A stretch of 64,000 bases of DNA from Psychrobacillus sp. NEAU-3TGS (lineage in GTDB: Bacteria > Bacillota > Bacilli > Bacillales_A > Planococcaceae): positions 1 to 64,000 of the forward strand of contig NZ_JAPNOZ010000008.1 of the NCBI RefSeq assembly GCF_029955155.1, given 5' to 3'. The position numbers were made by a program, and so were the translations under genes. Shown in pieces: positions 1-64,000 of the stretch (the first letter of the stretch is position 1; every line of letters starts with the position of its first letter). The notes under the pieces are model-generated. The model was not told the origin of the DNA. It did no database searches and was given only the letters and a program-made list of their open reading frames with translations.

Positions 1-63
1 ACGAGGAGGCTCACCGCCCGCCCCGCGGTAAGCGTCCGCCCAGAGCGGAAATCTTAGCGGACG
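1..63. repeat. GC-rich palindromic interspersed repeat, cut by the window edge
   Basis: This stretch is far richer in GC than the AT-rich sequence that follows. It contains the inverted pair CGTCCGC (33-39) and GCGGACG (57-63), and a smaller CCGC/GCGG pair inside. From memory, elements with this wording (CCGCGG..AGCGTCCGCC..GAGCGGAAATC) are scattered between genes in many Bacillales genomes. Its left end is outside the window. Confidence 0.55.
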
Positions 64-739
64 TATTATCGGATTTTTACGACGCAGTTTCCCTAATATG
101 TGCGTTATTCCATTAATTGAACTTATGAACTAAATTGGACCGCAGTCAGTGTTTTAGTGCTTTTGTACCTATTGTTGTATTATTAAATAGACATATGTAT
201 CAACTGTTACTATAATAAACATTGTGATTGAAATTTGTTTTCAGATATACATACACGAGTAGATAATCTGTAAAGATGAAAAGTAACATTACCTTCCCCC
301 GCTTGCTTATTTTAGGCAGGCTTCTTCTAAATCCACTAAATTTATCGAAAAGCACACTTAATTTATGAAGGCAGTATTTGCAGTATACCATTGAAGAGAT
401 TTAGCACGATGCATAAAACTTTAGTTTACAACAAAGTGCAAAAGTGTAAAAATCTCTGGATAGCTATTTTAATAAATAATCTATAAGGATGACACTTACT
501 TACGTGCCTTCTAACTTATAGGGTCTTTTTATTGTATAAATTATTGTTTATTAACCTAAACTTACCTCTGAAAGATGCTTCCTATTTATAGGAATTTTTA
601 CTTGTGCTTTTCATGCGCAAAAGAGAACTTTCAGGTTATTAAAAATGTATAAATGTTATCAGAAAATAATGTTTTCAATCTACTAGATGAACTAAAAAAT
701 GAGATAATACTATTTCATTTTACGATTGGAGGAAATGCC
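64..739. other. Long AT-rich region upstream of the urease operon
   Basis: No convincing gene, RNA or terminator is seen here. Short open frames on both strands lack ribosome binding sites. I looked for a TnrA/GlnR-type site (TGTNA-N7-TNACA) near the urease start and found no good match. The operon promoter must lie in this region but I could not place it. Confidence 0.5.
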
Positions 740-1042
740 GTGCACTTGTTACCGCGCGAACAAGAAAAACTATTAATCGTCGTTGCAGCAGATTTAGCGA
801 GACGTCGAAAAGAAAGAGGTTTAAAGCTCAATCATCCTGAGGCAGTATCTCTCATTACGTACGAAATATTAGAGGGTGCTCGTGATGGTAAAACGGTAGC
901 TGAACTAATGGCATATGGTGCCACTATTTTATCGGCAGAAGATGTGATGGACGGTGTTCCAGAAATGATCGACGATGTTCAAGTAGAAGCCACATTCCCA
1001 GATGGCGTAAAGCTTGTAACCGTACATTCACCGATTCGTTAA
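740..1042 (+). CDS. ureA: Urease subunit gamma
   Basis: UreA is the small structural subunit of the cytoplasmic nickel enzyme urease, which hydrolyses urea to ammonia and carbamate. The 100-residue product has the family's usual length and begins [10 protein letters not shown], the typical UreA N-terminus. I chose the GTG at 740 because GGAGG lies at 728-732 with a 7-base spacer. An in-frame ATG 29 codons upstream would add a non-homologous tail and has no Shine-Dalgarno sequence. It is the first gene of a tight ureABCEFGD operon, the order known from Sporosarcina and related Bacillales. Confidence 0.96.
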
Positions 1043-1058
1043 AAAGGAGGGTTCCGGC

Positions 1059-1373
1059 ATGATACCTGGAGAATACGTTTTAAAAGAAGAAGATATTATT
1101 TGTAATGAAGGAAAAGAGACGAAAATTATCTCTGTCGTAAATAATGGGGACCGCCCTATTCAAGTGGGTTCACATTTTCACTTTTTTGAAATTAATTCTT
1201 GGATTGAATTTGACCGAGAAGATGCATTTGGTTTTCGATTGAATATCCCAGCAGGTTCAGCTGTTCGCTTTGAACCCGGCGATCCGAAAGAAATAGAACT
1301 TGTAGCTTTCGGTGGAGAAAGACGCGTTTATGGATTGAACAATAAAACTGAAGGATCATTAGATCGGGGGTAA
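1059..1373 (+). CDS. ureB: Urease subunit beta
   Basis: UreB is the second structural subunit of urease and assembles with UreA and UreC into the (alpha-beta-gamma)3 complex. The 104-residue protein starts MIPGEYVL and contains the family segments GSHFHFFE and [13 protein letters not shown]. The start is set by an AAAGGAGGG ribosome site just upstream of the ATG. The gene lies 16 bases after ureA and 4 bases before ureC, so the three structural genes are almost certainly co-transcribed. Confidence 0.97.
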
Positions 1374-1377
1374 TACG

Positions 1378-3090
1378 ATGAGTTTCAAAATGTCAAGACA
1401 ACAGTACGCTTCCATGTACGGTCCAACAACCGGGGATGCTGTACGCCTAGCGGATACTGATCTTTTTATCGAAATTGAAAAAGATTATACGACTTATGGT
1501 GAGGAAGTTGTATTCGGTGGAGGAAAAGTAATTCGTGATGGAATGGGGAGTCATCCGCTTGCAACACGTGACGAGAATATTCCAGATGTAGTTATTACGA
1601 ATGTTATTGTTTTAGATTATACAGGAATTTACAAAGCGGATGTAGCGATTCGTGACGGTAAAATTGTCGCGATAGGAAAAGCGGGAAATCCATTATTAAT
1701 GGATAATGTAGATATCGTCATTGGTGCATCTACTGAAATAATTGCCGGTGAACATAAAATTTTGACAGCTGGTGGTATTGATACACATGTGCATTTCATC
1801 AACCCAGCACAAATTGAGACAGCACTCACAGCTGGACTTACGACATTAATCGGAGGCGGAACTGGTCCTGCCGAAGGTTCAAAAGCAACGACGGTAACTC
1901 CAGGCGAGTGGCATATGCATCGTATGCTAGAAGCGGCAGAAGATATGCCAATCAATGTCGGTTTTTTAGGAAAAGGTCATGCGGCAGCAGAAGAACCGCT
2001 TGCTGAGCAAATTCGTGCAGGTGCAATTGGCTTGAAAGTACATGAAGACTGGGGTGCAACATACTCTTCCATCGACATGTCGTTAAAAGTTGCGGACGAA
2101 TACGATGTGCAAGTGGCGATTCATACAGATACACTAAACGAAGGTGGGTTTGTCGAAAATACAGTCTCCGCTTTCAAAGATCGTGTAATTCATACGTTCC
2201 ATACAGAAGGAGCGGGTGGAGGACATGCCCCTGATATTATTAAAGTGGCGAGTCAGATGAATGTATTACCGGCATCTACTAACCCAACACTTCCTTTTAC
2301 TGTAAATACAATAGATGAGCATTTAGATATGTTAATGGTTTGTCATCATTTAAGTCCTGATATTCCGGAAGATGTAGCCTTTGCGGATTCTCGGATTCGT
2401 GCAGAAACAATAGCAGCAGAAGATATTCTTCAAGATTTGGGCGTTTTTAGTATCACTAGTTCTGACTCTCAAGCGATGGGACGTATCGGAGAAGTACTAA
2501 TTCGTACATGGCAAACAGCGGACAAAATGAAAAAACAACGCGGCAAGTTTGAGAATGATAAAGGAATCGGCGACAACAATCGTGTAAAAAGATACGTTGC
2601 AAAATATACGATTAACCCTGCAATCGCACACGGAATTTCCGAATATGTAGGATCGATTGAAGTAGGGAAATTTGCAGATTTAGTTCTGTGGGAGCCTAGA
2701 TTTTTTGGCGTAAAACCAAGCATGGTACTTAAAGGAGGGATTGCGGTACAAAGCTTAATGGGAGATGCGAACGCTTCTATTCCAACTCCACAGCCGATTC
2801 TTTATCGACCTATGTACGGAACGATGGGGAAAGCGAAATATAAAGCATCGATCACATTTGTTTCGACTGCGGCATATGAAGCGGGTGTACATGAAAAACT
2901 TGGCTTACAAAAAACAGTTCTTCCTGTACATGGTATTCGCAATTTAACGAAAAAAGATATGAAATTAAATGGGGAAACGCCGGAAATCGACGTAGATCCA
3001 GAAACATATGAAGTACGTGTAAACGGAGAGCTTCTAACTTGTGATCCGGTGGACACTGTTCCAATGGGGCAACGATATTTCTTATTCTGA
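1378..3090 (+). CDS. ureC: Urease subunit alpha (catalytic)
   Basis: UreC carries the di-nickel active site. All ligands are present at a constant +3 offset from the Klebsiella numbering: H137 and H139 (THVHF), the carbamylated lysine K220 and H222 (GLKVHEDWG), H249, H275 ([11 protein letters not shown]) and D363 (SSDSQAMGR). The mobile-flap cysteine C322 and its histidine H323 (VCHHL) are also intact. At 570 residues it is full length. The protein should be active once nickel is inserted by UreEFGD, which are encoded directly downstream. Confidence 0.98.
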
Positions 3091-3099
3091 GGTGACGAA

Positions 3100-3555
3100 A
3101 TGATAATTGAAGAAGTAGTGACACATATTGATCAAATAGATCCAAAGGTTTTAGAAAGTACACATAAAGAAAAAGTATATTTGGAAAGTAGCGACCTTGT
3201 TAAGCGTATTCAAAGAGTTAAAACGGACCATGGAAAAGAAATTGGAATTCGCTTAAAGGAAGCGAAGGATTTGCAAGCTGGAGACGTGCTGTATATGGAT
3301 GAGAAAAACATGATCATCATTGAAGTTTTTCCTGATGACTTGCTTATTATCTCGCCACGCAGTATGCATGAAATGGGGACAATCGCCCACCAATTAGGAA
3401 ATAGACATTTACCTGCTCAGTTTGAAGAAGACCAAATGCTCGTTCAGTATGATTATTTGGTAGAAGAGTTACTAGAACAACTCGAAATTCCTTATGCGCG
3501 TGAAAAGAGAAAAGTGAGACAAGCCTTCCGCCATATCGGGCATAGTCATGACTAA
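3100..3555 (+). CDS. ureE: Urease accessory protein UreE (nickel metallochaperone)
   Basis: UreE delivers nickel to the UreDFG-apourease complex. The 151-residue sequence has the UreE peptide-binding and metal-binding layout, with the motif GNRHLPAQ in the C-terminal half and a modest histidine tail (H145, H148, H150) at the very end instead of the long His-rich tail of Klebsiella UreE. It follows ureC by 9 bases and overlaps ureF by 8 bases, which points to translational coupling. Confidence 0.94.
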
Positions 3556-4234
3556 TTATTTATTGTCTTTGTTTCAATTATGCGATTCCAATTTGCCGAC
3601 CGGGGGATTTAGTCATTCGTTTGGCTTGGAAACGTACATTCAAGAAAATAAAGTACATGATAAAACGAGTTTTTCCAAATGGCTTAAAATGTACTTAAAT
3701 GAGCAGTTGGTCTATTCAGATGGACTTGCCAGTAGGCTTATTTACGAAGCCCTAGCGGTTGAAAACTATGAAAAAATATGGCGATTGGATCGACTTATTA
3801 CTGTTCAAAACCTGCCTCGAGAAACGAGGGAAGGCACAAATAAAATGGGTGAGAGAATGCTTACTTTAGGATTAGATTTATATCCAAGCCCTCTTTTACA
3901 AACATATAGACAACGTGTAACAGAAGGTGTGTCATTTGCACATCCTGCTATTGTATTCTCCATCATCGCTTTTCAGCTGGATGTTCCACAAAAGTTAGGG
4001 ATTTCAGCGTTTCTTTATTCCTCCATATCAGGATTAGTTCAAAATGCAGTTAGAGGCATACCATTAGGTCAAACGGCCGGACAACAATTATTAAGAGAGT
4101 TTCAAACATATATTGAGGAAGCCGTTGATAAGATTGCGCTTCTTGATGAAGGTGATTTTGGTGCTGTTGCGCCAGGATTAGAAATATCGCAGATGAAACA
4201 TGAGCGTGTGAATATACGCATATTCATGTCTTAA
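3548..4234 (+). CDS. ureF: Urease accessory protein UreF
   Basis: UreF is an all-helical accessory protein that, with UreD and UreG, forms the complex gating nickel insertion into apourease. The 228-residue product shows the hallmark N-terminal segment [18 protein letters not shown] (residues 11-28). Its start overlaps the end of ureE by 8 bases, so it is likely translated by re-initiation. Length and position are normal. Confidence 0.94.
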
Positions 4235-4255
4235 TGAAAGGAAGATTATTTATAA

Positions 4256-4867
4256 ATGGAACCAATTAAAATAGGAATAGGTGGACCAGTAGGTGCTGGG
4301 AAAACAATGTTAGTAGAAAAATTAACTCGTCATATGGCAGATGAAATTAGTATGGCTGCTATTACAAATGACATTTACACAAAAGAAGATGCTAAGTTTT
4401 TAATGAATAATGGAGTTTTACCAGAGGATCGTATTATTGGAGTAGAAACAGGAGGATGTCCACATACTGCAATCCGTGAGGATACGTCAATGAACTCTGC
4501 AGCAATTGAAGATTTGAAAAAGCGTCACCCTGATTTAGATTTGATCTTTGTTGAAAGTGGTGGAGATAACTTAGCAGCGACATTTAGTCCAGAGCTTGTT
4601 GACTTCTCTATTTATATTATTGATGTTGCGCAAGGGGAAAAAATCCCACGTAAAGGTGGACAAGGGATGATTAAATCCGATTTGTTCATCATCAATAAAA
4701 CTGACCTTGCTCCATATGTAGGTGCCAACTTAGACGTGATGGCTTCGGATACAAGGGTGTTCCGTGGGAATAAACCATTCATCTTTACAAATCTTAAAGA
4801 CAATACTGGATTAGAGGAAGTAATGGATTGGATTCGTAAAAATGCGTTACTTGCGGGATTGAAATAA
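4256..4867 (+). CDS. ureG: Urease accessory GTPase UreG
   Basis: UreG is the SIMIBI-class GTPase that couples GTP hydrolysis to nickel transfer. The P-loop GGPVGAGKT is at residues 9-17 and the metal-binding Cys-Pro-His motif lies at C68-H70 ([11 protein letters not shown]). The 203-residue length is typical. The gene starts 21 bases after ureF with an AAAGGAAG ribosome site and ends one base before ureD begins. Confidence 0.97.
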
Positions 4868-4868
4868 G

Positions 4869-5693
4869 ATGGAAAATTGGACGGGGATCCTACAACTTGT
4901 GATGGAGAAAAAGAAAGACAAAACTGTCACAAAAACGGTGTACTTCCAAGGTGCGTTAAAAGTGCTTCGCCCAAATTATTTGGATAATACAGGACAGGCT
5001 TGCTTTTTTATCGTGAATCCTGGTGGTGGTTATGTCGGCGGGGACCGTTATCGAATAGAAGTGCTACTTGAAGAACAGGCGGAGTTAATACTAACAACCC
5101 AATCTGCCACAAAAGTATATCGAACACCGACCGCACCAGTACTGCAGGAAACGGAGTTTATATTAAAAAAAGGTAGCGTCCTCGAATATATTCCGGATCC
5201 ACTTATTGCTTATCGCGATGCAAGGTATGATCAAAACACTGTAATAAGAATGGAAAGAGGATCCACACTTCTTTATACGGATATATTAACTCCGGGCTGG
5301 TCTCCAGATGGAGAATGGTTTAAATATGATCAACTAAGATTAAAAAATGAAATTTACTTAGATGACCAGTTAATAGCCTTTGATCATTTAAAGCTACAAC
5401 CTGATGATTCGCAAGTAGAAGATATAGGATTTATGGAAAGTTATACACATTTAGGTTCGATGATTGTAGTAGATGAGAGATGTACGACGGGATTTCTAAA
5501 TCAGTTGTATGAGGAGCTGGAAAGTTACATTCCTACTTGTAAAATAGGTATGTCCATGTTGCATGAATCAGGATTTACGATTAGAGTTCTTGGTTCTTCG
5601 ACGCAACAAATTGAAGAGATACTTGCTGTTTGTACTTCATTTATACGACATGAATGGTTTTCGAAAAAACCATTGTCATTAAGAAAATATTAA
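4869..5693 (+). CDS. ureD: Urease accessory protein UreD (UreH)
   Basis: UreD is the scaffold that binds apourease and passes nickel through an internal channel together with UreF and UreG. The 274-residue protein has the family features NPGGGYVGGDRY near residue 50, TTQSATKVYR near 78 and the YIPDPLIAYRDA segment. It is the last gene of the operon and is followed within 10 bases by a strong terminator. No nickel transporter or urea channel gene accompanies the operon in this window. Confidence 0.95.
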   Translation: MENWTGILQLVMEKKKDKTVTKTVYFQGALKVLRPNYLDNTGQACFFIVNPGGGYVGGDRYRIEVLLEEQAELILTTQSATKVYRTPTAPVLQETEFILKKGSVLEYIPDPLIAYRDARYDQNTVIRMERGSTLLYTDILTPGWSPDGEWFKYDQLRLKNEIYLDDQLIAFDHLKLQPDDSQVEDIGFMESYTHLGSMIVVDERCTTGFLNQLYEELESYIPTCKIGMSMLHESGFTIRVLGSSTQQIEEILAVCTSFIRHEWFSKKPLSLRKY

Positions 5694-5702
5694 ATTACTA
5701 TA

Positions 5703-5747
5703 AAAGACCGATAAAGGGAGTTACAGCTCCTTATTATCGGTCTTTTT
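5703..5747 (+). terminator. Rho-independent terminator of the urease operon
   Basis: A 12-base stem (AAAGACCGATAA with its complement TTATCGGTCTTT) encloses a second small GGAG/CTCC hairpin and is followed by a T tract. Confidence 0.92.
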
Positions 5748-5820
5748 GCATTCCGTTTGTATTAATCCTGCTTTTTGGGAAAAGATAGAACGGATTATAC
5801 AAATTAGGAGTGAATGGATT

Positions 5821-6231
5821 ATGTTGCAGCTAAAAACGGATTTAGAAGGAAAGCAAGCTTATTTTGGACAAGTGCGTAATAGCATTCAAGGTTTGGGGTA
5901 TAGTATCGGAGGGAATTGGGATTATCATAAAGGAAGCTTTGATAATGTCTTGTGGCGCGAGGCAGGAGAGACAATCTATTTAAGGCTACCATTCGAGGTG
6001 CTTGAAGGAGACTTAGATCATCAAGAAGCATATATAAGATTTCAAACTCCTTATGTTATTAAGCATGTGGTGAATGCTGGCTTAGATAGGGATGAAAATT
6101 CATTATTAACTTCTACAGGTTTCAATCAGTTCCAGGATCCTCTCGACAAAGACGGTAAAATTGAGGATAAGAATAGATGGGTGCATGCTGGGGAACAGGC
6201 TGTAGAACAAATTATACGTCTAGTGCACTAA
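5821..6231 (+). CDS. YugN-like family protein
   Basis: This 136-residue cytoplasmic protein resembles the YugN-like family of Bacillus, whose function is unknown. Recognisable features are the segment LGYSIGGNWDYHKGSFD (residues about 26-42), LRLPFEVLEG and the FNQFQDPLDKDG segment near the C-terminus. I took the ATG at 5821, preceded by AGGAG with a 9-base spacer. An upstream in-frame ATG at 5746 lies inside the urease terminator and would add an unrelated tail. It is a single-gene unit bounded by terminators on both sides. Confidence 0.75.
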   Translation: MLQLKTDLEGKQAYFGQVRNSIQGLGYSIGGNWDYHKGSFDNVLWREAGETIYLRLPFEVLEGDLDHQEAYIRFQTPYVIKHVVNAGLDRDENSLLTSTGFNQFQDPLDKDGKIEDKNRWVHAGEQAVEQIIRLVH

Positions 6232-6239
6232 AGAAAGTA

Positions 6240-6273
6240 AAATCATTTCGCCATTTCGCGAAGTGATTTTTTT
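6240..6273 (+). terminator. Rho-independent terminator after the yugN-like gene
   Basis: The arms AAATCATTTCGC and GCGAAGTGATTT pair over 12 bases with one mismatched or wobble position, and seven T residues follow. Confidence 0.9.
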
Positions 6274-6359
6274 ATATTCAAAGGCAGTCTACTTACATTC
6301 CTTCTTCTATTTCTTTATAATAGAAGCAAATAGACAAGTATTTGAAAGGATAGCGACCG

Positions 6360-6812
6360 ATGATATACGAGCAAATAATTAATTCGGAGCAAGAAACAGA
6401 GAAACTTGCGTACCAGCTTGCTGATAAGCTAGAGCCTAGTGACGTGCTCACTTTAGAGGGAGATTTAGGAGCCGGCAAGACAACTTTTACAAAAAGTGTA
6501 GCGAAGGGTCTAGGGATTACAAGAACTGTCAATAGCCCGACATTTACGATATTGAAGCAATATGAAGGTCGTGTTCCTTTGAATCATCTCGATGTTTATC
6601 GCTTAGCGGATAGTGATGAGGATTTAGGGTGGGACGAATTGTTTTACGGGGATGCAGTAAGCATTATCGAATGGGCTCATTTGATAAAGGAAGACTTGCC
6701 ACCGGAGCGTTTGGCTATACAAATCCAAAGGTTGGAAGATGATAAGCGAAAATTTACATTTACTCCACTTGGAAAAAGATATGAACGATTATGTGAGGAG
6801 CTTTTTGAATGA
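6360..6812 (+). CDS. tsaE: tRNA t6A biosynthesis ATPase TsaE
   Basis: TsaE (YdiB) is the P-loop ATPase of the TsaBDE complex that makes N6-threonylcarbamoyladenosine at position 37 of ANN-decoding tRNAs. The Walker A motif GDLGAGKT is at residues 34-41, followed by the family block VNSPTFT and HLDVYRL. The 150-residue length is normal. A TATAAT box at 6317-6322 may serve as its promoter. It overlaps tsaB by 4 bases, opening a four-gene operon tsaE-tsaB-rimI-tsaD, as in Bacillus subtilis. Confidence 0.95.
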   Translation: MIYEQIINSEQETEKLAYQLADKLEPSDVLTLEGDLGAGKTTFTKSVAKGLGITRTVNSPTFTILKQYEGRVPLNHLDVYRLADSDEDLGWDELFYGDAVSIIEWAHLIKEDLPPERLAIQIQRLEDDKRKFTFTPLGKRYERLCEELFE

Positions 6813-7498
6813 TTTGGTTAGGAATAGATACATCCCATACACCACTTGCGGTAGCTGTTGTGGAGGATGACAGAGTACTTGCTTCGTACCAGTCATCCCT
6901 TAAAATTACTCATTCTATTGGAGCGATGCCTGCAATTGAAGAATTATTAAAAAAAGCAGATATAAAGCCAAGTGAAATTGATGCGATTGCTGTTGCGATA
7001 GGACCGGGTTCCTATACAGGTGTGCGAATCGGAGTGACGATAGGAAAAACACTTGCTTGGACATTGAAAAAACCGATTTTTTCCGTGTCGAGTTTACAAG
7101 TGTTAGCTAGTAATGCATCGTACTTCCCTGGAATTGTTTGTGCAATAATGGATGCTAGACGCGGCAACGTATTCGCAGGAATTTATACGAACGGGGAAGC
7201 TGTAAAAGAAGCCCATATGCCACTTGTAGAATTATTAAAAACCGTGGATGAAATGGGACAGCCGGTTTTATTTGTTGGAATGGATGTAGGTATCCATTGG
7301 GAGCAGATTAAAGAAGTACTTGGAGATCGAGTTGAGCGCGCAAATGCAGCGTTCTCTTTACCAAATGCCGCTGTCTTAGTTGAGCTTGCCAAAAAACTAC
7401 AACCAACAGAAGTACATACGACTGTGCCTGAGTACTTGCGCATCACAGAGGCGGAAGCAAATTGGATGAAAGAGCAGAAGAAAAATGATAACAAATGA
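6809..7498 (+). CDS. tsaB: tRNA t6A biosynthesis protein TsaB
   Basis: TsaB (YeaZ/YdiC) is an inactive paralogue of TsaD that dimerises with it in the t6A synthesis complex. The N-terminal ASKHA motif LGIDTSHTPLAVAV (residues 3-16) and the GPGSYTGVRIG segment around residue 70 identify the family. The 229-residue length is normal. The gene overlaps tsaE by 4 bases and rimI by 14 bases, so translation is probably coupled. Confidence 0.95.
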   Translation: MIWLGIDTSHTPLAVAVVEDDRVLASYQSSLKITHSIGAMPAIEELLKKADIKPSEIDAIAVAIGPGSYTGVRIGVTIGKTLAWTLKKPIFSVSSLQVLASNASYFPGIVCAIMDARRGNVFAGIYTNGEAVKEAHMPLVELLKTVDEMGQPVLFVGMDVGIHWEQIKEVLGDRVERANAAFSLPNAAVLVELAKKLQPTEVHTTVPEYLRITEAEANWMKEQKKNDNK

Positions 7499-7946
7499 AA
7501 TAATAACGTATCGAAAAATGACATTGGACGATATCGATCAAATACTTTTAATAGAAGAAGAAGCATTTGCGACTCCGTGGACAAGAGAAGCATTTGAACA
7601 TGAAATGACGACGAATTTATATTCGCATTACATTGTAGCGGAGACGGAAACAAAAGAAATCGTCGGATACTGTGGCATGTGGATTGTTATGGATGAAAGT
7701 CATATTACAAATGTAGCAGTTTCGGAGCGTATGCGCGGGCAAAAAATTGGCGAAGGCTTAATGCGCGAAGCAATTCGTGTAGTGCTCGAGCAAGAAATTG
7801 TACTAATGACACTAGAAGTACGAGTGACAAATGATATCGCCAAAAACCTATATTATAAGCTAGGTTTCCAAGATGGCGGAATACGAAAAAATTATTATAC
7901 AGATACGCAAGAGGATGCTCTTGTCATGTGGGTGGAGTTTAAATGA
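7485..7946 (+). CDS. rimI: Ribosomal protein S18 alanine N-acetyltransferase RimI
   Basis: This GNAT enzyme acetylates the N-terminal alanine of ribosomal protein S18. The acetyl-CoA pyrophosphate loop is visible as [10 protein letters not shown] (residues 81-90), and the typical RimI ending with [17 protein letters not shown] is present near the C-terminus. The 153-residue product overlaps tsaB by 14 bases and tsaD by 4 bases, matching ydiD of B. subtilis. Confidence 0.93.
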
Positions 7947-8962
7947 TAAAAGATCAATATATATTAGGAATCGAAACGAGTTGTGATGAAACAGCGGCTT
8001 CCATTGTGAAAAACGGTCAGGAAATCATTTCAAATGTAGTTGCCTCCCAAATCGAAAGTCATAAGCGTTTTGGAGGGGTTGTACCAGAAATTGCTTCAAG
8101 ACACCACGTGGAGCAAATTACGATGGTCATCGAAGAAGCGCTAAAGCAAGCTAATATGTTACCGGAAGATTTAGATGCAGTAGCAGTTACTGAAGGTCCG
8201 GGGTTAGTAGGTGCACTTTTGATAGGTATAAACGCAGCGAAAGCATTTGCCTTTGCTAACAGCCTTCCACTTGTCGGTGTCCATCATATCGCTGGTCATA
8301 TATATGCAAACGCACTTGTTCAACCGATGGAGTTTCCGCTATTAGCATTAGTGGTATCGGGTGGTCATACAGAATTAGTATTGATGAAAGAAGACGGTCA
8401 GTTCGACCTAATCGGAGAAACAAGAGACGACGCAGCTGGTGAAGCGTATGATAAAGTAGCACGAGTTTTAAACTTACCGTATCCAGGTGGACCACATATT
8501 GACCGACTTGCAAATGAAAGTGATGGTGCGGTGCCTTTCCCAAGAGCATGGTTAGAAGAAGGGTCTTATGACTTTAGCTTTAGTGGATTAAAATCCGCAG
8601 TGATTAATTACCAGCATAATGCAGAGCAGCGCGGGGAAGAGATCAATCCTAATCATCTAGCAGCAGGCTTTCAAGAAAGTGTGATTGAAGTATTGACGGC
8701 AAAAACGTTAAGAGCAGCACGAGAATTTAATGTGAAACAAGTAATTGCTGCAGGTGGCGTGGCTGCGAACAAAGGACTTCGCAAATCACTGGAAGAAACA
8801 TTTGTAAATGAAAACATACCTTTCTACGTACCTCCAATCTCGTTGTGCACAGATAATGCAGCCATGATTGCTGCGGCAGGAAATTCTAAGTTTTCTGCTG
8901 GAAAGACAAGTGATATGTCGATGAATGGTCGTCCCGGTATGGAATTAAATAGTTGGAAATAA
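7943..8962 (+). CDS. tsaD: tRNA N6-adenosine threonylcarbamoyltransferase TsaD
   Basis: TsaD (Gcp, YdiE) transfers the threonylcarbamoyl group to A37 of tRNA. The metal-binding histidines lie in HHIAGH (H115 and H119). Nucleotide-binding segments [16 protein letters not shown] and AAGGVAAN are intact. At 339 residues it is full length. It closes the t6A operon and is followed by a strong terminator and then by a cluster of DnaA boxes. Confidence 0.97.
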
Positions 8963-8965
8963 ACG

Positions 8966-9003
8966 AAATCCTCTTTTCTTCGACAAGAAAAGGGGATTTT
9001 TTT
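8966..9003 (+). terminator. Rho-independent terminator of the t6A operon
   Basis: The stem AAATCCTCTTTTCTT pairs with AAGAAAAGGGGATTT around a CGAC loop, and further T residues follow. Confidence 0.92.
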
Positions 9004-9043
9004 AACAGGTATTATTCAACTTGTCAATAGAGAACATTCGTAC

Positions 9044-9214
9044 TTATGCACAGTTTGGGGACAACTTGTGCATAAGTTTTGTATTTTCTATATATTGTGT
9101 CTCATTTACACACAATTATGTGGGAAAGTAACTTTAAAATCTGTGGATAATGTGTATAAGTCTGTTGATATGTTGGTGTTACTAGTTTTTTCTTGTGAAT
9201 AAAATTGTGGAAAA
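9044..9214. promoter_or_regulatory. DnaA-box cluster downstream of tsaD
   Basis: Six 9-mers match the DnaA box TTATCCACA with at most one mismatch. They are TTATGCACA on the plus strand at 9044-9052 and, on the minus strand, sites at 9067-9075, 9142-9150 (perfect), 9151-9159, 9194-9202 and 9206-9214. The first two form a perfect 11-base inverted repeat (ACTTATGCACA, 9042-9052, with its complement at 9067-9077). There is no dnaA, dnaN or other origin gene nearby. From memory, B. subtilis has a DnaA-binding cluster at the gcp (tsaD) locus that helps restrain replication initiation, and the position here is the same. Confidence 0.82.
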
Positions 9215-9407
9215 TGATATCGAGAAAAAAAGTACTTGACCAACATATATAGACAAAATCCGACAAGGGATTTTACAGTAAATGGCTGACTATGACAAAC
9301 GAGGAGGCAAACGAGAGAAAAAATTAGTTGAATGCGACAAACTAGCACGTGTACACGACAAATGAACAACAGAACGCAAAAAGCCGTCAAATCGCCACTG
9401 CATATAC
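9215..9407. other. Remaining tsaD-ydiF intergenic region
   Basis: A 27-codon open frame (9282-9365, beginning MADYDKRGGKREKK) is present with an imperfect AAGGGA about 12 bases upstream. I have no family match and regard it as doubtful. The motif GACAAA or CGACAA recurs several times between 9250 and 9365, without a meaning I can assign. Confidence 0.3.
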
Positions 9408-9436
9408 AAAAAAAAGATTCCCTTTATAGGAATCCC
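9408..9436 (-). terminator. Rho-independent terminator of ydiF
   Basis: Read on the minus strand, GATTCC and GGAATC pair around a short A/T loop immediately after the ydiF stop codon and run into eight T residues. Confidence 0.85.
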
Positions 9437-11371
9437 TTAGTTTGAAGCTATTTCTTCTAATAGTTCTTGTAGCTCTAGCCATTCATTCGACAATTCATCC
9501 TGTTTCTCTTTCCAACCATCTAACTCTACTTGTAATTGTTGCACTGCTTCATGGTCTTGGAATATAGCTGGGTCACAAAGCTTTTCTTCTATAGAAGCAA
9601 TCTCCAAATCCACCGTTGGAATTTGTGCTTCTAGCTCTTCTAGTTGTCGACGTAATTGACGCTCTTTCTTCTTAGCTTCTTTATCGATGGTGGAAGTATT
9701 TGCCTTCACAACAACTGTTTTCTCAACAACAGCGTTCTCCAGTGCAAGCTCTTCTAGTTCTTCTTTCTTTTCTAGGTAGTAATCATAATCTCCTAAGTAA
9801 AGGGTCGCTTGATCACTAGATAACTCAATCACTTTTGTAGCTATCCGATTAATAAAGTATCGATCATGCGATACAAAAATAATCGTTCCTGGGAAATCGA
9901 GTAATGCATTTTCAAGTACCTCTTTGCTGTCTAAATCCAAATGGTTCGTCGGCTCATCGAGTACAAGTGTATTTGCTTTTAATAGCATTAATTTAGCTAG
10001 TGCAAGTCTTGCTTTTTCTCCACCTGATAAGGTAGCAATCGTTTTTTGTACATCATCACCGCTAAATAGGAAGCGTCCCAATACGTTGCGTACATCTTTT
10101 TCATTCATCAGAGGCCATTCATCCCATAGTTCTTGCAAAGCGGTTTTATTGCCAGTAAGAGCTGCTTGTTCTTGATCGTAATAACCAAATTGAACGTTTG
10201 TCCCATATTGAATTTTCCCGGCGTTATGATCTAATTGTTTCATCAGTGTTTTTAGTAGCGTGGATTTTCCAACACCATTTGGTCCAACGAGGGCAATTCG
10301 ATCTTGCTTATAAACAGAAAAAGAGATATTCGAGGAGACGGTTTTGTTTGGATAACCAACAGCAACTTCCTCTAATCGCAATACGTCATTTCCACTTGGA
10401 CGATCGATTGTAAAACCAAAATTAGCCGATTTTTCATCGCCATCTGGTGCATCCATCCAATCAGTTTTTTCCAGAACTTTACGTCTTGATTGCGCCATTT
10501 TCGTCGTAGAAGCTCGTGCTAAGTTTTTGCTCACAAAGTCTTCTAATTTTGCTTTTTCTTCCTGTTGTTTCTCGTATTTCTTTTTGTCGAGCTCATAGTT
10601 TTTTGCCTTTTCATCTAAATAAGCACTATAATTTCCAACGTATCTAGTTACATTATGACGAGAAACCTCATAAACAAAGTTAACGACTTGATCTAAAAAA
10701 TAGCGGTCATGAGAAACGATTAAGATGGCGCCATTGTAATTTTTTAAATAATTTTCTAAAAAGCTAAGCGTTTGTATATCTAAGTGGTTAGTTGGCTCAT
10801 CAAGGATAAGCAGGTCTGGTTTGCTTAATAACATTTTGGCAAGAGCTAGTCTCGTTTTTTGACCACCGGATAACGCTTGTACAGGTTTATCATAATCTTC
10901 TGGGAAGAATTGCATTCCGTGTAAGATGGAACGGATATCCGATTCGAATCGATAACCCCCAGCTTCGTTGAAAGCGAGCTGTAATTCATCATAGGCTGCA
11001 GTTACACGAGCATACGCTTCCGGGTCCTCATATACGGAAGGATCAGCCATTTGTGCCTCTAGAGAACGAAGCTCTTTTTCCGAGTCGATTAAATGACTAA
11101 AAATAGATTTCATCTCATCCCAGATAGAAAGCTTTGATTCCAGTCCGGCATGTTGCTCTAAGTAGCCTAATCGAACAGTTTTGGGCATAATGATTTCGCC
11201 GGAATCATAAGACATCTCTCCAGCAATTATTTTAAGTAAAGTAGACTTTCCTGCACCATTTCGGCCCACAAGTGCGACACGATCTCGGTCTTGAACTTCC
11301 AACTTTACATTTGTTAATATATCTTCACCATTAAAGGATTTAGTTACTTGATTGACTTGTAAAACAATCAC
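9437..11371 (-). CDS. ydiF: ABC-F family ATPase YdiF
   Basis: This is a cytoplasmic ABC-F protein with two ATP-binding cassettes and no membrane domain, a class that acts on ribosomes. Cassette 1 has GRNGAGKST (about residues 36-44), LSGGQKTRLALAK and LLILDEPTNHLD. Cassette 2 has GPNGVGKST, LSGGEKARLALAK and TLVLDEPTNHLD. A charged coiled-coil tail follows. I prefer the GTG at 11371 (MIVLQVNQVTK, 644 residues), because the ribosome site GAGGTG overlaps the earlier GTG at 11383. It sits between tsaD and rex as in B. subtilis, but here it is transcribed convergently towards tsaD. Confidence 0.93.
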   Translation of the reverse strand: MIVLQVNQVTKSFNGEDILTNVKLEVQDRDRVALVGRNGAGKSTLLKIIAGEMSYDSGEIIMPKTVRLGYLEQHAGLESKLSIWDEMKSIFSHLIDSEKELRSLEAQMADPSVYEDPEAYARVTAAYDELQLAFNEAGGYRFESDIRSILHGMQFFPEDYDKPVQALSGGQKTRLALAKMLLSKPDLLILDEPTNHLDIQTLSFLENYLKNYNGAILIVSHDRYFLDQVVNFVYEVSRHNVTRYVGNYSAYLDEKAKNYELDKKKYEKQQEEKAKLEDFVSKNLARASTTKMAQSRRKVLEKTDWMDAPDGDEKSANFGFTIDRPSGNDVLRLEEVAVGYPNKTVSSNISFSVYKQDRIALVGPNGVGKSTLLKTLMKQLDHNAGKIQYGTNVQFGYYDQEQAALTGNKTALQELWDEWPLMNEKDVRNVLGRFLFSGDDVQKTIATLSGGEKARLALAKLMLLKANTLVLDEPTNHLDLDSKEVLENALLDFPGTIIFVSHDRYFINRIATKVIELSSDQATLYLGDYDYYLEKKEELEELALENAVVEKTVVVKANTSTIDKEAKKKERQLRRQLEELEAQIPTVDLEIASIEEKLCDPAIFQDHEAVQQLQVELDGWKEKQDELSNEWLELQELLEEIASN

Positions 11372-11418
11372 GATAATTCGCACCTCAATTCTATCCTAAG
11401 TGTAATGTATAGGGACGA

Positions 11419-11430
11419 GCGTTGCAACGC
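11419..11430. promoter_or_regulatory. 12-base palindrome between divergent ydiF and rex
   Basis: GCGTTGCAACGC is a perfect palindrome in the intergenic region shared by the two divergent genes, 73 bases upstream of the rex start. It does not resemble the Rex operator (TTGTGAA-type). Which gene it serves is unknown. Confidence 0.35.
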
Positions 11431-11502
11431 CCTAGCTTTACAATAGCGGAAATGTCTAGTAATATAAAAACGATTTGTAACAATGAAATAGGAGGGTTTT
11501 TC

Positions 11503-12145
11503 ATGAGACCTGAACTTCCAAGAATTCCTCAAGCAACAACGAAAAGACTTCCGTTATATTATAGATTTCTACAAAGCTTTCACAATGCAGGGCATAAACG
11601 TGTTTCTTCCCAAGAGCTAAGTGAAGCAATGAAAATAGATTCTGCTACAATTCGAAGAGATTTCTCGCATTTTGGTGCACTCGGCAAAAAAGGGTATGGC
11701 TACGATGTTCCGACGCTTTTAGAATTTTTCGAAAACACTCGATCAAGATGAAGCAGCACATGTAGCGTTAATAGGTGTTGGTAGCTTAGGAACTGCATTC
11801 CTTAAGTATAATTTTCAGAAAAATCATAATACGAAGATTGTCGTTGCGTTTGACACGAAAGCACCAGTAGAAGGAATGATGAAAAGTGAAATTCCTGTTT
11901 TTCATCCAAGTGTGATGGAAACAAAGCTTGCTGAGTATGGGATTGAGTTAGTGATATGTACTGTTCCAAGTCGCTCTGCACAGGAAGTTGCAGACCGTTT
12001 GGCGAAAACTAAAATAAAAGGGATTTTGAACTTTACACCTGTGAGATTAACTGTCCCTGATACAATTCGCGTACATACGATTGATTTGTCTGTAGAGGTA
12101 CAAACACTAATTTATTTAATACGAAATGAGCATATTGAAGATTAA
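11503..12145 (+). pseudogene. rex: Redox-sensing repressor Rex, split by a frameshift
   Basis: Rex is a homodimeric repressor that senses the NADH/NAD+ ratio and controls fermentation and respiration genes. The start at 11503 follows AGGAGGG. The N-terminal winged helix is intact ([10 protein letters not shown], then [24 protein letters not shown]). The frame breaks in a run of five T at 11725-11729. Reading then continues one frame over as [23 protein letters not shown], the Rossmann domain, and ends normally at 12145. Restoring seven T would align the length with B. subtilis Rex. The lesion is either a homopolymer sequencing error or a true inactivation. Confidence 0.88.
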
Positions 12146-12148
12146 GAG

Positions 12149-12179
12149 AAAAGCCTTCCAGCTAATGGAAGGCTTTTTT
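12149..12179. terminator. Bidirectional terminator between rex and ydiL
   Basis: AAAAGCCTTCCA pairs with TGGAAGGCTTTT around a 5-base loop, and T or A runs on both sides allow it to serve both convergent genes. It overlaps the ydiL stop codon. Confidence 0.9.
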
Positions 12180-12891
12180 ATGGCATTTGTGAATACGTTT
12201 CAAGAAACTTTCTGATTGCTTCGCCGTAAAACTGAACAAGTACGACAAATCCATTTAGTAACATATGAGAAATAATCGAAGCTAGTATACGCTTAGTTTT
12301 GTAATAAATAAAAGCGAATATAAAGCCAGACACGGCATATAGTAGGATGTGTGTAAACTCAAAGTGTATGATTGCAAAAGCAACTGCACTCACTAGCGCC
12401 GCTACAATAAAGTTTGTTTTAGGCAATAAAGAACCGAAAATGATCCGACGGAAAATAATCTCTTCTAATATAGGTGCAAAGATAACGATCGAAAAAATGG
12501 CAAGAGGGACGCTATGCGCAATCTCTATAAATTGCTCCGTATTTGCAGAACCTGGTTCCACTCCAAGCTTGATCTCCAAATTCGCTGCAAACATTTGACC
12601 TAAAAACACAAGAAAAAAACCGAGTATTCCAAAGCCGATTGTTCCAACTAAAGTAGCTTGCTGTCCTTTTAAAGGGCGGAGGAACGTATTATCTTTGCGA
12701 ATAATGTACAGGGTAAAGAAGGTGGCAATTCCCATACTTATGAATAACCACCAACCGTAAGTGGCGAGCTCTGAATCTTTCACGTTCATAGCTTGGATTA
12801 ATTTATAAAGGAGGGGTATAAAAACAACTCCTGAAAGTTGCATAACACAGTAGATGATTAAAACATATAATCCTGTTTTTTGTTGTTTCAT
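12178..12891 (-). CDS. ydiL: CPBP-family intramembrane metalloprotease (YdiL-like)
   Basis: This 237-residue membrane protein has the CPBP/Abi signature of type II CAAX-protease relatives. E143-E144 with R148 form the EExxxR motif (LEEIIFRR), H176 is in AIIHF, and H209 with N213 are in SHMLLN. Several hydrophobic segments span the membrane. Its exact substrate is unknown. The start ATG at 12891 is preceded by AAAGGAA. Its place directly before groESL matches ydiL of B. subtilis, where ydiK also lies between; no ydiK is present here. Confidence 0.85.
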   Translation of the reverse strand: MKQQKTGLYVLIIYCVMQLSGVVFIPLLYKLIQAMNVKDSELATYGWWLFISMGIATFFTLYIIRKDNTFLRPLKGQQATLVGTIGFGILGFFLVFLGQMFAANLEIKLGVEPGSANTEQFIEIAHSVPLAIFSIVIFAPILEEIIFRRIIFGSLLPKTNFIVAALVSAVAFAIIHFEFTHILLYAVSGFIFAFIYYKTKRILASIISHMLLNGFVVLVQFYGEAIRKFLETYSQMP

Positions 12892-13056
12892 ATGAAATGA
12901 TTCCTTTCTATATTAACAATCTTCTTTTATTGTAAAGGAAACAAGAGATAAAGTGAAACTTCATTCAAGTGGGTATCTTCATTAAACCAGAGAAATCTGA
13001 AGTGGAGCGTTTATTGACCGTTAAGGAGGGATTAAAGAAAAAGTTAACCTTCTTAC

Positions 13057-13085
13057 TTGCAAAATGTTCTGTTATTAATTATTAT
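13057..13085 (+). promoter_or_regulatory. Sigma-A promoter of the groESL operon
   Basis: TTGCAA (13057-13062), a 17-base spacer and TATTAT (13080-13085) form a good housekeeping promoter located immediately before the CIRCE operator. Confidence 0.7.
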
Positions 13086-13095
13086 TATAAGTGTG

Positions 13096-13122
13096 TTAGC
13101 ACTCAAAGAGTAAGAGTGCTAA
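13096..13122. promoter_or_regulatory. CIRCE operator (HrcA-binding site)
   Basis: TTAGCACTC, a 9-base spacer and GAGTGCTAA match the CIRCE consensus perfectly. It lies just downstream of the -10 box and 39 bases before the groES start, so HrcA should repress the operon until heat shock. Confidence 0.98.
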
Positions 13123-13160
13123 TAATATAAAATTCGACAAATTTAGGGAGGTTGTTTCAC

Positions 13161-13445
13161 TTGTTAAGACCATTAGGTGATCGTATCGTAATCGAATTAA
13201 TCGAAGTAGAAGAAAAAACAGCATTCGGCATCGTTCTTCCAGACTCTGCTAAAGAGAAACCACAGGAAGGGAAAGTTGTTGCTGTAAGTTCTGGACGAGT
13301 ACTTGATAACGGCACTCGCGTAGAATTGGACGTAAAAGAAGGAGACCGCATTATCTTCTCTAAATATGCAGGTACAGAAGTAAAATATGAAGGCACTGAA
13401 TATTTAATATTACGCGAAAGCGATGTTTTAGCGGTAATCGGCTAA
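13161..13445 (+). CDS. groES: Co-chaperonin GroES
   Basis: GroES is the 10-kDa lid of the GroEL folding chamber. The 94-residue sequence ([12 protein letters not shown] ... [11 protein letters not shown]) has the same length as the B. subtilis protein. The start is TTG at 13161, set by GGGAGG with a 9-base spacer. An in-frame TTG three codons upstream overlaps the ribosome site and is rejected. It is the first gene of the CIRCE-controlled groES-groEL operon. Confidence 0.97.
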
Positions 13446-13543
13446 ATATAAAAACGGGGTTAGAGATGTCTCTGGCTCAATACTGAGTAAAAATCTTATA
13501 CTTTCTTATTAAAAAATCGTTATAAAATTTGGGAGGTACTTAA

Positions 13544-15178
<1,635 letters not shown>

Positions 15179-15251
15179 CTTGCCATCTGAACCCTTGATA
15201 TGACTAGGTTTGTATGTAAGGTGAAAGTGATTTGCTAACATAGAGGAAAAT

Positions 15252-15855
15252 TTAGAGGCTTCTCATGAGTTGTGAAAACTTTTGGGAAGCTTCTTTCTTC
15301 ATTTCTTTTGTAAAGTGGAGGTAGATATTCTTGGTGATTTGATCATCCGAATGACCAAGTATATCCATAATTTGTTCAAGTGATGTATGGGTATGTCGTA
15401 AAGAGTGTGGGGTTAATTCAGGATATAAATTTGCCAATGTTAGCAGTCTTGCCATTCTCAGTTGTACCATTTTAATAACAATCGGATTTTAGATAGGCAA
15501 ACTCAGTAGGATCTTTTTTGATAAGCTCCAACTATAATGCTTTCCGAAAAATCATTCTTCCAGTTCGATGAATTCCCTCCCTTGTACTATCAGAATATCC
15601 TCTTTCTTTTAGATGGTTTAGAGCATCTTGATATCCCTTTCTCGTGATGTCTTTCAATTTCAGTTGTGCACAGTAGGGTAACAAATTATTGATTTCGTGA
15701 AGATGGACTTGGATTGTTCCGGGTTTCACATCTTTTGCTTCGCTATAGATAACGATTAGTTGAAGAGTGTTGTTTAACTCGTGTTCAACATCGGGCGCTA
15801 ATGTTGAGTAACCCTCTCTTATATCCATAGCAACGATCTTTGAGAAAACAGCCAA
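15252..15855 (-). pseudogene. Degraded tyrosine integrase
   Basis: Two fragments on the same strand belong to one phage-type integrase. The upstream piece (15532-15855) has a core-binding-like N-terminal region with DITRKGYQDALNHLKERGYS and ends near IFRKAL. The downstream piece (15252-15470) has the catalytic C-terminus: LTPHSLRHTHTSL with the Arg-His motif, then LGHSDDQITKNIYLH with the second His and the Tyr. The middle of the catalytic domain is missing, and about 13 residues are deleted after HTHTSL. A second copy of the 3' end lies at 24726-24828. The protein cannot be active. Confidence 0.85.
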
Positions 15856-15858
15856 ATT

Positions 15859-15909
15859 AAAAAAGCTTCTATCTTTTATTACTTAGTAATTAAAGCTAGA
15901 AGCTTTTTT
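15859..15909. terminator. Bidirectional hairpin upstream of the integrase remnant
   Basis: AAAAAAGCTTCTA pairs with TAGAAGCTTTTTT over 13 bases around an AT-rich loop. It could terminate transcripts from either side. Confidence 0.75.
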
Positions 15910-16141
15910 GTTTAGTTCTTATGACGATAAAGTATTTTTAAAATGCATCTCTCGTCCACTTTTTATTGATGGGACGGCGTACTTAGGCGAACTTGACCCA
16001 AAAATTATGTTGACGAATAAGCCTTTATCCTTTAATTAAAATTACAGCAAGATGTGGAAAGTCTACATGCTCTTTTGATGTTATCTTAAATTAACAGTAA
16101 TAAAAAATAATAAACTGGAGGCTAAAATAATTAAGTATTAA
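15910..16141. other. Intergenic region without recognisable features
   Basis: I see no gene, RNA or strong palindrome between the hairpin and the AraC-type gene. Confidence 0.4.
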
Positions 16142-17011
16142 CTAATATTCTGAATCAATTGGATGTTTTTTTATTGGTACGTAAAGATGATAGGAGGAAT
16201 CAAGCTGATGAACGTTCTCAAAAGCTTGAATCAATTCGATGTTGGATTCCTCTTCTTCTAGTTTGGAAATCTTTAAAAACCTTGCAAAGTCAGTAGTAAG
16301 AACATCCCCTATGTCAAGGATGTCACCAAAATATTTAAACTTAGCACAAAATATTGAAGGTACATCATCGGTAAAGTAATAGGGTTTATTAATCTGGATA
16401 TCGTAAGGAATCCCGAATAAAACATTAAATCGTGTTGAATTCGGCTGACAATTTGAGTAGATGACATAGCAAGGACCATTAATAGTTTGATTAATATTAT
16501 CTAAAAGCATTTTAGAATGCGTTCGTATTTTTAATTTATAATTTTCAGTTGCTAAATCAACTACAAATGCAATCCCACAAATTCGTAGAGCATTAAATTC
16601 TTCTAGGGTAAAATCGGTGACTATATCACCATTTATGTTTTTAATCGGTTTCCTTACAACTAAAGGAATCGGTGTTAGATTGATCTTCGCCATATTTTCT
16701 TTCAGTTTGCTAGGAGCTATCCCATACTGTCTTTTGAAGGCACGAGTGAAAGAGGATGGGGTTCCAAAGTTAAGCCGATATGCAACGTCTGTTAAGGATA
16801 ACTTCTTGTTTTGAATTAGACTAACGGACGTATTTAATCTTCTAGAAAGTAAGTAGTTGTTAAATGAGTAACCAGTCATTGCGGAAAAAAGTCTATGAAA
16901 ATAGAATTTCGAAATATTGAAGTGATTTGATACAGATTCTAATGATAAAGATTCTTCTATATTATCCTCAATATATACTAGTGCATTTTCAACTAATTCA
17001 TAATGTTCCAC
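16142..17011 (-). CDS. AraC-family regulator with GyrI-like ligand domain
   Basis: The N-terminal 100 residues form two AraC-type helix-turn-helix motifs (FNISKFYFHRLFSAMTGYSF and LSLTDVAYRLNFGTPSSFTR, with the conserved ending FKRQYGIAPSK). The C-terminal part (about residues 125-289) has the pattern of a GyrI-like small-molecule-binding domain, as in Bacillus YdeE and SoxS/Rob relatives. The gene is divergent from the membrane protein at 17095, only 83 bases away, which suggests it regulates that gene. The inducer is unknown. Confidence 0.82.
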   Translation of the reverse strand: MEHYELVENALVYIEDNIEESLSLESVSNHFNISKFYFHRLFSAMTGYSFNNYLLSRRLNTSVSLIQNKKLSLTDVAYRLNFGTPSSFTRAFKRQYGIAPSKLKENMAKINLTPIPLVVRKPIKNINGDIVTDFTLEEFNALRICGIAFVVDLATENYKLKIRTHSKMLLDNINQTINGPCYVIYSNCQPNSTRFNVLFGIPYDIQINKPYYFTDDVPSIFCAKFKYFGDILDIGDVLTTDFARFLKISKLEEEESNIELIQAFENVHQLDSSYHLYVPIKKHPIDSEY

Positions 17012-17094
17012 GAGACCACTTCTTTCTATATTTTCTTTAGTTTAGTATATGAAATTTAAAAAGTAATAATTCGCTTTATCAAGGAGGATAACGA

Positions 17095-17781
17095 ATGGGC
17101 AAAAAGTTTGAAATCAGGGAAGATGACTTGAAAATAGCCAGAAGGAATTTCAAAAAAGTTGCAGGCTTATTTGCAATTTTGGCAGGGGTTTTATACACAG
17201 TCATTCAATTCATCCACCCACCTGAAACTTTAACTTCTGTTACTTCAATTTCCTGGCAGATAGTTGCATGTTTAAGCATTGCTATGTCCCTTTCCTTTAT
17301 TATAGGGATTATTGGAATTTACATGAAACAACTTGAAGAGGTAGGTTGGATTGGTTTAATAGGATCTATAATATTTAATCTGTTTTGGTTAATTTCATTG
17401 ACTTTTAGTTTCATTGAAGCATTTGTTTATCCGCTGATTATAAACGAGGCACCAAGGTTTGTAGAAGGTATGTTAGGACTATTTGGCGAGAACAAAAGTG
17501 AGGTTAATCTAGGTGTTTTTCCTATATTGGCCCCTATTGCTGGAGTACTGTATATGCTTGGCGGCTTATTTCTAGGGATTGCGACATTTCGTGCTAAAGT
17601 CTTTCCACGCTTTGCGGGTATATTAATTTCGCTTGCTGCTGTAGTTACTTTGGCTACTGCAATTATTCCTCACCCTTATGATCGAATATTAGCATTACCG
17701 ATGGGAGTAGTTTTCATTTGGCTAGGGTATATACTTTGGTCTGACACAAACAACGTATTGAAGAAATTTATCAGTAGCTAA
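17095..17781 (+). CDS. Six-helix membrane protein of unknown function
   Basis: This 228-residue integral membrane protein has about six hydrophobic segments (around residues 23-40, 53-75, 84-108, 141-165, 173-190 and 197-215) and a charged N-terminus. It resembles DUF4386-type membrane proteins in general layout, but I do not recognise the family securely. AAGGAGG precedes the ATG at 17095. The divergent AraC/GyrI-like gene next door suggests a regulated, possibly stress- or drug-related role; this is inference only. Confidence 0.7.
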   Translation: MGKKFEIREDDLKIARRNFKKVAGLFAILAGVLYTVIQFIHPPETLTSVTSISWQIVACLSIAMSLSFIIGIIGIYMKQLEEVGWIGLIGSIIFNLFWLISLTFSFIEAFVYPLIINEAPRFVEGMLGLFGENKSEVNLGVFPILAPIAGVLYMLGGLFLGIATFRAKVFPRFAGILISLAAVVTLATAIIPHPYDRILALPMGVVFIWLGYILWSDTNNVLKKFISS

Positions 17782-17794
17782 TAAGAATTCACCT

Positions 17795-18037
17795 TGTAAC
17801 ATAATTATAAAAGATAACTATATTATATTTAGTTCTGAAACATCTAAAACAAAAATCTTTAATAAACCAGTAAAATACGCAGAGTGTTATGGTAGTGATT
17901 TAATAGTCACTAATTCAAAAATTCATTCTGATTTTTTCGTCAATACAAATAGAGATATCAAAATTGATAATCGGGTGGAACATAGTATTCGAGTAGAACT
18001 GACTAACGAATTATTAAATAAAATTATGTCTTATTAA
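17795..18037 (+). pseudogene. Orphan 3' coding fragment
   Basis: An open frame of about 80 codons (from CNIIIKDNYIIFSS to ELLNKIMSY) starts inside the intergenic region with no usable start codon, because an in-frame stop occurs at 17759. The composition looks like protein code. It may be the C-terminal end of a gene deleted from this region. I do not recognise a family. Confidence 0.4.
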
Positions 18038-18335
18038 TAAATGTAAGCCCACCAACACCCTAGTGTTGCCACATACACTCCGCCATGTTACTGGGATAAT
18101 ATATATAATTGTTTACTTTTCTACTATTGAGTAATTATATTCTTACTAAAGTGCGCCAGCAAAATGTTAACATTTTCCTAACGCAATCAAATAAAAAAGA
18201 TAAAATCTCGTTAAAAATATTACAATCCACATTTTTATAAGCCTTGATTTCCCGCTTTGGAACACACCGTTCAATATATTACACACTTTCACCTTACGGG
18301 CGAATGATGTAATGATATATTTCCATATAAAAAAG

Positions 18336-18377
18336 AAGATTCTCACAAGTTCAATGGACTTGTGAGAATCTTTTTTT
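18336..18377 (+). terminator. Strong rho-independent terminator
   Basis: AAGATTCTCACAAGT pairs perfectly over 15 bases with ACTTGTGAGAATCTT around a 7-base loop and runs into T residues. There is no intact gene directly upstream, so it may have belonged to a lost gene. The other bases between 18038 and 18425 show nothing else. Confidence 0.85.
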
Positions 18378-18425
18378 CTCTCTTTGTTTTTTTTCTTTTT
18401 TTTTTGTTCATTTCTCACAAAACGT

Positions 18426-18484
18426 TAGACGAAATGAACAAACCCTGATATAATTTTGTAGTGCATTCTGAGCGGTTTAAACCG
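18426..18484 (+). promoter_or_regulatory. Promoter and palindromic operator of the triple-RidA gene
   Basis: A perfect -10 box TATAAT (18449-18454) has a weak -35 TAGACG 17 bases upstream (18426-18431). About 18 bases downstream of the -10 lies the perfect 12-base palindrome CGGTTTAAACCG (18473-18484), which would cover the first transcribed bases. That is a typical repressor-operator position. The regulator is unknown. Confidence 0.5.
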
Positions 18485-18539
18485 TGTTTTTCGGTGCATA
18501 CTGGATTAGTAAATATTTATCAAGAAGGGAAATCGTATC

Positions 18540-19811
18540 ATGAGTAACTACAACGCAGTAACAGCAAGAAATACAGAAAATGCTCCAAACGGTAACGGTC
18601 TATATTCACAAACTGTAGCATTCTCTCATTACAACAATCTTTCAGCACAATTACCTATCGAACCTAAAACTGGTAAATTGGTAGCAGGTGGTATAAAAGA
18701 GCAAGCTGAACAATGCTTTAAAAATATCAAGGCAATTGTAGACAGCATCGATCATGTTATGAGCGATATTGTTAGAATCACGGTATTCGTGAAAGATATC
18801 AAAGATGTAGACGCTGTAGACGAAGTTTATAAAACATTCTTCCCAACGTATGTTCCTTCACGAACAACAGTTGCAGTTGCAGCTTTACCTATGGATGCTT
18901 TAGTGCAAATTGAAGCACTTGTTTCACATGGTGAAGGTACAATTCCAAACGCCCCACAAGCAGGCGACCTCATCAAACTTACAAATAACACGGCAAATGC
19001 ACCAACAAGCCCACTATCTACGCAAACCGTGTCTTTCTCACATTACAATAACCTTTCAGCTCAATTACCTATCGATCCAAAAACTGGTAGATTAGTAACT
19101 GGCGGTGTAAAAGAGCAAGCTGGACAATGCTTGAAAAATATCAAGGCAATTTTAGAAAGTATCGACGTTCCTTTTGACGATATTGTCAAAATTAATATTT
19201 TCCTTAAAAACCTTTCGGATACGGAAGCTGTAAATGAAGTTTATTCAACATTCTTCCCAGATTCAGCTATTGCTAGAGCTGTAGCCTATGTCCCTGCACG
19301 TACAGTAGTTGCGGCTGCTGCTTTACCTATGGATGCTTTAGTGCAAATTGAAGCAGTAGTGTCACACGGAGACGGTACACCTCCACAAGCTATTGAAGAC
19401 AGACATGGAATTGTTATATGGGCAAACAACACTGAAAATGCACCAAAGAATTCTCTATCTACGCAAACTGTAGCGTTCTCACATTACAATCACCTTTCAG
19501 CTCAATTACCTTTAGATCCAACAACTGGTGAATTAGTAGCTGGCGGTGTAAAAGAGCAAGCTGAACAGTGCTTGACAAATATTAAGGCAATTGTAGAAAG
19601 TATCGACCACGTTATGGACGATGTAGTTAAAGTAAATATCTTCCTTAAAAATATCGAGGATATGGATGCTGTAGATGAAGCTTACAAAACATTCTTCCCA
19701 GGCGGTGTTCCTGCACGAAGAACAGTTGGCGTATCAGCTTTACCTGAAGATGCTTTAATCCAAATCGATGCAATTGTATCGAATGCTGAAGGAACACCTC
19801 CAAAAGCATAA
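18540..19811 (+). CDS. Protein of three fused RidA (YjgF/YER057c/UK114) domains
   Basis: RidA proteins are normally single-domain homotrimers that hydrolyse reactive enamines/imines. Here three tandem RidA-like domains occupy about residues 1-134, 145-280 and 292-423 of one chain, each with the segment SHYN(N/H)LSAQLP, then KEQAxQCxxNIKAI and the ending (P)xR..ALPxDAL(V/I)QI. The substrate-binding arginine is kept in all three (R108, R254, R393/R394). The usual SGQ motif is SAQ, and the position aligning with catalytic E120 of E. coli RidA is Gln in all three. Repeat 2 has an extra stretch before its VPAR. The deaminase activity is therefore uncertain. Confidence 0.85.
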   Translation: MSNYNAVTARNTENAPNGNGLYSQTVAFSHYNNLSAQLPIEPKTGKLVAGGIKEQAEQCFKNIKAIVDSIDHVMSDIVRITVFVKDIKDVDAVDEVYKTFFPTYVPSRTTVAVAALPMDALVQIEALVSHGEGTIPNAPQAGDLIKLTNNTANAPTSPLSTQTVSFSHYNNLSAQLPIDPKTGRLVTGGVKEQAGQCLKNIKAILESIDVPFDDIVKINIFLKNLSDTEAVNEVYSTFFPDSAIARAVAYVPARTVVAAAALPMDALVQIEAVVSHGDGTPPQAIEDRHGIVIWANNTENAPKNSLSTQTVAFSHYNHLSAQLPLDPTTGELVAGGVKEQAEQCLTNIKAIVESIDHVMDDVVKVNIFLKNIEDMDAVDEAYKTFFPGGVPARRTVGVSALPEDALIQIDAIVSNAEGTPPKA

Positions 19812-19823
19812 TCGGCAATTATT

Positions 19824-19866
19824 AAAGGGGCTGTCTCAAATGAAATTGAGACAACCCCTTTTTTTT
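19824..19866 (+). terminator. Rho-independent terminator of the triple-RidA gene
   Basis: AAAGGGGCTGTCTCAA pairs with TTGAGACAACCCCTTT with one wobble or mismatch, followed by a long T run. Confidence 0.92.
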
Positions 19867-19886
19867 ATCAGCATAGTTGAAAAAGC

Positions 19887-20063
19887 ATGGAGATTTTAGC
19901 CGATTCTGGCAGAAATCTTGATGCTTTTTTGTTTCCGGACATAACAATAAACTGGACTGATGAGCGATTCTATGTAAGTGAAATGGCAAGTCAAGTCTCC
20001 TCTTCAAGATTTAAGAAATTTTTATCAAGTGTCGCAAAAGACTATGAAAAAAGATGTCAATAA
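19887..20063 (+). CDS. Small open frame of 58 codons, unknown
   Basis: A 58-residue frame starts MEILADSGRNLDAF and ends KDYEKRCQ. The composition is protein-like (WTDERFYVSEM, SSSRFKKFL), but the Shine-Dalgarno sequence is weak. It begins just after the preceding terminator. It may be a remnant of a larger gene. I do not recognise a family. Confidence 0.3.
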   Translation: MEILADSGRNLDAFLFPDITINWTDERFYVSEMASQVSSSRFKKFLSSVAKDYEKRCQ

Positions 20064-20240
20064 TTATAAGAATTTAACCAATATTCTTTTTAAGTTAAGT
20101 GTAAATTGATATTTTAGAGATATTCTTTCTAATAATTATTAAAATATGATTGTAAAGTACTATGTTTTAATGTTACTTAAGACTCGTGAAATCAATTATA
20201 ATTTATAAGGAAGATTTACTATAAGGATAAATTTATTTTT

Positions 20241-20440
20241 GAAGGAGTCTTACCTAAAATAAAAATCACTGAAAATGGAATCGATTCAAACGACTTGGAT
20301 TATCTGGAGATATGGATCAAGTTGTATTCAATGAATTATTCCTGTTTCATGGTAACGAGGAGTTCGCTTATTCAAAGTATATGGGAGATGCTACCTTTTT
20401 AATTCCAACAAAAACATGGGGGTTGATGATCCTTCCGTAA
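20241..20440 (+). pseudogene. Frameshifted gene remnant upstream of the chemoreceptor
   Basis: One frame reads EGVLPKIKITENGIDSNDLDYL. After a shift near 20300, a second frame reads GDMDQVVFNELFLFHGNEEF and on to KTWGLMILP before a stop. The two halves look like one decayed protein. The stretch from 20064 to 20621 otherwise holds nothing that I can identify. Confidence 0.35.
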
Positions 20441-20621
20441 GGATAACGAAGCACAAGTTGATTTATCTAAGTAACTCTTGATTAGAGGGAAGGGGAAAAT
20501 AGTGACGATGCGTTGAAAATTATAGATGAATTTCAAAAGTAAAGTTATTATGTGTAATGTATTGGGACAGCGAAGTATGAGTTTAAGGTTGTAGACTGTA
20601 TAGATAGGAAGGAATTTAATA

Positions 20622-22694
20622 ATGGTAAAGAAAGATAATAGAAAGAAGTTAAACTTGTTTTCTTGGGTAAAAAATAGTATTTCAACAAAAGTAGCTTTTG
20701 TACTTTTTATAGCTATCATCATTGTATTTTCAATTACAGGTTTTTTGATTAACTCCTATACTAAATCCCTATTAGTTCATAGTGTGGAAGAAAACGTCTC
20801 GACGAAAAGCGAGGCAATTGCAGATCAAGTAAATAATATGTTTGCTAATAAAGGGACAATTGTTAGGCAAATTGCAACAAACCAGGAGATTTTAAAATAC
20901 TTGAATACAGCGGGCTCAAGAGATGAAGCCACGACCAATGCTTATTACGATGGAGTATTAAAATCACTTGATGAGATTGTTAAAACAGATGATGCTGTTG
21001 CAATGGCGTGGATTGCCAGTAATAAGTCTAATTTTCTAGTAGGAAGTAATAATGTAGTATCAGATCCAAGCTTCGATATCAAAAGTAGACCTTGGTATGA
21101 AAAAGCCATAGAGGAAGAGGATATATATTTTACGGAGCCATATATGGATGAAGTATTTGGAAAAATGATACTAAGTGCTATGAAACCAATTAAGGACGGT
21201 AATAACACGGTTGGTATCATTGCGATAGATCTATTTTTAGATGAATTGCCTCAATTAATGCAGTCTTATAAGATGGGGGAAAATGGATATTCATTTTTAC
21301 TTTCTAACGATGGGACTATCTTATACCATCCAAACAGTGAGTTAATACTGGAACAAAAACTTCAATCACTTTCTGGTGAAATAGGAAATGTTGGTCAGAA
21401 AATGGTGAATGGTGAAAAGGGGCTAAAATTAACGCAAGTAAATGATGGCTTAGAATATATCGGATATTCCCCAGTTCCAACAACTGATTGGTCAGTTGGA
21501 ACATCTATACCACAAGAGGAAGCATTAAGTAGTCTTAAAACTTTTACATTGATGATGGGTTTATATTTTGGTATTGCTTGTTTCATTCTTATTGTCTTAG
21601 TATTCTTCCTATTAAAAGGTATGTTAAGAGGAATTCCACTTGTAACGAATGTAATGGAGCAACTAGCTGCAGGTAATTTAAGTCAGCAAGAGATACAATC
21701 AAAATCTAAAGATGAAATAGGTCAATTAGTAACATCTACAAACCAATTGAATCAAAATTTGCGAGCTATAGTAAGCCAAATTAATACTGTTTCTGAAACA
21801 GTAAGTAGTCAAAGCGAAGAATTGACCCAATCAGCAAACGAAGTGAAAATGGGTGCAGAACAAGTGGCAATTACTATGCAAGAATTAGCGTCTGGTTCTG
21901 AAACGCAAGCCAATAGTGCGAGTGATTTATCATTTGGTATGAATAGTTTTGCAGAAAAAGTTCAAGAAGCAAATGAAAATAGTTATCGTATTGAAACGAA
22001 TTCAAAGGTAGTTTTAAACATGACGAAAGATGGATCTGAGTTAATGAAGAACTCGATTGCTCAGATGGACAAAATAGATAAATTAGTCCGAGACTCAGTT
22101 CAGAAGGTTCAAGGGCTAGACAAGCAATCACAAGAAATTTCGAATTTAGTAACCGTGATTAAGGACGTTTCTAATCAAACGAATCTTCTAGCTCTAAATG
22201 CTGCAATTGAAGCTGCAAGGGCTGGAGAACATGGAAAAGGATTTGCAGTAGTAGCGGATGAAGTGAGAAAACTTGCTGAACAAGTATCTGATTCTGTAAC
22301 GAATATAACAGATATAGTAGGCAATATTCAAAAAGAATCTGGTCTTGTATCGGAATCGTTACAGGGTGGATATGAAGAAGTAGAAAAAGGAAAAGCACAA
22401 GTTGAATCTACTGGCGAGACTTTCAGTGGAATTAGTGAAGCTGTAACAGAGATGGTTAATAGTATAACAACTATTGCTGAAAACTTAACTGAAATTGCAG
22501 CAAATGCACAGGAGATGAATGGGGCAATTGAAGAAATTGCTTCTGTTTCGGAAGAATCCGCAGCTGGTGTTGAACAAACATCTGCATCTTCCCAACAAAT
22601 AAGCAGCATTATGGAAGAAGTGGCCGGAGGATCGGGTCAACTAGCAAAATTAGCTGAAGAGCTAAATGATTTAGTAAAACATTTTAAATTATAA
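20622..22694 (+). CDS. Methyl-accepting chemotaxis protein with extracellular Cache domain
   Basis: This 690-residue chemoreceptor has a first membrane segment at about residues 23-44, an extracellular dCache-like sensor at about 50-300 (with [15 protein letters not shown] and YFTEPYMDE), a second membrane segment at about 307-333, a HAMP domain, and a cytoplasmic signalling coiled coil. The highly conserved hairpin tip ([20 protein letters not shown]) lies near residue 520. AAGGAAGG precedes the ATG. It should relay ligand binding to CheA/CheW. The ligand is unknown; small organic acids or amino acids are common for this sensor class. Confidence 0.94.
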
Positions 22695-22754
22695 ACAATA
22701 AGTTTTATTCGGATGCTACAAATATTACTGAATAATAACGATATTTAATTAATG

Positions 22755-22787
22755 AAACAGACACAAAAAATAATGTGTCTGTTTTTT
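22755..22787 (+). terminator. Rho-independent terminator of the chemoreceptor gene
   Basis: AAACAGACACA pairs perfectly with TGTGTCTGTTT around an 8-base loop, followed by T residues. Confidence 0.9.
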
Positions 22788-23311
22788 TATTTGCTGTCCG
22801 TAGAATAGCAATGGAGTAGTTTTGAGAGAAATAAGGAAAATAAAATGTCCTTATTAACAAAAAATATAGAGAATCCACTAGCGTGTTTAATATAAATAGT
22901 CATTAATAATTGTTATATTGTTTTGATAATTTTTACTCTCTAGTTTTATTTGTAAAGTTGAAATGGACAATTTTTATTAAATTATATAGTGTGGGAAAAC
23001 CCTGAGATATTAGAGAGGACAAATAAGAGAGCATAATTAAATTCTGTAGAATACAGTTATTTAAGTGATATACATTATTTCATATATTGCAAAATTCTAT
23101 AAATAAGTAATGGAAGCGACATTTTTTTTAATCCGAGGAACACAAAATGGTAACAATGCTTTGGTATATTCAATGCAGGCAGATGATGGTGCTGCCGGAA
23201 AATTTGAGTAATACCGTTGCTCAGAATAAGAAGAGGTGAAACGATAGATAACGGAATTTATGAAAAATCCATCCTATCAGTAGAAAAATACGAATTAGGA
23301 GAGATCAAGTA
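22788..23311. other. AT-rich intergenic region with a short coding-like fragment
   Basis: A 33-codon frame at 23108-23209 (MEATFFLIRGTQNGNN ... GKFE) looks protein-like but has no clear ribosome site and is probably a fragment. Nothing else is supported. Confidence 0.3.
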
Positions 23312-24561
23312 ATGAATAAAAAACAAATGGAATCGAAGAAAGCTAATAAAAATTTATCGAAGAAAGTAGCGCCACTGGTGATGTCAACATCTATGATGGC
23401 AGCAACTTTTTTAGCAGCTGGTGCTCCTATTTCTGCAGCAGAGCTTGATACAAAAGAAGTTAATCCAGAAGTTATTGAACATGTGAAAAATCATGGTCAA
23501 GAAGTATCTGCATTAGCGAGAAGTCTATCTGGGTCTCCTGAAAAAGGTGAATTAGTTAGCAAGCTAGCTCGAGTTCATTCCGAAACAACTGATGATAATC
23601 CAGATAATAAAGACAATATAGATGATACAACAGCAGAAGAATCAGAAGCACCGGCAGCTGAAGAAGTCCAAGAAGCAGATGAAACAGAAGCAGTAGAAGA
23701 CGAATCAGCGGAGGAAGCCGAAGCACCGACAGCTGAAGAAGGTCAAGAAGCAGATGCAAACAGAAGCAGTAGAAGACGAATCAGCAGAAGAAGGCCGAAG
23801 TACCGACAGCTGAAGAAGGTATCACAGAAGCACCGACAGCTGAAGAAGGTCAAGAAGCAGACGAAACAGAAGCAGTAGAAGACGAATCAGTAGAAGATGA
23901 ATCAGCAGAAGAAAAAGAAGCACCGACAGCTGAAGAAGGTCAAGAAGTAGATAAAACAGAAGCAGTAGAAGACGGAGCAACAGATGAAACAGAAGCAATT
24001 GAAGACGAAGCCACAGAAGAACCGGCAGCTCCCAATGCTGAAGAAGACCAAGTAGATGATTCTAGTGCATGGGTAGATAAAGCTTATCAATTTATCGGTG
24101 ATGGCTATCACAGTGTTATTGGATATTATCAAACTCTTATTGAACAAAAATTAGCTCAAACAAGTGAAGAATCTGAAAACGTGGAAGCTATTGATGTAGT
24201 GTCCGATGCAGATGAAACAGATACATCAACTAAAGAGGCAGATGCATCTCAAGACATCTCAGTTGATATCGAAAACACAGACCTAACAAATGATGCTGAC
24301 GTTAATCTAGAAAAACCAGTAAATGTAGAAAATGAAGAGCAAGCTTCTGATGTAGAAACACAAGAGCAAGAAACTGTAGAATCAGTGGAAAATCCAGTGC
24401 AAGCAGTAAATGAAGAAGAAAATTTAGCTGCTGAAACAGAACAAGTGAGTCAAAATGAAGTAGAAAAAGAATCCGAACAAATCTCTTTGAAGGATAAAAT
24501 GGTAGTGTACTATCAAGACCTAGTAGCTTCATTTGCTAACTTTATGAACTTCTTAAAATAA
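23312..24561 (+). pseudogene. Secreted acidic repeat protein, broken by two frameshifts
   Basis: The N-terminus is a signal peptide (charged MNKKQMESKKANKN, then a hydrophobic core ending near PISAAE, residue 43). A long acidic region follows, built from variants of a unit of about 24 residues containing EAPTAEEGQEADETEAVEDE. Two one-base insertions break the frame, near 23757 (an extra C after GAAGCAGATG) and near 23796 (an extra G in GAAGAAGGCC). The frame then stays open to 24561. The C-terminal part has two amphipathic segments with YYQTLIEQKLAQ and YYQDLVASFANFM. Restored, the protein would be about 415 residues. No known family is recognised. Confidence 0.72.
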
Positions 24562-24611
24562 GAGTGACTCTAGCATAATTGATCGCAGTCCAATGAATTC
24601 GAATTGAATAA

Positions 24612-24657
24612 AAAAGGAGGGGGATGAATAAAGGAGAATATTCATTTCCCTCTTTTT
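24612..24657 (+). terminator. Rho-independent terminator of the acidic-repeat gene
   Basis: GAGGGGGATGAAT pairs over 13 bases with ATTCATTTCCCTC, including two G-T pairs, and is followed by TTTTT. Confidence 0.85.
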
Positions 24658-24725
24658 GATATTGAAAGGGTGCATGTATAGTAAAAGTGAATTGCTGAAT
24701 TAATAAAACAACATATAGGATAATC

Positions 24726-24828
24726 TAGAGGCATCTAATCAGTTGTATAAACTTTTGAGATGCTTCTTTTTCATTACTTGTTTAATTGGAGATGAATATT
24801 CTTAGTGATTTGATCGTTGGAGTGCCCG
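24726..24828 (-). pseudogene. Second copy of a tyrosine integrase 3' end
   Basis: Read on the minus strand, this encodes GHSNDQITKNIHLQLNK and then, in another frame, EASQKFIQLIRCL. It is clearly homologous to the end of the integrase remnant at 15252-15355 (GHSDDQITKNIYLHFTK ... EASQKFSQLMRSL). The catalytic tyrosine is replaced by His and the frame is broken. It has the same orientation as the first copy, 9.5 kb away. Confidence 0.7.
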
Positions 24829-25352
24829 GTTCGTCTACGATTAGTTTGAATGCTAACAGAACTTTCTAGAAAAGAGGTGTGAAAAGATGCCCATTAAATT
24901 ATTGCCAATCCCTCATTTAACCATAAAGCTTCTACTACTTCTACTGGTTCATATATATAGCCTCTTACCAGAAGTCTATGTAATTAAGGGACGATATTCA
25001 TTTGTCACCTTCCATGAGATTTCCAATTATCTTTCGGATCAACGCATATTTTATAAATAGTAATTCTTTTATCTAATTTTATTATATTTATAATAATGAT
25101 TATTTCGATTCATTGTAATCACTTAATTAACGAATCAATGCTTGTTTTAGTGCTTGAATAGCATTTTAAGGACTTTAGAAGTGTTACCAATATAGTGTTT
25201 TTTGTTATCAATCTGTAATTTGTCGTTCATGCTAGTGTAATAGTTTTTCTCTATACTGATACACGGAATAGATAGCAAGGGAGAGAGAAAGTTGAAATAA
25301 TAATTATTCAAAAGATAATAATTGGAGAGTAGATTGTAAGGGAGAATTTAGG
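24829..25352. other. Intergenic region before the glycosidase gene
   Basis: A good ribosome-site-like AGAGGTG at 24874 precedes an ATG at 24888, but the frame closes after ten codons. No promoter or RNA is recognised. The GC content changes sharply a little after 25353. Confidence 0.35.
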
Positions 25353-27824
25353 ATGATAAGACGAATTAGTGCAATTATTTTAACGGCAACGATTTCTATG
25401 TCTTCGTTAGTAAATCCTGCTAATGCAATGAATGGAGAATCGGAAGGGAATAACCCTTGGATGAACACCAAGCTGTCTGCTGAGGAGCGCACTGAGCTGC
25501 TTCTCGATGAGATGACAATGGAAGAGAAAATCCAACAAATCGCCATTTCACGCTTTAATGAGAACGACACCGGAGAGACGATTGTGATCAACAAGGGTGG
25601 TACTAGTAAGTATCAGAACGGCGAATTCGCACCCGAGGGTACCTTGCCTGGTTGTGAGTGGCAGGACACCGGCCGTCAGATTCATGGGATTGACGAATTA
25701 GGCATTCCCACTGTCCGTATGACTAATGGTGGTACGGGAGTAAAAGGCGGATCGTGTGGTAATGACCCAGAGGCGACGGGACTACCATCTACCCCGGCTT
25801 TGGCTGCGACTTTCGACCGAGCGCTGAACTATGAGGCAGGTCGAATTCTCGGCGAAGAGACGCGTGCCTTCGCTCATCACGTGTTGCTCGGACCGGGCAT
25901 GAACTTAATACGTCACCCGTACGGTGGTCGTAACTATGAATACTTCAGTGAGGACCCGTACTTGACGGGTATACTGGCTACCGAGCAAGTCAAAGGCATC
26001 CAGGGGCAAGGGATTCAAGCACAGCTTAAGCATTTGGCCGGCAACGAGCAAGAAACGGAGAGATGGACGATGGGTGTCCAAGTTCCTTCACAGGCTATGA
26101 ACGAGCTTTACATGCTGCCTTTTGAAATGACTGTAAAGGATGCTGATCCAGCCTCAGTGATGTGTTCTTTCCCGGACGTTAACGGTACTTATGCTTGTGA
26201 CAGCTCTGAATTGCTTCAAGATGCACTACGGAACAATTGGGGCTTTGACGGATATGTTATGAGTGACCGTCGTGCAATTCATGACACGGTTGCTGCCATT
26301 AAGGCCGGTACGAATGTCGAGCTAGACTGGGCACCACAGTATTATACGGAGGAGATAATCCAGGATGCCCTTGATTCAGGTGAGGTGACAGAGGAGGACA
26401 TCGACAATCTTCTTCGTCCGCGTTACATCAAAATGATTGAATTCGGCCATATGGATGAACCTTACGATGAGTTTCTACCGGAGATAGTCGATCCGATTGC
26501 TAATGGTGCTAGTGCACGAAAGATGGCTGAGGAAGGCGCCGTGCTTTTAAAGAATGATAACGACTTCCTACCACTAAACGGTGAACCGGAGTCTATTGCA
26601 CTAATCGGTGTTGAATGGTTTGCCGGTGAGGCAAAGATGTCCCCACGCTCCATACGAGACAATAATGAGAACGTAAATGCTCCTTACACGGTCACTCCGC
26701 AAGAAGGACTAGAGAACGTTATCGAGGAATTGGGCTATGATACTAAAGTGACATACAACGATGGTCGCGATCCAAAAGCTGCAGCTGAGCTGGCTGCTGA
26801 GTCTGACGTTGTACTGCTCATGGTCGGAGACAACCCACATGAGACTGTGGACCGTGATACCCTTGGATTCCCAGCTATCGACCTTGACACACATAAGGAT
26901 CGAGAGGATTGGGTGGAACAGGAGCCGCTGATTGATGCAGTCTTGGAGGCCAATGCAGAGAATACAGCTGTGGTCTTGAAGACATCCGGTACGGTACTAA
27001 TGCCGTGGTTGGATAAAGTGCCTGCTGTGCTTGAGGCTTGGTTCCCAGGCATGGAGGATGGCAATGCTGTAGCAAACTTGGTTTACGGTAAAGTTAACCC
27101 TTCTGGTAAGTTGCCTATGACATTCGGTACAACTGAGCGTGAAGCTGCGTTCGCAACAGAGGAGCAATTCCCTGGAACACGTCAAGATACTGGCAAAGTA
27201 GGCGGTCCAGGACCATATGGTGATGGTTCCGACCAATTAATTGCCAAGTATACGGAGGGTCTAGAGATGGGCTACCGCTGGTATGAAGCAAACGATGTGA
27301 AGCCAGTTTTCCCATTCGGGTACGGCTTATCGTATACGACTTTCGAGTATGATGACTTGAAGGTTAAGAAGGTTCGTGGTAAAGGAAATTCGAAAGGAAA
27401 AGGCAACAACGGCTCGTTGTCGGGTATTGACGTATCCTTCACAATCAAGAACACTGGTGAAGTTGCCGGCAAAGAAGCCGCACAAGTCTACCTGACATTG
27501 CCGAATGAGGCAGGACAGCCAACCAAACGTCTTGTTAACTTCGAGAAGGTTGACCTTGAGCCAGGTGAGAGTCAACGCGTGACTATGCGTATTAATCAAG
27601 ATGATTCCAACCATCCGTTCTCTTACTTTATTCCGGAAGAACCGGACAATCTAGCGAACTGGGCTGATGGCGAGTGGTCTACTGTTGATGGAAAATACCG
27701 TGTACATGTCGGTGGCTCCTCGGCAGATACTCCATTGGAAAAAGACATCCCGTTGAACTTCAAACTTAATAAAGACAATGGCAACAAAAAAGGGAACAAT
27801 GGCAAGGGCGACGCAAAGAAATAG
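25353..27824 (+). CDS. Secreted glycoside hydrolase family 3 protein (beta-glucosidase-like)
   Basis: The 823-residue protein has a signal peptide (residues 1-25, cut near NANA). The GH3 N-terminal barrel contains RHPYGGRNYEYFSEDP (about 187-202), KHLAGNEQE (226-234) and the likely nucleophile D305 in YVMSDRRA. The GH3 C-terminal sandwich domain follows, then a fibronectin-III-like domain (VSFTIKNTGEVAGKEAAQVY) and a Lys-Gly-Asn-rich tail. It should release beta-linked sugars outside the cell. The GC content is higher than that of neighbouring genes, suggesting transfer. The substrate cannot be read from the sequence. A terminator follows. Confidence 0.88.
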   Translation: MIRRISAIILTATISMSSLVNPANAMNGESEGNNPWMNTKLSAEERTELLLDEMTMEEKIQQIAISRFNENDTGETIVINKGGTSKYQNGEFAPEGTLPGCEWQDTGRQIHGIDELGIPTVRMTNGGTGVKGGSCGNDPEATGLPSTPALAATFDRALNYEAGRILGEETRAFAHHVLLGPGMNLIRHPYGGRNYEYFSEDPYLTGILATEQVKGIQGQGIQAQLKHLAGNEQETERWTMGVQVPSQAMNELYMLPFEMTVKDADPASVMCSFPDVNGTYACDSSELLQDALRNNWGFDGYVMSDRRAIHDTVAAIKAGTNVELDWAPQYYTEEIIQDALDSGEVTEEDIDNLLRPRYIKMIEFGHMDEPYDEFLPEIVDPIANGASARKMAEEGAVLLKNDNDFLPLNGEPESIALIGVEWFAGEAKMSPRSIRDNNENVNAPYTVTPQEGLENVIEELGYDTKVTYNDGRDPKAAAELAAESDVVLLMVGDNPHETVDRDTLGFPAIDLDTHKDREDWVEQEPLIDAVLEANAENTAVVLKTSGTVLMPWLDKVPAVLEAWFPGMEDGNAVANLVYGKVNPSGKLPMTFGTTEREAAFATEEQFPGTRQDTGKVGGPGPYGDGSDQLIAKYTEGLEMGYRWYEANDVKPVFPFGYGLSYTTFEYDDLKVKKVRGKGNSKGKGNNGSLSGIDVSFTIKNTGEVAGKEAAQVYLTLPNEAGQPTKRLVNFEKVDLEPGESQRVTMRINQDDSNHPFSYFIPEEPDNLANWADGEWSTVDGKYRVHVGGSSADTPLEKDIPLNFKLNKDNGNKKGNNGKGDAKK

Positions 27825-27857
27825 TCCCCTCGCTATGGAGTGATGTCAGAACATCAC

Positions 27858-27890
27858 AAAAGCGGTGAGCGTTTGCGCTCACCGCTTTTC
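27858..27890 (+). terminator. Rho-independent terminator of the GH3 gene
   Basis: A perfect 14-base stem (AAAAGCGGTGAGCG with its complement) surrounds a TTTG loop and ends in TTTT. Confidence 0.9.
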
Positions 27891-27945
27891 TCGTCACCTT
27901 CTTGAAAATGAGAGAGACGAAAAGAGTTCAGAAAGGACGTGAGAA

Positions 27946-29481
27946 ATGATGAAAGAATTAGTTCGAAGCAGCCAGCGAGGACTGGTGCATATATGGTGGA
28001 TGGTTGGCTTGGTGTTTTTCTTGACTGCTTGCACCGTCGAGGAATCCACTGGGCCAATCGAGAACGATGAAGCTGTAGAACCTGCGCCTTCAAAGAATGA
28101 AGAAGTTGTGAAACTTAGACCGACTGAGCAAGGGGACTGGCAGCTCCCTGGCTTAGTGGATAGGTCTGGTGAGCCGATTGCGGTGTCGACACCTGGTCCG
28201 GTCACGGGAAAGCGACTTAATGTTACGGATTTTGGAGCAGATCCCAATCCGGATTCACACGACGACGCAGCAGCCATTCGGGAGGCCTTGGACAATGCTG
28301 AACCCGGTGACGAAGTCCTGCTACCAGCCGGCACGTATGACCTGCGCTCCACAGAACCGGACGACAAGTCTGCGAACATCGTGTTGCGTAGCGGCGTAGA
28401 TCTACGCGGTGAGGGTCAAGAGAACACCATCCTGCTGACCTCCCTCGACGGAGAGGAGGATAGCCGAGTGATCCGGGGCTCGGGCGTTCACGATGTTCGC
28501 ATCGCTGATTTCACTATCACTTCCCGTCATGAGGGACCTCTTGGAGACGATCCCGACGACGGCGATGCAGGTGGCGGTCCGATGTACGGGATTCACCTCG
28601 GAGCCAAGGAAGGGCAAGCTAGCTCTCAAATACTGGTGGAGAACCTTAGCATTCGCAGGTTCGAGCGCCATGGTATCTCGGTCAAGGCAAGTCGTGAGGT
28701 GACGCTCTCTGGAAACTACATCAGTGAGGCAACTGCCGTCGGTCCCGGTGGACAAGGCTACGGCATAGCTATCGAGGGATCAAGGGACCAACACGATCCA
28801 GATGCCACCAACGACTCCCGGCACAATGTGATCATCGGCAATACCTTCGATGGCAGGCATCTTCGGCACGCTATTCTGCTTCAGTTTTCCACACACAACA
28901 ATCTCGTGGCAGACAACACCATTGTCGGCAGTCGCCTTGATGCTATTGACTTGCATGGGGAAGGTGAATACCTGAACGAAGTCCGAGGTAACACGATCGT
29001 TGGCGGTCAGCGGGCGGGCATCGCGCTAGGCAACTCAGGAGGAGACAAGAACAAACACGATGCCTCAGGGCCTGGAAACTGGGTGCACTCCAACAACCTG
29101 ATTGGAAATCGTCAAGGAGTCCTCGTTATACTAGGAACTCCCGATACTCTAATCGAGGACAACTGGGTCAGCGCTGGGGAAAATTCAAAGGTTGGCATAG
29201 AAGTCCAAAATGGGCCGGGAACGAAGTTGCTCAGTAACTACATTACTGGAGGTGCTGAAGGGTTCTGGGCTATTCGACTCGCTGAGGATCGGGGTGCTGA
29301 TGGACGGGGAAAAGGAATTCCCTCAGACATCAAGATCGAGTCAAATGTTATGCGACAGGCTGCTAACGGTATCAGAATCGACGCGGGGGAGAGACTTCAT
29401 TTGGTGGAAAATCTCCTAGATGACATTGATGGAGCTAAGCTGAGAGTGGCCGATGGTATCGACAGTGTGAATGTTGAGTAA
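27946..29481 (+). CDS. Lipoprotein with right-handed parallel beta-helix (pectate-lyase-like fold)
   Basis: The N-terminus carries a lipobox LTAC with the acylated cysteine at residue 29. An acidic linker is followed by VTDFGADPNPDSHDDAAAI (about 92-110), the typical opening of pectate-lyase-superfamily beta helices, and then repeated coils such as NNLVADNTIVGS and NEVRGNTIVGG, rich in Asn ladders. It is probably a surface-anchored polysaccharide lyase, hydrolase or binding protein; the catalytic residues are not certain. This gene has the highest GC of the window (two hand-counted 60-base lines had 37 and 35 G+C), pointing to acquisition together with the GH3 gene. Confidence 0.8.
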   Translation: MMKELVRSSQRGLVHIWWMVGLVFFLTACTVEESTGPIENDEAVEPAPSKNEEVVKLRPTEQGDWQLPGLVDRSGEPIAVSTPGPVTGKRLNVTDFGADPNPDSHDDAAAIREALDNAEPGDEVLLPAGTYDLRSTEPDDKSANIVLRSGVDLRGEGQENTILLTSLDGEEDSRVIRGSGVHDVRIADFTITSRHEGPLGDDPDDGDAGGGPMYGIHLGAKEGQASSQILVENLSIRRFERHGISVKASREVTLSGNYISEATAVGPGGQGYGIAIEGSRDQHDPDATNDSRHNVIIGNTFDGRHLRHAILLQFSTHNNLVADNTIVGSRLDAIDLHGEGEYLNEVRGNTIVGGQRAGIALGNSGGDKNKHDASGPGNWVHSNNLIGNRQGVLVILGTPDTLIEDNWVSAGENSKVGIEVQNGPGTKLLSNYITGGAEGFWAIRLAEDRGADGRGKGIPSDIKIESNVMRQAANGIRIDAGERLHLVENLLDDIDGAKLRVADGIDSVNVE

Positions 29482-29511
29482 CTGATAATTCTTATTCAAA
29501 TTTCTATAATT

Positions 29512-29545
29512 AACCCAGTCTTCACATTAAAAGAGGGCTGGGTTT
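29512..29545 (+). terminator. Weak terminator-like hairpin
   Basis: AACCCAG pairs with CTGGGTT, but the T tract is short, so termination here is uncertain. Confidence 0.4.
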
Positions 29546-29684
29546 CACCTAATGTTGCTTTCTTCTCTTAAAAATTTTATAGGTATATTTTGGTTCCTTA
29601 TTCAATTTTGCTGAAGAAAACGAAATGGAAGGACTAATTTGTGGGCATATTAATAATATCTTGTGTATAAATATCTATTAAAAT

Positions 29685-29698
29685 TGAAAGCGTTTTAT
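29685..29698. promoter_or_regulatory. cre-like site upstream of pucG
   Basis: TGAAAGCGTTTTAT matches 13 of 14 positions of the CcpA site TGWAARCGYTWNCW. It lies upstream of the promoter at 29721-29749. It is one of four such sites found before transcription units of this cluster. Confidence 0.45.
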
Positions 29699-29720
29699 AT
29701 TTAACTTTTTGAATAAACCC

Positions 29721-29749
29721 TTGATTGTAACGTTTCACCCTGTTAAAAT
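29721..29749 (+). promoter_or_regulatory. Sigma-A promoter of pucG
   Basis: TTGATT (29721-29726), a 17-base spacer and TAAAAT (29744-29749) form a good promoter about 100 bases before the gene. Confidence 0.6.
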
Positions 29750-29845
29750 CAAATTATTATTTTTTTCAAACATATTGTTTGAATGAACTTTCTTTATAAT
29801 TATTCATTTGATATAAAAATACATTCACAATAGGAGTTAAGATAT

Positions 29846-31123
29846 ATGGTAAAGTACACAGATCTAAATGTACCACTTAGGACGATAATGACACCTGGAC
29901 CAGTAGAAGTTGATCCAAGAGTATTAAGGGCGATGGCTACCCCGATTTTAGGACAATTTGATCCTGCATTTACGAATATCATGAATGAAACAATGGAAAT
30001 GCTTCGGGCTGTATTTCAAACAGAAAATCAATGGGCCTTCCCGGTTGATGGAACTTCCAGAGCAGGTTTGGAAGCTGTTCTGTGCAGTATTATTGAACCT
30101 GGCGATAAGGTTTTGATTCCAATATACGGACGATTTGGTTATCTGTTAACTGAAATCTGCCAGCGTTATGGAGCAGAGGTTACAACAATGGAAGTTCCTT
30201 GGGGAGAGGTTTTTGACCCTGAAGAAGTCATCAATAAAATTCACGAAGTTTCTCCAAAAATTGTTGCTATTGTTCATGCTGAAACTTCAACTAGCTGCAT
30301 GCAGCCATTAAAAGAAATTGGTGAAGCTTGCAGAAATGCAGATGTTCTGTTAGTTGTTGATGCTGTAGCATCTTTAGGTGGAGTTGACCTTAAAGTGGAT
30401 GAGCTTAAGCTTGATGCAGTTATTGGCGGTACGCAAAAATGTTTATCTGTTCCATCTGGATTAGCCCCGATTACTTATAACAAACGGGTTGAAGAAGTGA
30501 TAAATAAAAGAAAAAGTATTGAGTTAGGCTTAAAAACCTCTCAGAGCGAGTTTTCGGATAATCGAATTATGAGTAATTATTTTGATTTAGCACAGCTTCA
30601 GGATTATTGGAGTCCTGTCCGTCTTAACCATCATACGGAAGCGACAAGTATGCAATATGCTTTACGGGAAGGGCTTCGTATTATTCTTGAAGAAGGACTT
30701 GAAAACCGATTTGCCCGTCATAAGTTAAATGAACAAGCATTAGTTGCAGGTATTAAAGCGATGGGGTTAGATATATTTGGCGATGAAAAGCACAAACTAC
30801 CTGTTGTTACTGCAATCGAAATACCCGTAGGAATTGATGGTGATGAAGTACGTTCTATGATGTTAGAAGATTTTGAAGTGGAGATTGCCAGTTCTTTTGG
30901 TCCTCTTCATGGTAAGATTTGGAGAATCGGTGCTATGGGATATAGTTCCCGTAAGAAAAATATTCTTCATGTTCTTTCAGCGTTAGAAGGGACGCTTATA
31001 CGTAAAGGCTTTAATGTGGATAGAGGCGAAAGTTTACAAGCGGCATTAAATGTATATGATGAATACAAAAAGAATGGCTTTAAAACTGTCGAATCAGATA
31101 AAATAATCATTCCGAGCATGTGA
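29846..31123 (+). CDS. pucG: (S)-ureidoglycine--glyoxylate aminotransferase
   Basis: PucG is a PLP enzyme that transfers the amino group of ureidoglycine to glyoxylate, giving oxalurate and glycine. The 425-residue fold-type-I class-V aminotransferase has the PLP lysine K198 (GGTQKCLSVPSG), D172 in VVDAVASLGG, Q37 in LGQFDP and the NHHTEA block near 261, all as expected of PucG and distinct from ordinary alanine-glyoxylate aminotransferases. It is a single-gene unit with its own promoter and terminator at the left edge of the allantoin cluster. Its product oxalurate is the substrate of AllFGH encoded far downstream. Confidence 0.92.
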   Translation: MVKYTDLNVPLRTIMTPGPVEVDPRVLRAMATPILGQFDPAFTNIMNETMEMLRAVFQTENQWAFPVDGTSRAGLEAVLCSIIEPGDKVLIPIYGRFGYLLTEICQRYGAEVTTMEVPWGEVFDPEEVINKIHEVSPKIVAIVHAETSTSCMQPLKEIGEACRNADVLLVVDAVASLGGVDLKVDELKLDAVIGGTQKCLSVPSGLAPITYNKRVEEVINKRKSIELGLKTSQSEFSDNRIMSNYFDLAQLQDYWSPVRLNHHTEATSMQYALREGLRIILEEGLENRFARHKLNEQALVAGIKAMGLDIFGDEKHKLPVVTAIEIPVGIDGDEVRSMMLEDFEVEIASSFGPLHGKIWRIGAMGYSSRKKNILHVLSALEGTLIRKGFNVDRGESLQAALNVYDEYKKNGFKTVESDKIIIPSM

Positions 31124-31171
31124 TTAGTCATATAGTATAAACAGTGTATTTTACAAACAATTAGTAAAGGT

Positions 31172-31209
31172 ATAACCACTTCTCTATATTAGAGAAGTGG
31201 TTATTTTTG
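31172..31209 (+). terminator. Rho-independent terminator of pucG
   Basis: ATAACCACTTCTCT pairs perfectly with AGAGAAGTGGTTAT and is followed by TTTTT. Confidence 0.92.
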
Positions 31210-31235
31210 GTGTTTTAGAAATTTGTAGATAACGA

Positions 31236-31275
31236 AAGAGGGTGTTCCGCTCAAATTGAGTAGACATCCTCTCTG
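31236..31275 (-). terminator. Terminator-like hairpin after the alpha/beta hydrolase gene
   Basis: GAGGGTGT and ACATCCTC pair around a second CTCAA/TTGAG hairpin, directly downstream of the minus-strand gene. The T tract is short. Confidence 0.6.
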
Positions 31276-31283
31276 ATTTTGGA

Positions 31284-32165
31284 TCAATTAACTTGTTGAA
31301 GTTGCTTTCTTAGAAACTGAATGACATCGTCAAATGCATTTTGTATAGTCCCATTTTGCCAATCTTCATCAAATACATGTTTGCCGTTTGGAATAGTGAT
31401 CAATTGGTTTTCTACTCCCGCTTTCGTTAATGCTTCAGACATGGCTACCGATTGTTCGTAAGGAACGTCTTCATCTATTGTCCCGTGCAATAAAAGGGTT
31501 GGTGGATAATTCGAATCTAAAGTGTATAATGGGCAAAATGACTTAAGTTCTTCTATATCCATGTCGCTTATTTTTCTAATCCAATCCCCATTTTGTCTTG
31601 CGTACATGTAGATGGCATAACGTTTTTGAATCGGTCCAACGGTAATCACTTCATTGGATACGAGCATGTCAGCAAGTTCTTTCGGTACAGCTGTCATTTT
31701 TTTGTAATGCGGGCTTGGTTTTAAAGCCCAATCTCCAGTTATATCACCGTAACCGTAGAAAGAGACAATCACTTGTGGTTTTATATCAAACGTTCCAGAT
31801 AGAAGAGCAAGATAGCCACCTGCTGAACCGCCAATCACTACTATTTTTTCTGGATTATAGTCAAACTGGTTTATCCCTTCATTCTTTAGCCAAGAAAGTG
31901 CATCTGCAATATCTGTTGCTATATCAGGAATTTTTGTTTCAGGTGCAAGCCGATAATCAATCGAAAATACATTAAATCCTGCTTCCAAATAAAATTCAAC
32001 CTGTTCTTCTTTCATATCTTCTCTTGATCCCCAAAATAGACCACCACCATGAATATAAACAATGACAGGAGCAAACTGTATAGAAGTGGGATAAAAATCT
32101 GCTTTTATTTCAAATTGTTCTTCTTTTTTGTAAACGACAGTTGTTTTCATTGTTGTAACACACAC
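31284..32165 (-). CDS. Alpha/beta hydrolase (HSL-type esterase/lipase family)
   Basis: This 293-residue soluble enzyme has the oxyanion motif HGGG (39-42), the nucleophile elbow GGSAGG with Ser114, an Asp in GTIDEDVP and the catalytic His in GKHVFD. These mark the hormone-sensitive-lipase/carboxylesterase branch. It lies on the opposite strand inside the allantoin cluster, with no evident link to ureides. The GTG at 32165 is the longest start; an in-frame ATG at 32150 (MKTTVVY) is possible, and neither has a good ribosome site. Confidence 0.82.
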   Translation of the reverse strand: MCVTTMKTTVVYKKEEQFEIKADFYPTSIQFAPVIVYIHGGGLFWGSREDMKEEQVEFYLEAGFNVFSIDYRLAPETKIPDIATDIADALSWLKNEGINQFDYNPEKIVVIGGSAGGYLALLSGTFDIKPQVIVSFYGYGDITGDWALKPSPHYKKMTAVPKELADMLVSNEVITVGPIQKRYAIYMYARQNGDWIRKISDMDIEELKSFCPLYTLDSNYPPTLLLHGTIDEDVPYEQSVAMSEALTKAGVENQLITIPNGKHVFDEDWQNGTIQNAFDDVIQFLRKQLQQVN

Positions 32166-32242
32166 TTTCTCTAGAGTAGTTTTTGTTAGTCAATTTAATG
32201 ATTCAATATGAAATTATATCATAAAAGTAAATTATCTTTATT

Positions 32243-32256
32243 GAAAAGCGCTTGCT
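32243..32256. promoter_or_regulatory. cre-like site upstream of the first allantoinase operon
   Basis: GAAAAGCGCTTGCT matches 12 of 14 positions of the CcpA site consensus, about 150 bases before the gene. It is weak alone but repeated in the cluster. Confidence 0.3.
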
Positions 32257-32403
32257 GTATGCTTCCCATCTATAAAAAGAGTGTATTAGGGAATAACTAA
32301 TTGTTAGGAAATGATGGTCACATATTGCAAAACTTTAATGAGGTGTTTAGTCTAGAACATTTCATCTTCAATTTAATTTGGAAGAATATAAGGAGGAACT
32401 GTA

Positions 32404-33762
32404 ATGATGTATGATCTAATTATTAGAAATGGGAATGTTGTATTTCGAGAAGGAGTCCGCCAAGTGGATATTGGTGTGAAGAATGAAAAAATATCTTGTA
32501 TAGCTGAAGAAATTACAGATGATGCAAAAAAAGTTATTGATGCAAGTGGGCAATATGTGATGCCTGGTATGGTTGATACGCACGTTCATATTAGTGAACC
32601 TGGTCGAACTGAGTGGGAAGGGTTTGAAACAGGATCAAAAGCGATGGCGGCTGGAGGTACGACGAGCTATGTGGAAATGCCGCTAAATGCATTACCGGCA
32701 ACCATTAATAAAGAAGCACTTGACCTAAAACTTGATGCCGCGGTCGATCAGAACTATGTGGACTATGGTTTCTATGGTGGGCTTGTACCTGAAAATCTAG
32801 ATAAACTAGAAGAATTAGCAGATGCAGGTGTTCTGGCGTTTAAATGCTTCCTTTCCGATATTACAAGTGATATTCCTGGAGATTTTACGAATGTTGATGA
32901 TTATACGATGTACAAGGGAATGCAAAAAATAGCAGAATTAGGTGGGATTCTATGTATCCATGCTGAAAACCCATCTGTTACATCTAAGCTTACGGAAGAA
33001 ATGATTAGAGAAGGCCGGACCTCTGCAGCTGAATACGTTGATTCGCGTCCAATTTTCACGGAAGTGGATGCAGTTCAGCGTGCCGTTTTGTTTGCAAAAG
33101 AAACAGGATGTAAATTACACTTAGTACACATTAGTACATCAGAAGCCGTTCAAGTAATTTTAAAAGCACGCTCGGAAGGGTTAGATGTAACGCTGGAATC
33201 ATGCCCTCACTATTTTGCTATGACTGCTGAACAAGTAGCGGAAATTGGTCCAGAAGCAAAATGTCAACCGCCGATCCGAAAAGCAAAAGACCAAGCGAAG
33301 TTATGGGACGAGTTATTGAAAGGTAACATTGACTGGATAACCTCTGACCATTCACCATGTACGGAAGATTTAAAGCAAGGAAACATTTTTGAGGCATGGG
33401 GCGGAATTAGTGGCGTTCAAAATAATGTGGATTTAATGTTTGATTTAGCCGTAAAACAACGTGGTTTAGCAATAGAAAAGTTTGTCGATTTAATCGCATT
33501 TAACCCTGCCAAACGTTTTAACTTACCTTATAAAGGGGAAATAGCTATTTATAAAGACGCAGACATTATTTTATTAGATCCCAATCAGTCCTATGTTGTT
33601 AAAAGGGAAGAACTATATTACAAAAATAAACATAGCGCCTATGTAGGCAGAAAAATTGACTGTCGTGTAACAAAAACGATTGTACGTGGAAATGTAGTTT
33701 TCGATTTACAAAAAGGAATTGTAGGGGAACCAATCGGAAAACTATTGTCTGCTGAAAAATAA
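32404..33762 (+). CDS. allB: Allantoinase, paralogue A, copy 1
   Basis: Allantoinase opens the hydantoin ring of allantoin to give allantoate. The 452-residue amidohydrolase has every di-metal ligand: H60 and H62 (DTHVHISEPGR), carbamylated K147 (AFKCF), H186, H242 and D315 (TSDHSPC), each nearly the same number as in E. coli AllB. This A type resembles E. coli AllB more closely than the B type next to it. AGGAGG precedes the ATG. It forms an operon with paralogue B, a broken pucR and ridA. A near-identical A copy lies at 41217. Confidence 0.92.
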   Translation: MMYDLIIRNGNVVFREGVRQVDIGVKNEKISCIAEEITDDAKKVIDASGQYVMPGMVDTHVHISEPGRTEWEGFETGSKAMAAGGTTSYVEMPLNALPATINKEALDLKLDAAVDQNYVDYGFYGGLVPENLDKLEELADAGVLAFKCFLSDITSDIPGDFTNVDDYTMYKGMQKIAELGGILCIHAENPSVTSKLTEEMIREGRTSAAEYVDSRPIFTEVDAVQRAVLFAKETGCKLHLVHISTSEAVQVILKARSEGLDVTLESCPHYFAMTAEQVAEIGPEAKCQPPIRKAKDQAKLWDELLKGNIDWITSDHSPCTEDLKQGNIFEAWGGISGVQNNVDLMFDLAVKQRGLAIEKFVDLIAFNPAKRFNLPYKGEIAIYKDADIILLDPNQSYVVKREELYYKNKHSAYVGRKIDCRVTKTIVRGNVVFDLQKGIVGEPIGKLLSAEK

Positions 33763-33802
33763 AATAGTCTTTTGAACTTTTTTAAGTAAAGGAGCGATAA
33801 TC

Positions 33803-35137
33803 ATGACAAATTATGATTTAATTATACGAAATGGGCACATTGTCACCTCGGAGTCAGTTGCTAGAGGAGATATTGGGATTAAGGATGGCAAGATTGCCGA
33901 AGTGTCAGTAAATGAAGGTATTAGTGCAAAGGGTACCAATGAAATAAACGCTGAAGGACTTCATGTTTTCCCGGGCCTCATAGATTCTCATGTGCATTTC
34001 AACGAACCTGGAAGAACGGAATGGGAGGGAGTCGAAACAGGCAGTAAAAGCTTGGCTGCGGGCGGTGTAACGACTTATTGTGATATGCCTTTAAACAGTA
34101 CGCCTCCAACAATTAACAAAGAAAATTTAGAGTTAAAAAGAAAGCTTTCCGAAGAAAAGTCGGTTATAAATCCGAATTACTGGGGCGGCCTAGTACCCGA
34201 AAACATTGATAATTTAAAGGAACTTTACGATAATGGTGTCGTCGCCTTTAAAGCATTTATGTCGCCAAGTGGTATAGATGATTTTCATCATTCTGACGAC
34301 GAAACACTTTATAGAGGGATGAAAGAAATTGCCTCCATAGGTTCATTACTTGGTGTTCATGCGGAGAGCACAGTAATTTGTGAACAGTTGGCAACGAAGA
34401 AGTTGCAGGAAGGGAAAACATCTGCGCGTGACTTTGTGGAATCAAGACCGATTATTTCAGAGATAGAGGCTGTTCGAAGAATTATTTCTTATGCCGAAGC
34501 AACGGGATGTAAACTGCATATCGTCCATGCAAGCAGCAGAAAAGTGGTTCAAGTAGTAGAAGAAGCAAAACGCAGAGGCGTAGATGTAACAGTCGAAACT
34601 TGTGGGCACTATTTATCATTAACTGTGAAAGACTTAGAAGAAAAAGGCGGCTTGGCAAAATGCGCTCCTCCTTTACGAGATGAAGAGGAACTAGAGGAAT
34701 TATGGGTAGCGGTTGCTAATGGGGAGATTGATGTGATTTCCTCAGATCATTCTCCAGCGCCTGCTTCCATGAAGACGATTACGGATAATTATTTCGAGGG
34801 CTGGGGTGGCATCTCTGGAGCACAATCTACATTTAATATTATGCTGACAGAAGGCTATGCTAAGCGTAACCTACCCTTGGAAAAGATTGTGAAGTTAATG
34901 GGAACCAATCCTGCGAAAATATTTGGCTTAACCAATAAAGGAGATATCGCGGTCGGTTATGACGCCGATTTCGCGATTGTTAGTCTAGATGAAAGCTTTA
35001 GATTAGAAAATGAAGATTTGTTCTATCGTCATAAGCATTCACCATATGTAGGTATGACGTTTGAAGGGAAAGTTAAGACAACCATTGTAAGTGGTGAGGT
35101 TGTTTTTGAAAATGGCCACTTTCCAAAAGCATATTAA
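33803..35137 (+). CDS. allB: Allantoinase-like amidohydrolase, paralogue B, copy 1
   Basis: This 444-residue protein is a second, divergent allantoinase. Metal ligands are complete: SHVHFNEPGRTEWEG, the lysine in AFKAFMSPSG, the histidines in VHAES and HIVHASS, and the Asp in SSDHSPA. It differs from paralogue A around the active-site lysine (FMSP in place of FLSD) and after the Asp (SPAPASMKT), so substrate or stereochemical preference could differ. AAAGGAG precedes the ATG, 40 bases after paralogue A. A close copy lies at 42643. Confidence 0.88.
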   Translation: MTNYDLIIRNGHIVTSESVARGDIGIKDGKIAEVSVNEGISAKGTNEINAEGLHVFPGLIDSHVHFNEPGRTEWEGVETGSKSLAAGGVTTYCDMPLNSTPPTINKENLELKRKLSEEKSVINPNYWGGLVPENIDNLKELYDNGVVAFKAFMSPSGIDDFHHSDDETLYRGMKEIASIGSLLGVHAESTVICEQLATKKLQEGKTSARDFVESRPIISEIEAVRRIISYAEATGCKLHIVHASSRKVVQVVEEAKRRGVDVTVETCGHYLSLTVKDLEEKGGLAKCAPPLRDEEELEELWVAVANGEIDVISSDHSPAPASMKTITDNYFEGWGGISGAQSTFNIMLTEGYAKRNLPLEKIVKLMGTNPAKIFGLTNKGDIAVGYDADFAIVSLDESFRLENEDLFYRHKHSPYVGMTFEGKVKTTIVSGEVVFENGHFPKAY

Positions 35138-35227
35138 AGTTTATATAATAAAAGAAAATCAATAACGGATGACAAAGGGCTGAGGCATTTCTCTGCCCTT
35201 TTGTTCGACTGGAAAGGAGGGAGTTAT

Positions 35228-36890
35228 GTGGAATTTCGTGTGAAAGATGTTTTGAATTTATCATCACTCAAAGAGTCCGTTGTTTTAAGTGGAGAGCAAT
35301 ATTTGCATAAAGTTGTAAAAGGTTCTACTATAATGGAAGCTCCAGATATTACTGACTGGTTAAAAGGTGGAGAACTAATATTGACCAGTCTATATCCAAT
35401 CCGTTTTTTTAACGAACAGGAGCAAAAGCAGTTTATTGCGAAGTTAGCTGAAAAAGATGTTAGTGCATTAGTGATTAAAAATCATCGATTTGTAAAAGAA
35501 ATTCCCCAGTCCATCATCGATGAAGCGGAAAAGTGTAGGCTGCCAATCATCCAAATTCCTAAAGAAGTCCCTTATGTAGATGTTCTATATCCAGTAATGG
35601 AAGAAATATTGAATACGCAAGTAAAAAAACTACAGTATTATAAAGAAATCCATGACCAATTACAGCTCTATCATTGGCTGATGAAAGTCCAGAAAAAATA
35701 ATTGAGACATTAGAGAACTTAATTGGAAATCCTGTTGCCTTATTTGATCGAAATTTCTTTTGCATAGCTTCCACACTCCCTGGTTTAACTAATTTTAAAA
35801 TTGTTGAAAAAATTATTACTTTGACGAAACAGAAAAGATGAAATTTCCGCATTACCGTCAAATCGTTAGGTACCCGGAACAAAAAGAGAAAATTGGACAT
35901 CAAATAGTTGTTCCAATTGAAACGATTAACCATATAAAAACGTATCTATTAATAGGTGAAATGAATAAACCTTTGGAAGAGCTCGATTTTATTGCAATTG
36001 AAAATGCTGCAACTTCCCTTTCGCTTGAACTAGTTAAAAAATTTGCTGTAGCAGAAGTAGACAAACGATTTAAAAATGATTTACTGGAACAATTAATCGA
36101 AGGGAAATTACCTTCCAATATTCTTTACCAAGATGCCAATTTAATTGGTTGGGATATAGAGGGATCATTTGCGGTTGTTTTGTTCAAAATAAGCAAAATG
36201 AATGAACTGAATTCTTCGAAGCAAGTGAAACGAGGAATTTCCAATGCCAATGAAGAGACATTGCTTCACGAGGCTATTGATCAGTATTTACCGAACGTAA
36301 TTATGGGTAGTAAAAGCGGATTAAAAGTAGTGCTATGGAAAGTCGATTTAGAAGACCCCGAGTGGTTAATCAAAATTAAAGTAAAAGTATCGAGTATATT
36401 AGATTTGGTAAAAAAGCAGGCTAACGAAATAATTATTCAAGTAGGGATAGGAACGCTATCAGAAAATATTAATAGAATTTCCGAAAGTTACATAAAGGCT
36501 CAGGATGCTTTAGAATTTGGAGAGGTTTTAAATGGTAGGGAGTTCGTAACTTCCTATTCTGAACTAGGGGTCTTTAGGATGTTAGGTAAGTTTACTAATT
36601 CTGAAGAGTTAAAGACTTTTATTCCTCCATCATTACAATTGTTGCTAAACTATCAGCAAGCAAATAAATCAGATTTGATAACTACATTAAAAGTTTTCTT
36701 ACAATGCAATCAAAATGCCACGAAAGCATCTCAGCTTCTTTTTATCCACCATAAAACAGCGGTCTATCGTATTGAACGCATCAAAGAAATAACAGGGATG
36801 AATTTTGATGATGCGGAAGAAATGCTGTTAGTTCAAATTGGATTAAAGATTATTGAACTTCTTGAACGAGAAAAAATTCAAAAATATTAA
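35228..36890 (+). pseudogene. pucR: PucR-family regulator, two frameshifts
   Basis: The gene begins at a GTG with AAAGGAGGG upstream and encodes MEFRVKDVLNL, then the PucR N-terminal domain with EAPDITDWLKGGELILTS. The frame is lost near 35675 (one base missing). It continues one frame over as DESPEKIIETLENLIGNPV to LTKQK, and is lost again near 35830 (another base missing). The last frame, from MKFPHYRQ, runs to the C-terminal PucR helix-turn-helix (FLQCNQNATKASQLLFIHHKTAVYRIERI, near the end). Restored, it would be about 553 residues. It sits between the allantoinase pair and ridA and would be a local activator. Confidence 0.85.
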
Positions 36891-36927
36891 ATTTTATCAA
36901 TGAAAAGAGTAGGAGTGTTAGAGTATT

Positions 36928-37308
36928 ATGAGAAAGACATATCGTGCAAAAAATGTAACAGCATCAGGACCATATTCACATGCAGTAGAAGCGGATAATT
37001 TTCTTTTTTTATCTGGTCAGACGGCAATGAATACCGGGACGGTAGAAAATTTACAAGGAAACATTGCAGAACAAACCAAGCAATGCTTTACCAATTTATC
37101 TGAAGTATTAGAAGCCGCTAATCTAACATTTGATAATGTAGTGAAAGTAAATGTATATCTAACGGATATGAATAATTTTTCTGCTATGAATGAGGTTTAT
37201 AAAACATACTTCCAAGAACCATATCCAGCAAGAACTTGTGTGGCAGTTTTAGCATTACCACTGGGTGCGGAAGTAGAAATTGAAATGATTGCTAAGAGAA
37301 ACGCATAA
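36928..37308 (+). CDS. RidA family protein (single domain)
   Basis: This 126-residue protein is a canonical YjgF/YER057c/UK114 member: SGPYSHAV, LFLSGQ, the arginine in YPARTCVAV and the glutamate in EVEIEMIA are all present. It contrasts with the three-domain protein at 18540, which lacks SGQ and the glutamate. It probably hydrolyses imine or enamine by-products, or carbamate-like intermediates, of ureide breakdown, as do RidA homologues linked to purine and pyrimidine catabolism. It closes the allB-allB-pucR unit and is followed by a terminator. Confidence 0.88.
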   Translation: MRKTYRAKNVTASGPYSHAVEADNFLFLSGQTAMNTGTVENLQGNIAEQTKQCFTNLSEVLEAANLTFDNVVKVNVYLTDMNNFSAMNEVYKTYFQEPYPARTCVAVLALPLGAEVEIEMIAKRNA

Positions 37309-37344
37309 TGATTTAAGAGAAAGTGAGGCTATCTCTCTATCCCA

Positions 37345-37375
37345 AAGCACTGGTAAACATTCCAGTGCTTTTTCT
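37345..37375 (+). terminator. Rho-independent terminator after ridA
   Basis: AAAGCACTGG pairs with CCAGTGCTTT around an 8-base loop, then TTT. Confidence 0.9.
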
Positions 37376-37998
37376 TTACTTAAAAACTATAAAAAACTTA
37401 GATAGCCACATAAAATTTACAATTAATGCGAGAAGTTGTGTTTTGTATGTTATGCGTGGGGTATAAACATACTACGTAGTAAGTTGCTCGGTTTATATTT
37501 GCTAGGATCAAAATAAGCCATTAGTTCTAATGATTGTCGGAAAATTGTCATTAAACTTTCATAAAAATGTAATTGGATATCAACCCCTGTATTTCAATAA
37601 TTATGATTTATTGTCTATTTAATCATAGAATTTTTTTGTTCATTGTGTACAAAAGACTATACAAAGGAGCTACTATATCCATAAATGTTATGCAGTATAT
37701 ATAGTGAGGGTTTGTACATTTTGTTTAATAGACATAAAGACCTTTGGGCTAAAGCTATGTATAATAAATCTTGTTCATCGTGAAACCGTTTTCGAGAGGA
37801 TAGTAAAGTTAATCTAATGTGACTCGGAGTTATTTTACTAATTAAAGTGAACTGCTTTTATGGAAAGAAAATTACCATTCCAAATGCAAACACTGCGTAT
37901 AGTGTAATAATTATATAGCAACAGGTTAAACTATTATTTATCGTCAAAAATAAACGTAGCTTTAAATACATCAGTCGATAAAAAAAGGAGTATGACAA
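37376..37998. promoter_or_regulatory. Long leader of the first NCS1 permease gene with palindrome and cre-like site
   Basis: The 620-base gap holds a perfect 12-base palindrome TACTACGTAGTA (37470-37481) and a cre-like TGAAACCGTTTTCG (37781-37794; 12 of 14 positions). No purine riboswitch core was found. A short minus-strand frame at 37858-38049 overlaps the permease start and is not supported. AAAGGAG lies just before the permease ATG. Confidence 0.4.
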
Positions 37999-39396
37999 AT
38001 GTCTACAGCAAATGAAAGTTTCGATGCAAAAGAAACGCAAATTGAACATGCCACTGGATTAGATAAATCACTACATCCAAATTCCGAAAAGGATAGAACC
38101 GTTAAGCCGAGAGACTATATTTTCATGTGGATGGGCGATGGGGTTAACATAGGGAATATGACGTTAGGAGCCAGTGTAATTATAGCGGGAGTAGCAACGC
38201 TAAACATTTTCCAAACAATGTTGGCAGCTCTAATCTCCATTGGGATCATATCCACTATATTCGCATTAAATGACCGACTAGGCTATAAAACAGGTATACC
38301 ATACGTTGTACAGCTTAGAATGTCTTTCGGTACAAAGGGAACAGTTATTTCGTCATTACTACGCGGTATACCTGCTATTGTTTGGTATGGTATTCAAAGC
38401 TGGATTGGCGGTACTGCACTTAATGAATTTTTAAAGATTATTACGAATGGATCTTTTAATAATATTGTTATTTGTTTTGTAGGTCTTCAATTATTCCAAA
38501 TTGTTATATCACTATTTGGTTTCCATGCTATTAAATGGGTAGAGACGGTTGCGTCAATCATTTTCATGATAGGACTTATTTATGTTTTTGGAATCCTTGT
38601 AACATCATACGGCACTGAGATTACTCAAACTTGGGTACAAGCAGAAGGGTCATGGGGAATACATTTCTTTGCACTGATTATGGTCTTTTTAGGAAATTAT
38701 GCAGGGATCTTTGTAAGTGCTGCAGACTATTCTAGAGAGTTGAAAACGGGTATAAGCGATAAAAAACGTGGAGCATTATACTTTGTTCCAATCACTATTT
38801 CATATGGTTTTGTTATTGTTATTGGTGCTATGTTAGCTTCTGCGACAGGTGTAACAAATCCTGCGATAGCACTTCCGATGGTAATCGATAATCCATATAT
38901 TTCTGCAGGTGTATCACTATTTATCGTTATTACAGTAATTGCGACAAATATGGTAGCGAACGTTGTTCCACCAGCGTATGTAATTACATTACTAACAAAA
39001 TTAAAATACAAAATTTCTGTAACAATTACAGGATTGCTTGCTCTATGTGCATTCCCTTGGTTACTAATTCAAGAGTCATCAGCGGCTGGTCTAAATATGT
39101 TCGTTCTTATCTACTCTGCATTTTTAGGTCCTGTTATCTCAATCCTGTTGGTTGAATATTATATTTTAAGAAAACAGAGAGTAGATACTGGTGAGTTGTA
39201 CAATGAAAAAGGTTCTTATGCAGGCTACAATCCAGCAGGGTTGCTTGCGATGTTTATCGGAGCTGCCGCAGCGTTTGTTGAAGTGGAGCTTGCATGGATA
39301 ATTGGTGTTGTGGTAGCAGGAATAGCATACTATCTTCTATCGAAATATGCCTTTAAAGGTTCAAGTTTCAAAAAAGGGACAATTTTCGAGAAATAA
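37999..39396 (+). CDS. NCS1-family permease (purine/cytosine/allantoin type)
   Basis: This 465-residue protein has about twelve membrane helices after a hydrophilic N-terminus of some 35 residues. Features of the NCS1 (nucleobase-cation symport 1) family are MWMGDGVNIGNMTLGAS in the first helix and the SAADYSRELK loop after helix 6. The context suggests a ureide or purine as substrate (allantoin, hydantoin, cytosine or similar). It is a single-gene unit with its own promoter region and terminator. It differs clearly from the second NCS1 protein next door. Confidence 0.88.
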   Translation: MSTANESFDAKETQIEHATGLDKSLHPNSEKDRTVKPRDYIFMWMGDGVNIGNMTLGASVIIAGVATLNIFQTMLAALISIGIISTIFALNDRLGYKTGIPYVVQLRMSFGTKGTVISSLLRGIPAIVWYGIQSWIGGTALNEFLKIITNGSFNNIVICFVGLQLFQIVISLFGFHAIKWVETVASIIFMIGLIYVFGILVTSYGTEITQTWVQAEGSWGIHFFALIMVFLGNYAGIFVSAADYSRELKTGISDKKRGALYFVPITISYGFVIVIGAMLASATGVTNPAIALPMVIDNPYISAGVSLFIVITVIATNMVANVVPPAYVITLLTKLKYKISVTITGLLALCAFPWLLIQESSAAGLNMFVLIYSAFLGPVISILLVEYYILRKQRVDTGELYNEKGSYAGYNPAGLLAMFIGAAAAFVEVELAWIIGVVVAGIAYYLLSKYAFKGSSFKKGTIFEK

Positions 39397-39406
39397 CTTT
39401 TTTCTG

Positions 39407-39446
39407 AAAATACCTTGTGGGATATCTATTTCCACAAGGTATTTTT
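39407..39446 (+). terminator. Rho-independent terminator after the first NCS1 gene
   Basis: AAATACCTTGTGG pairs with CCACAAGGTATTT around an 11-base loop, then T residues. Confidence 0.92.
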
Positions 39447-39674
39447 GTTGTTCATTTTGTATAATGATTTGTTTAAGATGAACATAATACTTTCCTTCCT
39501 TATTTACAATGAATAATAAAAGTTGGTGCTTTTGGTTAACTGACCTAAAGAAGTATAACTAATTTTTTGTATACTAATGTAGTTCACTGTTATAGTAATT
39601 AATCTTAGAGGATTAATACAGTTTTATTCATAGCTGATGAGCACTAGTGGCATTGTAATAAGGAGGAAGTCTTT

Positions 39675-41144
39675 TTGAAACATTTTAATAGAGAGAAAGC
39701 GATAGCTGCCGGCTATAGTAATGATGTTTTACCCACTAAAGAAGTGGATCGAAATTGGGGCATAGGAAATTTTTTCACTGTTTGGATGGGCTCTGTTCAT
39801 AACATTCCAAACTATATTGCCATTGGTGGTCTTTTTGCTTTAGGGATGTCGGTCGGTCAAGTTTTTGTAGCTATTATGGTTGCTTCTGTCATCATTGCAT
39901 TGATGCTAGTCCTTAACGGTCATGCAGGATCAAAGTATGGAATAGCGTTTGCAATGCTGTTGCGTTTATCATACGGGCCAAAAGGAGCAATGATTCCTGG
40001 AGTTTTAAGGGGAGTTATTTCTGCGATTATGTGGTTCGGCTTTCAAACGTTCGCTGGAAGCCAAGCGTTGTCTATCTTAATTGGAAAGCTTTGGCCACAG
40101 TATTTAACGTTAGGTGGAGATTGGAGCCTTTTAGGGTTATCATTGCCGGCGCTGTTATCGTTTTTAATCTTTTGGTTATTTAATGTAGCTTTGATTTTTG
40201 GAGGTATGGGTTTCTTAGGAAAATTTACGAATATCCTTTCACCGCTTGTTTATATGGTTTTTGGAGGAATGGCAATTTGGGCCATTAACTTAGCGGGCGG
40301 AATTGGGCCTATTTTGGCGTATACTGGCACAGGAATCGAAGGAAATAAATTTATGATTTTCTTCGCTGCTTTAACAGCGATAGTTGCAGCATGGGCAGCG
40401 CCGATTGTAAACGTTTCCGATTTCACGAAGCTAGCAAAATCTACAAAAACACAAGCGATTGGTCAAACAGTCGGTGTTGTTGTGACGTATCTTTTGTTTG
40501 CTATTGCAAGTATCGCAATTATTGTTGGATCTGAAATAGCGTTTGGTACACCAATATGGAACGTACTTGATGTTGTGGCTCGGTTTGACGGGGCATTTGC
40601 AGTTGCTATTTCTGTTCTTACTCTATGCTTAACAACATTGTCGGTTAACGTTACCGGGAATATTGTACCTGCTGGTTACCAATTAGCCTCTTTATTTCCT
40701 AAAAGTATCACTTTCAAATCAGGTGCAATCATTGCAGCCATCATTGGGATTCTTACAATGCCGTGGAAACTGATGGAAAGTGCAACGAGTGTGTTTACTT
40801 TCTTAAATATAGTTGGTGGGATATTAGCTCCGGTTACCGGTATCATGTTAGCTCAATATTTCATCTTATCCAAAAGAAATATTGATTTGGATGCATTATA
40901 TGATGCCAAAAAGGGAAGGTACCATTATACAAAGGGTTTTAATGTAAACGCGATTGTAACAACAGTCATTGCAGGCGTCGTTTGTTTAATTGGCAATTTC
41001 GTTCCCTTTTTAAAACCGCTTTACGATATGTCGTGGTTTGTAGGGATCATTACAGCTTTTGTTCTTTACACAGTGCTTGAATTTAGGCATTTAAAAGGAA
41101 AATTGTTAGAAGTAGCTCCGGAGTTACATAAGGAGAATAGTTAA
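39675..41144 (+). CDS. pucI: NCS1-family allantoin permease (PucI-like)
   Basis: The 489-residue protein has about twelve membrane helices, with NFFTVWMGSVHNIPNY in the first and the loop VNVSDFTKLAKS, both typical of the allantoin/uracil branch of NCS1. The TTG start at 39675 is set by AAGGAGG with an 8-base spacer. It is followed directly by the second allantoinase pair, which supports allantoin as the substrate. An exact TTGGTTAA core of the B. subtilis PucR box (from memory, WWWCNTTGGTTAA) lies at 39532-39539, but its flank does not fit. Confidence 0.88.
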   Translation: MKHFNREKAIAAGYSNDVLPTKEVDRNWGIGNFFTVWMGSVHNIPNYIAIGGLFALGMSVGQVFVAIMVASVIIALMLVLNGHAGSKYGIAFAMLLRLSYGPKGAMIPGVLRGVISAIMWFGFQTFAGSQALSILIGKLWPQYLTLGGDWSLLGLSLPALLSFLIFWLFNVALIFGGMGFLGKFTNILSPLVYMVFGGMAIWAINLAGGIGPILAYTGTGIEGNKFMIFFAALTAIVAAWAAPIVNVSDFTKLAKSTKTQAIGQTVGVVVTYLLFAIASIAIIVGSEIAFGTPIWNVLDVVARFDGAFAVAISVLTLCLTTLSVNVTGNIVPAGYQLASLFPKSITFKSGAIIAAIIGILTMPWKLMESATSVFTFLNIVGGILAPVTGIMLAQYFILSKRNIDLDALYDAKKGRYHYTKGFNVNAIVTTVIAGVVCLIGNFVPFLKPLYDMSWFVGIITAFVLYTVLEFRHLKGKLLEVAPELHKENS

Positions 41145-41216
41145 TAAAAGAAGTGACTAATCGAATGATTAGGAAAGAATGGTAAGTATACTATGATAGC
41201 TGAGAGGGGAATTCAA

Positions 41217-42572
41217 ATGATTTTTGATTTAGTTATTAAAGGTGGAAATGTTGTACTGCGTGATGGTGTTTACAAATTGGATATCGGGATTAAAGACGAA
41301 AAGATTTCTTGTATTGCCGAACAAATCACGGATGATGCGAAAGAAGTAATAAATGCGACTGGTCAATATGTTATGCCAGGTATGATTGATACGCATGTTC
41401 ATATTAGCGAACCTGGACGTACAGAGTGGGAAGGTTTTGAAACAGGATCTAAATCGTTAGCTGCTGGTGGAACGACTAGTTATGTGGAAATGCCGCTTAA
41501 TGCACTTCCAGCGACAATCAATAAAGAGGCATTAGATCTTAAGTTGGAAGCAGCAGTCAATCAAAACTATGTAGACTACGCATTTTACGGTGGACTTGTA
41601 CCTGAGAACCTAGACAAACTTAAAGAATTATCTGATGCTGGTGTTCTAGCTTTTAAATGTTTCTTATCTGATATTACAAGTGATATTCCGGAAGATTTCG
41701 TAAATGTAGATGATTACACATTATACAAAGGGATGCAAAAGTTAGCTGAATTGGATCAAATCCTATGTATCCATGCAGAAAACGCGTCTGTTACATCTGG
41801 ACTTGCTAAAGAATATGAAAGAGAAGGTAAAAACTCTGGAGTAGAATATGCAGAATCACGTCCTATTTTTACAGAAGTGGAAGCTGTTTCACGTGCGATT
41901 CTTTTTGCGAAAGAAACTGGTTGTAAATTGCATCTTGTTCATATAAGCACTTCAGAGGCAATACAGACTATTTTGAAAGCACGTGCAGAAGGTGTAGATG
42001 TAACGGTTGAATCATGCCCTCATTATTTTGCCTTTACTGCCGATCAAGTTGATGAAATTGGACCAAGAGCAAAATGTCAACCTCCGATCAGAAAAGCGGA
42101 AGACCAAGCAAGATTATGGGATGAGCTTCTTAATGGGAATATTGACTGGCTAACGTCTGACCATTCACCTTGTACAGAGGATTTAAAACAAGGGAATATT
42201 TGGGAAGCTTGGGGTGGAATTAGCGGCGCGCAAAACAATGTCGATCTTATGTTTGACTTAGCTGTTAAACAGCGTGGATTAGCCGTTAACAAATTTGTTG
42301 ACTTAATTGCAACAACTCCAGCTGAACGTTTCAATATTCCTCATAAAGGTGAAATTGCAGTTTCCAAAGATGCCGATATCATTTTAGTGGATCCTAACCA
42401 GTCTTATACAGTTAAAAGAGAAGACCTTTACTACAAAAACAAACATAGTGCATATGAAGGTAGAAAAATTGATTGTCGCGTAACAAAAACAATTGTCCGC
42501 GGAAATGTCGTATTTGATTTAGAAAATGGAATCGTTGGAGAACCGATTGGAAAGTTAATCTCTGCTAAATAA
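41217..42572 (+). CDS. allB: Allantoinase, paralogue A, copy 2
   Basis: This 451-residue enzyme is, by eye, more than 80 percent identical to the A copy at 32404 and keeps all metal ligands (THVHISEPGR, AFKCF, IHAEN, HLVHIST, TSDHSPC). I chose the ATG at 41217 (MIFDLVIK), preceded by GAGGGG; the longer frame from 41193 has no family match in its extra residues. It follows pucI by 72 bases and precedes a B paralogue, so the A-B pair is repeated as a unit. Confidence 0.92.
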   Translation: MIFDLVIKGGNVVLRDGVYKLDIGIKDEKISCIAEQITDDAKEVINATGQYVMPGMIDTHVHISEPGRTEWEGFETGSKSLAAGGTTSYVEMPLNALPATINKEALDLKLEAAVNQNYVDYAFYGGLVPENLDKLKELSDAGVLAFKCFLSDITSDIPEDFVNVDDYTLYKGMQKLAELDQILCIHAENASVTSGLAKEYEREGKNSGVEYAESRPIFTEVEAVSRAILFAKETGCKLHLVHISTSEAIQTILKARAEGVDVTVESCPHYFAFTADQVDEIGPRAKCQPPIRKAEDQARLWDELLNGNIDWLTSDHSPCTEDLKQGNIWEAWGGISGAQNNVDLMFDLAVKQRGLAVNKFVDLIATTPAERFNIPHKGEIAVSKDADIILVDPNQSYTVKREDLYYKNKHSAYEGRKIDCRVTKTIVRGNVVFDLENGIVGEPIGKLISAK

Positions 42573-42642
42573 ATGGTTTATTCAATCCCTTTGTCATTTT
42601 CCAATACAATCATGGCAAAGGGATATATACTTGGAGGAATGA

Positions 42643-43986
42643 ATGATGACTACATACGATTTGATTATCAAAAATGGGAAAATTGTTACAGCAGAATCCA
42701 CTGTTCAAGGGGATATTGCGATTAAAGACGGGAAAATCCAAGAGGTTGGTCAATCTCTTGAAGGCGCTGCAGATCGAGTGATCGATGCAGAAGGACTTCA
42801 TGTTTTGCCTGGGTTAATTGATACGCATGTTCACTTCAATGAGCCTGGAAGAACTGAATGGGAAGGACTTGAAACAGGAAGTCGAAGCTTAGCTGCTGGA
42901 GGAGTTACAACCTTTTTCGATATGCCTTTAAATAGTACACCGCCAACGATCAACAAAGAAAACTTAGACCTAAAAAAGGCTTGTGCGGATGAAAAATCGA
43001 TTGTAAATCCTCGTTACTGGGGCGGGCTAGTTCCTGAAAATATTGCAGATTTAAAAGAACTACATGAGAATGGTGTTATCGGATTCAAAGCATTCATGTC
43101 ACCGAGTGGTATTGCTGATTTCAATCATGTGGACGATGAAACGATTTTCAAAGGGATGAAAGAAATCGCTTCTCTTGGATCTCGTTTAGCAGTTCACGCT
43201 GAAAGTACAGTTATTTGTGATCAGCTTGCTGAAGAAAAGCAAAAACAAGGTAAAACGACTGCAAGAGATTTTGTTGAATCGAGACCGATTATTTCAGAAA
43301 TTGAAGCTGTAAGAAGAATCATCTCTTACGCAGAAGCAACTGGCTGTAAAGTACATGTTGTCCATGCAAGTAGTAGAAAGGTCGTTGAAGTTATTCGAGC
43401 AGCGCAAGAGCGAGGCGTCGATATCACAGTTGAAACTTGCGCGCATTATTTAGCTTTAACTGTAAAAGATCTTGAAGAAAAAGGTGGATTGGCGAAGTGC
43501 TGTCCTCCACTACGCGATGAAGATGAGGTTGAAGATTTATGGGCTGCAGTTGCAAATGGAGAGATTAATGTAATTGCCTCTGACCATTCACCAGCTCCGG
43601 CTTCTATGAAAACAATAACAGATAACTATTTCGAAGGTTGGGGCGGTATCTCCGGTGCTCAATCAACATTAAATGTTATGTTAACTGAAGGATATTTCAA
43701 ACGTAACCTGCCTTTAGAGAAAATTGTAGCTTTAACAGCGACAAACCCTGCAAAATTATTTGAGCTTGATGGCAAAGGGACAATTGCTAAAGGATACGAT
43801 GCGGATATAACGCTTGTAAATTTAGAAGAAAGCTTTGAACTTAAGAATGAAGATTTATTCTATCGTCACCAACATTCACCTTATGTAGGTATGACGTTTA
43901 AAGGAAAAGTTAAATCCACAATTGTAGCTGGTCAAGTTGTATTTGAAAATGGAGAAATCACTGCTTCCAAAAAAGTGAATGCATAA
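42643..43986 (+). CDS. allB: Allantoinase-like amidohydrolase, paralogue B, copy 2
   Basis: This 447-residue protein is closely related to the B copy at 33803 (same THVHFNEPGRTEWEG, AFKAFMSPSG, VHAES, HVVHASS and ASDHSPA segments). Metal ligands are complete. GGAGG precedes a double ATG (42643 or 42646). It ends the pucI-allB-allB operon, closed by a strong terminator. Confidence 0.88.
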   Translation: MMTTYDLIIKNGKIVTAESTVQGDIAIKDGKIQEVGQSLEGAADRVIDAEGLHVLPGLIDTHVHFNEPGRTEWEGLETGSRSLAAGGVTTFFDMPLNSTPPTINKENLDLKKACADEKSIVNPRYWGGLVPENIADLKELHENGVIGFKAFMSPSGIADFNHVDDETIFKGMKEIASLGSRLAVHAESTVICDQLAEEKQKQGKTTARDFVESRPIISEIEAVRRIISYAEATGCKVHVVHASSRKVVEVIRAAQERGVDITVETCAHYLALTVKDLEEKGGLAKCCPPLRDEDEVEDLWAAVANGEINVIASDHSPAPASMKTITDNYFEGWGGISGAQSTLNVMLTEGYFKRNLPLEKIVALTATNPAKLFELDGKGTIAKGYDADITLVNLEESFELKNEDLFYRHQHSPYVGMTFKGKVKSTIVAGQVVFENGEITASKKVNA

Positions 43987-43991
43987 ATGGT

Positions 43992-44025
43992 AAAATCCCA
44001 AACCTCTTCAGGTTTGGGATTTTTG
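43992..44025 (+). terminator. Rho-independent terminator of the pucI-allB-allB operon
   Basis: AATCCCAAACCT pairs perfectly with AGGTTTGGGATT around a CTTC loop, then T residues. Confidence 0.93.
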
Positions 44026-44053
44026 CTGTCCGGCTTAAGATGCTTAAACATTC

Positions 44054-45709
44054 TTAACTAAATGCTTCTTCCTCATCTAACAGAATAGAGCCGATGACGA
44101 GGGCTACGCGTATACGTAGAGAGTCTGATGGATCGCGAAGTGAACAGTTTAACAGTTCCTCAGCTTTTTCTATTCGATATTTTACTGTATTCCGATGGAC
44201 AAATAATTTTCGAGATGTTTCCGAAAACTCACATTGGGCATCTAAGTAAACTTGAATCGTTTTTACCAGTTCCTGATCTTCTTTTGTTTTTGGATAGGCC
44301 AAAGATTTTAATGTATTTTCATAAAGAGCTTTTAAGTCTTTACGAGGAAGAGACTTTAATAATTCTTCTAAATCCCTTGTTTTGTAATATTTTATAAATC
44401 CTTTTAAATTTTGCTCATACCCGGTTAATATCGCTTCCACAGCTTCATAATAAGCTGTCGGTATCTCTTTGAGAGAAGGCACTGAGTGGCTTACTCCAAA
44501 GGAAAGAGTAAAATCGCCATTAAAGCTTGATTGGACATTTTCTACGAATTGGGTAATTGTATTAATTTCTTCGTCGCCGTATTTAGGGAATTGTAACATC
44601 ATTGCGAAGTACTTCCCTTTTGTGAATAAAGTTGCTTCTAAATTTTGATGTATAATTTCATCTTCTAGCTGATCGTAAACACTATTATGAAGCTCTCCGA
44701 CCTTTTTCTCATAAAGTTGCAACGTTTCATATACTTCTCCTTGGGCATCGATTGTACATACTACACAGACATTCTCCATCCCTTTTTGAAGTCCATAATA
44801 GTTAGAGCGGCTATATATTTCTTCGTCAGATTGGATTTTCATTTCGATTAAATCAGCAAAGAAATTATTTTTTAACAATCGCGAGTTTTCTTCGATTGCT
44901 TGCTCTTTTACGATAGTAAATGAAATGACATTGCCTGCTTGTTCGATTGCCATTTGCGAAGATGGATATGGCAAGGTAAGCGAATCGAAAATGACTAGCA
45001 TACTAGGATATTGCCGTTTCGTATGAACAGGGAAAGTGGAAACGTTTTGGTGTTCCCTTGATGGAATGGAAAACGTTGTTCCTTCTCGTGCAACAAGTAT
45101 GTCTTCTTTTACTTTTTGAAGAATCTCTTGTTTTATCTCTTTCATGGATTCCTTCACAAAGTCGTGGCTTTGAGCAATCATTTCTCCTCTATGATTCAAT
45201 AAGAGTGCCGGACGTGCCAAAAGGTAGCCTAATTGTTCTAATAGAGCGCTTAAACTATATCCTTTTATAAGCATGTTGGAGAACTCTTTTTGCACATGTA
45301 ACGCATAGTATAGCTGCTCTGCCTCATGATCATTCAAATAATTCAATATGTGACGAGAAACTTCCCCTAATGTATGTTTTGTTGGCAGATCAATAATCGG
45401 AAATGCAAGATTATCAGCCAGTAACTTTACTTCAGGCGGTAATTGGTGAAAGAATCGGCTAATCTTGATAACAAGACCAGAACAATTTAAGTCGTGCATT
45501 TGTTTGATTAGCTCGCAGAACTTCTCTGTGTCATCCTTAAAAGCATATCCCGTTGAAAGGAGAAGATGATTTTCGCCTAAAAAGTTAATCACGTCAGGTG
45601 TATCAGATATATTTACAGATTGTACATTTCTTGTTAGACCACGATGGCCTGCAAGTACAATACCTTCTTTCATGCCTTCTAATATAAATAAATCATTTAT
45701 GGTTTTCAT
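44054..45709 (-). CDS. pucR: PucR-family transcriptional regulator
   Basis: This 551-residue regulator is intact. The N-terminal PucR ligand domain spans about residues 5-125 (SDTPDVINFLGENHLLLSTGYAF). A central GGDEF-like/CdaR region follows, and the C-terminal helix-turn-helix includes CEFSETSRKLFVHRNTVKYRIEKAEEL. In B. subtilis PucR activates the puc genes in response to allantoin-type effectors. It is divergent from the NCS2 permease at 45970 and convergent with the pucI operon, so it is the likely main regulator here. Confidence 0.9.
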   Translation of the reverse strand: MKTINDLFILEGMKEGIVLAGHRGLTRNVQSVNISDTPDVINFLGENHLLLSTGYAFKDDTEKFCELIKQMHDLNCSGLVIKISRFFHQLPPEVKLLADNLAFPIIDLPTKHTLGEVSRHILNYLNDHEAEQLYYALHVQKEFSNMLIKGYSLSALLEQLGYLLARPALLLNHRGEMIAQSHDFVKESMKEIKQEILQKVKEDILVAREGTTFSIPSREHQNVSTFPVHTKRQYPSMLVIFDSLTLPYPSSQMAIEQAGNVISFTIVKEQAIEENSRLLKNNFFADLIEMKIQSDEEIYSRSNYYGLQKGMENVCVVCTIDAQGEVYETLQLYEKKVGELHNSVYDQLEDEIIHQNLEATLFTKGKYFAMMLQFPKYGDEEINTITQFVENVQSSFNGDFTLSFGVSHSVPSLKEIPTAYYEAVEAILTGYEQNLKGFIKYYKTRDLEELLKSLPRKDLKALYENTLKSLAYPKTKEDQELVKTIQVYLDAQCEFSETSRKLFVHRNTVKYRIEKAEELLNCSLRDPSDSLRIRVALVIGSILLDEEEAFS

Positions 45710-45969
45710 GCGAATACCCTCTCTACTAAAGTTTCCATAAGAAATATTACTCTTGTTCCTATACTATCCATTTTACGTTAAAAGTAAACAAAAATCAAAG
45801 CTGAAATTGGTCATAGTAAACAATGACAATTTCAATCAATAGCTGTAGACTAGAATAGATAAAGGCTAAAAATTAGGGAATACTATCTTGGTCATACATC
45901 CAGTACAGATGCATTTAGTAGGTATTATTCTACTGGGCATTGAGACTGTTGTTATTCATAAAAAGAAAG

Positions 45970-47325
45970 GTGATTGTTATTAACGAATTATTAAAATCAA
46001 GCAACTGGATTTCGGGCTTACAGTGGCTCTTTTTTATTTTTACGAACATTGTTGTCATACCGATCACTGTCGGAGCGGCTTTCGAACTTTCCCCTGGCAC
46101 AATTGTCAATATGCTTCAGCTTTCCTTTATCGTGACAGGATTGGCATGTATCGTGCAAGCGTTTTTGGGGCATAAAAGAGCCATTATGGAAGGGCAATCG
46201 GGCCTATGGTGGGGGGTAATTTTAACGCTATGTAGTACAGCTGCGGCACAAGGGATGCCATTACCTATTTTAGGGGGCAGTTTAACCGTTGGAATTATCA
46301 TTACCTCGATTTTGACTTTTTTGATTGGTGTAACAGGGCTAGGACCTCGTCTGGCCAATTTATTTAAACCTGCCGTAATGGGTGTGTTTATGTTTTTGTT
46401 CGGATGTCAATTAATTGGAATCTTTTTAAAGGGAATGCTAGGTATTCCATTTGGTAACCAGGCAGCGGATGCTCATATCGACGTATCTATTTCTTTATTG
46501 TCAATCATAGTAGCGATTATTGTAATCCTGATTAGTGTAAAGGCACCTTCAAGTGTACGTCGCTATGGTCTCCTTATCGGTATTATCGGTGGTTGGATTG
46601 TTTATGCGCTTATTTTTAAGCCGGAAAGTCCTGTAAGTGAAGCTACCTCGTTTGGCCTTGAGCTATTTCCATTAGGTAAGCCTGCATGGGATATCGGAAT
46701 TATTATGACGACTGTTATCGCAGGATTATTAAACTCTGCAAATACGATCGGCGCACTAAAGGGAACGGAAAGCATGTATAAGGTGGAAACGACTAATTCT
46801 GAATACAGAGCTTCCTTTACGATTACAGGTATTTTTACACTTATCGCTGGATTTTTTGGGCTAGTTCCAAATTCACCTTACGTATCTTCGATCGGCTTCC
46901 TAAGCCAGACGGGAATTATAAAAAGAATTCCTTTTGTTCTTGGTGGATTAATGTTTCTTGTAATGGGTCTAATTCCGCCAATTGGTCACTTTTTCTCACA
47001 GCTTCCATTAAGTATTGGTAGTGCAGCGTTATTTGTCTCTTATTTACTTCTTTTAAATTCTTCTTTGAATTTCTTCAAACAGGTTGAATTCAATACGGTA
47101 AATGTCTATCGTTCTGCTGTTCCTTTGTTTGTAGGAGTTGTGATTATGACCCTCCCTGCATCTTATTTTGTTACTATTCCAAGTGTAGTCCGTCCAGTTC
47201 TTAGCAGCGGATTATTAGTGGGGATCATTCTAGCTCTACTATTAGAGAACTTGTTTAAATGGGACAATTACGGGAATGAAGATAATGGTAAGCAAAAGGA
47301 TACAACGAGCACGGTTAATGATTAA
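45970..47325 (+). CDS. NCS2-family nucleobase permease (xanthine/uracil type, YwdJ-like)
   Basis: This membrane protein of about 451 residues has some 12-14 helices and the pattern of the NCS2 (NAT) family: a helix ending VGAAFELSPG, the QGMPLPILGGSL region and the LNSANTIGALKGTES motif carrying the usual polar residues. It probably imports a purine such as xanthine, urate or a ureide; no uricase or xanthine dehydrogenase gene is near. The start is unclear: GTG at 45970 is given here, but AAAGGTG followed by ATT would be an alternative. It precedes allC by 256 bases. Confidence 0.8.
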   Translation: MIVINELLKSSNWISGLQWLFFIFTNIVVIPITVGAAFELSPGTIVNMLQLSFIVTGLACIVQAFLGHKRAIMEGQSGLWWGVILTLCSTAAAQGMPLPILGGSLTVGIIITSILTFLIGVTGLGPRLANLFKPAVMGVFMFLFGCQLIGIFLKGMLGIPFGNQAADAHIDVSISLLSIIVAIIVILISVKAPSSVRRYGLLIGIIGGWIVYALIFKPESPVSEATSFGLELFPLGKPAWDIGIIMTTVIAGLLNSANTIGALKGTESMYKVETTNSEYRASFTITGIFTLIAGFFGLVPNSPYVSSIGFLSQTGIIKRIPFVLGGLMFLVMGLIPPIGHFFSQLPLSIGSAALFVSYLLLLNSSLNFFKQVEFNTVNVYRSAVPLFVGVVIMTLPASYFVTIPSVVRPVLSSGLLVGIILALLLENLFKWDNYGNEDNGKQKDTTSTVND

Positions 47326-47521
47326 ACTAATCGACAAATTAGATGACGATAAACGGCATTTGGTAAGAAAAGTTCGGATAGCAAAAATGGATAGATAAAA
47401 TATAGAAATTTGTCCATTTATGCTAAAGACTATTTTTGTAGCAATGATTACAATGGAGAGTGTAGCGAAAGACAATAAGCAAGACAATTCAGTGCATACT
47501 ATCCGCATGTATTACAAACAA

Positions 47522-47535
47522 TAGAAGCGTTACCA
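47522..47535. promoter_or_regulatory. cre-like site upstream of allC
   Basis: TAGAAGCGTTACCA matches 12 of 14 positions of the CcpA consensus, about 50 bases before the allC start, where binding would block transcription. Confidence 0.35.
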
Positions 47536-47581
47536 AAATAATTATAGAAATTACATAGCGCAGAGAAGGATGGTGAAATAG

Positions 47582-48841
47582 GTGGACGATATGAAAGACA
47601 TTATACAAAAGCTTGACAATTTAGCAGAAGAAACAGCTGGCAAGCTTGAATGGTTAGCCGAATTCGGAAAAGATCCAGAAGGCGGAGTTTCTCGTTTACT
47701 TTATACAAAAGAGTGGGTTGAAGGTCAACATGCATTAAAAGAATGGATGGAGAATGAAGGCCTGGAAGCTCGATTTGATGATATTGGGAATTTATACGGG
47801 ACGTTAACAGGAAAAAACACAAATGAAACTGTTTTAACTGGCTCACACGTGGATACAGTAAAAAATGGCGGCCGTTTTGACGGTGCATATGGAATTGTTG
47901 CGGGAATTATTGCACTGAAATATTTGAAAAAACATTTTGGGCAACCACTAAGAAATATCGAAATCGTTTCGATGGCCGAGGAAGAAGGAAGTCGTTTTCC
48001 TTATGCCTTCTGGGGCTCTAAAAATATAGTTGGATTAGCCAAAAGAGAAGATGTAAAAGACATTACGGATTTTGATGGTATTCCTTTTGTGGAAGCGATG
48101 TCAAAAGCTGGATTTAAATTTAAAGCGGATGATACTGCAAAGCGTGAAGATCTCAAAGCATTTGTAGAAATTCATGTAGAACAAGGTAGCGTTCTGGAAA
48201 CGGAACAAATTCCAGTAGCGGTTGTCTACAGCATTGTGGGACAAAGACGTTTCACTGTTGAAATTACAGGAGAAGCAAATCACGCAGGTACGACGCCGAT
48301 GGGCTACCGAAAAGATACCGTTTATGCGGCTAGCCAAATGATATTTGAACTTATTTCGATGGCTAGAGAAGAAGGAGATCCGCTTGTTGCAACAGTCGGC
48401 AAGATTGAAGCGGAGCCGAACATCGTAAACGTAGTTCCTGGAAAAGCGATTTTCACGATAGATGTTCGTCATACAAATAAAGAAATATTGGTAAACTTCA
48501 CAGAAAAGATGACTGAAAGAATGAAAGAAATTTCAAAAGAACATGGTGTTGAAACAGTTATTGATATGTGGATGGATGCAGATCCAGTTCCAATGGATGC
48601 AACTATTGTTCAACTGATTGAAAACCAATTTAAACAAAATGGTTTAAATTATAAATTAATGCACAGTGGTGCGGGACATGATTCTCAAATCTTTGCTCCA
48701 GTTGTACCGACAGCTATGCTGTTTGTTCCAAGTTTAAAAGGGATCAGCCATAATCCGGCTGAGTTTACAGAACCAGCAGATTTAGCAGAAGGTGTAAAAG
48801 CACTTATTGGTGCGCTTTATGAATTGGGTTATAAAGAGTAA
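47582..48841 (+). CDS. allC: Allantoate amidohydrolase
   Basis: AllC (PucF) hydrolyses allantoate to ureidoglycine, ammonia and CO2. The 419-residue M20-family enzyme has H89 and D91 (GSHVDT), D100 (RFDG), the glutamate pair in AEEEGSRF (133-139), H198 (EIHVEQG) and the C-terminal SGAGHDSQIF, ending with SHNPAEFT. The start is GTG at 47582 or ATG at 47591; AGGTGG lies at a good distance from the ATG. It opens an eight-gene run allC-allE-allD-allD-allF-allG-allH-allK. Confidence 0.93.
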   Translation: MDDMKDIIQKLDNLAEETAGKLEWLAEFGKDPEGGVSRLLYTKEWVEGQHALKEWMENEGLEARFDDIGNLYGTLTGKNTNETVLTGSHVDTVKNGGRFDGAYGIVAGIIALKYLKKHFGQPLRNIEIVSMAEEEGSRFPYAFWGSKNIVGLAKREDVKDITDFDGIPFVEAMSKAGFKFKADDTAKREDLKAFVEIHVEQGSVLETEQIPVAVVYSIVGQRRFTVEITGEANHAGTTPMGYRKDTVYAASQMIFELISMAREEGDPLVATVGKIEAEPNIVNVVPGKAIFTIDVRHTNKEILVNFTEKMTERMKEISKEHGVETVIDMWMDADPVPMDATIVQLIENQFKQNGLNYKLMHSGAGHDSQIFAPVVPTAMLFVPSLKGISHNPAEFTEPADLAEGVKALIGALYELGYKE

Positions 48842-48895
48842 CACTGTGAATCATTGTGAAGATAAAAATATAAGCAAACAGAGGAGAATGTAATA

Positions 48896-49660
48896 ATGGG
48901 TTATCCAAAGGATTTACTTTCAAGCAGATCAATTATTAAACCAGGTCAATATGCGCTTATCGCTCCAGAGGGATTAGTAAATAATGTTATCCCTGGGTTT
49001 GAAAATTGCAGAATTTCCATCTTAGGTTCACCAAAACTTGGTGCTAGCTTTGTTGACTACGTAGTGACAATGCACGAAGGCGGAAAGAATAGCAAAGGTT
49101 ACTGCGGTGAAGAAGATGTACAATGCTTTGTTTATGTTCTTAGCGGAAAAGTGAAAGCAAAAGCGGATGACCAAGAGTTCATTCTGGAAGAAAGCGGCTA
49201 TTTATATTGCCCACCAGGCGTAACAATGTATTTGGAAAACATGGAATCAGGGGATTCTCGTCTATTCCTTTACAAACAAAAACACAACCCATTAGAAGGA
49301 CAGAAGCCTTGGGTTGTTTCAGGTCATGCAAATGAGATTGAGTATATGGATTATGATGATATGCACAACGTACATCTTAAAGATCTTTTACCATTAGATC
49401 TTGCTTTTGATATGAATTTCCACATTCTTTCATTCGACCCGGCAGCTAGCCACCCATTTGTTGAAACACATTACCAAGGACATGGTGCTTACCTATTATC
49501 TGGTGAGGGTATGTATAACCTAGATAATGAATGGATTCCAGTCAAAAAAGATGATTACATCTTTATGGCTCCGTATGTGCATCAAGCTGCGTATGCAGTT
49601 GGTAGAGAGCCATTAACATACGTTTATTCTAAAGATTGCAATCGGGATGCATCATTATAA
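48896..49660 (+). CDS. allE: (S)-ureidoglycine aminohydrolase (bicupin)
   Basis: AllE releases ammonia from ureidoglycine to give (S)-ureidoglycolate. The 254-residue protein has two cupin domains. The metal ligands of the C-terminal cupin are E190, H192, H196 and Q230, with exactly the spacing (2, 4 and 34 residues) of the plant enzyme (E235, H237, H241, Q275). It lies 55 bases after allC. It competes with PucG for ureidoglycine, so the cluster has a branch point here. Confidence 0.94.
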   Translation: MGYPKDLLSSRSIIKPGQYALIAPEGLVNNVIPGFENCRISILGSPKLGASFVDYVVTMHEGGKNSKGYCGEEDVQCFVYVLSGKVKAKADDQEFILEESGYLYCPPGVTMYLENMESGDSRLFLYKQKHNPLEGQKPWVVSGHANEIEYMDYDDMHNVHLKDLLPLDLAFDMNFHILSFDPAASHPFVETHYQGHGAYLLSGEGMYNLDNEWIPVKKDDYIFMAPYVHQAAYAVGREPLTYVYSKDCNRDASL

Positions 49661-49684
49661 TACATTAAGAAAAGAGGTGTCACG

Positions 49685-50734
49685 ATGAGATTGAAAAGCG
49701 AAGACTTAAAAAGTCTAATCAAAACAAAGCTTCACAAGGCCGGTCTAAATGAGGAGCATGCTGATGTCGCAGCAGACGTATTAACGTTTGCCGATGCAAG
49801 AGGCATTCACTCCCACGGTGCTGTTCGCGTGGAGTATTATGCAGAACGAATTGCAAAGGGCGGAATCAACACGAACCCAGACTTTAAATTCGAGAAAACA
49901 GGCCCTGCATCTGGCGTATTTCATGGTGATGGCGGTAATGGCCATATAGCTGCGAAATTAGCCATGGATGAGGCAATTAAAATGGCTAAAGAAAGTGGCG
50001 TTGCCATTATTGGTGTGAGAGATATCTCTCACAGCGGTGCAATTTCCTACTTCACGGAACAAGCGGCAAGTGAAGGTCTAATCGGTATTTCTATGTGTCA
50101 ATCTGATCCTATGGTTGTTCCTTTTGGCGGAGCTGAGCCTTATTACGGAACAAATCCAATCGCTTTTGCTGCACCGAGCAGTGATGGCAGAATGATTACA
50201 TTAGATATGGCAACTACTGTCCAAGCTTGGGGGAAAATTCTTCATGCTCGTTCCAAAAAAGAATCTATTCCTGATACATGGGCAGTTGACAGCAATGGGG
50301 AACCAACAACAGATCCGTTAAATGTAAATGCATTATTACCGATTGCGGGTCCAAAAGGCTATGGTCTTGCGATGATGGTCGATGTATTATCTGGGATTCT
50401 TCTTGGACTTCCGTTCGGTAACAAAGTTTCTTCCATGTACGAAGATTTATCTGAATATCGAAAATTAGGTCAGCTTCATATTGTTATCAACCCGGCATTC
50501 TTTACTGGGATAGCTAATTTTAAAAATAGCATTACCGAAACAATGAGCGATTTAAATCAAATCAAACCTGCACCAGGCTTCTCAAAAGTCCTTTATCCTG
50601 GTCAAAACAATGATATTGTCATTGAGGATTACAAGGAAAATGGAATTGAGATTGTGGAAGACATTTATGAGTATTTAAAATCAGATGTTATCCATAATAA
50701 TCAATATGATCATAAAAACCCATTTGCAGAATAA
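49685..50734 (+). CDS. allD: Ureidoglycolate dehydrogenase, first tandem copy
   Basis: AllD oxidises (S)-ureidoglycolate to oxalurate with NAD+. The 349-residue protein belongs to the type-2 malate/lactate dehydrogenase family. H42 and H44 (RGIHSHGA) and the catalytic H116 (ISHSGAISYF), the number used for E. coli AllD, are present. AGAGGTG precedes the ATG. A second copy of the same length follows after 51 bases. Confidence 0.92.
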   Translation: MRLKSEDLKSLIKTKLHKAGLNEEHADVAADVLTFADARGIHSHGAVRVEYYAERIAKGGINTNPDFKFEKTGPASGVFHGDGGNGHIAAKLAMDEAIKMAKESGVAIIGVRDISHSGAISYFTEQAASEGLIGISMCQSDPMVVPFGGAEPYYGTNPIAFAAPSSDGRMITLDMATTVQAWGKILHARSKKESIPDTWAVDSNGEPTTDPLNVNALLPIAGPKGYGLAMMVDVLSGILLGLPFGNKVSSMYEDLSEYRKLGQLHIVINPAFFTGIANFKNSITETMSDLNQIKPAPGFSKVLYPGQNNDIVIEDYKENGIEIVEDIYEYLKSDVIHNNQYDHKNPFAE

Positions 50735-50785
50735 GTTATGATTCGAATATAGATAATCGGTTGAAAAATAGGAGGGACGAGTGGA

Positions 50786-51835
50786 ATGAGATTAAGTAGC
50801 GAGCAATTGAATGAGTTGATTACTACGAAGCTGCAAAAGGCAGGATTAACTGAGGATCATGCGCGTGGTGTTGCTGACGTTCTAGTTCATGCAGATGCTA
50901 GAGGAGTCCATTCTCATGGAGCAATGAGAGTGGAGTATTATGCTGAAAGGATTGCTAAAGGCGGTATTAATGCAAATCCTGATTTCAAATTTGAAAAAAC
51001 TGGTCCTGCAACAGCTGTGTTTGACGGTGATAATGGAGCAGGGCATGTTGCAGCCAAGTTAGCAATGGACGAAGCGATTCAAATGGCAAAAGAAAACGGT
51101 GTAGCAGTTGTTGGTGTAAGAAGAATCAGTCACAGTGGTGCGCTTTCTTACTTTGTTCAACAAGCTGCTAATGAGAACTTAATTGGTATCTCTGTTTGCC
51201 AATCGGATCCGATGGTCGTTCCTTTTGGTGGATCAGAGCCTTATTATGGAACAAATCCGATTGCTTTTGCAGCACCAGGCAAAAACGGGCAGAACATTAC
51301 ATTTGATATGGCTACTACTGTTCAAGCTTGGGGGAAAATTCTTCACGCTCGTTCTAAAAACGAATCCATTCCTGACACATGGGCGGTTGATGTCGAAGGA
51401 AACCCTACGACCGATCCATTTAAGGTAAATGCTTTAGTACCAATTGCTGGGCCAAAGGGTTACGGTCTTATGATGATGGTAGATGTTTTATCTGGAATTC
51501 TTCTTGGACTTCCATTTGGAAACAAAGTATCTTCCATGTACCATGATCTTACCGAACATCGAAATCTTGGCCAACTGCACATTGTGATTAATCCGGAATA
51601 TTTTACTGCGTTAAATCTATTCCAAGAGAGTATCGCGACAACTATGCAAGATCTGAATAACATTAAACCAGCTCCTGGTTTTGATCATGTGTCTTACCCT
51701 GGACAAAGAAGTGCTGAAAGGGAAAAGAAATACGAAGAAAACGGAATCGAAATTGTTGATCATATTTATGAGTATTTAGTTTCAGACGTAGTTCACAACA
51801 ATGCTTATGATAACAAAAGCCCTTTTGCTAAGTAG
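50786..51835 (+). CDS. allD: Ureidoglycolate dehydrogenase, second tandem copy
   Basis: This 349-residue paralogue is highly similar to the preceding AllD along the whole length, with the same GVHSHGA and ISHSGALSYF catalytic segments. Differences are concentrated near the C-terminus (after IVINPEYFT) and in the first 40 residues. GGAGGG precedes the ATG. The pair is a clear tandem duplication; different cofactor or substrate use cannot be judged from the sequence. Confidence 0.92.
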   Translation: MRLSSEQLNELITTKLQKAGLTEDHARGVADVLVHADARGVHSHGAMRVEYYAERIAKGGINANPDFKFEKTGPATAVFDGDNGAGHVAAKLAMDEAIQMAKENGVAVVGVRRISHSGALSYFVQQAANENLIGISVCQSDPMVVPFGGSEPYYGTNPIAFAAPGKNGQNITFDMATTVQAWGKILHARSKNESIPDTWAVDVEGNPTTDPFKVNALVPIAGPKGYGLMMMVDVLSGILLGLPFGNKVSSMYHDLTEHRNLGQLHIVINPEYFTALNLFQESIATTMQDLNNIKPAPGFDHVSYPGQRSAEREKKYEENGIEIVDHIYEYLVSDVVHNNAYDNKSPFAK

Positions 51836-51949
51836 AAGATAAAGGGTGGTCAACTTGTGGCCACCCAATTTTCTGTGCCTATTTTACCCAGGGCATTTCG
51901 GATTTCTTGATAAATTAATAAAAATAATAACAAAGAGGTGCATTCAAAC

Positions 51950-53695
51950 ATGCTTTATACAATTGTTAAACAGAATTCATACCAGGATTCAGTTAATTTA
52001 ATGCTTCTTACAAATAAAATATCTACTATGGATGGCATTAACAAAGTTCAAATTATGATGGGAACTCCAGCCAATAAAGATATTTTAAAGGCAGCTGATC
52101 TATACACAGAGGAACTTGAAGGTGCTGCATCTAATGATATGTGTATCGTTGTTGATACTGACTCAGAAGAGAAAATCCAAGAGGTTCTAGATGAAACAGA
52201 TAACTATTTAAACAACCAAGCAATTGCAAGTGGTAAAGAAGCTTTCGAAACTGTTCGTTCTTGGGATAAAGCTACAAAAGAATTACCAGGTGCGAATCTA
52301 GCGATTATTTCTACACCAGGTCAATATGCAGCGGAAGAAGCTGAAAAAGCACTTGATAGAGATATGCACGTTCTTATTTTCAGTGACAACGTAACAGTTG
52401 AAGATGAGCGTCGTATTAAAGAAAAAGCACATGACAAAGGTCTTCTTGTAATGGGTCCTGACTGTGGTACAGCAGTAGTTTCTGGCGTACCTCTTGCATT
52501 CGCTAACGTTATGAAAACTGGTAAAATTGGTGTTATCGGGGCTTCTGGAACAGGGATTCAAGAAGTTACAACAGAAATTGACCGTTTAGGCGCTGGAATT
52601 AGCCATGCAATCGGTACTGGTGGCCGTGACCTAAATGATAAAATCGGTGCAATTACAATGTTAGATGGTATTAAAGCATTAGCACAACATAGTCAAACAG
52701 AAGTGATTACATTGATCTCTAAACCACCTGCAAAAGAAGTTCGTGACGAGGTTGTTCAATTGCTACAAAGTCTTTCTAAACCAGTGGTTGCGATTTTCCT
52801 TGGTGAAGAGCCACATAACCATGAAGGCAATGTATATTATGCTAACACACTTGAAGAAACAGCTGCGATTGCAGTAGATCTTGTGAAAGGCAACCCTATT
52901 AAGCCAAATTACAACAGATTACAAGCAGAAGTACCTGCAGTAACTTTAAAACCAGAGCAAAAAACAATTAAAGGTCTATACTCAGGCGGTACATTAGGTT
53001 ATGAAGCGGCTACTTTAATCAGTAGTGGTCTTAACTATGATAATAGTGGAGCTCATGAGGAAGGATACCTTCTAAATGCAAATGGATTCCAAGTGATCGA
53101 CCTTGGGGATGATATTTATACACAAGGTAAACCACACCCAATGATCGACCCGGATACAAGAATTCAATACTTCCAAAAAGCAGCACAAGATGAGTCAACT
53201 GCAATTATCCTATTTGATCTAGTTCTTGGATATGGTTCTCATGAAGATATGGCAGGCGCACTTATCCCTGGTATCGAAAAAATTCAAAAAGATGCACAAG
53301 CAAAAGGTAAAGAAATTTACTTCGTAGCATCTGTATGTGGTACTGACCAAGATCCACAAGGTATTGACGAGCAAAAAGCAAAATTAGAAAAAGCTGGAGT
53401 TATTCTACGTGATAGTAACAACCAAGCGGTTCTTACTGCATTAGCTATGCTTGATATTCAAATCGAAGAAGTACAAAAAGAATTAGTACCTGCAACAGAA
53501 ACTGCAACAGTTGAAATTACTGTTTCTGAAGCTATCCAAAAATTATTAACAGAAAAACCAAACGTTGTTAACGTTGGATTAAAGAAATTCACAGAAGCTA
53601 TTACTGCTAACGGCGGAAGAGTTGTTCAGTATGACTGGCGTCCAGTTGCTGGCGGCAACCCAAGAATGCGTCAAATTTTAAGTGTACTTCGTTAA
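51950..53695 (+). CDS. allF: Oxamate carbamoyltransferase subunit AllF (FdrA)
   Basis: FdrA resembles succinyl-CoA synthetase alpha chains and, with YlbE and YlbF, forms the oxamate carbamoyltransferase (AllFGH) that converts oxalurate plus phosphate to oxamate and carbamoyl phosphate (recently assigned in E. coli, from memory). The 581-residue protein has a CoA-binding-like Rossmann segment GVIGASGTGIQEVTTEIDRL, then GLYSGGTLGYEA and the ligase-like VLGYGSHEDMAG. The ATG at 51950 is preceded by AAAGAGGTG; an in-frame ATG 12 bases upstream overlaps that site. Confidence 0.9.
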   Translation: MLYTIVKQNSYQDSVNLMLLTNKISTMDGINKVQIMMGTPANKDILKAADLYTEELEGAASNDMCIVVDTDSEEKIQEVLDETDNYLNNQAIASGKEAFETVRSWDKATKELPGANLAIISTPGQYAAEEAEKALDRDMHVLIFSDNVTVEDERRIKEKAHDKGLLVMGPDCGTAVVSGVPLAFANVMKTGKIGVIGASGTGIQEVTTEIDRLGAGISHAIGTGGRDLNDKIGAITMLDGIKALAQHSQTEVITLISKPPAKEVRDEVVQLLQSLSKPVVAIFLGEEPHNHEGNVYYANTLEETAAIAVDLVKGNPIKPNYNRLQAEVPAVTLKPEQKTIKGLYSGGTLGYEAATLISSGLNYDNSGAHEEGYLLNANGFQVIDLGDDIYTQGKPHPMIDPDTRIQYFQKAAQDESTAIILFDLVLGYGSHEDMAGALIPGIEKIQKDAQAKGKEIYFVASVCGTDQDPQGIDEQKAKLEKAGVILRDSNNQAVLTALAMLDIQIEEVQKELVPATETATVEITVSEAIQKLLTEKPNVVNVGLKKFTEAITANGGRVVQYDWRPVAGGNPRMRQILSVLR

Positions 53696-53764
53696 TCGAA
53701 AGAAGCTTTTTAAACTTCAGGCTAACGAAATTAAACGATCAATGAATTATCAGGAGGAATCATA

Positions 53765-55039
53765 ATGTACGGACAATATAAAACAATCGACGAAGCAAAC
53801 CGAGCAGTAATCGATAAAGTTGTATCGAGTGCACCTTTCTTAGTAGATGTAGTGCCTGCCAAATCTGTCATTCAAGAGTTAAACGGGAAAGTTCTGCTTC
53901 ATGCAGGACCACCTATTAAATGGGAAAATATGACTAGCCCTATGCAAGGATCTTGCATAGGAGCTACATTGTTTGAAGGTTGGGCTTCTAACGCAGATGA
54001 AGCAGCTAAGATGCTTGAAAATGGAGAAATTGAATTCATTCCATGTCACCATGTGAACGCGGTTGGTCCAATGGGAGGAATTACATCTGGAAGCATGCCA
54101 GTTCTTGTGGCAGAAAATCGTGATGGTGGAAACCAAGCATATTGCACAATGAATGAAGGTATTGGTGCAGTTCTACGTTTTGGTGCTTACTCTGACGAAG
54201 TACTTAAACGTCTTGCATGGTTCAGAGATGTACTTGGTCCAACACTTTCAAAAGCAATAAAAGTTAAAGGTGACGGATTAAACGTTAACGTTATGATGGC
54301 GAAAGCAATTACAATGGGAGACGAGTTCCACCAACGTAATATTGCTGGTTCACTTATTTTCTTAAAAGAAATTACTCCTTATATTTTAAAAACAGATGTA
54401 GCGGACTCAGATAAGCAAGATGTTATTCAATTCTTGGCTGATACTGATCAATACTTCTTAAACATTGCGATGGCTTCAACGAAAGCAGTAATGGATACAG
54501 CACGTGAAATTCAACACGGTACAGTAGTAACAGCAATGTGCCGTAACGGTTATGAATTCGGAATTCGTATTGCTGGTATGGGTGACCAATGGTTCACAGC
54601 ACCTGTTAATACGCCTCAAGGTTTATTCTTTACGGGCTATGATCAAGACTTAGCTTGTCCTGACATGGGTGACAGTGCGATCACTGAAACATTCGGTGTA
54701 GGCGGTTTTGCAATGATCGCTGCTCCTGGTGTTACACGCTTCGTAGGTGCTGGTGGTATGGACGACGCAGTTAATACTAGTAATGATATGATGGAAATTT
54801 GTATTGATCATAACCCTAACTTCTCTATTCCAACTTGGGACTTTAAAGGATCTGCCCTAGGAATTGACGCAAGAAAAGTTGTTGAAACTGGAATTGAACC
54901 AATTATCAACACAGGTATTGCTCATAAAGAAGCTGGAGTTGGCCAAATTGGTGCAGGTACAGTTCGTGCTCCATTAGCTTGCTTCGAAAAAGCAATTGAT
55001 GCATACGCTGTAAAACTTGGTCTAATTGACCCACAATAA
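53765..55039 (+). CDS. allG: Oxamate carbamoyltransferase subunit AllG (YlbE, DUF1116)
   Basis: This 424-residue DUF1116 protein is the YlbE partner of FdrA in the AllFGH enzyme. Recognisable blocks include HAGPPIKWENMTSPMQGS (about residues 46-63), the glycine-rich FTAPVNTPQGLFF and GAGGMDDAVNTSNDM. Length matches the family. AGGAGG precedes the ATG. Its stop codon TAA is followed directly by the allH ATG, indicating coupled translation. Confidence 0.9.
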   Translation: MYGQYKTIDEANRAVIDKVVSSAPFLVDVVPAKSVIQELNGKVLLHAGPPIKWENMTSPMQGSCIGATLFEGWASNADEAAKMLENGEIEFIPCHHVNAVGPMGGITSGSMPVLVAENRDGGNQAYCTMNEGIGAVLRFGAYSDEVLKRLAWFRDVLGPTLSKAIKVKGDGLNVNVMMAKAITMGDEFHQRNIAGSLIFLKEITPYILKTDVADSDKQDVIQFLADTDQYFLNIAMASTKAVMDTAREIQHGTVVTAMCRNGYEFGIRIAGMGDQWFTAPVNTPQGLFFTGYDQDLACPDMGDSAITETFGVGGFAMIAAPGVTRFVGAGGMDDAVNTSNDMMEICIDHNPNFSIPTWDFKGSALGIDARKVVETGIEPIINTGIAHKEAGVGQIGAGTVRAPLACFEKAIDAYAVKLGLIDPQ

Positions 55040-55945
55040 ATGAATAAATGCACTCTTTTTGGAGAGGACTATAGTTATCTAGTTCCTCTCCTTCTTTATA
55101 AAAGTGAAAATGGATACGTTCATAGTCGTTTTGCCAATGGCTTTAATATTAAAATAGAAGATTCTCTTATATTTATTGGAAATAATAAAAACGGACTTCT
55201 GCCATTTGGAATTCATCTTCAAGAAGAAGATACGTTAAGAGCTGTTTCCTCTGTTAACAATGGAGATCCAGTTACATGGAATAAAAAAAACAACTCGATA
55301 GAATTACCAAGGGTAACAATCAGTATCGAAAAAGGCAATAGCTTTAAAAATGAATTAACTACTTTAGATAGTACAGCTATTTTTAAAGCAAGTTTTGAGC
55401 AATTTTGTTCACAACTAGTGAAAATAGAAAACCACACTGGACTGGATGTTTCGTTCAAAGAATTTTTAAATAAGCTTTTTGCAGCAGGTGAACAGAGTTG
55501 GCTTGGTGCTGAAGCCTATTTGATACTTTTGATGGAAGCTGCAGAGTCGCGCGATGAAGATTTATTGGAGAAAGTCCTTAGATACTTTCTTGGAAGAGGA
55601 CAAGGCTTAACTCCTTCAGGCGATGACATGATTGTCGGGATGCTTGCTTTTGATGCCGTTTCCCCAACTCTTTCCACAAGCTTTTATAAAAAAGTTTCAG
55701 AACTAATTGAAGGTGAATCGATTACTACTGATGTGGCGAGAGAATATTTACGGTATGCACTTAAACAGGAGTTTAGCTCAACCGTTTCAAATCTAGTCAA
55801 TGCACTTGCTGACGGTAATGCCCCTAATTTTGAGAAAGTCCTATATGACTTGGTCGAAGTTGGACACAGTTCAGGTTTGGATACGGTATTAGGTATTCTT
55901 ATCGGAATGTTAGCTTTTAGGAAAACAAAAATAGAAACAAATTAA
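55040..55945 (+). CDS. allH: Oxamate carbamoyltransferase subunit AllH (YlbF, DUF2877)
   Basis: This 301-residue DUF2877 protein is the third AllFGH subunit. The family signature GRGQGLTPSGDDMIVGMLA lies near residues 188-206, and a second block GHSSGLDTVLGILIGM is close to the C-terminus. It starts immediately after the allG stop with no separate ribosome site, so it depends on re-initiation. allK follows 19 bases later. Confidence 0.88.
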   Translation: MNKCTLFGEDYSYLVPLLLYKSENGYVHSRFANGFNIKIEDSLIFIGNNKNGLLPFGIHLQEEDTLRAVSSVNNGDPVTWNKKNNSIELPRVTISIEKGNSFKNELTTLDSTAIFKASFEQFCSQLVKIENHTGLDVSFKEFLNKLFAAGEQSWLGAEAYLILLMEAAESRDEDLLEKVLRYFLGRGQGLTPSGDDMIVGMLAFDAVSPTLSTSFYKKVSELIEGESITTDVAREYLRYALKQEFSSTVSNLVNALADGNAPNFEKVLYDLVEVGHSSGLDTVLGILIGMLAFRKTKIETN

Positions 55946-55964
55946 AAGGTTGGAGAGTGTATAT

Positions 55965-56899
55965 ATGAGTAAAGTCGTTTTAGCGATTGGCGGTAACGCA
56001 ATCATTAAAGAAGGTCAAAAAGGGACAATTGAAGAACAACGAGAAAACTTGGTTGAGAGTTCTGCACCTGTTCTTGATTTAATGGAGCAAGGTCATACAG
56101 TTGTAATTACTCACGGAAATGGCCCACAAGTTGGTAATACATTAATAAGAGGAGAAATGGCGAAATCAGTAATTCCCGAGTATCCTTAGATGTATATGGT
56201 GCTGAAACGCAAGGTAACTTAGGATATTTAATCCAACAAACTTTTAAAAATAAAATGGCGGAACGTAATATCAATAAAACAATTGCAACAGTTGTAACTC
56301 AATCAGTTGTTTCAAAAGATGATTCTGCATTTGAAAATCCTACAAAACCAATTGGCCCATTCTATTCTAAAGAAGATATGGAGAAAATTGTAGCTGAGCG
56401 AAACTTAACATTCGTTGAAGATGCTGGACGTGGATATAGACGTGTTGTTGCATCTCCAAAGCCAGTTAGAATTGTTGAAAAAGAAGCAATTGAAACTTTG
56501 CTTAACAATGGTATTTCTGTTATTTCCACTGGTGGCGGCGGAATTCCGGTAATTGAAAATAACGGAAAAATCGAAGGTATTGAAGCTGTAATCGATAAAG
56601 ACTTCGCAAGTGCATTACTTGCAGCTGATATTAACGCTGATTATTTATTCATCTTAACTGGTGTTGAACAAGTTGCTATCAACTTCGGTAAACCAAACCA
56701 AGAAAATTTATTAGAAATGACAATTGATGATGCACTTCGTTATTTAGATGAAGGTCAATTCCCTAAAGGAAGCATGGGACCTAAAATCGAAGCTGCGATT
56801 CTGTTCCTACAAAAAGGCGGAAAGAACGTTATCATTACTTCGATTGATAAACTTCAAGATGCAATTGAAGGAAAAACTGGTACACGTATTGTAATGTAA
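55965..56899 (+). pseudogene. allK: Carbamate kinase AllK, one-base frameshift
   Basis: AllK makes ATP and carbamate from the carbamoyl phosphate released by AllFGH. The start ATG at 55965 (MSKVVLAIGGNAI) follows GGAGAG. After IPEYP the frame meets a TAG at 56187. Adding one T at 56186-56187 would continue as LDVYGAETQGNLGYLIQQ, followed by the intact remainder (STGGGGIPV, GSMGPKIEAA) to a normal end. The total of about 311 residues would be standard. The whole pathway needs this enzyme, so a sequencing error is as likely as a real loss. Confidence 0.88.
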
Positions 56900-56913
56900 T
56901 ATATAAAGTTGTT

Positions 56914-56967
56914 CTGTCTACCCCTACTTTCAATAAGAATGCAGGGGTAGACAGTGCTTTTTTATTT
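56914..56967 (+). terminator. Rho-independent terminator of the allC-allK operon
   Basis: CTGTCTACCCCT pairs perfectly with AGGGGTAGACAG across a 17-base loop, then TGC and six T. Confidence 0.9.
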
Positions 56968-57145
56968 ACTTAATTTCTTTCTTCAACACCCCCGCAAATA
57001 TTAAAATCTACATAATAGATATTAACTGTCAGAAAAAGACTAGCTAACTATGTTCACTTTTTTTATACTTAGATTATTAACGACTAAAATATTCCGAAGA
57101 TTTATAATAAGTAGAAACTACGAGGATTAGACAGGAGATATCTAT

Positions 57146-58390
57146 ATGGATACTAAGCAAAGATATCAAATACTTTTTAATAAGATCAATCAATATAATT
57201 CAGGAACTAAGGGAATAACTAGAGTTGCATATACAAATGAAGAGCAGGCATGTACACAAGCATTTATGCGAATGTGTAAAGATGAAGGACTAGATATTCG
57301 GATCGATTCTTGTGGCAATGCAATTGGGAGAAGAGAGGGTAGAATAAAGGGACTTCCGCCTGTGTTAATGGGATCTCATTTGGATACAGTTTATCAAGGC
57401 GGTAAGTATGACGGGGTTGTCGGTGTTACCGCTGCATTGGAAGTTATTAAACGACTGAATGAAAAAGGAATTGAAACAGATCATCCAATTGAGATTATTT
57501 CATTTGCTTGTGAGGAGTCTTCCAGGTTCGGTGTTTCCACACTAGGAAGTAAAGCGATGGCCGGTACATTTGATAAGGAGAAAGTTAGATATTTAAAAGA
57601 CCGTAATGGAGTTACGTTGGAAGAGGCACTTGCTTTATGTGCACTTGAAATTGATAGTATTGAACATGCGAGCAGAAAAGATGAAAAGATAAAGGCTTTT
57701 TTTGAATTACATATAGAGCAAGGACCAGTATTAGAGAATGAAAATAAGAAGATTGGCATTGTTACCGGAATAGCGGCTCCGGTTAGATTTTCAATAAGAA
57801 TAGTAGGAACCCCTTCCCATTCTGGCACAACCCCAATGAATATGCGAAATGATGCGCTTCTTGGTGCATCCCAAATTGCATTGGAGCTTGAAAAAATTGC
57901 GTTAAATGAGCAAAGTTACGGAACGGTTGCTACGGTTGGTGTTTTAGATATCCCAGCTGGTGCGATGAACGTAGTGCCGGGCGAAGTAGAAATCAAAGTT
58001 GATATCCGCGGGACTTCATTAGAATCACGCCAGCGCGTGTTAGATCATCTTAATCAAACGATTGAATTAGTAAAGAGAAACAGACAGCTAGAAATCCTAA
58101 GTCAAGAAATCATTTCGGAAGAACCAGTGTTACTCTCTACTGAAATTACAGAAACAATGGAAACAATTTGTAAGGATCAGGCTATTTCTTATAAAATGAT
58201 GCCAAGTGGAGCAGGACATGATGCGATGAACATGGTAAAGCTATGCCCTACTGGACTTATCTTTGTTCCATCTGTAAATGGTCTTAGCCACCATCCAGAT
58301 GAGTATACCGACCATGATGATATATTAATAGGTATTGATGTGTTAGAGAAAACTGTCATACATTATGCTAAAATGGAATCGAACATTTAG
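57146..58390 (+). CDS. M20-family amidase/carbamoylase (AllC/AmaB/HyuC type)
   Basis: This 414-residue metallo-amidohydrolase has H78 and D80 (GSHLDT), D89 (KYDG), the glutamate pair E123-E124 (ACEESSRF), H189 (ELHIEQGP) and the ending SGAGHDAMNM ... SHHPDEYT. It is related to AllC at 47582 but clearly diverged. It could hydrolyse N-carbamoyl amino acids, ureidoglycolate or allantoate; the family cannot be separated by eye. It lies behind the allK terminator with its own leader, and so forms a separate unit at the right edge of the cluster. Confidence 0.85.
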   Translation: MDTKQRYQILFNKINQYNSGTKGITRVAYTNEEQACTQAFMRMCKDEGLDIRIDSCGNAIGRREGRIKGLPPVLMGSHLDTVYQGGKYDGVVGVTAALEVIKRLNEKGIETDHPIEIISFACEESSRFGVSTLGSKAMAGTFDKEKVRYLKDRNGVTLEEALALCALEIDSIEHASRKDEKIKAFFELHIEQGPVLENENKKIGIVTGIAAPVRFSIRIVGTPSHSGTTPMNMRNDALLGASQIALELEKIALNEQSYGTVATVGVLDIPAGAMNVVPGEVEIKVDIRGTSLESRQRVLDHLNQTIELVKRNRQLEILSQEIISEEPVLLSTEITETMETICKDQAISYKMMPSGAGHDAMNMVKLCPTGLIFVPSVNGLSHHPDEYTDHDDILIGIDVLEKTVIHYAKMESNI

Positions 58391-58446
58391 GGAAATAAGA
58401 ATAAGTGAGCGAGTAAGTAAGTAATTCTCACCTCATAAATATAGAT

Positions 58447-58485
58447 ATAACCACTTCTCAAAATCAGAGAGGTGGTTATTTTTTT
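58447..58485 (+). terminator. Rho-independent terminator of the M20 gene
   Basis: ATAACCACTTCTC pairs with GAGAGGTGGTTAT, with one G-T pair, followed by seven T. The stem is nearly the same as the pucG terminator at 31172. Confidence 0.93.
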
Positions 58486-58808
58486 GCGTTTTGGATTTAA
58501 TATATGTGGATTACTTTTGGCGTTCAACTATTAGAGTTTTTTAAGATGCATTATCTGTCTTGGTATTAATCAGCCAACTTCAGAGCCTGTCTGTTCTTCT
58601 AGTAGTCATAAATTATATAAAGTCTTTTTAAGTAATCAATGAGATGTAATTTTTAGAAATTTCAATAAAAGAGTATAATAGACCTATTATAATTTTCTGT
58701 CATTTGTAAATAAAAAATACTAGTGTCGACAAAAAATGATAAGTTCTTTATACTATTATAGTAATATGAAATCGTGATATTAGTACTATTATACTTATAA
58801 TTGAAAAA
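58486..58808. other. AT-rich region preceding the riboswitch
   Basis: No gene is present. Candidate -10 boxes (TATACT at 58791 and others) lie close to the riboswitch, but no convincing -35 accompanies them. No sigma-D-type site was recognised. Confidence 0.35.
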
Positions 58809-58882
58809 GGCAAACTTATCGAAAGGTAAGGACGCAAAGCTACGAGTCTAAAATCCTCTTGGATAATGATAGTCGGGTTGCC
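58809..58882 (+). promoter_or_regulatory. Cyclic di-GMP-I (GEMM-I) riboswitch aptamer
   Basis: The stretch follows the GEMM-I consensus in order. P1 is formed by GGCAA (58809-58813) and TTGCC (58878-58882). P2 is TTATC/GGTAA closed by a GAAA tetraloop. Then comes the conserved GGACGCAAAGC, P3 with the tetraloop-receptor bulges (CTAAAATCC, then GGATAATGATAG), and the final CGGGTTGCC. The bases GCCAA at 58880-58884 can instead pair with TTGGC at 58905-58909, the base of the following terminator. Ligand binding should therefore favour termination, which suggests an OFF switch. Confidence 0.9.
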
Positions 58883-58907
58883 AAGAGTAGTAATGAATGA
58901 TTCTTTG

Positions 58908-58943
58908 GCTATCCCTATCTAGGATTGGGATAGCTTTTATTTT
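58908..58943 (+). terminator. Riboswitch expression-platform terminator
   Basis: GCTATCCC pairs with GGGATAGC around an 11-base loop, followed by TTTTATTTT. It lies 69 bases before the first gene of the operon and competes with the alternative pairing described for the aptamer. Confidence 0.85.
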
Positions 58944-59012
58944 AGACTCCCCAATAAGCAAATAAATGTCACCTAAGAAATGTAGCAGACTATAGGAAAA
59001 AGGAGATTAGAG

Positions 59013-59381
59013 ATGATAGTAGTAGATAAAAGGAAATATAAAATGGCAATTAATGAGGTAGCGAAGGAAGTTCAAGTACAGGTGCATGGATTAATGAGAG
59101 CGGAAGATGTAGAAGGGTATTTGGTAGATTTACAGGATACGATTAATAAAGTCTCAAGACAAGAATATACGTTTGTTATCGATGGGACTCACCAAACTCC
59201 TGTCCCATCAAAAGTTGTACCGCAGTTGGAGCAAACGATGCAATTTTATTCTAGCTTAGGTTTTAAGGATATCCTTGTAGTAAAGCCTGCCTCTAAAATT
59301 GCTCAAGTGCAAATTAGGAATGTGCTTGAAAGAATTGAGTTCACAGGTACATTTATCGATAAAGTACGTCATTCTATGTAA
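59013..59381 (+). CDS. Small STAS/SpoIIAA-like domain protein
   Basis: This 122-residue soluble protein has the alternating strand-helix pattern of a SpoIIAA/STAS-type domain: VQVHGLMRAEDVEGYLVDLQ, then YTFVIDGTH, then YSSLGFKDILVVKPASK. No phosphorylatable Ser-in-DxS motif is evident, so the anti-sigma-antagonist role is not assured. AAAGGAG precedes the ATG. It is the first gene under the c-di-GMP riboswitch and is followed by a GNAT-like gene and a chemoreceptor, suggesting a signalling function. The family assignment is by fold pattern only. Confidence 0.6.
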   Translation: MIVVDKRKYKMAINEVAKEVQVQVHGLMRAEDVEGYLVDLQDTINKVSRQEYTFVIDGTHQTPVPSKVVPQLEQTMQFYSSLGFKDILVVKPASKIAQVQIRNVLERIEFTGTFIDKVRHSM

Positions 59382-59432
59382 TGTTAGATCTACTAGAAAG
59401 AAATTTTAATAATTTGGAAGGAAGATCAATAA

Positions 59433-60143
59433 GTGCAAACAATACAAGAGTTATATACATATGAAATTATAACGAAGGAACAAACAGATGTAATTCCGAA
59501 AGCAGCTGCGTGTTTAGCTCGTTCGTTTATTGGAGTAAATGTTTCAGGGAAATGGGTTCAGGAACCAATGGTAGGTCAATTAAATTTAGATTATGATGAC
59601 TTCTATCAGTTTACATTAGGTTATTTAGAATCTACTGTAGAGCAAGGTTATTGCGCAGTCGCTAAAGATATTCATGAAAATGTTGTTGGCGTGCTTGCTG
59701 GAGACACAAATGCACCAGAGATTATTGGAGAAGATGTATTTGAAGGTTCTTTTTATGATATGAATGTAATTCTGCGTGTACTGGAAGATGTAGATAAACG
59801 TTTCATGGAAGATTACAAAAAGCGAAACGGTGAAGATATTAAAGATGGAGAGTTATTACACTTATTCATGTTAGGAGTGACAGCTGAACATGGCCGCCAC
59901 GAGATTATTCAACAATTAGGAAGTAGATTAATGACAAAAGCATCGTTACAAGGAGTAAAAGCTGTTTTAGGGGAAGCAACAAACCCGAAGTCGATACGTG
60001 TAATGGAAAAATATCATAATATGAAAAAATATAAAGATTTAGAAGGAAATTATATTGTTCATAAATATCAGGATAATAATAAGTTAAATGGTATTCCTGC
60101 AAATATAGCAGATGGAACGTATATCCTTTTGAAGGAGCTTTAA
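59433..60143 (+). CDS. GNAT-like acetyltransferase-fold protein
   Basis: The 236-residue protein has a GNAT-like C-terminal half: LLHLFMLGVTAEHGRHEIIQQL, where the usual acetyl-CoA loop R-x-x-G-x-G/A is not perfect, followed by LMTKASLQGVKAVLGEATN and VMEKYHNMKKYK. The N-terminal half is less distinct. The start is GTG at 59433 with GGAAGGAAG upstream. It lies between the STAS-like gene and the chemoreceptor. The substrate is unknown, and it may bind a ligand without catalysis. Confidence 0.55.
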   Translation: MQTIQELYTYEIITKEQTDVIPKAAACLARSFIGVNVSGKWVQEPMVGQLNLDYDDFYQFTLGYLESTVEQGYCAVAKDIHENVVGVLAGDTNAPEIIGEDVFEGSFYDMNVILRVLEDVDKRFMEDYKKRNGEDIKDGELLHLFMLGVTAEHGRHEIIQQLGSRLMTKASLQGVKAVLGEATNPKSIRVMEKYHNMKKYKDLEGNYIVHKYQDNNKLNGIPANIADGTYILLKEL

Positions 60144-60197
60144 ACTGTTCATCATTACTAATTCAATACTAAATAGGAGTTAGGAGATTTATTTATC

Positions 60198-61382
60198 ATG
60201 GAAGCTATTATGCTAGGTATAATTGTTATCTTATTAGGGGTCTCGGTGTATTTTGCTTACCGTTATTATTCGCTAAAACATCATCCTCATATTAATAAAG
60301 AAATAATAAATGGAATGAAAGAATTGTCAGCAGGTAATATCACAAGCCCAGTGGATGAAAAGAGTGCTGATTATGCTATTTTTAATCAGCTGATTGAGTT
60401 TTTCAGCCTTGTAAGGGAAAAGTTTTTTTCATTTTCAAAAAATGTCCAAGAAAAGGGAGAAAATCTAGCGGAGATCGGTGAATATGCTTCTGAGAAAGCG
60501 GATATTGTTAGAGCGGCAATTGATGAAGTAGGTAGAGGATTACAAAAACAATTAATAGCTACCGAAGAAAGTGCCGAATCAATGGAAGAAATGGCTCAGG
60601 CTATTGAAGATTTATCTGTAAGATCCAATCAAATCTCAGAGCAATCGATCACTACTTTAGAATTGACCGAAGAAGGAAACGGAAAGTTAAAGAATTCCTT
60701 AGAAAAAATGGAGCAGTTTAACCAAACGATCAATACTACATTTGATGCCATAAACAAACTTGGAGAAAAGTCTCACGAAATCGGTACTATTGTAAAAGTG
60801 ATTACAGGAATATCTGAACAAATTAATTTATTGGCATTGAATGCGGCAATAGAAGCTGCCCGTGCTGGGGAACATGGGAAAGGATTTGCGGTTGTTGCTG
60901 ATGAGGTAAGAAAATTGGCCGAACAATCACGCCAATCTTCTTCTGAAGTATCAAATATAGTAAAGAATATACAAGAAGAAACAGACACAGTTGTCAAGTC
61001 AATGCAACAGGGAACAGAAGAATTTAAAGATACAAATACAACTATTGTAGAAGTTGGAACTATGTTCGAAACAATTCTGTCAACTACAAAAATCATTGCT
61101 GAAAACAATGAAAACTCCTCTGCAAGCACAGAAGAACTATCTTCTGCTTCTCACCAGATAATGACAACTATTGTTGAGATAGCTTCTATCTCTCGAGAAT
61201 CTGTTGAAATGTTTGAGGAACTAATAGAAATTAGTGATGATGAACTGCAGACAATGCAAAAGCTTGTTCGTGAAGCTGAGAATCTTGTAGAGTTAAAAAA
61301 TGAGGTTAACAAATTGATATATGCATGGAATGATGGGGTAGAAACAGCAGAAGCTAAAGCTGGTCAAAGTACTGCACAATAA
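60198..61382 (+). CDS. Methyl-accepting chemotaxis-type protein without extracellular sensor
   Basis: This 394-residue protein has one N-terminal membrane helix (about residues 4-23) and then goes directly into a cytoplasmic coiled coil. The conserved signalling tip ([20 protein letters not shown]) is at about residues 209-228. There is no extracellular ligand domain and no clear HAMP domain. It must therefore sense an internal or membrane signal, or a partner protein. It is the third gene of the riboswitch-controlled group and is followed by a terminator. Confidence 0.88.
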
Positions 61383-61403
61383 GGCTTAGGCTGATAAATA
61401 TAA

Positions 61404-61449
61404 GAGTGCTTCTTATAGGTTGATCCAACTTGTGGGAAGCATCTTTTTT
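61404..61449 (+). terminator. Rho-independent terminator after the second chemoreceptor gene
   Basis: GTGCTTC pairs with GAAGCAT, with further AGGTT/AACTT pairing inside, and six T follow. It separates the signalling operon from the decarboxylase gene. Confidence 0.75.
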
Positions 61450-61492
61450 ATGCATAAAGCTACTTCTAGTAAAACATCAAGGAGGTAAAACG

Positions 61493-63145
61493 ATGAAGAA
61501 AGTACAAAAGCTTTTTCCTAGTATGGACGGGAATGACTTTCAAAGAGAAGAAATATTATCCTATTTTAGGACTATTTTAACGAAAATAGATGAATTAAAG
61601 GATCCTAACAAATTAACGCTAGGAGAAATGCCCAAATACACAGAGGATTACTATAATCGTGTCATTCAAGAGGCGGATGTTCCGAAAAAGGGAGTGCCAA
61701 TGGAGGAAGTGATCCAAGAACTTCTAAAATTAGTAGAAGGACACCGCTACGTCAATCGAAATTATGTAGCCAATGCAGCGCCCCTTCCGAATATTGCTAG
61801 TATTATCGGAAATTTAGTAATGGTACTAGTCAATGGGAACAATCTTTGGGATGTGGAAGGTCCAGCAGCTGCAACAGCAGAAATTGAGATAACTAGCATG
61901 CTATCTAAACTTATCGGATACGATGAAAGCACCAGTGCAGGATACACAACTTGGGGTGGACAAGGGGCTGTCTTTAACTCTTTACGTCTTGCCATCGCTC
62001 GTTACGCTCCGTCGTCTAATCAAAATGGTGTGCCGCAAAATCTCTATTGCTTCTGTTCTGAGCTTTCACACTATAGTCTGTATAAATCTGTAGAAGCAAC
62101 AGGGATTGGCGTAGAAAACATGATTCGTGTGAAAGCTAATATTGATCATTCTATAAATCTAGAAGATTTAAAAGAAAAAATGGAGCATGTTATTGCTATA
62201 GGCGGCATTCCTCTTTATGTCCTTGCCACAATGGGAACTACTGACACTTTTGGGGTTGATGACATTAGAGGAATAAAGAGGATAGCAGAAGAATTGGAAC
62301 ACACATACGGTATATGTCCAATATATATCCATGCAGACTCTGCGATGGGAGGCATGTATACTTTCTTTAATGATTACAACTTTGAAAGCAATCCTCTCCT
62401 ATTGGAAGATAACGTGAAGGAAGTATTAAATACCTATCAACAGAAGTTTGAACATATCAAACTTGCCGATAGTATGGTCTTTGATTTCCATAAGCTTGGC
62501 CAAACACCATATATTACGAGTTTATTTTTAATCAAAAACAGAGAGTATCTTAAGTATGTTGATTTAGATGTAGCAGAAACGCCGTATGTTGGAAATCGCG
62601 GTTATGGTAGTTATCATACAGGATATACGCTCGAATGCTCACGGATGGGAAGTGCTCTGACAATATATGCGTCTTTATTAGCATTTGGAATAGAAGGCTA
62701 TCAAGAGCTTTTAGCCAACTATATTCGTGTCAATTTTGCTTTTAGAGAGACGTTAACAAAAGAAATTTCGAATGTAGTGATTACGAATGAGGTTTCTCCG
62801 ATTACAACATTCCGTTTTTATCCAGAACAGATAAGATGGAATGAGGAATTGAACGGAATCTTAACGGTAGAAGAAATAACCGAAATTAATCAATTTAATG
62901 ACGATTTCGCAGAAGTAATTGGTGCCGAACGAGATACGGTCTTCTATGGAAATACCAAAAAGCAGCGTCTCGTAAAAGCTGCAAACTCAAACAAACCGGT
63001 ATCCATATATGCACATAAATTTTTTACAATCTCGCCATACTCAACAATAGAAGAGGTAGACCGTTACGTAGGATTTCTAAAAGAACATCTAGCATTCTTT
63101 CAGAAAACAAGTAGTAATAAAAATATGATTCTAACAACAGGTTAA
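61493..63145 (+). CDS. PLP-dependent group II decarboxylase
   Basis: This enzyme of about 550 residues belongs to the glutamate/aromatic amino-acid decarboxylase group. The PLP lysine is K334 in DFHKLGQTPY, the pyridine-binding Asp is in IHADSAMGG, and YTTWGGQGAVFNSLRLA supplies the phosphate-binding region. The ATG at 61493 follows AAGGAGG; the longer frame from 61430 starts inside the preceding terminator. The substrate (glutamate, tyrosine, other) cannot be decided. It lies just after the c-di-GMP-controlled operon but has a separate leader. Confidence 0.85.
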   Translation: MKKVQKLFPSMDGNDFQREEILSYFRTILTKIDELKDPNKLTLGEMPKYTEDYYNRVIQEADVPKKGVPMEEVIQELLKLVEGHRYVNRNYVANAAPLPNIASIIGNLVMVLVNGNNLWDVEGPAAATAEIEITSMLSKLIGYDESTSAGYTTWGGQGAVFNSLRLAIARYAPSSNQNGVPQNLYCFCSELSHYSLYKSVEATGIGVENMIRVKANIDHSINLEDLKEKMEHVIAIGGIPLYVLATMGTTDTFGVDDIRGIKRIAEELEHTYGICPIYIHADSAMGGMYTFFNDYNFESNPLLLEDNVKEVLNTYQQKFEHIKLADSMVFDFHKLGQTPYITSLFLIKNREYLKYVDLDVAETPYVGNRGYGSYHTGYTLECSRMGSALTIYASLLAFGIEGYQELLANYIRVNFAFRETLTKEISNVVITNEVSPITTFRFYPEQIRWNEELNGILTVEEITEINQFNDDFAEVIGAERDTVFYGNTKKQRLVKAANSNKPVSIYAHKFFTISPYSTIEEVDRYVGFLKEHLAFFQKTSSNKNMILTTG

Positions 63146-63178
63146 AGGTACGATACACTCATATTTCAGGCTTTTAAG

Positions 63179-63219
63179 AAGGTCTTTCATCAGTTTGCAA
63201 AACTGTTGGGAGTCCTTTT
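63179..63219 (+). terminator. Terminator-like hairpin after the decarboxylase gene
   Basis: AAGGTCTTTCATCAGTTT pairs imperfectly with AAACTGTTGGGAGTCCTT, followed by TTCTTCTTG. Confidence 0.6.
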
Positions 63220-63582
63220 CTTCTTGTTTTCTTTACATATTGAGTGCGACAGAAAAAGTGTAAGAAGGGATAATAACACGGTTATTAAACCTCAGTTAGA
63301 TTAGTAGAAAGAAAATAAATTTACAGTCGCAAGTTTATACGCAAGCAACAAACCAGATTGTTTGAGTAAATACACACTATTACCTATAAAATATAGATAC
63401 CTCTATTGATTAACTGAAACAAAAGGAGAAGAAACATCTTTCGGTTAAATATTGAAATGAAAAGAGTAAAATAACTAAGTTTGAATCAAACTGTATAAAA
63501 CGGTTTTGTCTTCGAATCTCTGTGAGAAAACAAGCAGGGTTCTATTAAATAGTTATCTTACAAAAGCAAGGAGTTATATAAC
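63220..63582. other. Leader region of the MoxR-type gene
   Basis: No gene, riboswitch core or clear promoter is recognised. AAGGAG lies just before the start of the next gene. Confidence 0.35.
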
Positions 63583-64000
63583 ATGATGTATACTGCTCAC
63601 CAGAAATTAGAGGAAATCAGACAGGCGCTCAATTCCAAGTTTCTTGAACGAGAAAATGAGGTGGAGGGAATTCTAGTTGCATTACTTTCCAGGCAGCATA
63701 TGCTCATGATTGGGCCTGCAGGAACAGCTAAATCAGCTTTGTCGAGTGAATTATCCAAAATTATCGAGGGGACTACCTATTTTCAGTGGTTGCTGACAAA
63801 GTTCAGTACACCCGAGGAAGTATTTGGTCCATTGTCGTTAAAAGATTTAGAACAGGGCGTATATAAGCGAATTACTAAAACTAAAATGCCAGAAGCGAAT
63901 ATAGTTTTCTTGGATGAAATATTTAAAGCGAACTCAGCAATTTTGAATAGCTTACTGACCCTTATTAACGAAAGGCTATTCTATAATAACGGGTCACCGG
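63583..64000 (+). CDS. MoxR-family AAA ATPase, N-terminal part (runs off the window)
   Basis: The first 139 codons are present. Walker A is MIGPAGTAKS (about residues 42-51), then FSTPEEVFGP and Walker B IVFLDEIFKAN (about 107-117), with SLLTLINER typical of the RavA/MoxR class. These ATPases usually work with a von Willebrand factor A protein encoded next door, which would be downstream of the window. AAGGAG precedes the ATG (63583 or 63586). Confidence 0.85.
   Translation, partial: MMYTAHQKLEEIRQALNSKFLERENEVEGILVALLSRQHMLMIGPAGTAKSALSSELSKIIEGTTYFQWLLTKFSTPEEVFGPLSLKDLEQGVYKRITKTKMPEANIVFLDEIFKANSAILNSLLTLINERLFYNNGSP

Follow-up and report, generated by a model that had tools for sequence, protein, structure and literature searches.

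A conserved operon for predicted STAS-fold and GNAT-fold proteins and a sensor-less chemoreceptor behind a c-di-GMP-I riboswitch in Psychrobacillus

Chemoreceptors without a recognizable sensor domain are known, and to our knowledge the route by which they receive their input is largely open. One such receptor is encoded in the window, by which we mean the whole stretch of 64,000 nucleotides analyzed here (Psychrobacillus sp. NEAU-3TGS, contig NZ_JAPNOZ010000008.1, positions 1 to 64,000 of the forward strand). It is the last of three open reading frames, labeled here P1, P2 and P3, that lie behind a riboswitch for c-di-GMP, the "settle down" signal. What does the riboswitch do to these genes, and what are the first two proteins to the receptor? 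In the reading that we prefer, to which we give about an even chance, the three genes form an accessory chemosensory operon repressed by c-di-GMP; P1 would be the partner of the sensor-less receptor and P2 an optional modulator that binds a small molecule. All three are encoded on the same strand, with intergenic gaps of 51 and 54 bases in the list of open reading frames. The features of the locus are as follows.

58726..58754, + strand: promoter-like site, TCGACA / 17 / TATACT, 10/12 consensus positions, 5' of the aptamer
58799..58885, + strand: c-di-GMP-I (GEMM-I) aptamer, RF01051, 88.6 bits, positions 1-87 of 87
58868..58919, + strand: predicted antiterminator, 58868-58884 with 58905-58919, 14 pairs, from the minimum free energy (MFE) structure
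58907..58944, + strand: intrinsic terminator, hairpin 58907-58935 and U tract, -15.4 kcal/mol
59013..59381, + strand: P1, single-domain protein of predicted STAS/SpoIIAA fold, 122 aa
59433..60143, + strand: P2, protein of predicted GNAT fold, 236 aa, GTG start
59895..59909, + strand: P2 residues 155-159, which replace the CoA-pyrophosphate loop of GNATs (homologue alignment)
60198..61382, + strand: P3, chemoreceptor, 394 aa, signaling domain 60693-61190
61406..61442, + strand: intrinsic terminator 3' of P3 (terminator scan)
61493..63145, + strand: PLP-dependent decarboxylase, neighbor gene, PF00282 at 1.6e-26

An additional terminator lies 5' of the operon (58447-58479). The genome has a size of 4.42 Mb and holds one RF01051 match (among 150 scored of the 223 first-look candidates), 19 GGDEF matches and 14 matches to the MCP signaling domain, 13 of them above the cut-off.

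P3 consists of one N-terminal membrane segment (by hydropathy), a linker and a signaling domain that matches PF00015 with an E-value of 1.6e-42; no sensor domain was found in it by Pfam at E<=1. An earlier note on this DNA, made from the letters, had described just such a chemoreceptor, with a single membrane helix and no sensor domain. Its picture of a cytosolic chemosensory unit held for the three types of protein and needs qualifying as to location, since P3 has a membrane segment. Across 30 members of the P3 family, PF00015 was present in all 30, and a sensor domain was found in none at E<=0.01. The domain has the conserved tip of MCPs, where 30 sequences show little or no variation at residues such as N210-L212 and E219-G224, and P3 aligns with residues 311-685 of a dCache receptor encoded in the same window. 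By its signaling domain, P3 is still to be classed as an MCP despite having no predicted ligand-binding domain.

To place the operon among its relatives, a P2 profile was run against one genome per species, and 66 loci were obtained, 44 of them close (L032-L075) and 22 distant. P1, P2 and P3 followed one another on one strand in this fixed order in 42 of the 44 close named loci, as a search for the gene order suggested in the earlier note would have it; in L052, one of the 42, the P3 open reading frame is short. The two exceptions are L068, where P2 stands at the start of the contig, and L074, from a Defluviitaleaceae MAG, which has P2 only and ends just after this gene. All close loci except L074 carry the names of genera of the Bacillales. 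The order of the three genes was kept in 42 of 44 loci, while the genes for AllG and an M20 peptidase (upstream) and MoxR (downstream) recurred only in L032 among the 44; the association of P1, P2 and P3 is thus more than chance. The riboswitch lay directly upstream and on the same strand in 30 of the 42 triplets, and was absent upstream in 12. At the level of genomes, 34 of 43 with close loci gave an RF01051 match (78 candidates scored per genome, the genome of L037 left out). A loss of the riboswitch through loss of c-di-GMP was considered and rejected, as GGDEF proteins were present in 44 of 44 genomes.

Within the family of the window, P2 was found in 34 of 200 genomes, and RF01051 lay within the 1.5-kb flank in 23 of 29 loci of relatives (19/20 and 4/9); of the six loci without it, L029 is cut by a contig end. 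CheW was present in all 34 P2-bearing genomes, compared with 151 of the 200 related genomes overall (hypergeometric 2.5e-5, indicative only). The divergences of P1, P2 and P3 were correlated (Mantel r 0.75-0.90 in 41 loci, a value reached by 0 of 999 permutations, with no control gene), a pattern that could be explained by vertical descent alone.

The predicted structure of P2 has a GNAT fold, in line with the GNAT-like protein of the earlier note. Its closest folds are amine acetyltransferases, namely arylalkylamine/dopamine and polyamine N-acetyltransferases. No Pfam or NCBIfam match was found above the cut-off, and a P2 profile had no significant relative among PDB sequences, the best being a GNAT with an E-value of 0.38 that stood among unrelated proteins. 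The closest named homologue is from Psychrobacillus lasiicapitis, with 97% identity. In GNATs, the CoA-pyrophosphate loop has the motif Q/R-x-x-G-x-G/A. At P2 residues 155-159, close homologues have Arg in 75 of 75, Glu or Asp in 73 of 75 and Ile or Val in 74 of 75, whereas at the same loop positions 22 distant relatives have Gly in 15, Gly in 16 and Ala or Gly in 22. P2 therefore differs from the amine acetyltransferases both in sequence (13-21% identity) and in the replacement of the glycines of this loop. Owing to the loop change, we would not class P2 as an acetyltransferase; with these glycines replaced, it may be a putative binding protein rather than an ordinary enzyme.

Alternatively, P2 could be an active N-acyltransferase with an atypical donor or binding mode, acylating either the amine product of the neighboring decarboxylase or P1 or P3, with the receptor sensing the product. 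Such an enzyme would fit the strong conservation of P2 (mean column identity of 76% in 19 sequences), the kinship of its fold to amine acetyltransferases and the adjoining decarboxylase gene. However, 73-75 of 75 close homologues have other residues in place of the loop glycines, which the 22 distant ones mostly keep, and we regard an active enzyme as a tentative reading, somewhat unlikely to be right.

The decarboxylase gene, which the earlier note did not mention, is an addition to it. The gene (61493-63145) is probably a separate transcript, and the terminator at 61406-61442 separates it from the operon here. The nearest NCBIfam models, those for PanP, diaminobutyrate decarboxylase and tyrosine decarboxylase, match it far below the cut-off. 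A homologue with 58-95% identity was found beside the operon or within 2 kb of it in 27 of the 44 loci: 20 lie 98-623 bp downstream, three lie 1.7-1.9 kb downstream, and four are directly upstream, three of the latter divergent. Among the 17 loci where it is missing, five have a homologue of 50-69% elsewhere in the genome. Of the four other window genes compared, the decarboxylase alone recurs widely. In the family set, a decarboxylase homologue of some kind is found in 50 of 200 genomes, and one with at least 69% identity in 13, the next-best having 56%. P2 is present in 11 of these 13 genomes, compared with 34 of all 200 (Fisher 4.5e-8, with the 69% cut set once the gap to 56% had been noticed), and by their coordinates all 11 decarboxylase genes adjoin P2.

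In four loci (L046, L054, L059 and L066), the decarboxylase gene is preceded by a gene of the neurotransmitter-symporter family (PF00209), and this symporter gene lies directly behind a c-di-GMP-I aptamer of 59.7-83.9 bits; in two of the four, L059 and L066, P1 itself lacks an aptamer upstream. L053 and L062 have an RF03167 aptamer, a member of the same clan, ahead of the decarboxylase gene. Control of the decarboxylase by a riboswitch would hold only for these six loci. In close relatives it was not supported, with no Rfam match in 11 decarboxylase loci (short flanks). A symporter remnant is present in L033, and symporter and decarboxylase genes occur in L156, L157 and L175, the genomes of L156 and L157 being without P2. 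The adjoining decarboxylase, together with the riboswitched symporter in some genomes, suggests that the cue is an amino acid or the corresponding amine, and the chemosensory module would be an intracellular, perhaps amine-related one. A more specific form would make the GNAT-fold P2 a cytosolic amine sensor and the STAS protein its relay to the sensor-less receptor, with c-di-GMP riboswitches co-controlling the operon and, in some genomes, genes for uptake and decarboxylation; we hold this form to be doubtful.

The preferred reading further supposes that c-di-GMP represses the operon. The covariance model RF01051 matches the aptamer in full length (88.6 bits, compared with a gathering score of 35; E 3.2e-16), as expected from the well-formed GEMM-I aptamer of the earlier note; the start given there, 58809, is 10 bases late, the true start being 58799. 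An Rfam scan found no second aptamer in the window, and no RF01051 match was found in 14 control genomes. Transcription would start at about 58761, given the promoter-like site upstream, whose TCGACA is kept in 22 of 25 aligned leaders (exceptions L015, L018 and L043). Between the aptamer and P3 there are two promoter-like sites on the + strand, each with 9/12 positions, and five on both strands, compared with 5.9 in shuffles. The earlier note had been ready to give up its reading for want of an aptamer, for want of a conserved gene order, or for a start 3' of the riboswitch; none of these was found, given the 88.6 bits, the 42 of 44 loci and the conserved promoter-like site upstream, from which the start is predicted. 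A special promoter regulon was also considered and rejected: TCGACAAA-N11-15-TTWATA occurs three times in the genome, compared with four times for the reversed-pattern control.

The terminator platform of the earlier note was recovered as a hairpin at 58907-58935 followed by a U tract (-15.4 kcal/mol). It begins 21 bases 3' of the aptamer and is the single terminator here; a generic terminator scan missed it, its long loop being the probable reason. Each of the 31 leaders compared (the window and 30 named loci, with no shuffled control) had a hairpin followed by a T-rich tail. In 38 aligned leaders, the nine pairs of the terminator hold in 97.7% of 342 cells, both sides have changed in 14 cells, and the covariation score was reached by 0 of 500 shuffles. 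In the MFE fold of the whole leader, the terminator hairpin is unused, and the 3' strand of the aptamer (58868-58884) pairs with 58905-58919, a stretch that includes the 5' arm of the terminator. Folding the stretch 58876-58942 by itself gave the terminator instead of this antiterminator. The 14-pair antiterminator helix is paired in 93.7% of 526 cells in the 38 leaders, compared with 31-63% when slid by 1-3 columns; out of 500 letter shuffles, four reached its pairing percentage and five its covariation score. Compared with letter-shuffled partners, the duplex energy had a mean z of -3.1 in 31 leaders (range -1.2 to -5.1), the weakest values, -1.2 to -1.7, being found in four leaders. Changes on both sides occurred in 2 of the 14 pairs, and as many or more were found in 56 of 500 shuffles. 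For the antiterminator core, covariation was unsupported: in 96 of 300 trials, strands exchanged between loci paired equally well. The antiterminator as a whole shows conservation and only slight covariation.

The platform and the folded aptamer are thus predicted to be mutually exclusive, with little covariation between the strands. Since the folded aptamer needs the same 3' strand, ligand binding should free the terminator, and from this layout the riboswitch is probably an OFF switch. The OFF direction, to which the platform points, goes beyond the earlier note, which named none. The nearest known case urges caution. According to the portions of PMC11218506 that concern it, the GEMM-I riboswitch Bc1 precedes the chemoreceptor gene mcpE in the Bacillus cereus group; it bound c-di-GMP and left expression unaltered, and it had earlier been reported as ON in B. 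subtilis reporters. Binding need not, therefore, mean regulation, and the riboswitch of the window could likewise bind its ligand and be silent, or act as an ON switch, with no repression of the operon by c-di-GMP. The Bc1 platform differs, however, with two terminators and up to 220 bases (PMC11218506, same portions), whereas here a single terminator stands 21 bases past the aptamer and its 5' arm can pair with the aptamer 3' strand in 31 of 31 leaders, which is the usual OFF layout; a silent or ON riboswitch is in our judgment unlikely. As far as the same source describes it, the Bc1-mcpE locus resembles ours in having a GEMM-I riboswitch and an intrinsic terminator before a chemoreceptor gene. 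It differs in that the receptor gene is directly behind the riboswitch, whereas here P1 and P2 intervene, in its two terminators instead of one, and in its receptor, which as a tagged protein has 68.6 kDa and is much larger than P3. By a term search, the main text of PMC11218506 mentions neither a STAS nor an acetyltransferase gene.

P1, which in the preferred reading would partner the receptor, has a predicted STAS/SpoIIAA fold, as the small STAS/SpoIIAA-like protein of the earlier note would have, and in structure it comes closest to entries for SpoIIAA and for the stressosome/RsbS. The window protein has no Pfam or NCBIfam match above the cut-off, and no STAS family was found among the 25 of 26 Pfam families listed for 25 P1 members at E<=1. 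A P1 profile had no significant relative among PDB sequences (the best was a 'binder' chain, E 0.11). P1 is assigned to STAS by its predicted fold and not by a sequence profile. It differs from the single-domain STAS proteins SpoIIAA, RsbS and SiaC in having no STAS profile match (25 of 26 families listed) and in being linked to a receptor gene.

These structural matches also allow a different role, in which P1 does partner switching as an antagonist of a serine kinase, like SpoIIAA or RsbS, or binds CheA, and is not the input of P3. A precedent for the latter is CheS, a chemotaxis protein of Sinorhizobium meliloti that consists of a STAS domain only and binds CheA, as summarized in part of PMC12654446 (citing Dogra 2012). 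Against this role, the position of the SpoIIAA-type phospho-serine, assigned from spacing and place in the helix rather than from a residue-level structural alignment, is occupied by Arg, Thr or Ala in some P1 proteins, and no kinase recurs nearby, the decarboxylase alone recurring among the window neighbors compared. Such a role appears to us unlikely as well, and an obligatory SpoIIAA-like phosphorylation of P1 is a weak candidate, as the serine is not fully conserved. Compared by description in that part of PMC12654446, CheS of Sinorhizobium and Agrobacterium is like P1 a single-domain STAS protein in chemotaxis, but its gene is in the main che cluster of alphaproteobacteria, whereas P1 is tied to one receptor gene.

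The distribution of P1 bears on its tie to the receptor. In an order-wide scan of 261 genomes, the P1 profile matched 42 and the P2 profile 35. By coordinates, P1 adjoins P2 in 33 of the 35; the exceptions are G098, where the contig ends, and G150. The 13 P1 matches away from P2 and the lone P2 were read as 14 stretches. In five genomes (L128, L130, L131, L132 and L133), P1 is directly followed by P3 without P2. None of these five stretches has an RF01051 match (L133 covers just 350 bases upstream), and L128, L130 and L131 retain, by eye, a similar promoter-like string. The P2 profile had no match in four of the five genomes. In the fifth, G150 (the genome of L128), P2 occurs alone about 1 Mb off, at L129, with a GEMM-I aptamer of 81.3 bits directly upstream and, by eye, no clear terminator in the leader. 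The riboswitch is thus present in 30 of 42 triplets with P2, compared with 0 of 5 without it (Fisher p 0.004, an unplanned contrast with two genera behind the five). Within one genus, it is present in the P2-bearing L015, L022 and L025 and absent in the P2-less L128, L130 and L131. Given five P1-P3 operons without P2 or riboswitch, STAS protein and receptor form a separable core that can stand alone, and the riboswitch goes with P2. The earlier note had suggested that the missing sensor might come from the STAS-like or the GNAT-like partner; this putative role is refined by the operons in which the receptor has a STAS protein beside it but neither GNAT gene nor riboswitch. Elsewhere, three further P1-like genes (121-131 bits) have a DUF1456 gene next to them; of five distant ones (41-65 bits), four adjoin a FabH-type synthase and one an MFS transporter.

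That the three genes are co-regulated neighbors without a shared protein function would suit the occurrence of P2 apart from P1-P3, but it is very unlikely given an order kept in 42 of 44 loci, compared with recurrence only in L032 for three of the four other window genes, and given the correlated divergences, though vertical descent alone would give the latter.

Two elements are already known, as far as the sources above describe them: a GEMM-I riboswitch before an MCP gene (Bc1-mcpE, PMC11218506) and a STAS-only chemotaxis protein (CheS, PMC12654446). For the set of P1, P2 and P3, no description was found in the open-licence full-text literature, as judged by titles and the beginnings of abstracts, with most subscription papers outside this scope. 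The earlier note, too, knew of no described system of this composition.

Herein, we describe how the c-di-GMP-repressed accessory chemosensory operon would work. At low c-di-GMP, as in motile cells, the 3' strand of the aptamer would pair with the 5' arm of the terminator and the polymerase would read through. At high c-di-GMP, the folded aptamer would withhold this strand, the terminator would form and the operon would be off. The sensor-less P3 would join CheW/CheA arrays via its standard tip, its input being supplied by the cytosolic P1 encoded alongside. P2 would be an optional add-on, its most likely task being to bind a small molecule, or else an unusual acyl donor, and to relay its bound state to the pair of STAS protein and receptor. 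The predicted cue would be an amino acid or its amine, as suggested by the decarboxylase and symporter genes.

As a case for study, the operon is small, conserved and tractable: a receptor with a dedicated STAS partner and an optional GNAT-fold protein, found in many genera of Bacillales. Through probable transcription attenuation, it also ties chemosensing to c-di-GMP, and it suggests a class of metabolite. With it, swimming cells may be able to sense a metabolic cue from within.

Between the promoter-like site (58726-58754, plus strand) and the aptamer of the P1-P2-P3 operon, an imperfect inverted repeat spans approximately 58757-58793, and comparable repeats were seen by eye in many of the aligned leaders of related operons. 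Could this repeat form a hairpin, or serve as an operator? Aptamers of the c-di-GMP-I type also precede symporter or decarboxylase genes adjoining the triplet in six related loci (L046, L053, L054, L059, L062, and L066).

Two further features were noted in the window:

1543-1822, minus strand: 5' ureB sRNA (RF02514), Rfam match of 59.4 bits
55950-56899: carbamate-kinase-like reading, in two ORFs (55950-56189 and 56255-56899)

The RF02514 match lies in antisense orientation within the gene for urease alpha (1378-3090), and a similar match was found in L057; the signal may reflect no more than conserved coding sequence. An AllG gene lies near the split carbamate-kinase-like reading, of which only the second ORF matched PF00696; the split is possibly a frameshift or a wrong start.

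P1-like STAS genes also occur in other gene settings. In L134, L135, and L136, they score 121-131 bits and are followed by DUF1456 genes. In four genomes (L138, L139, L140, and L141), more distant P1-like genes adjoin genes for FabH-type 3-oxoacyl-ACP synthase III, neighbours that suggest a possible STAS/acyl-carrier link.

The P1-P2-P3 module may be decaying in Halalkalibacterium halodurans (L052), where the receptor ORF comprises only 89 codons and a single RF01051 match (48.5 bits) was found in the genome.
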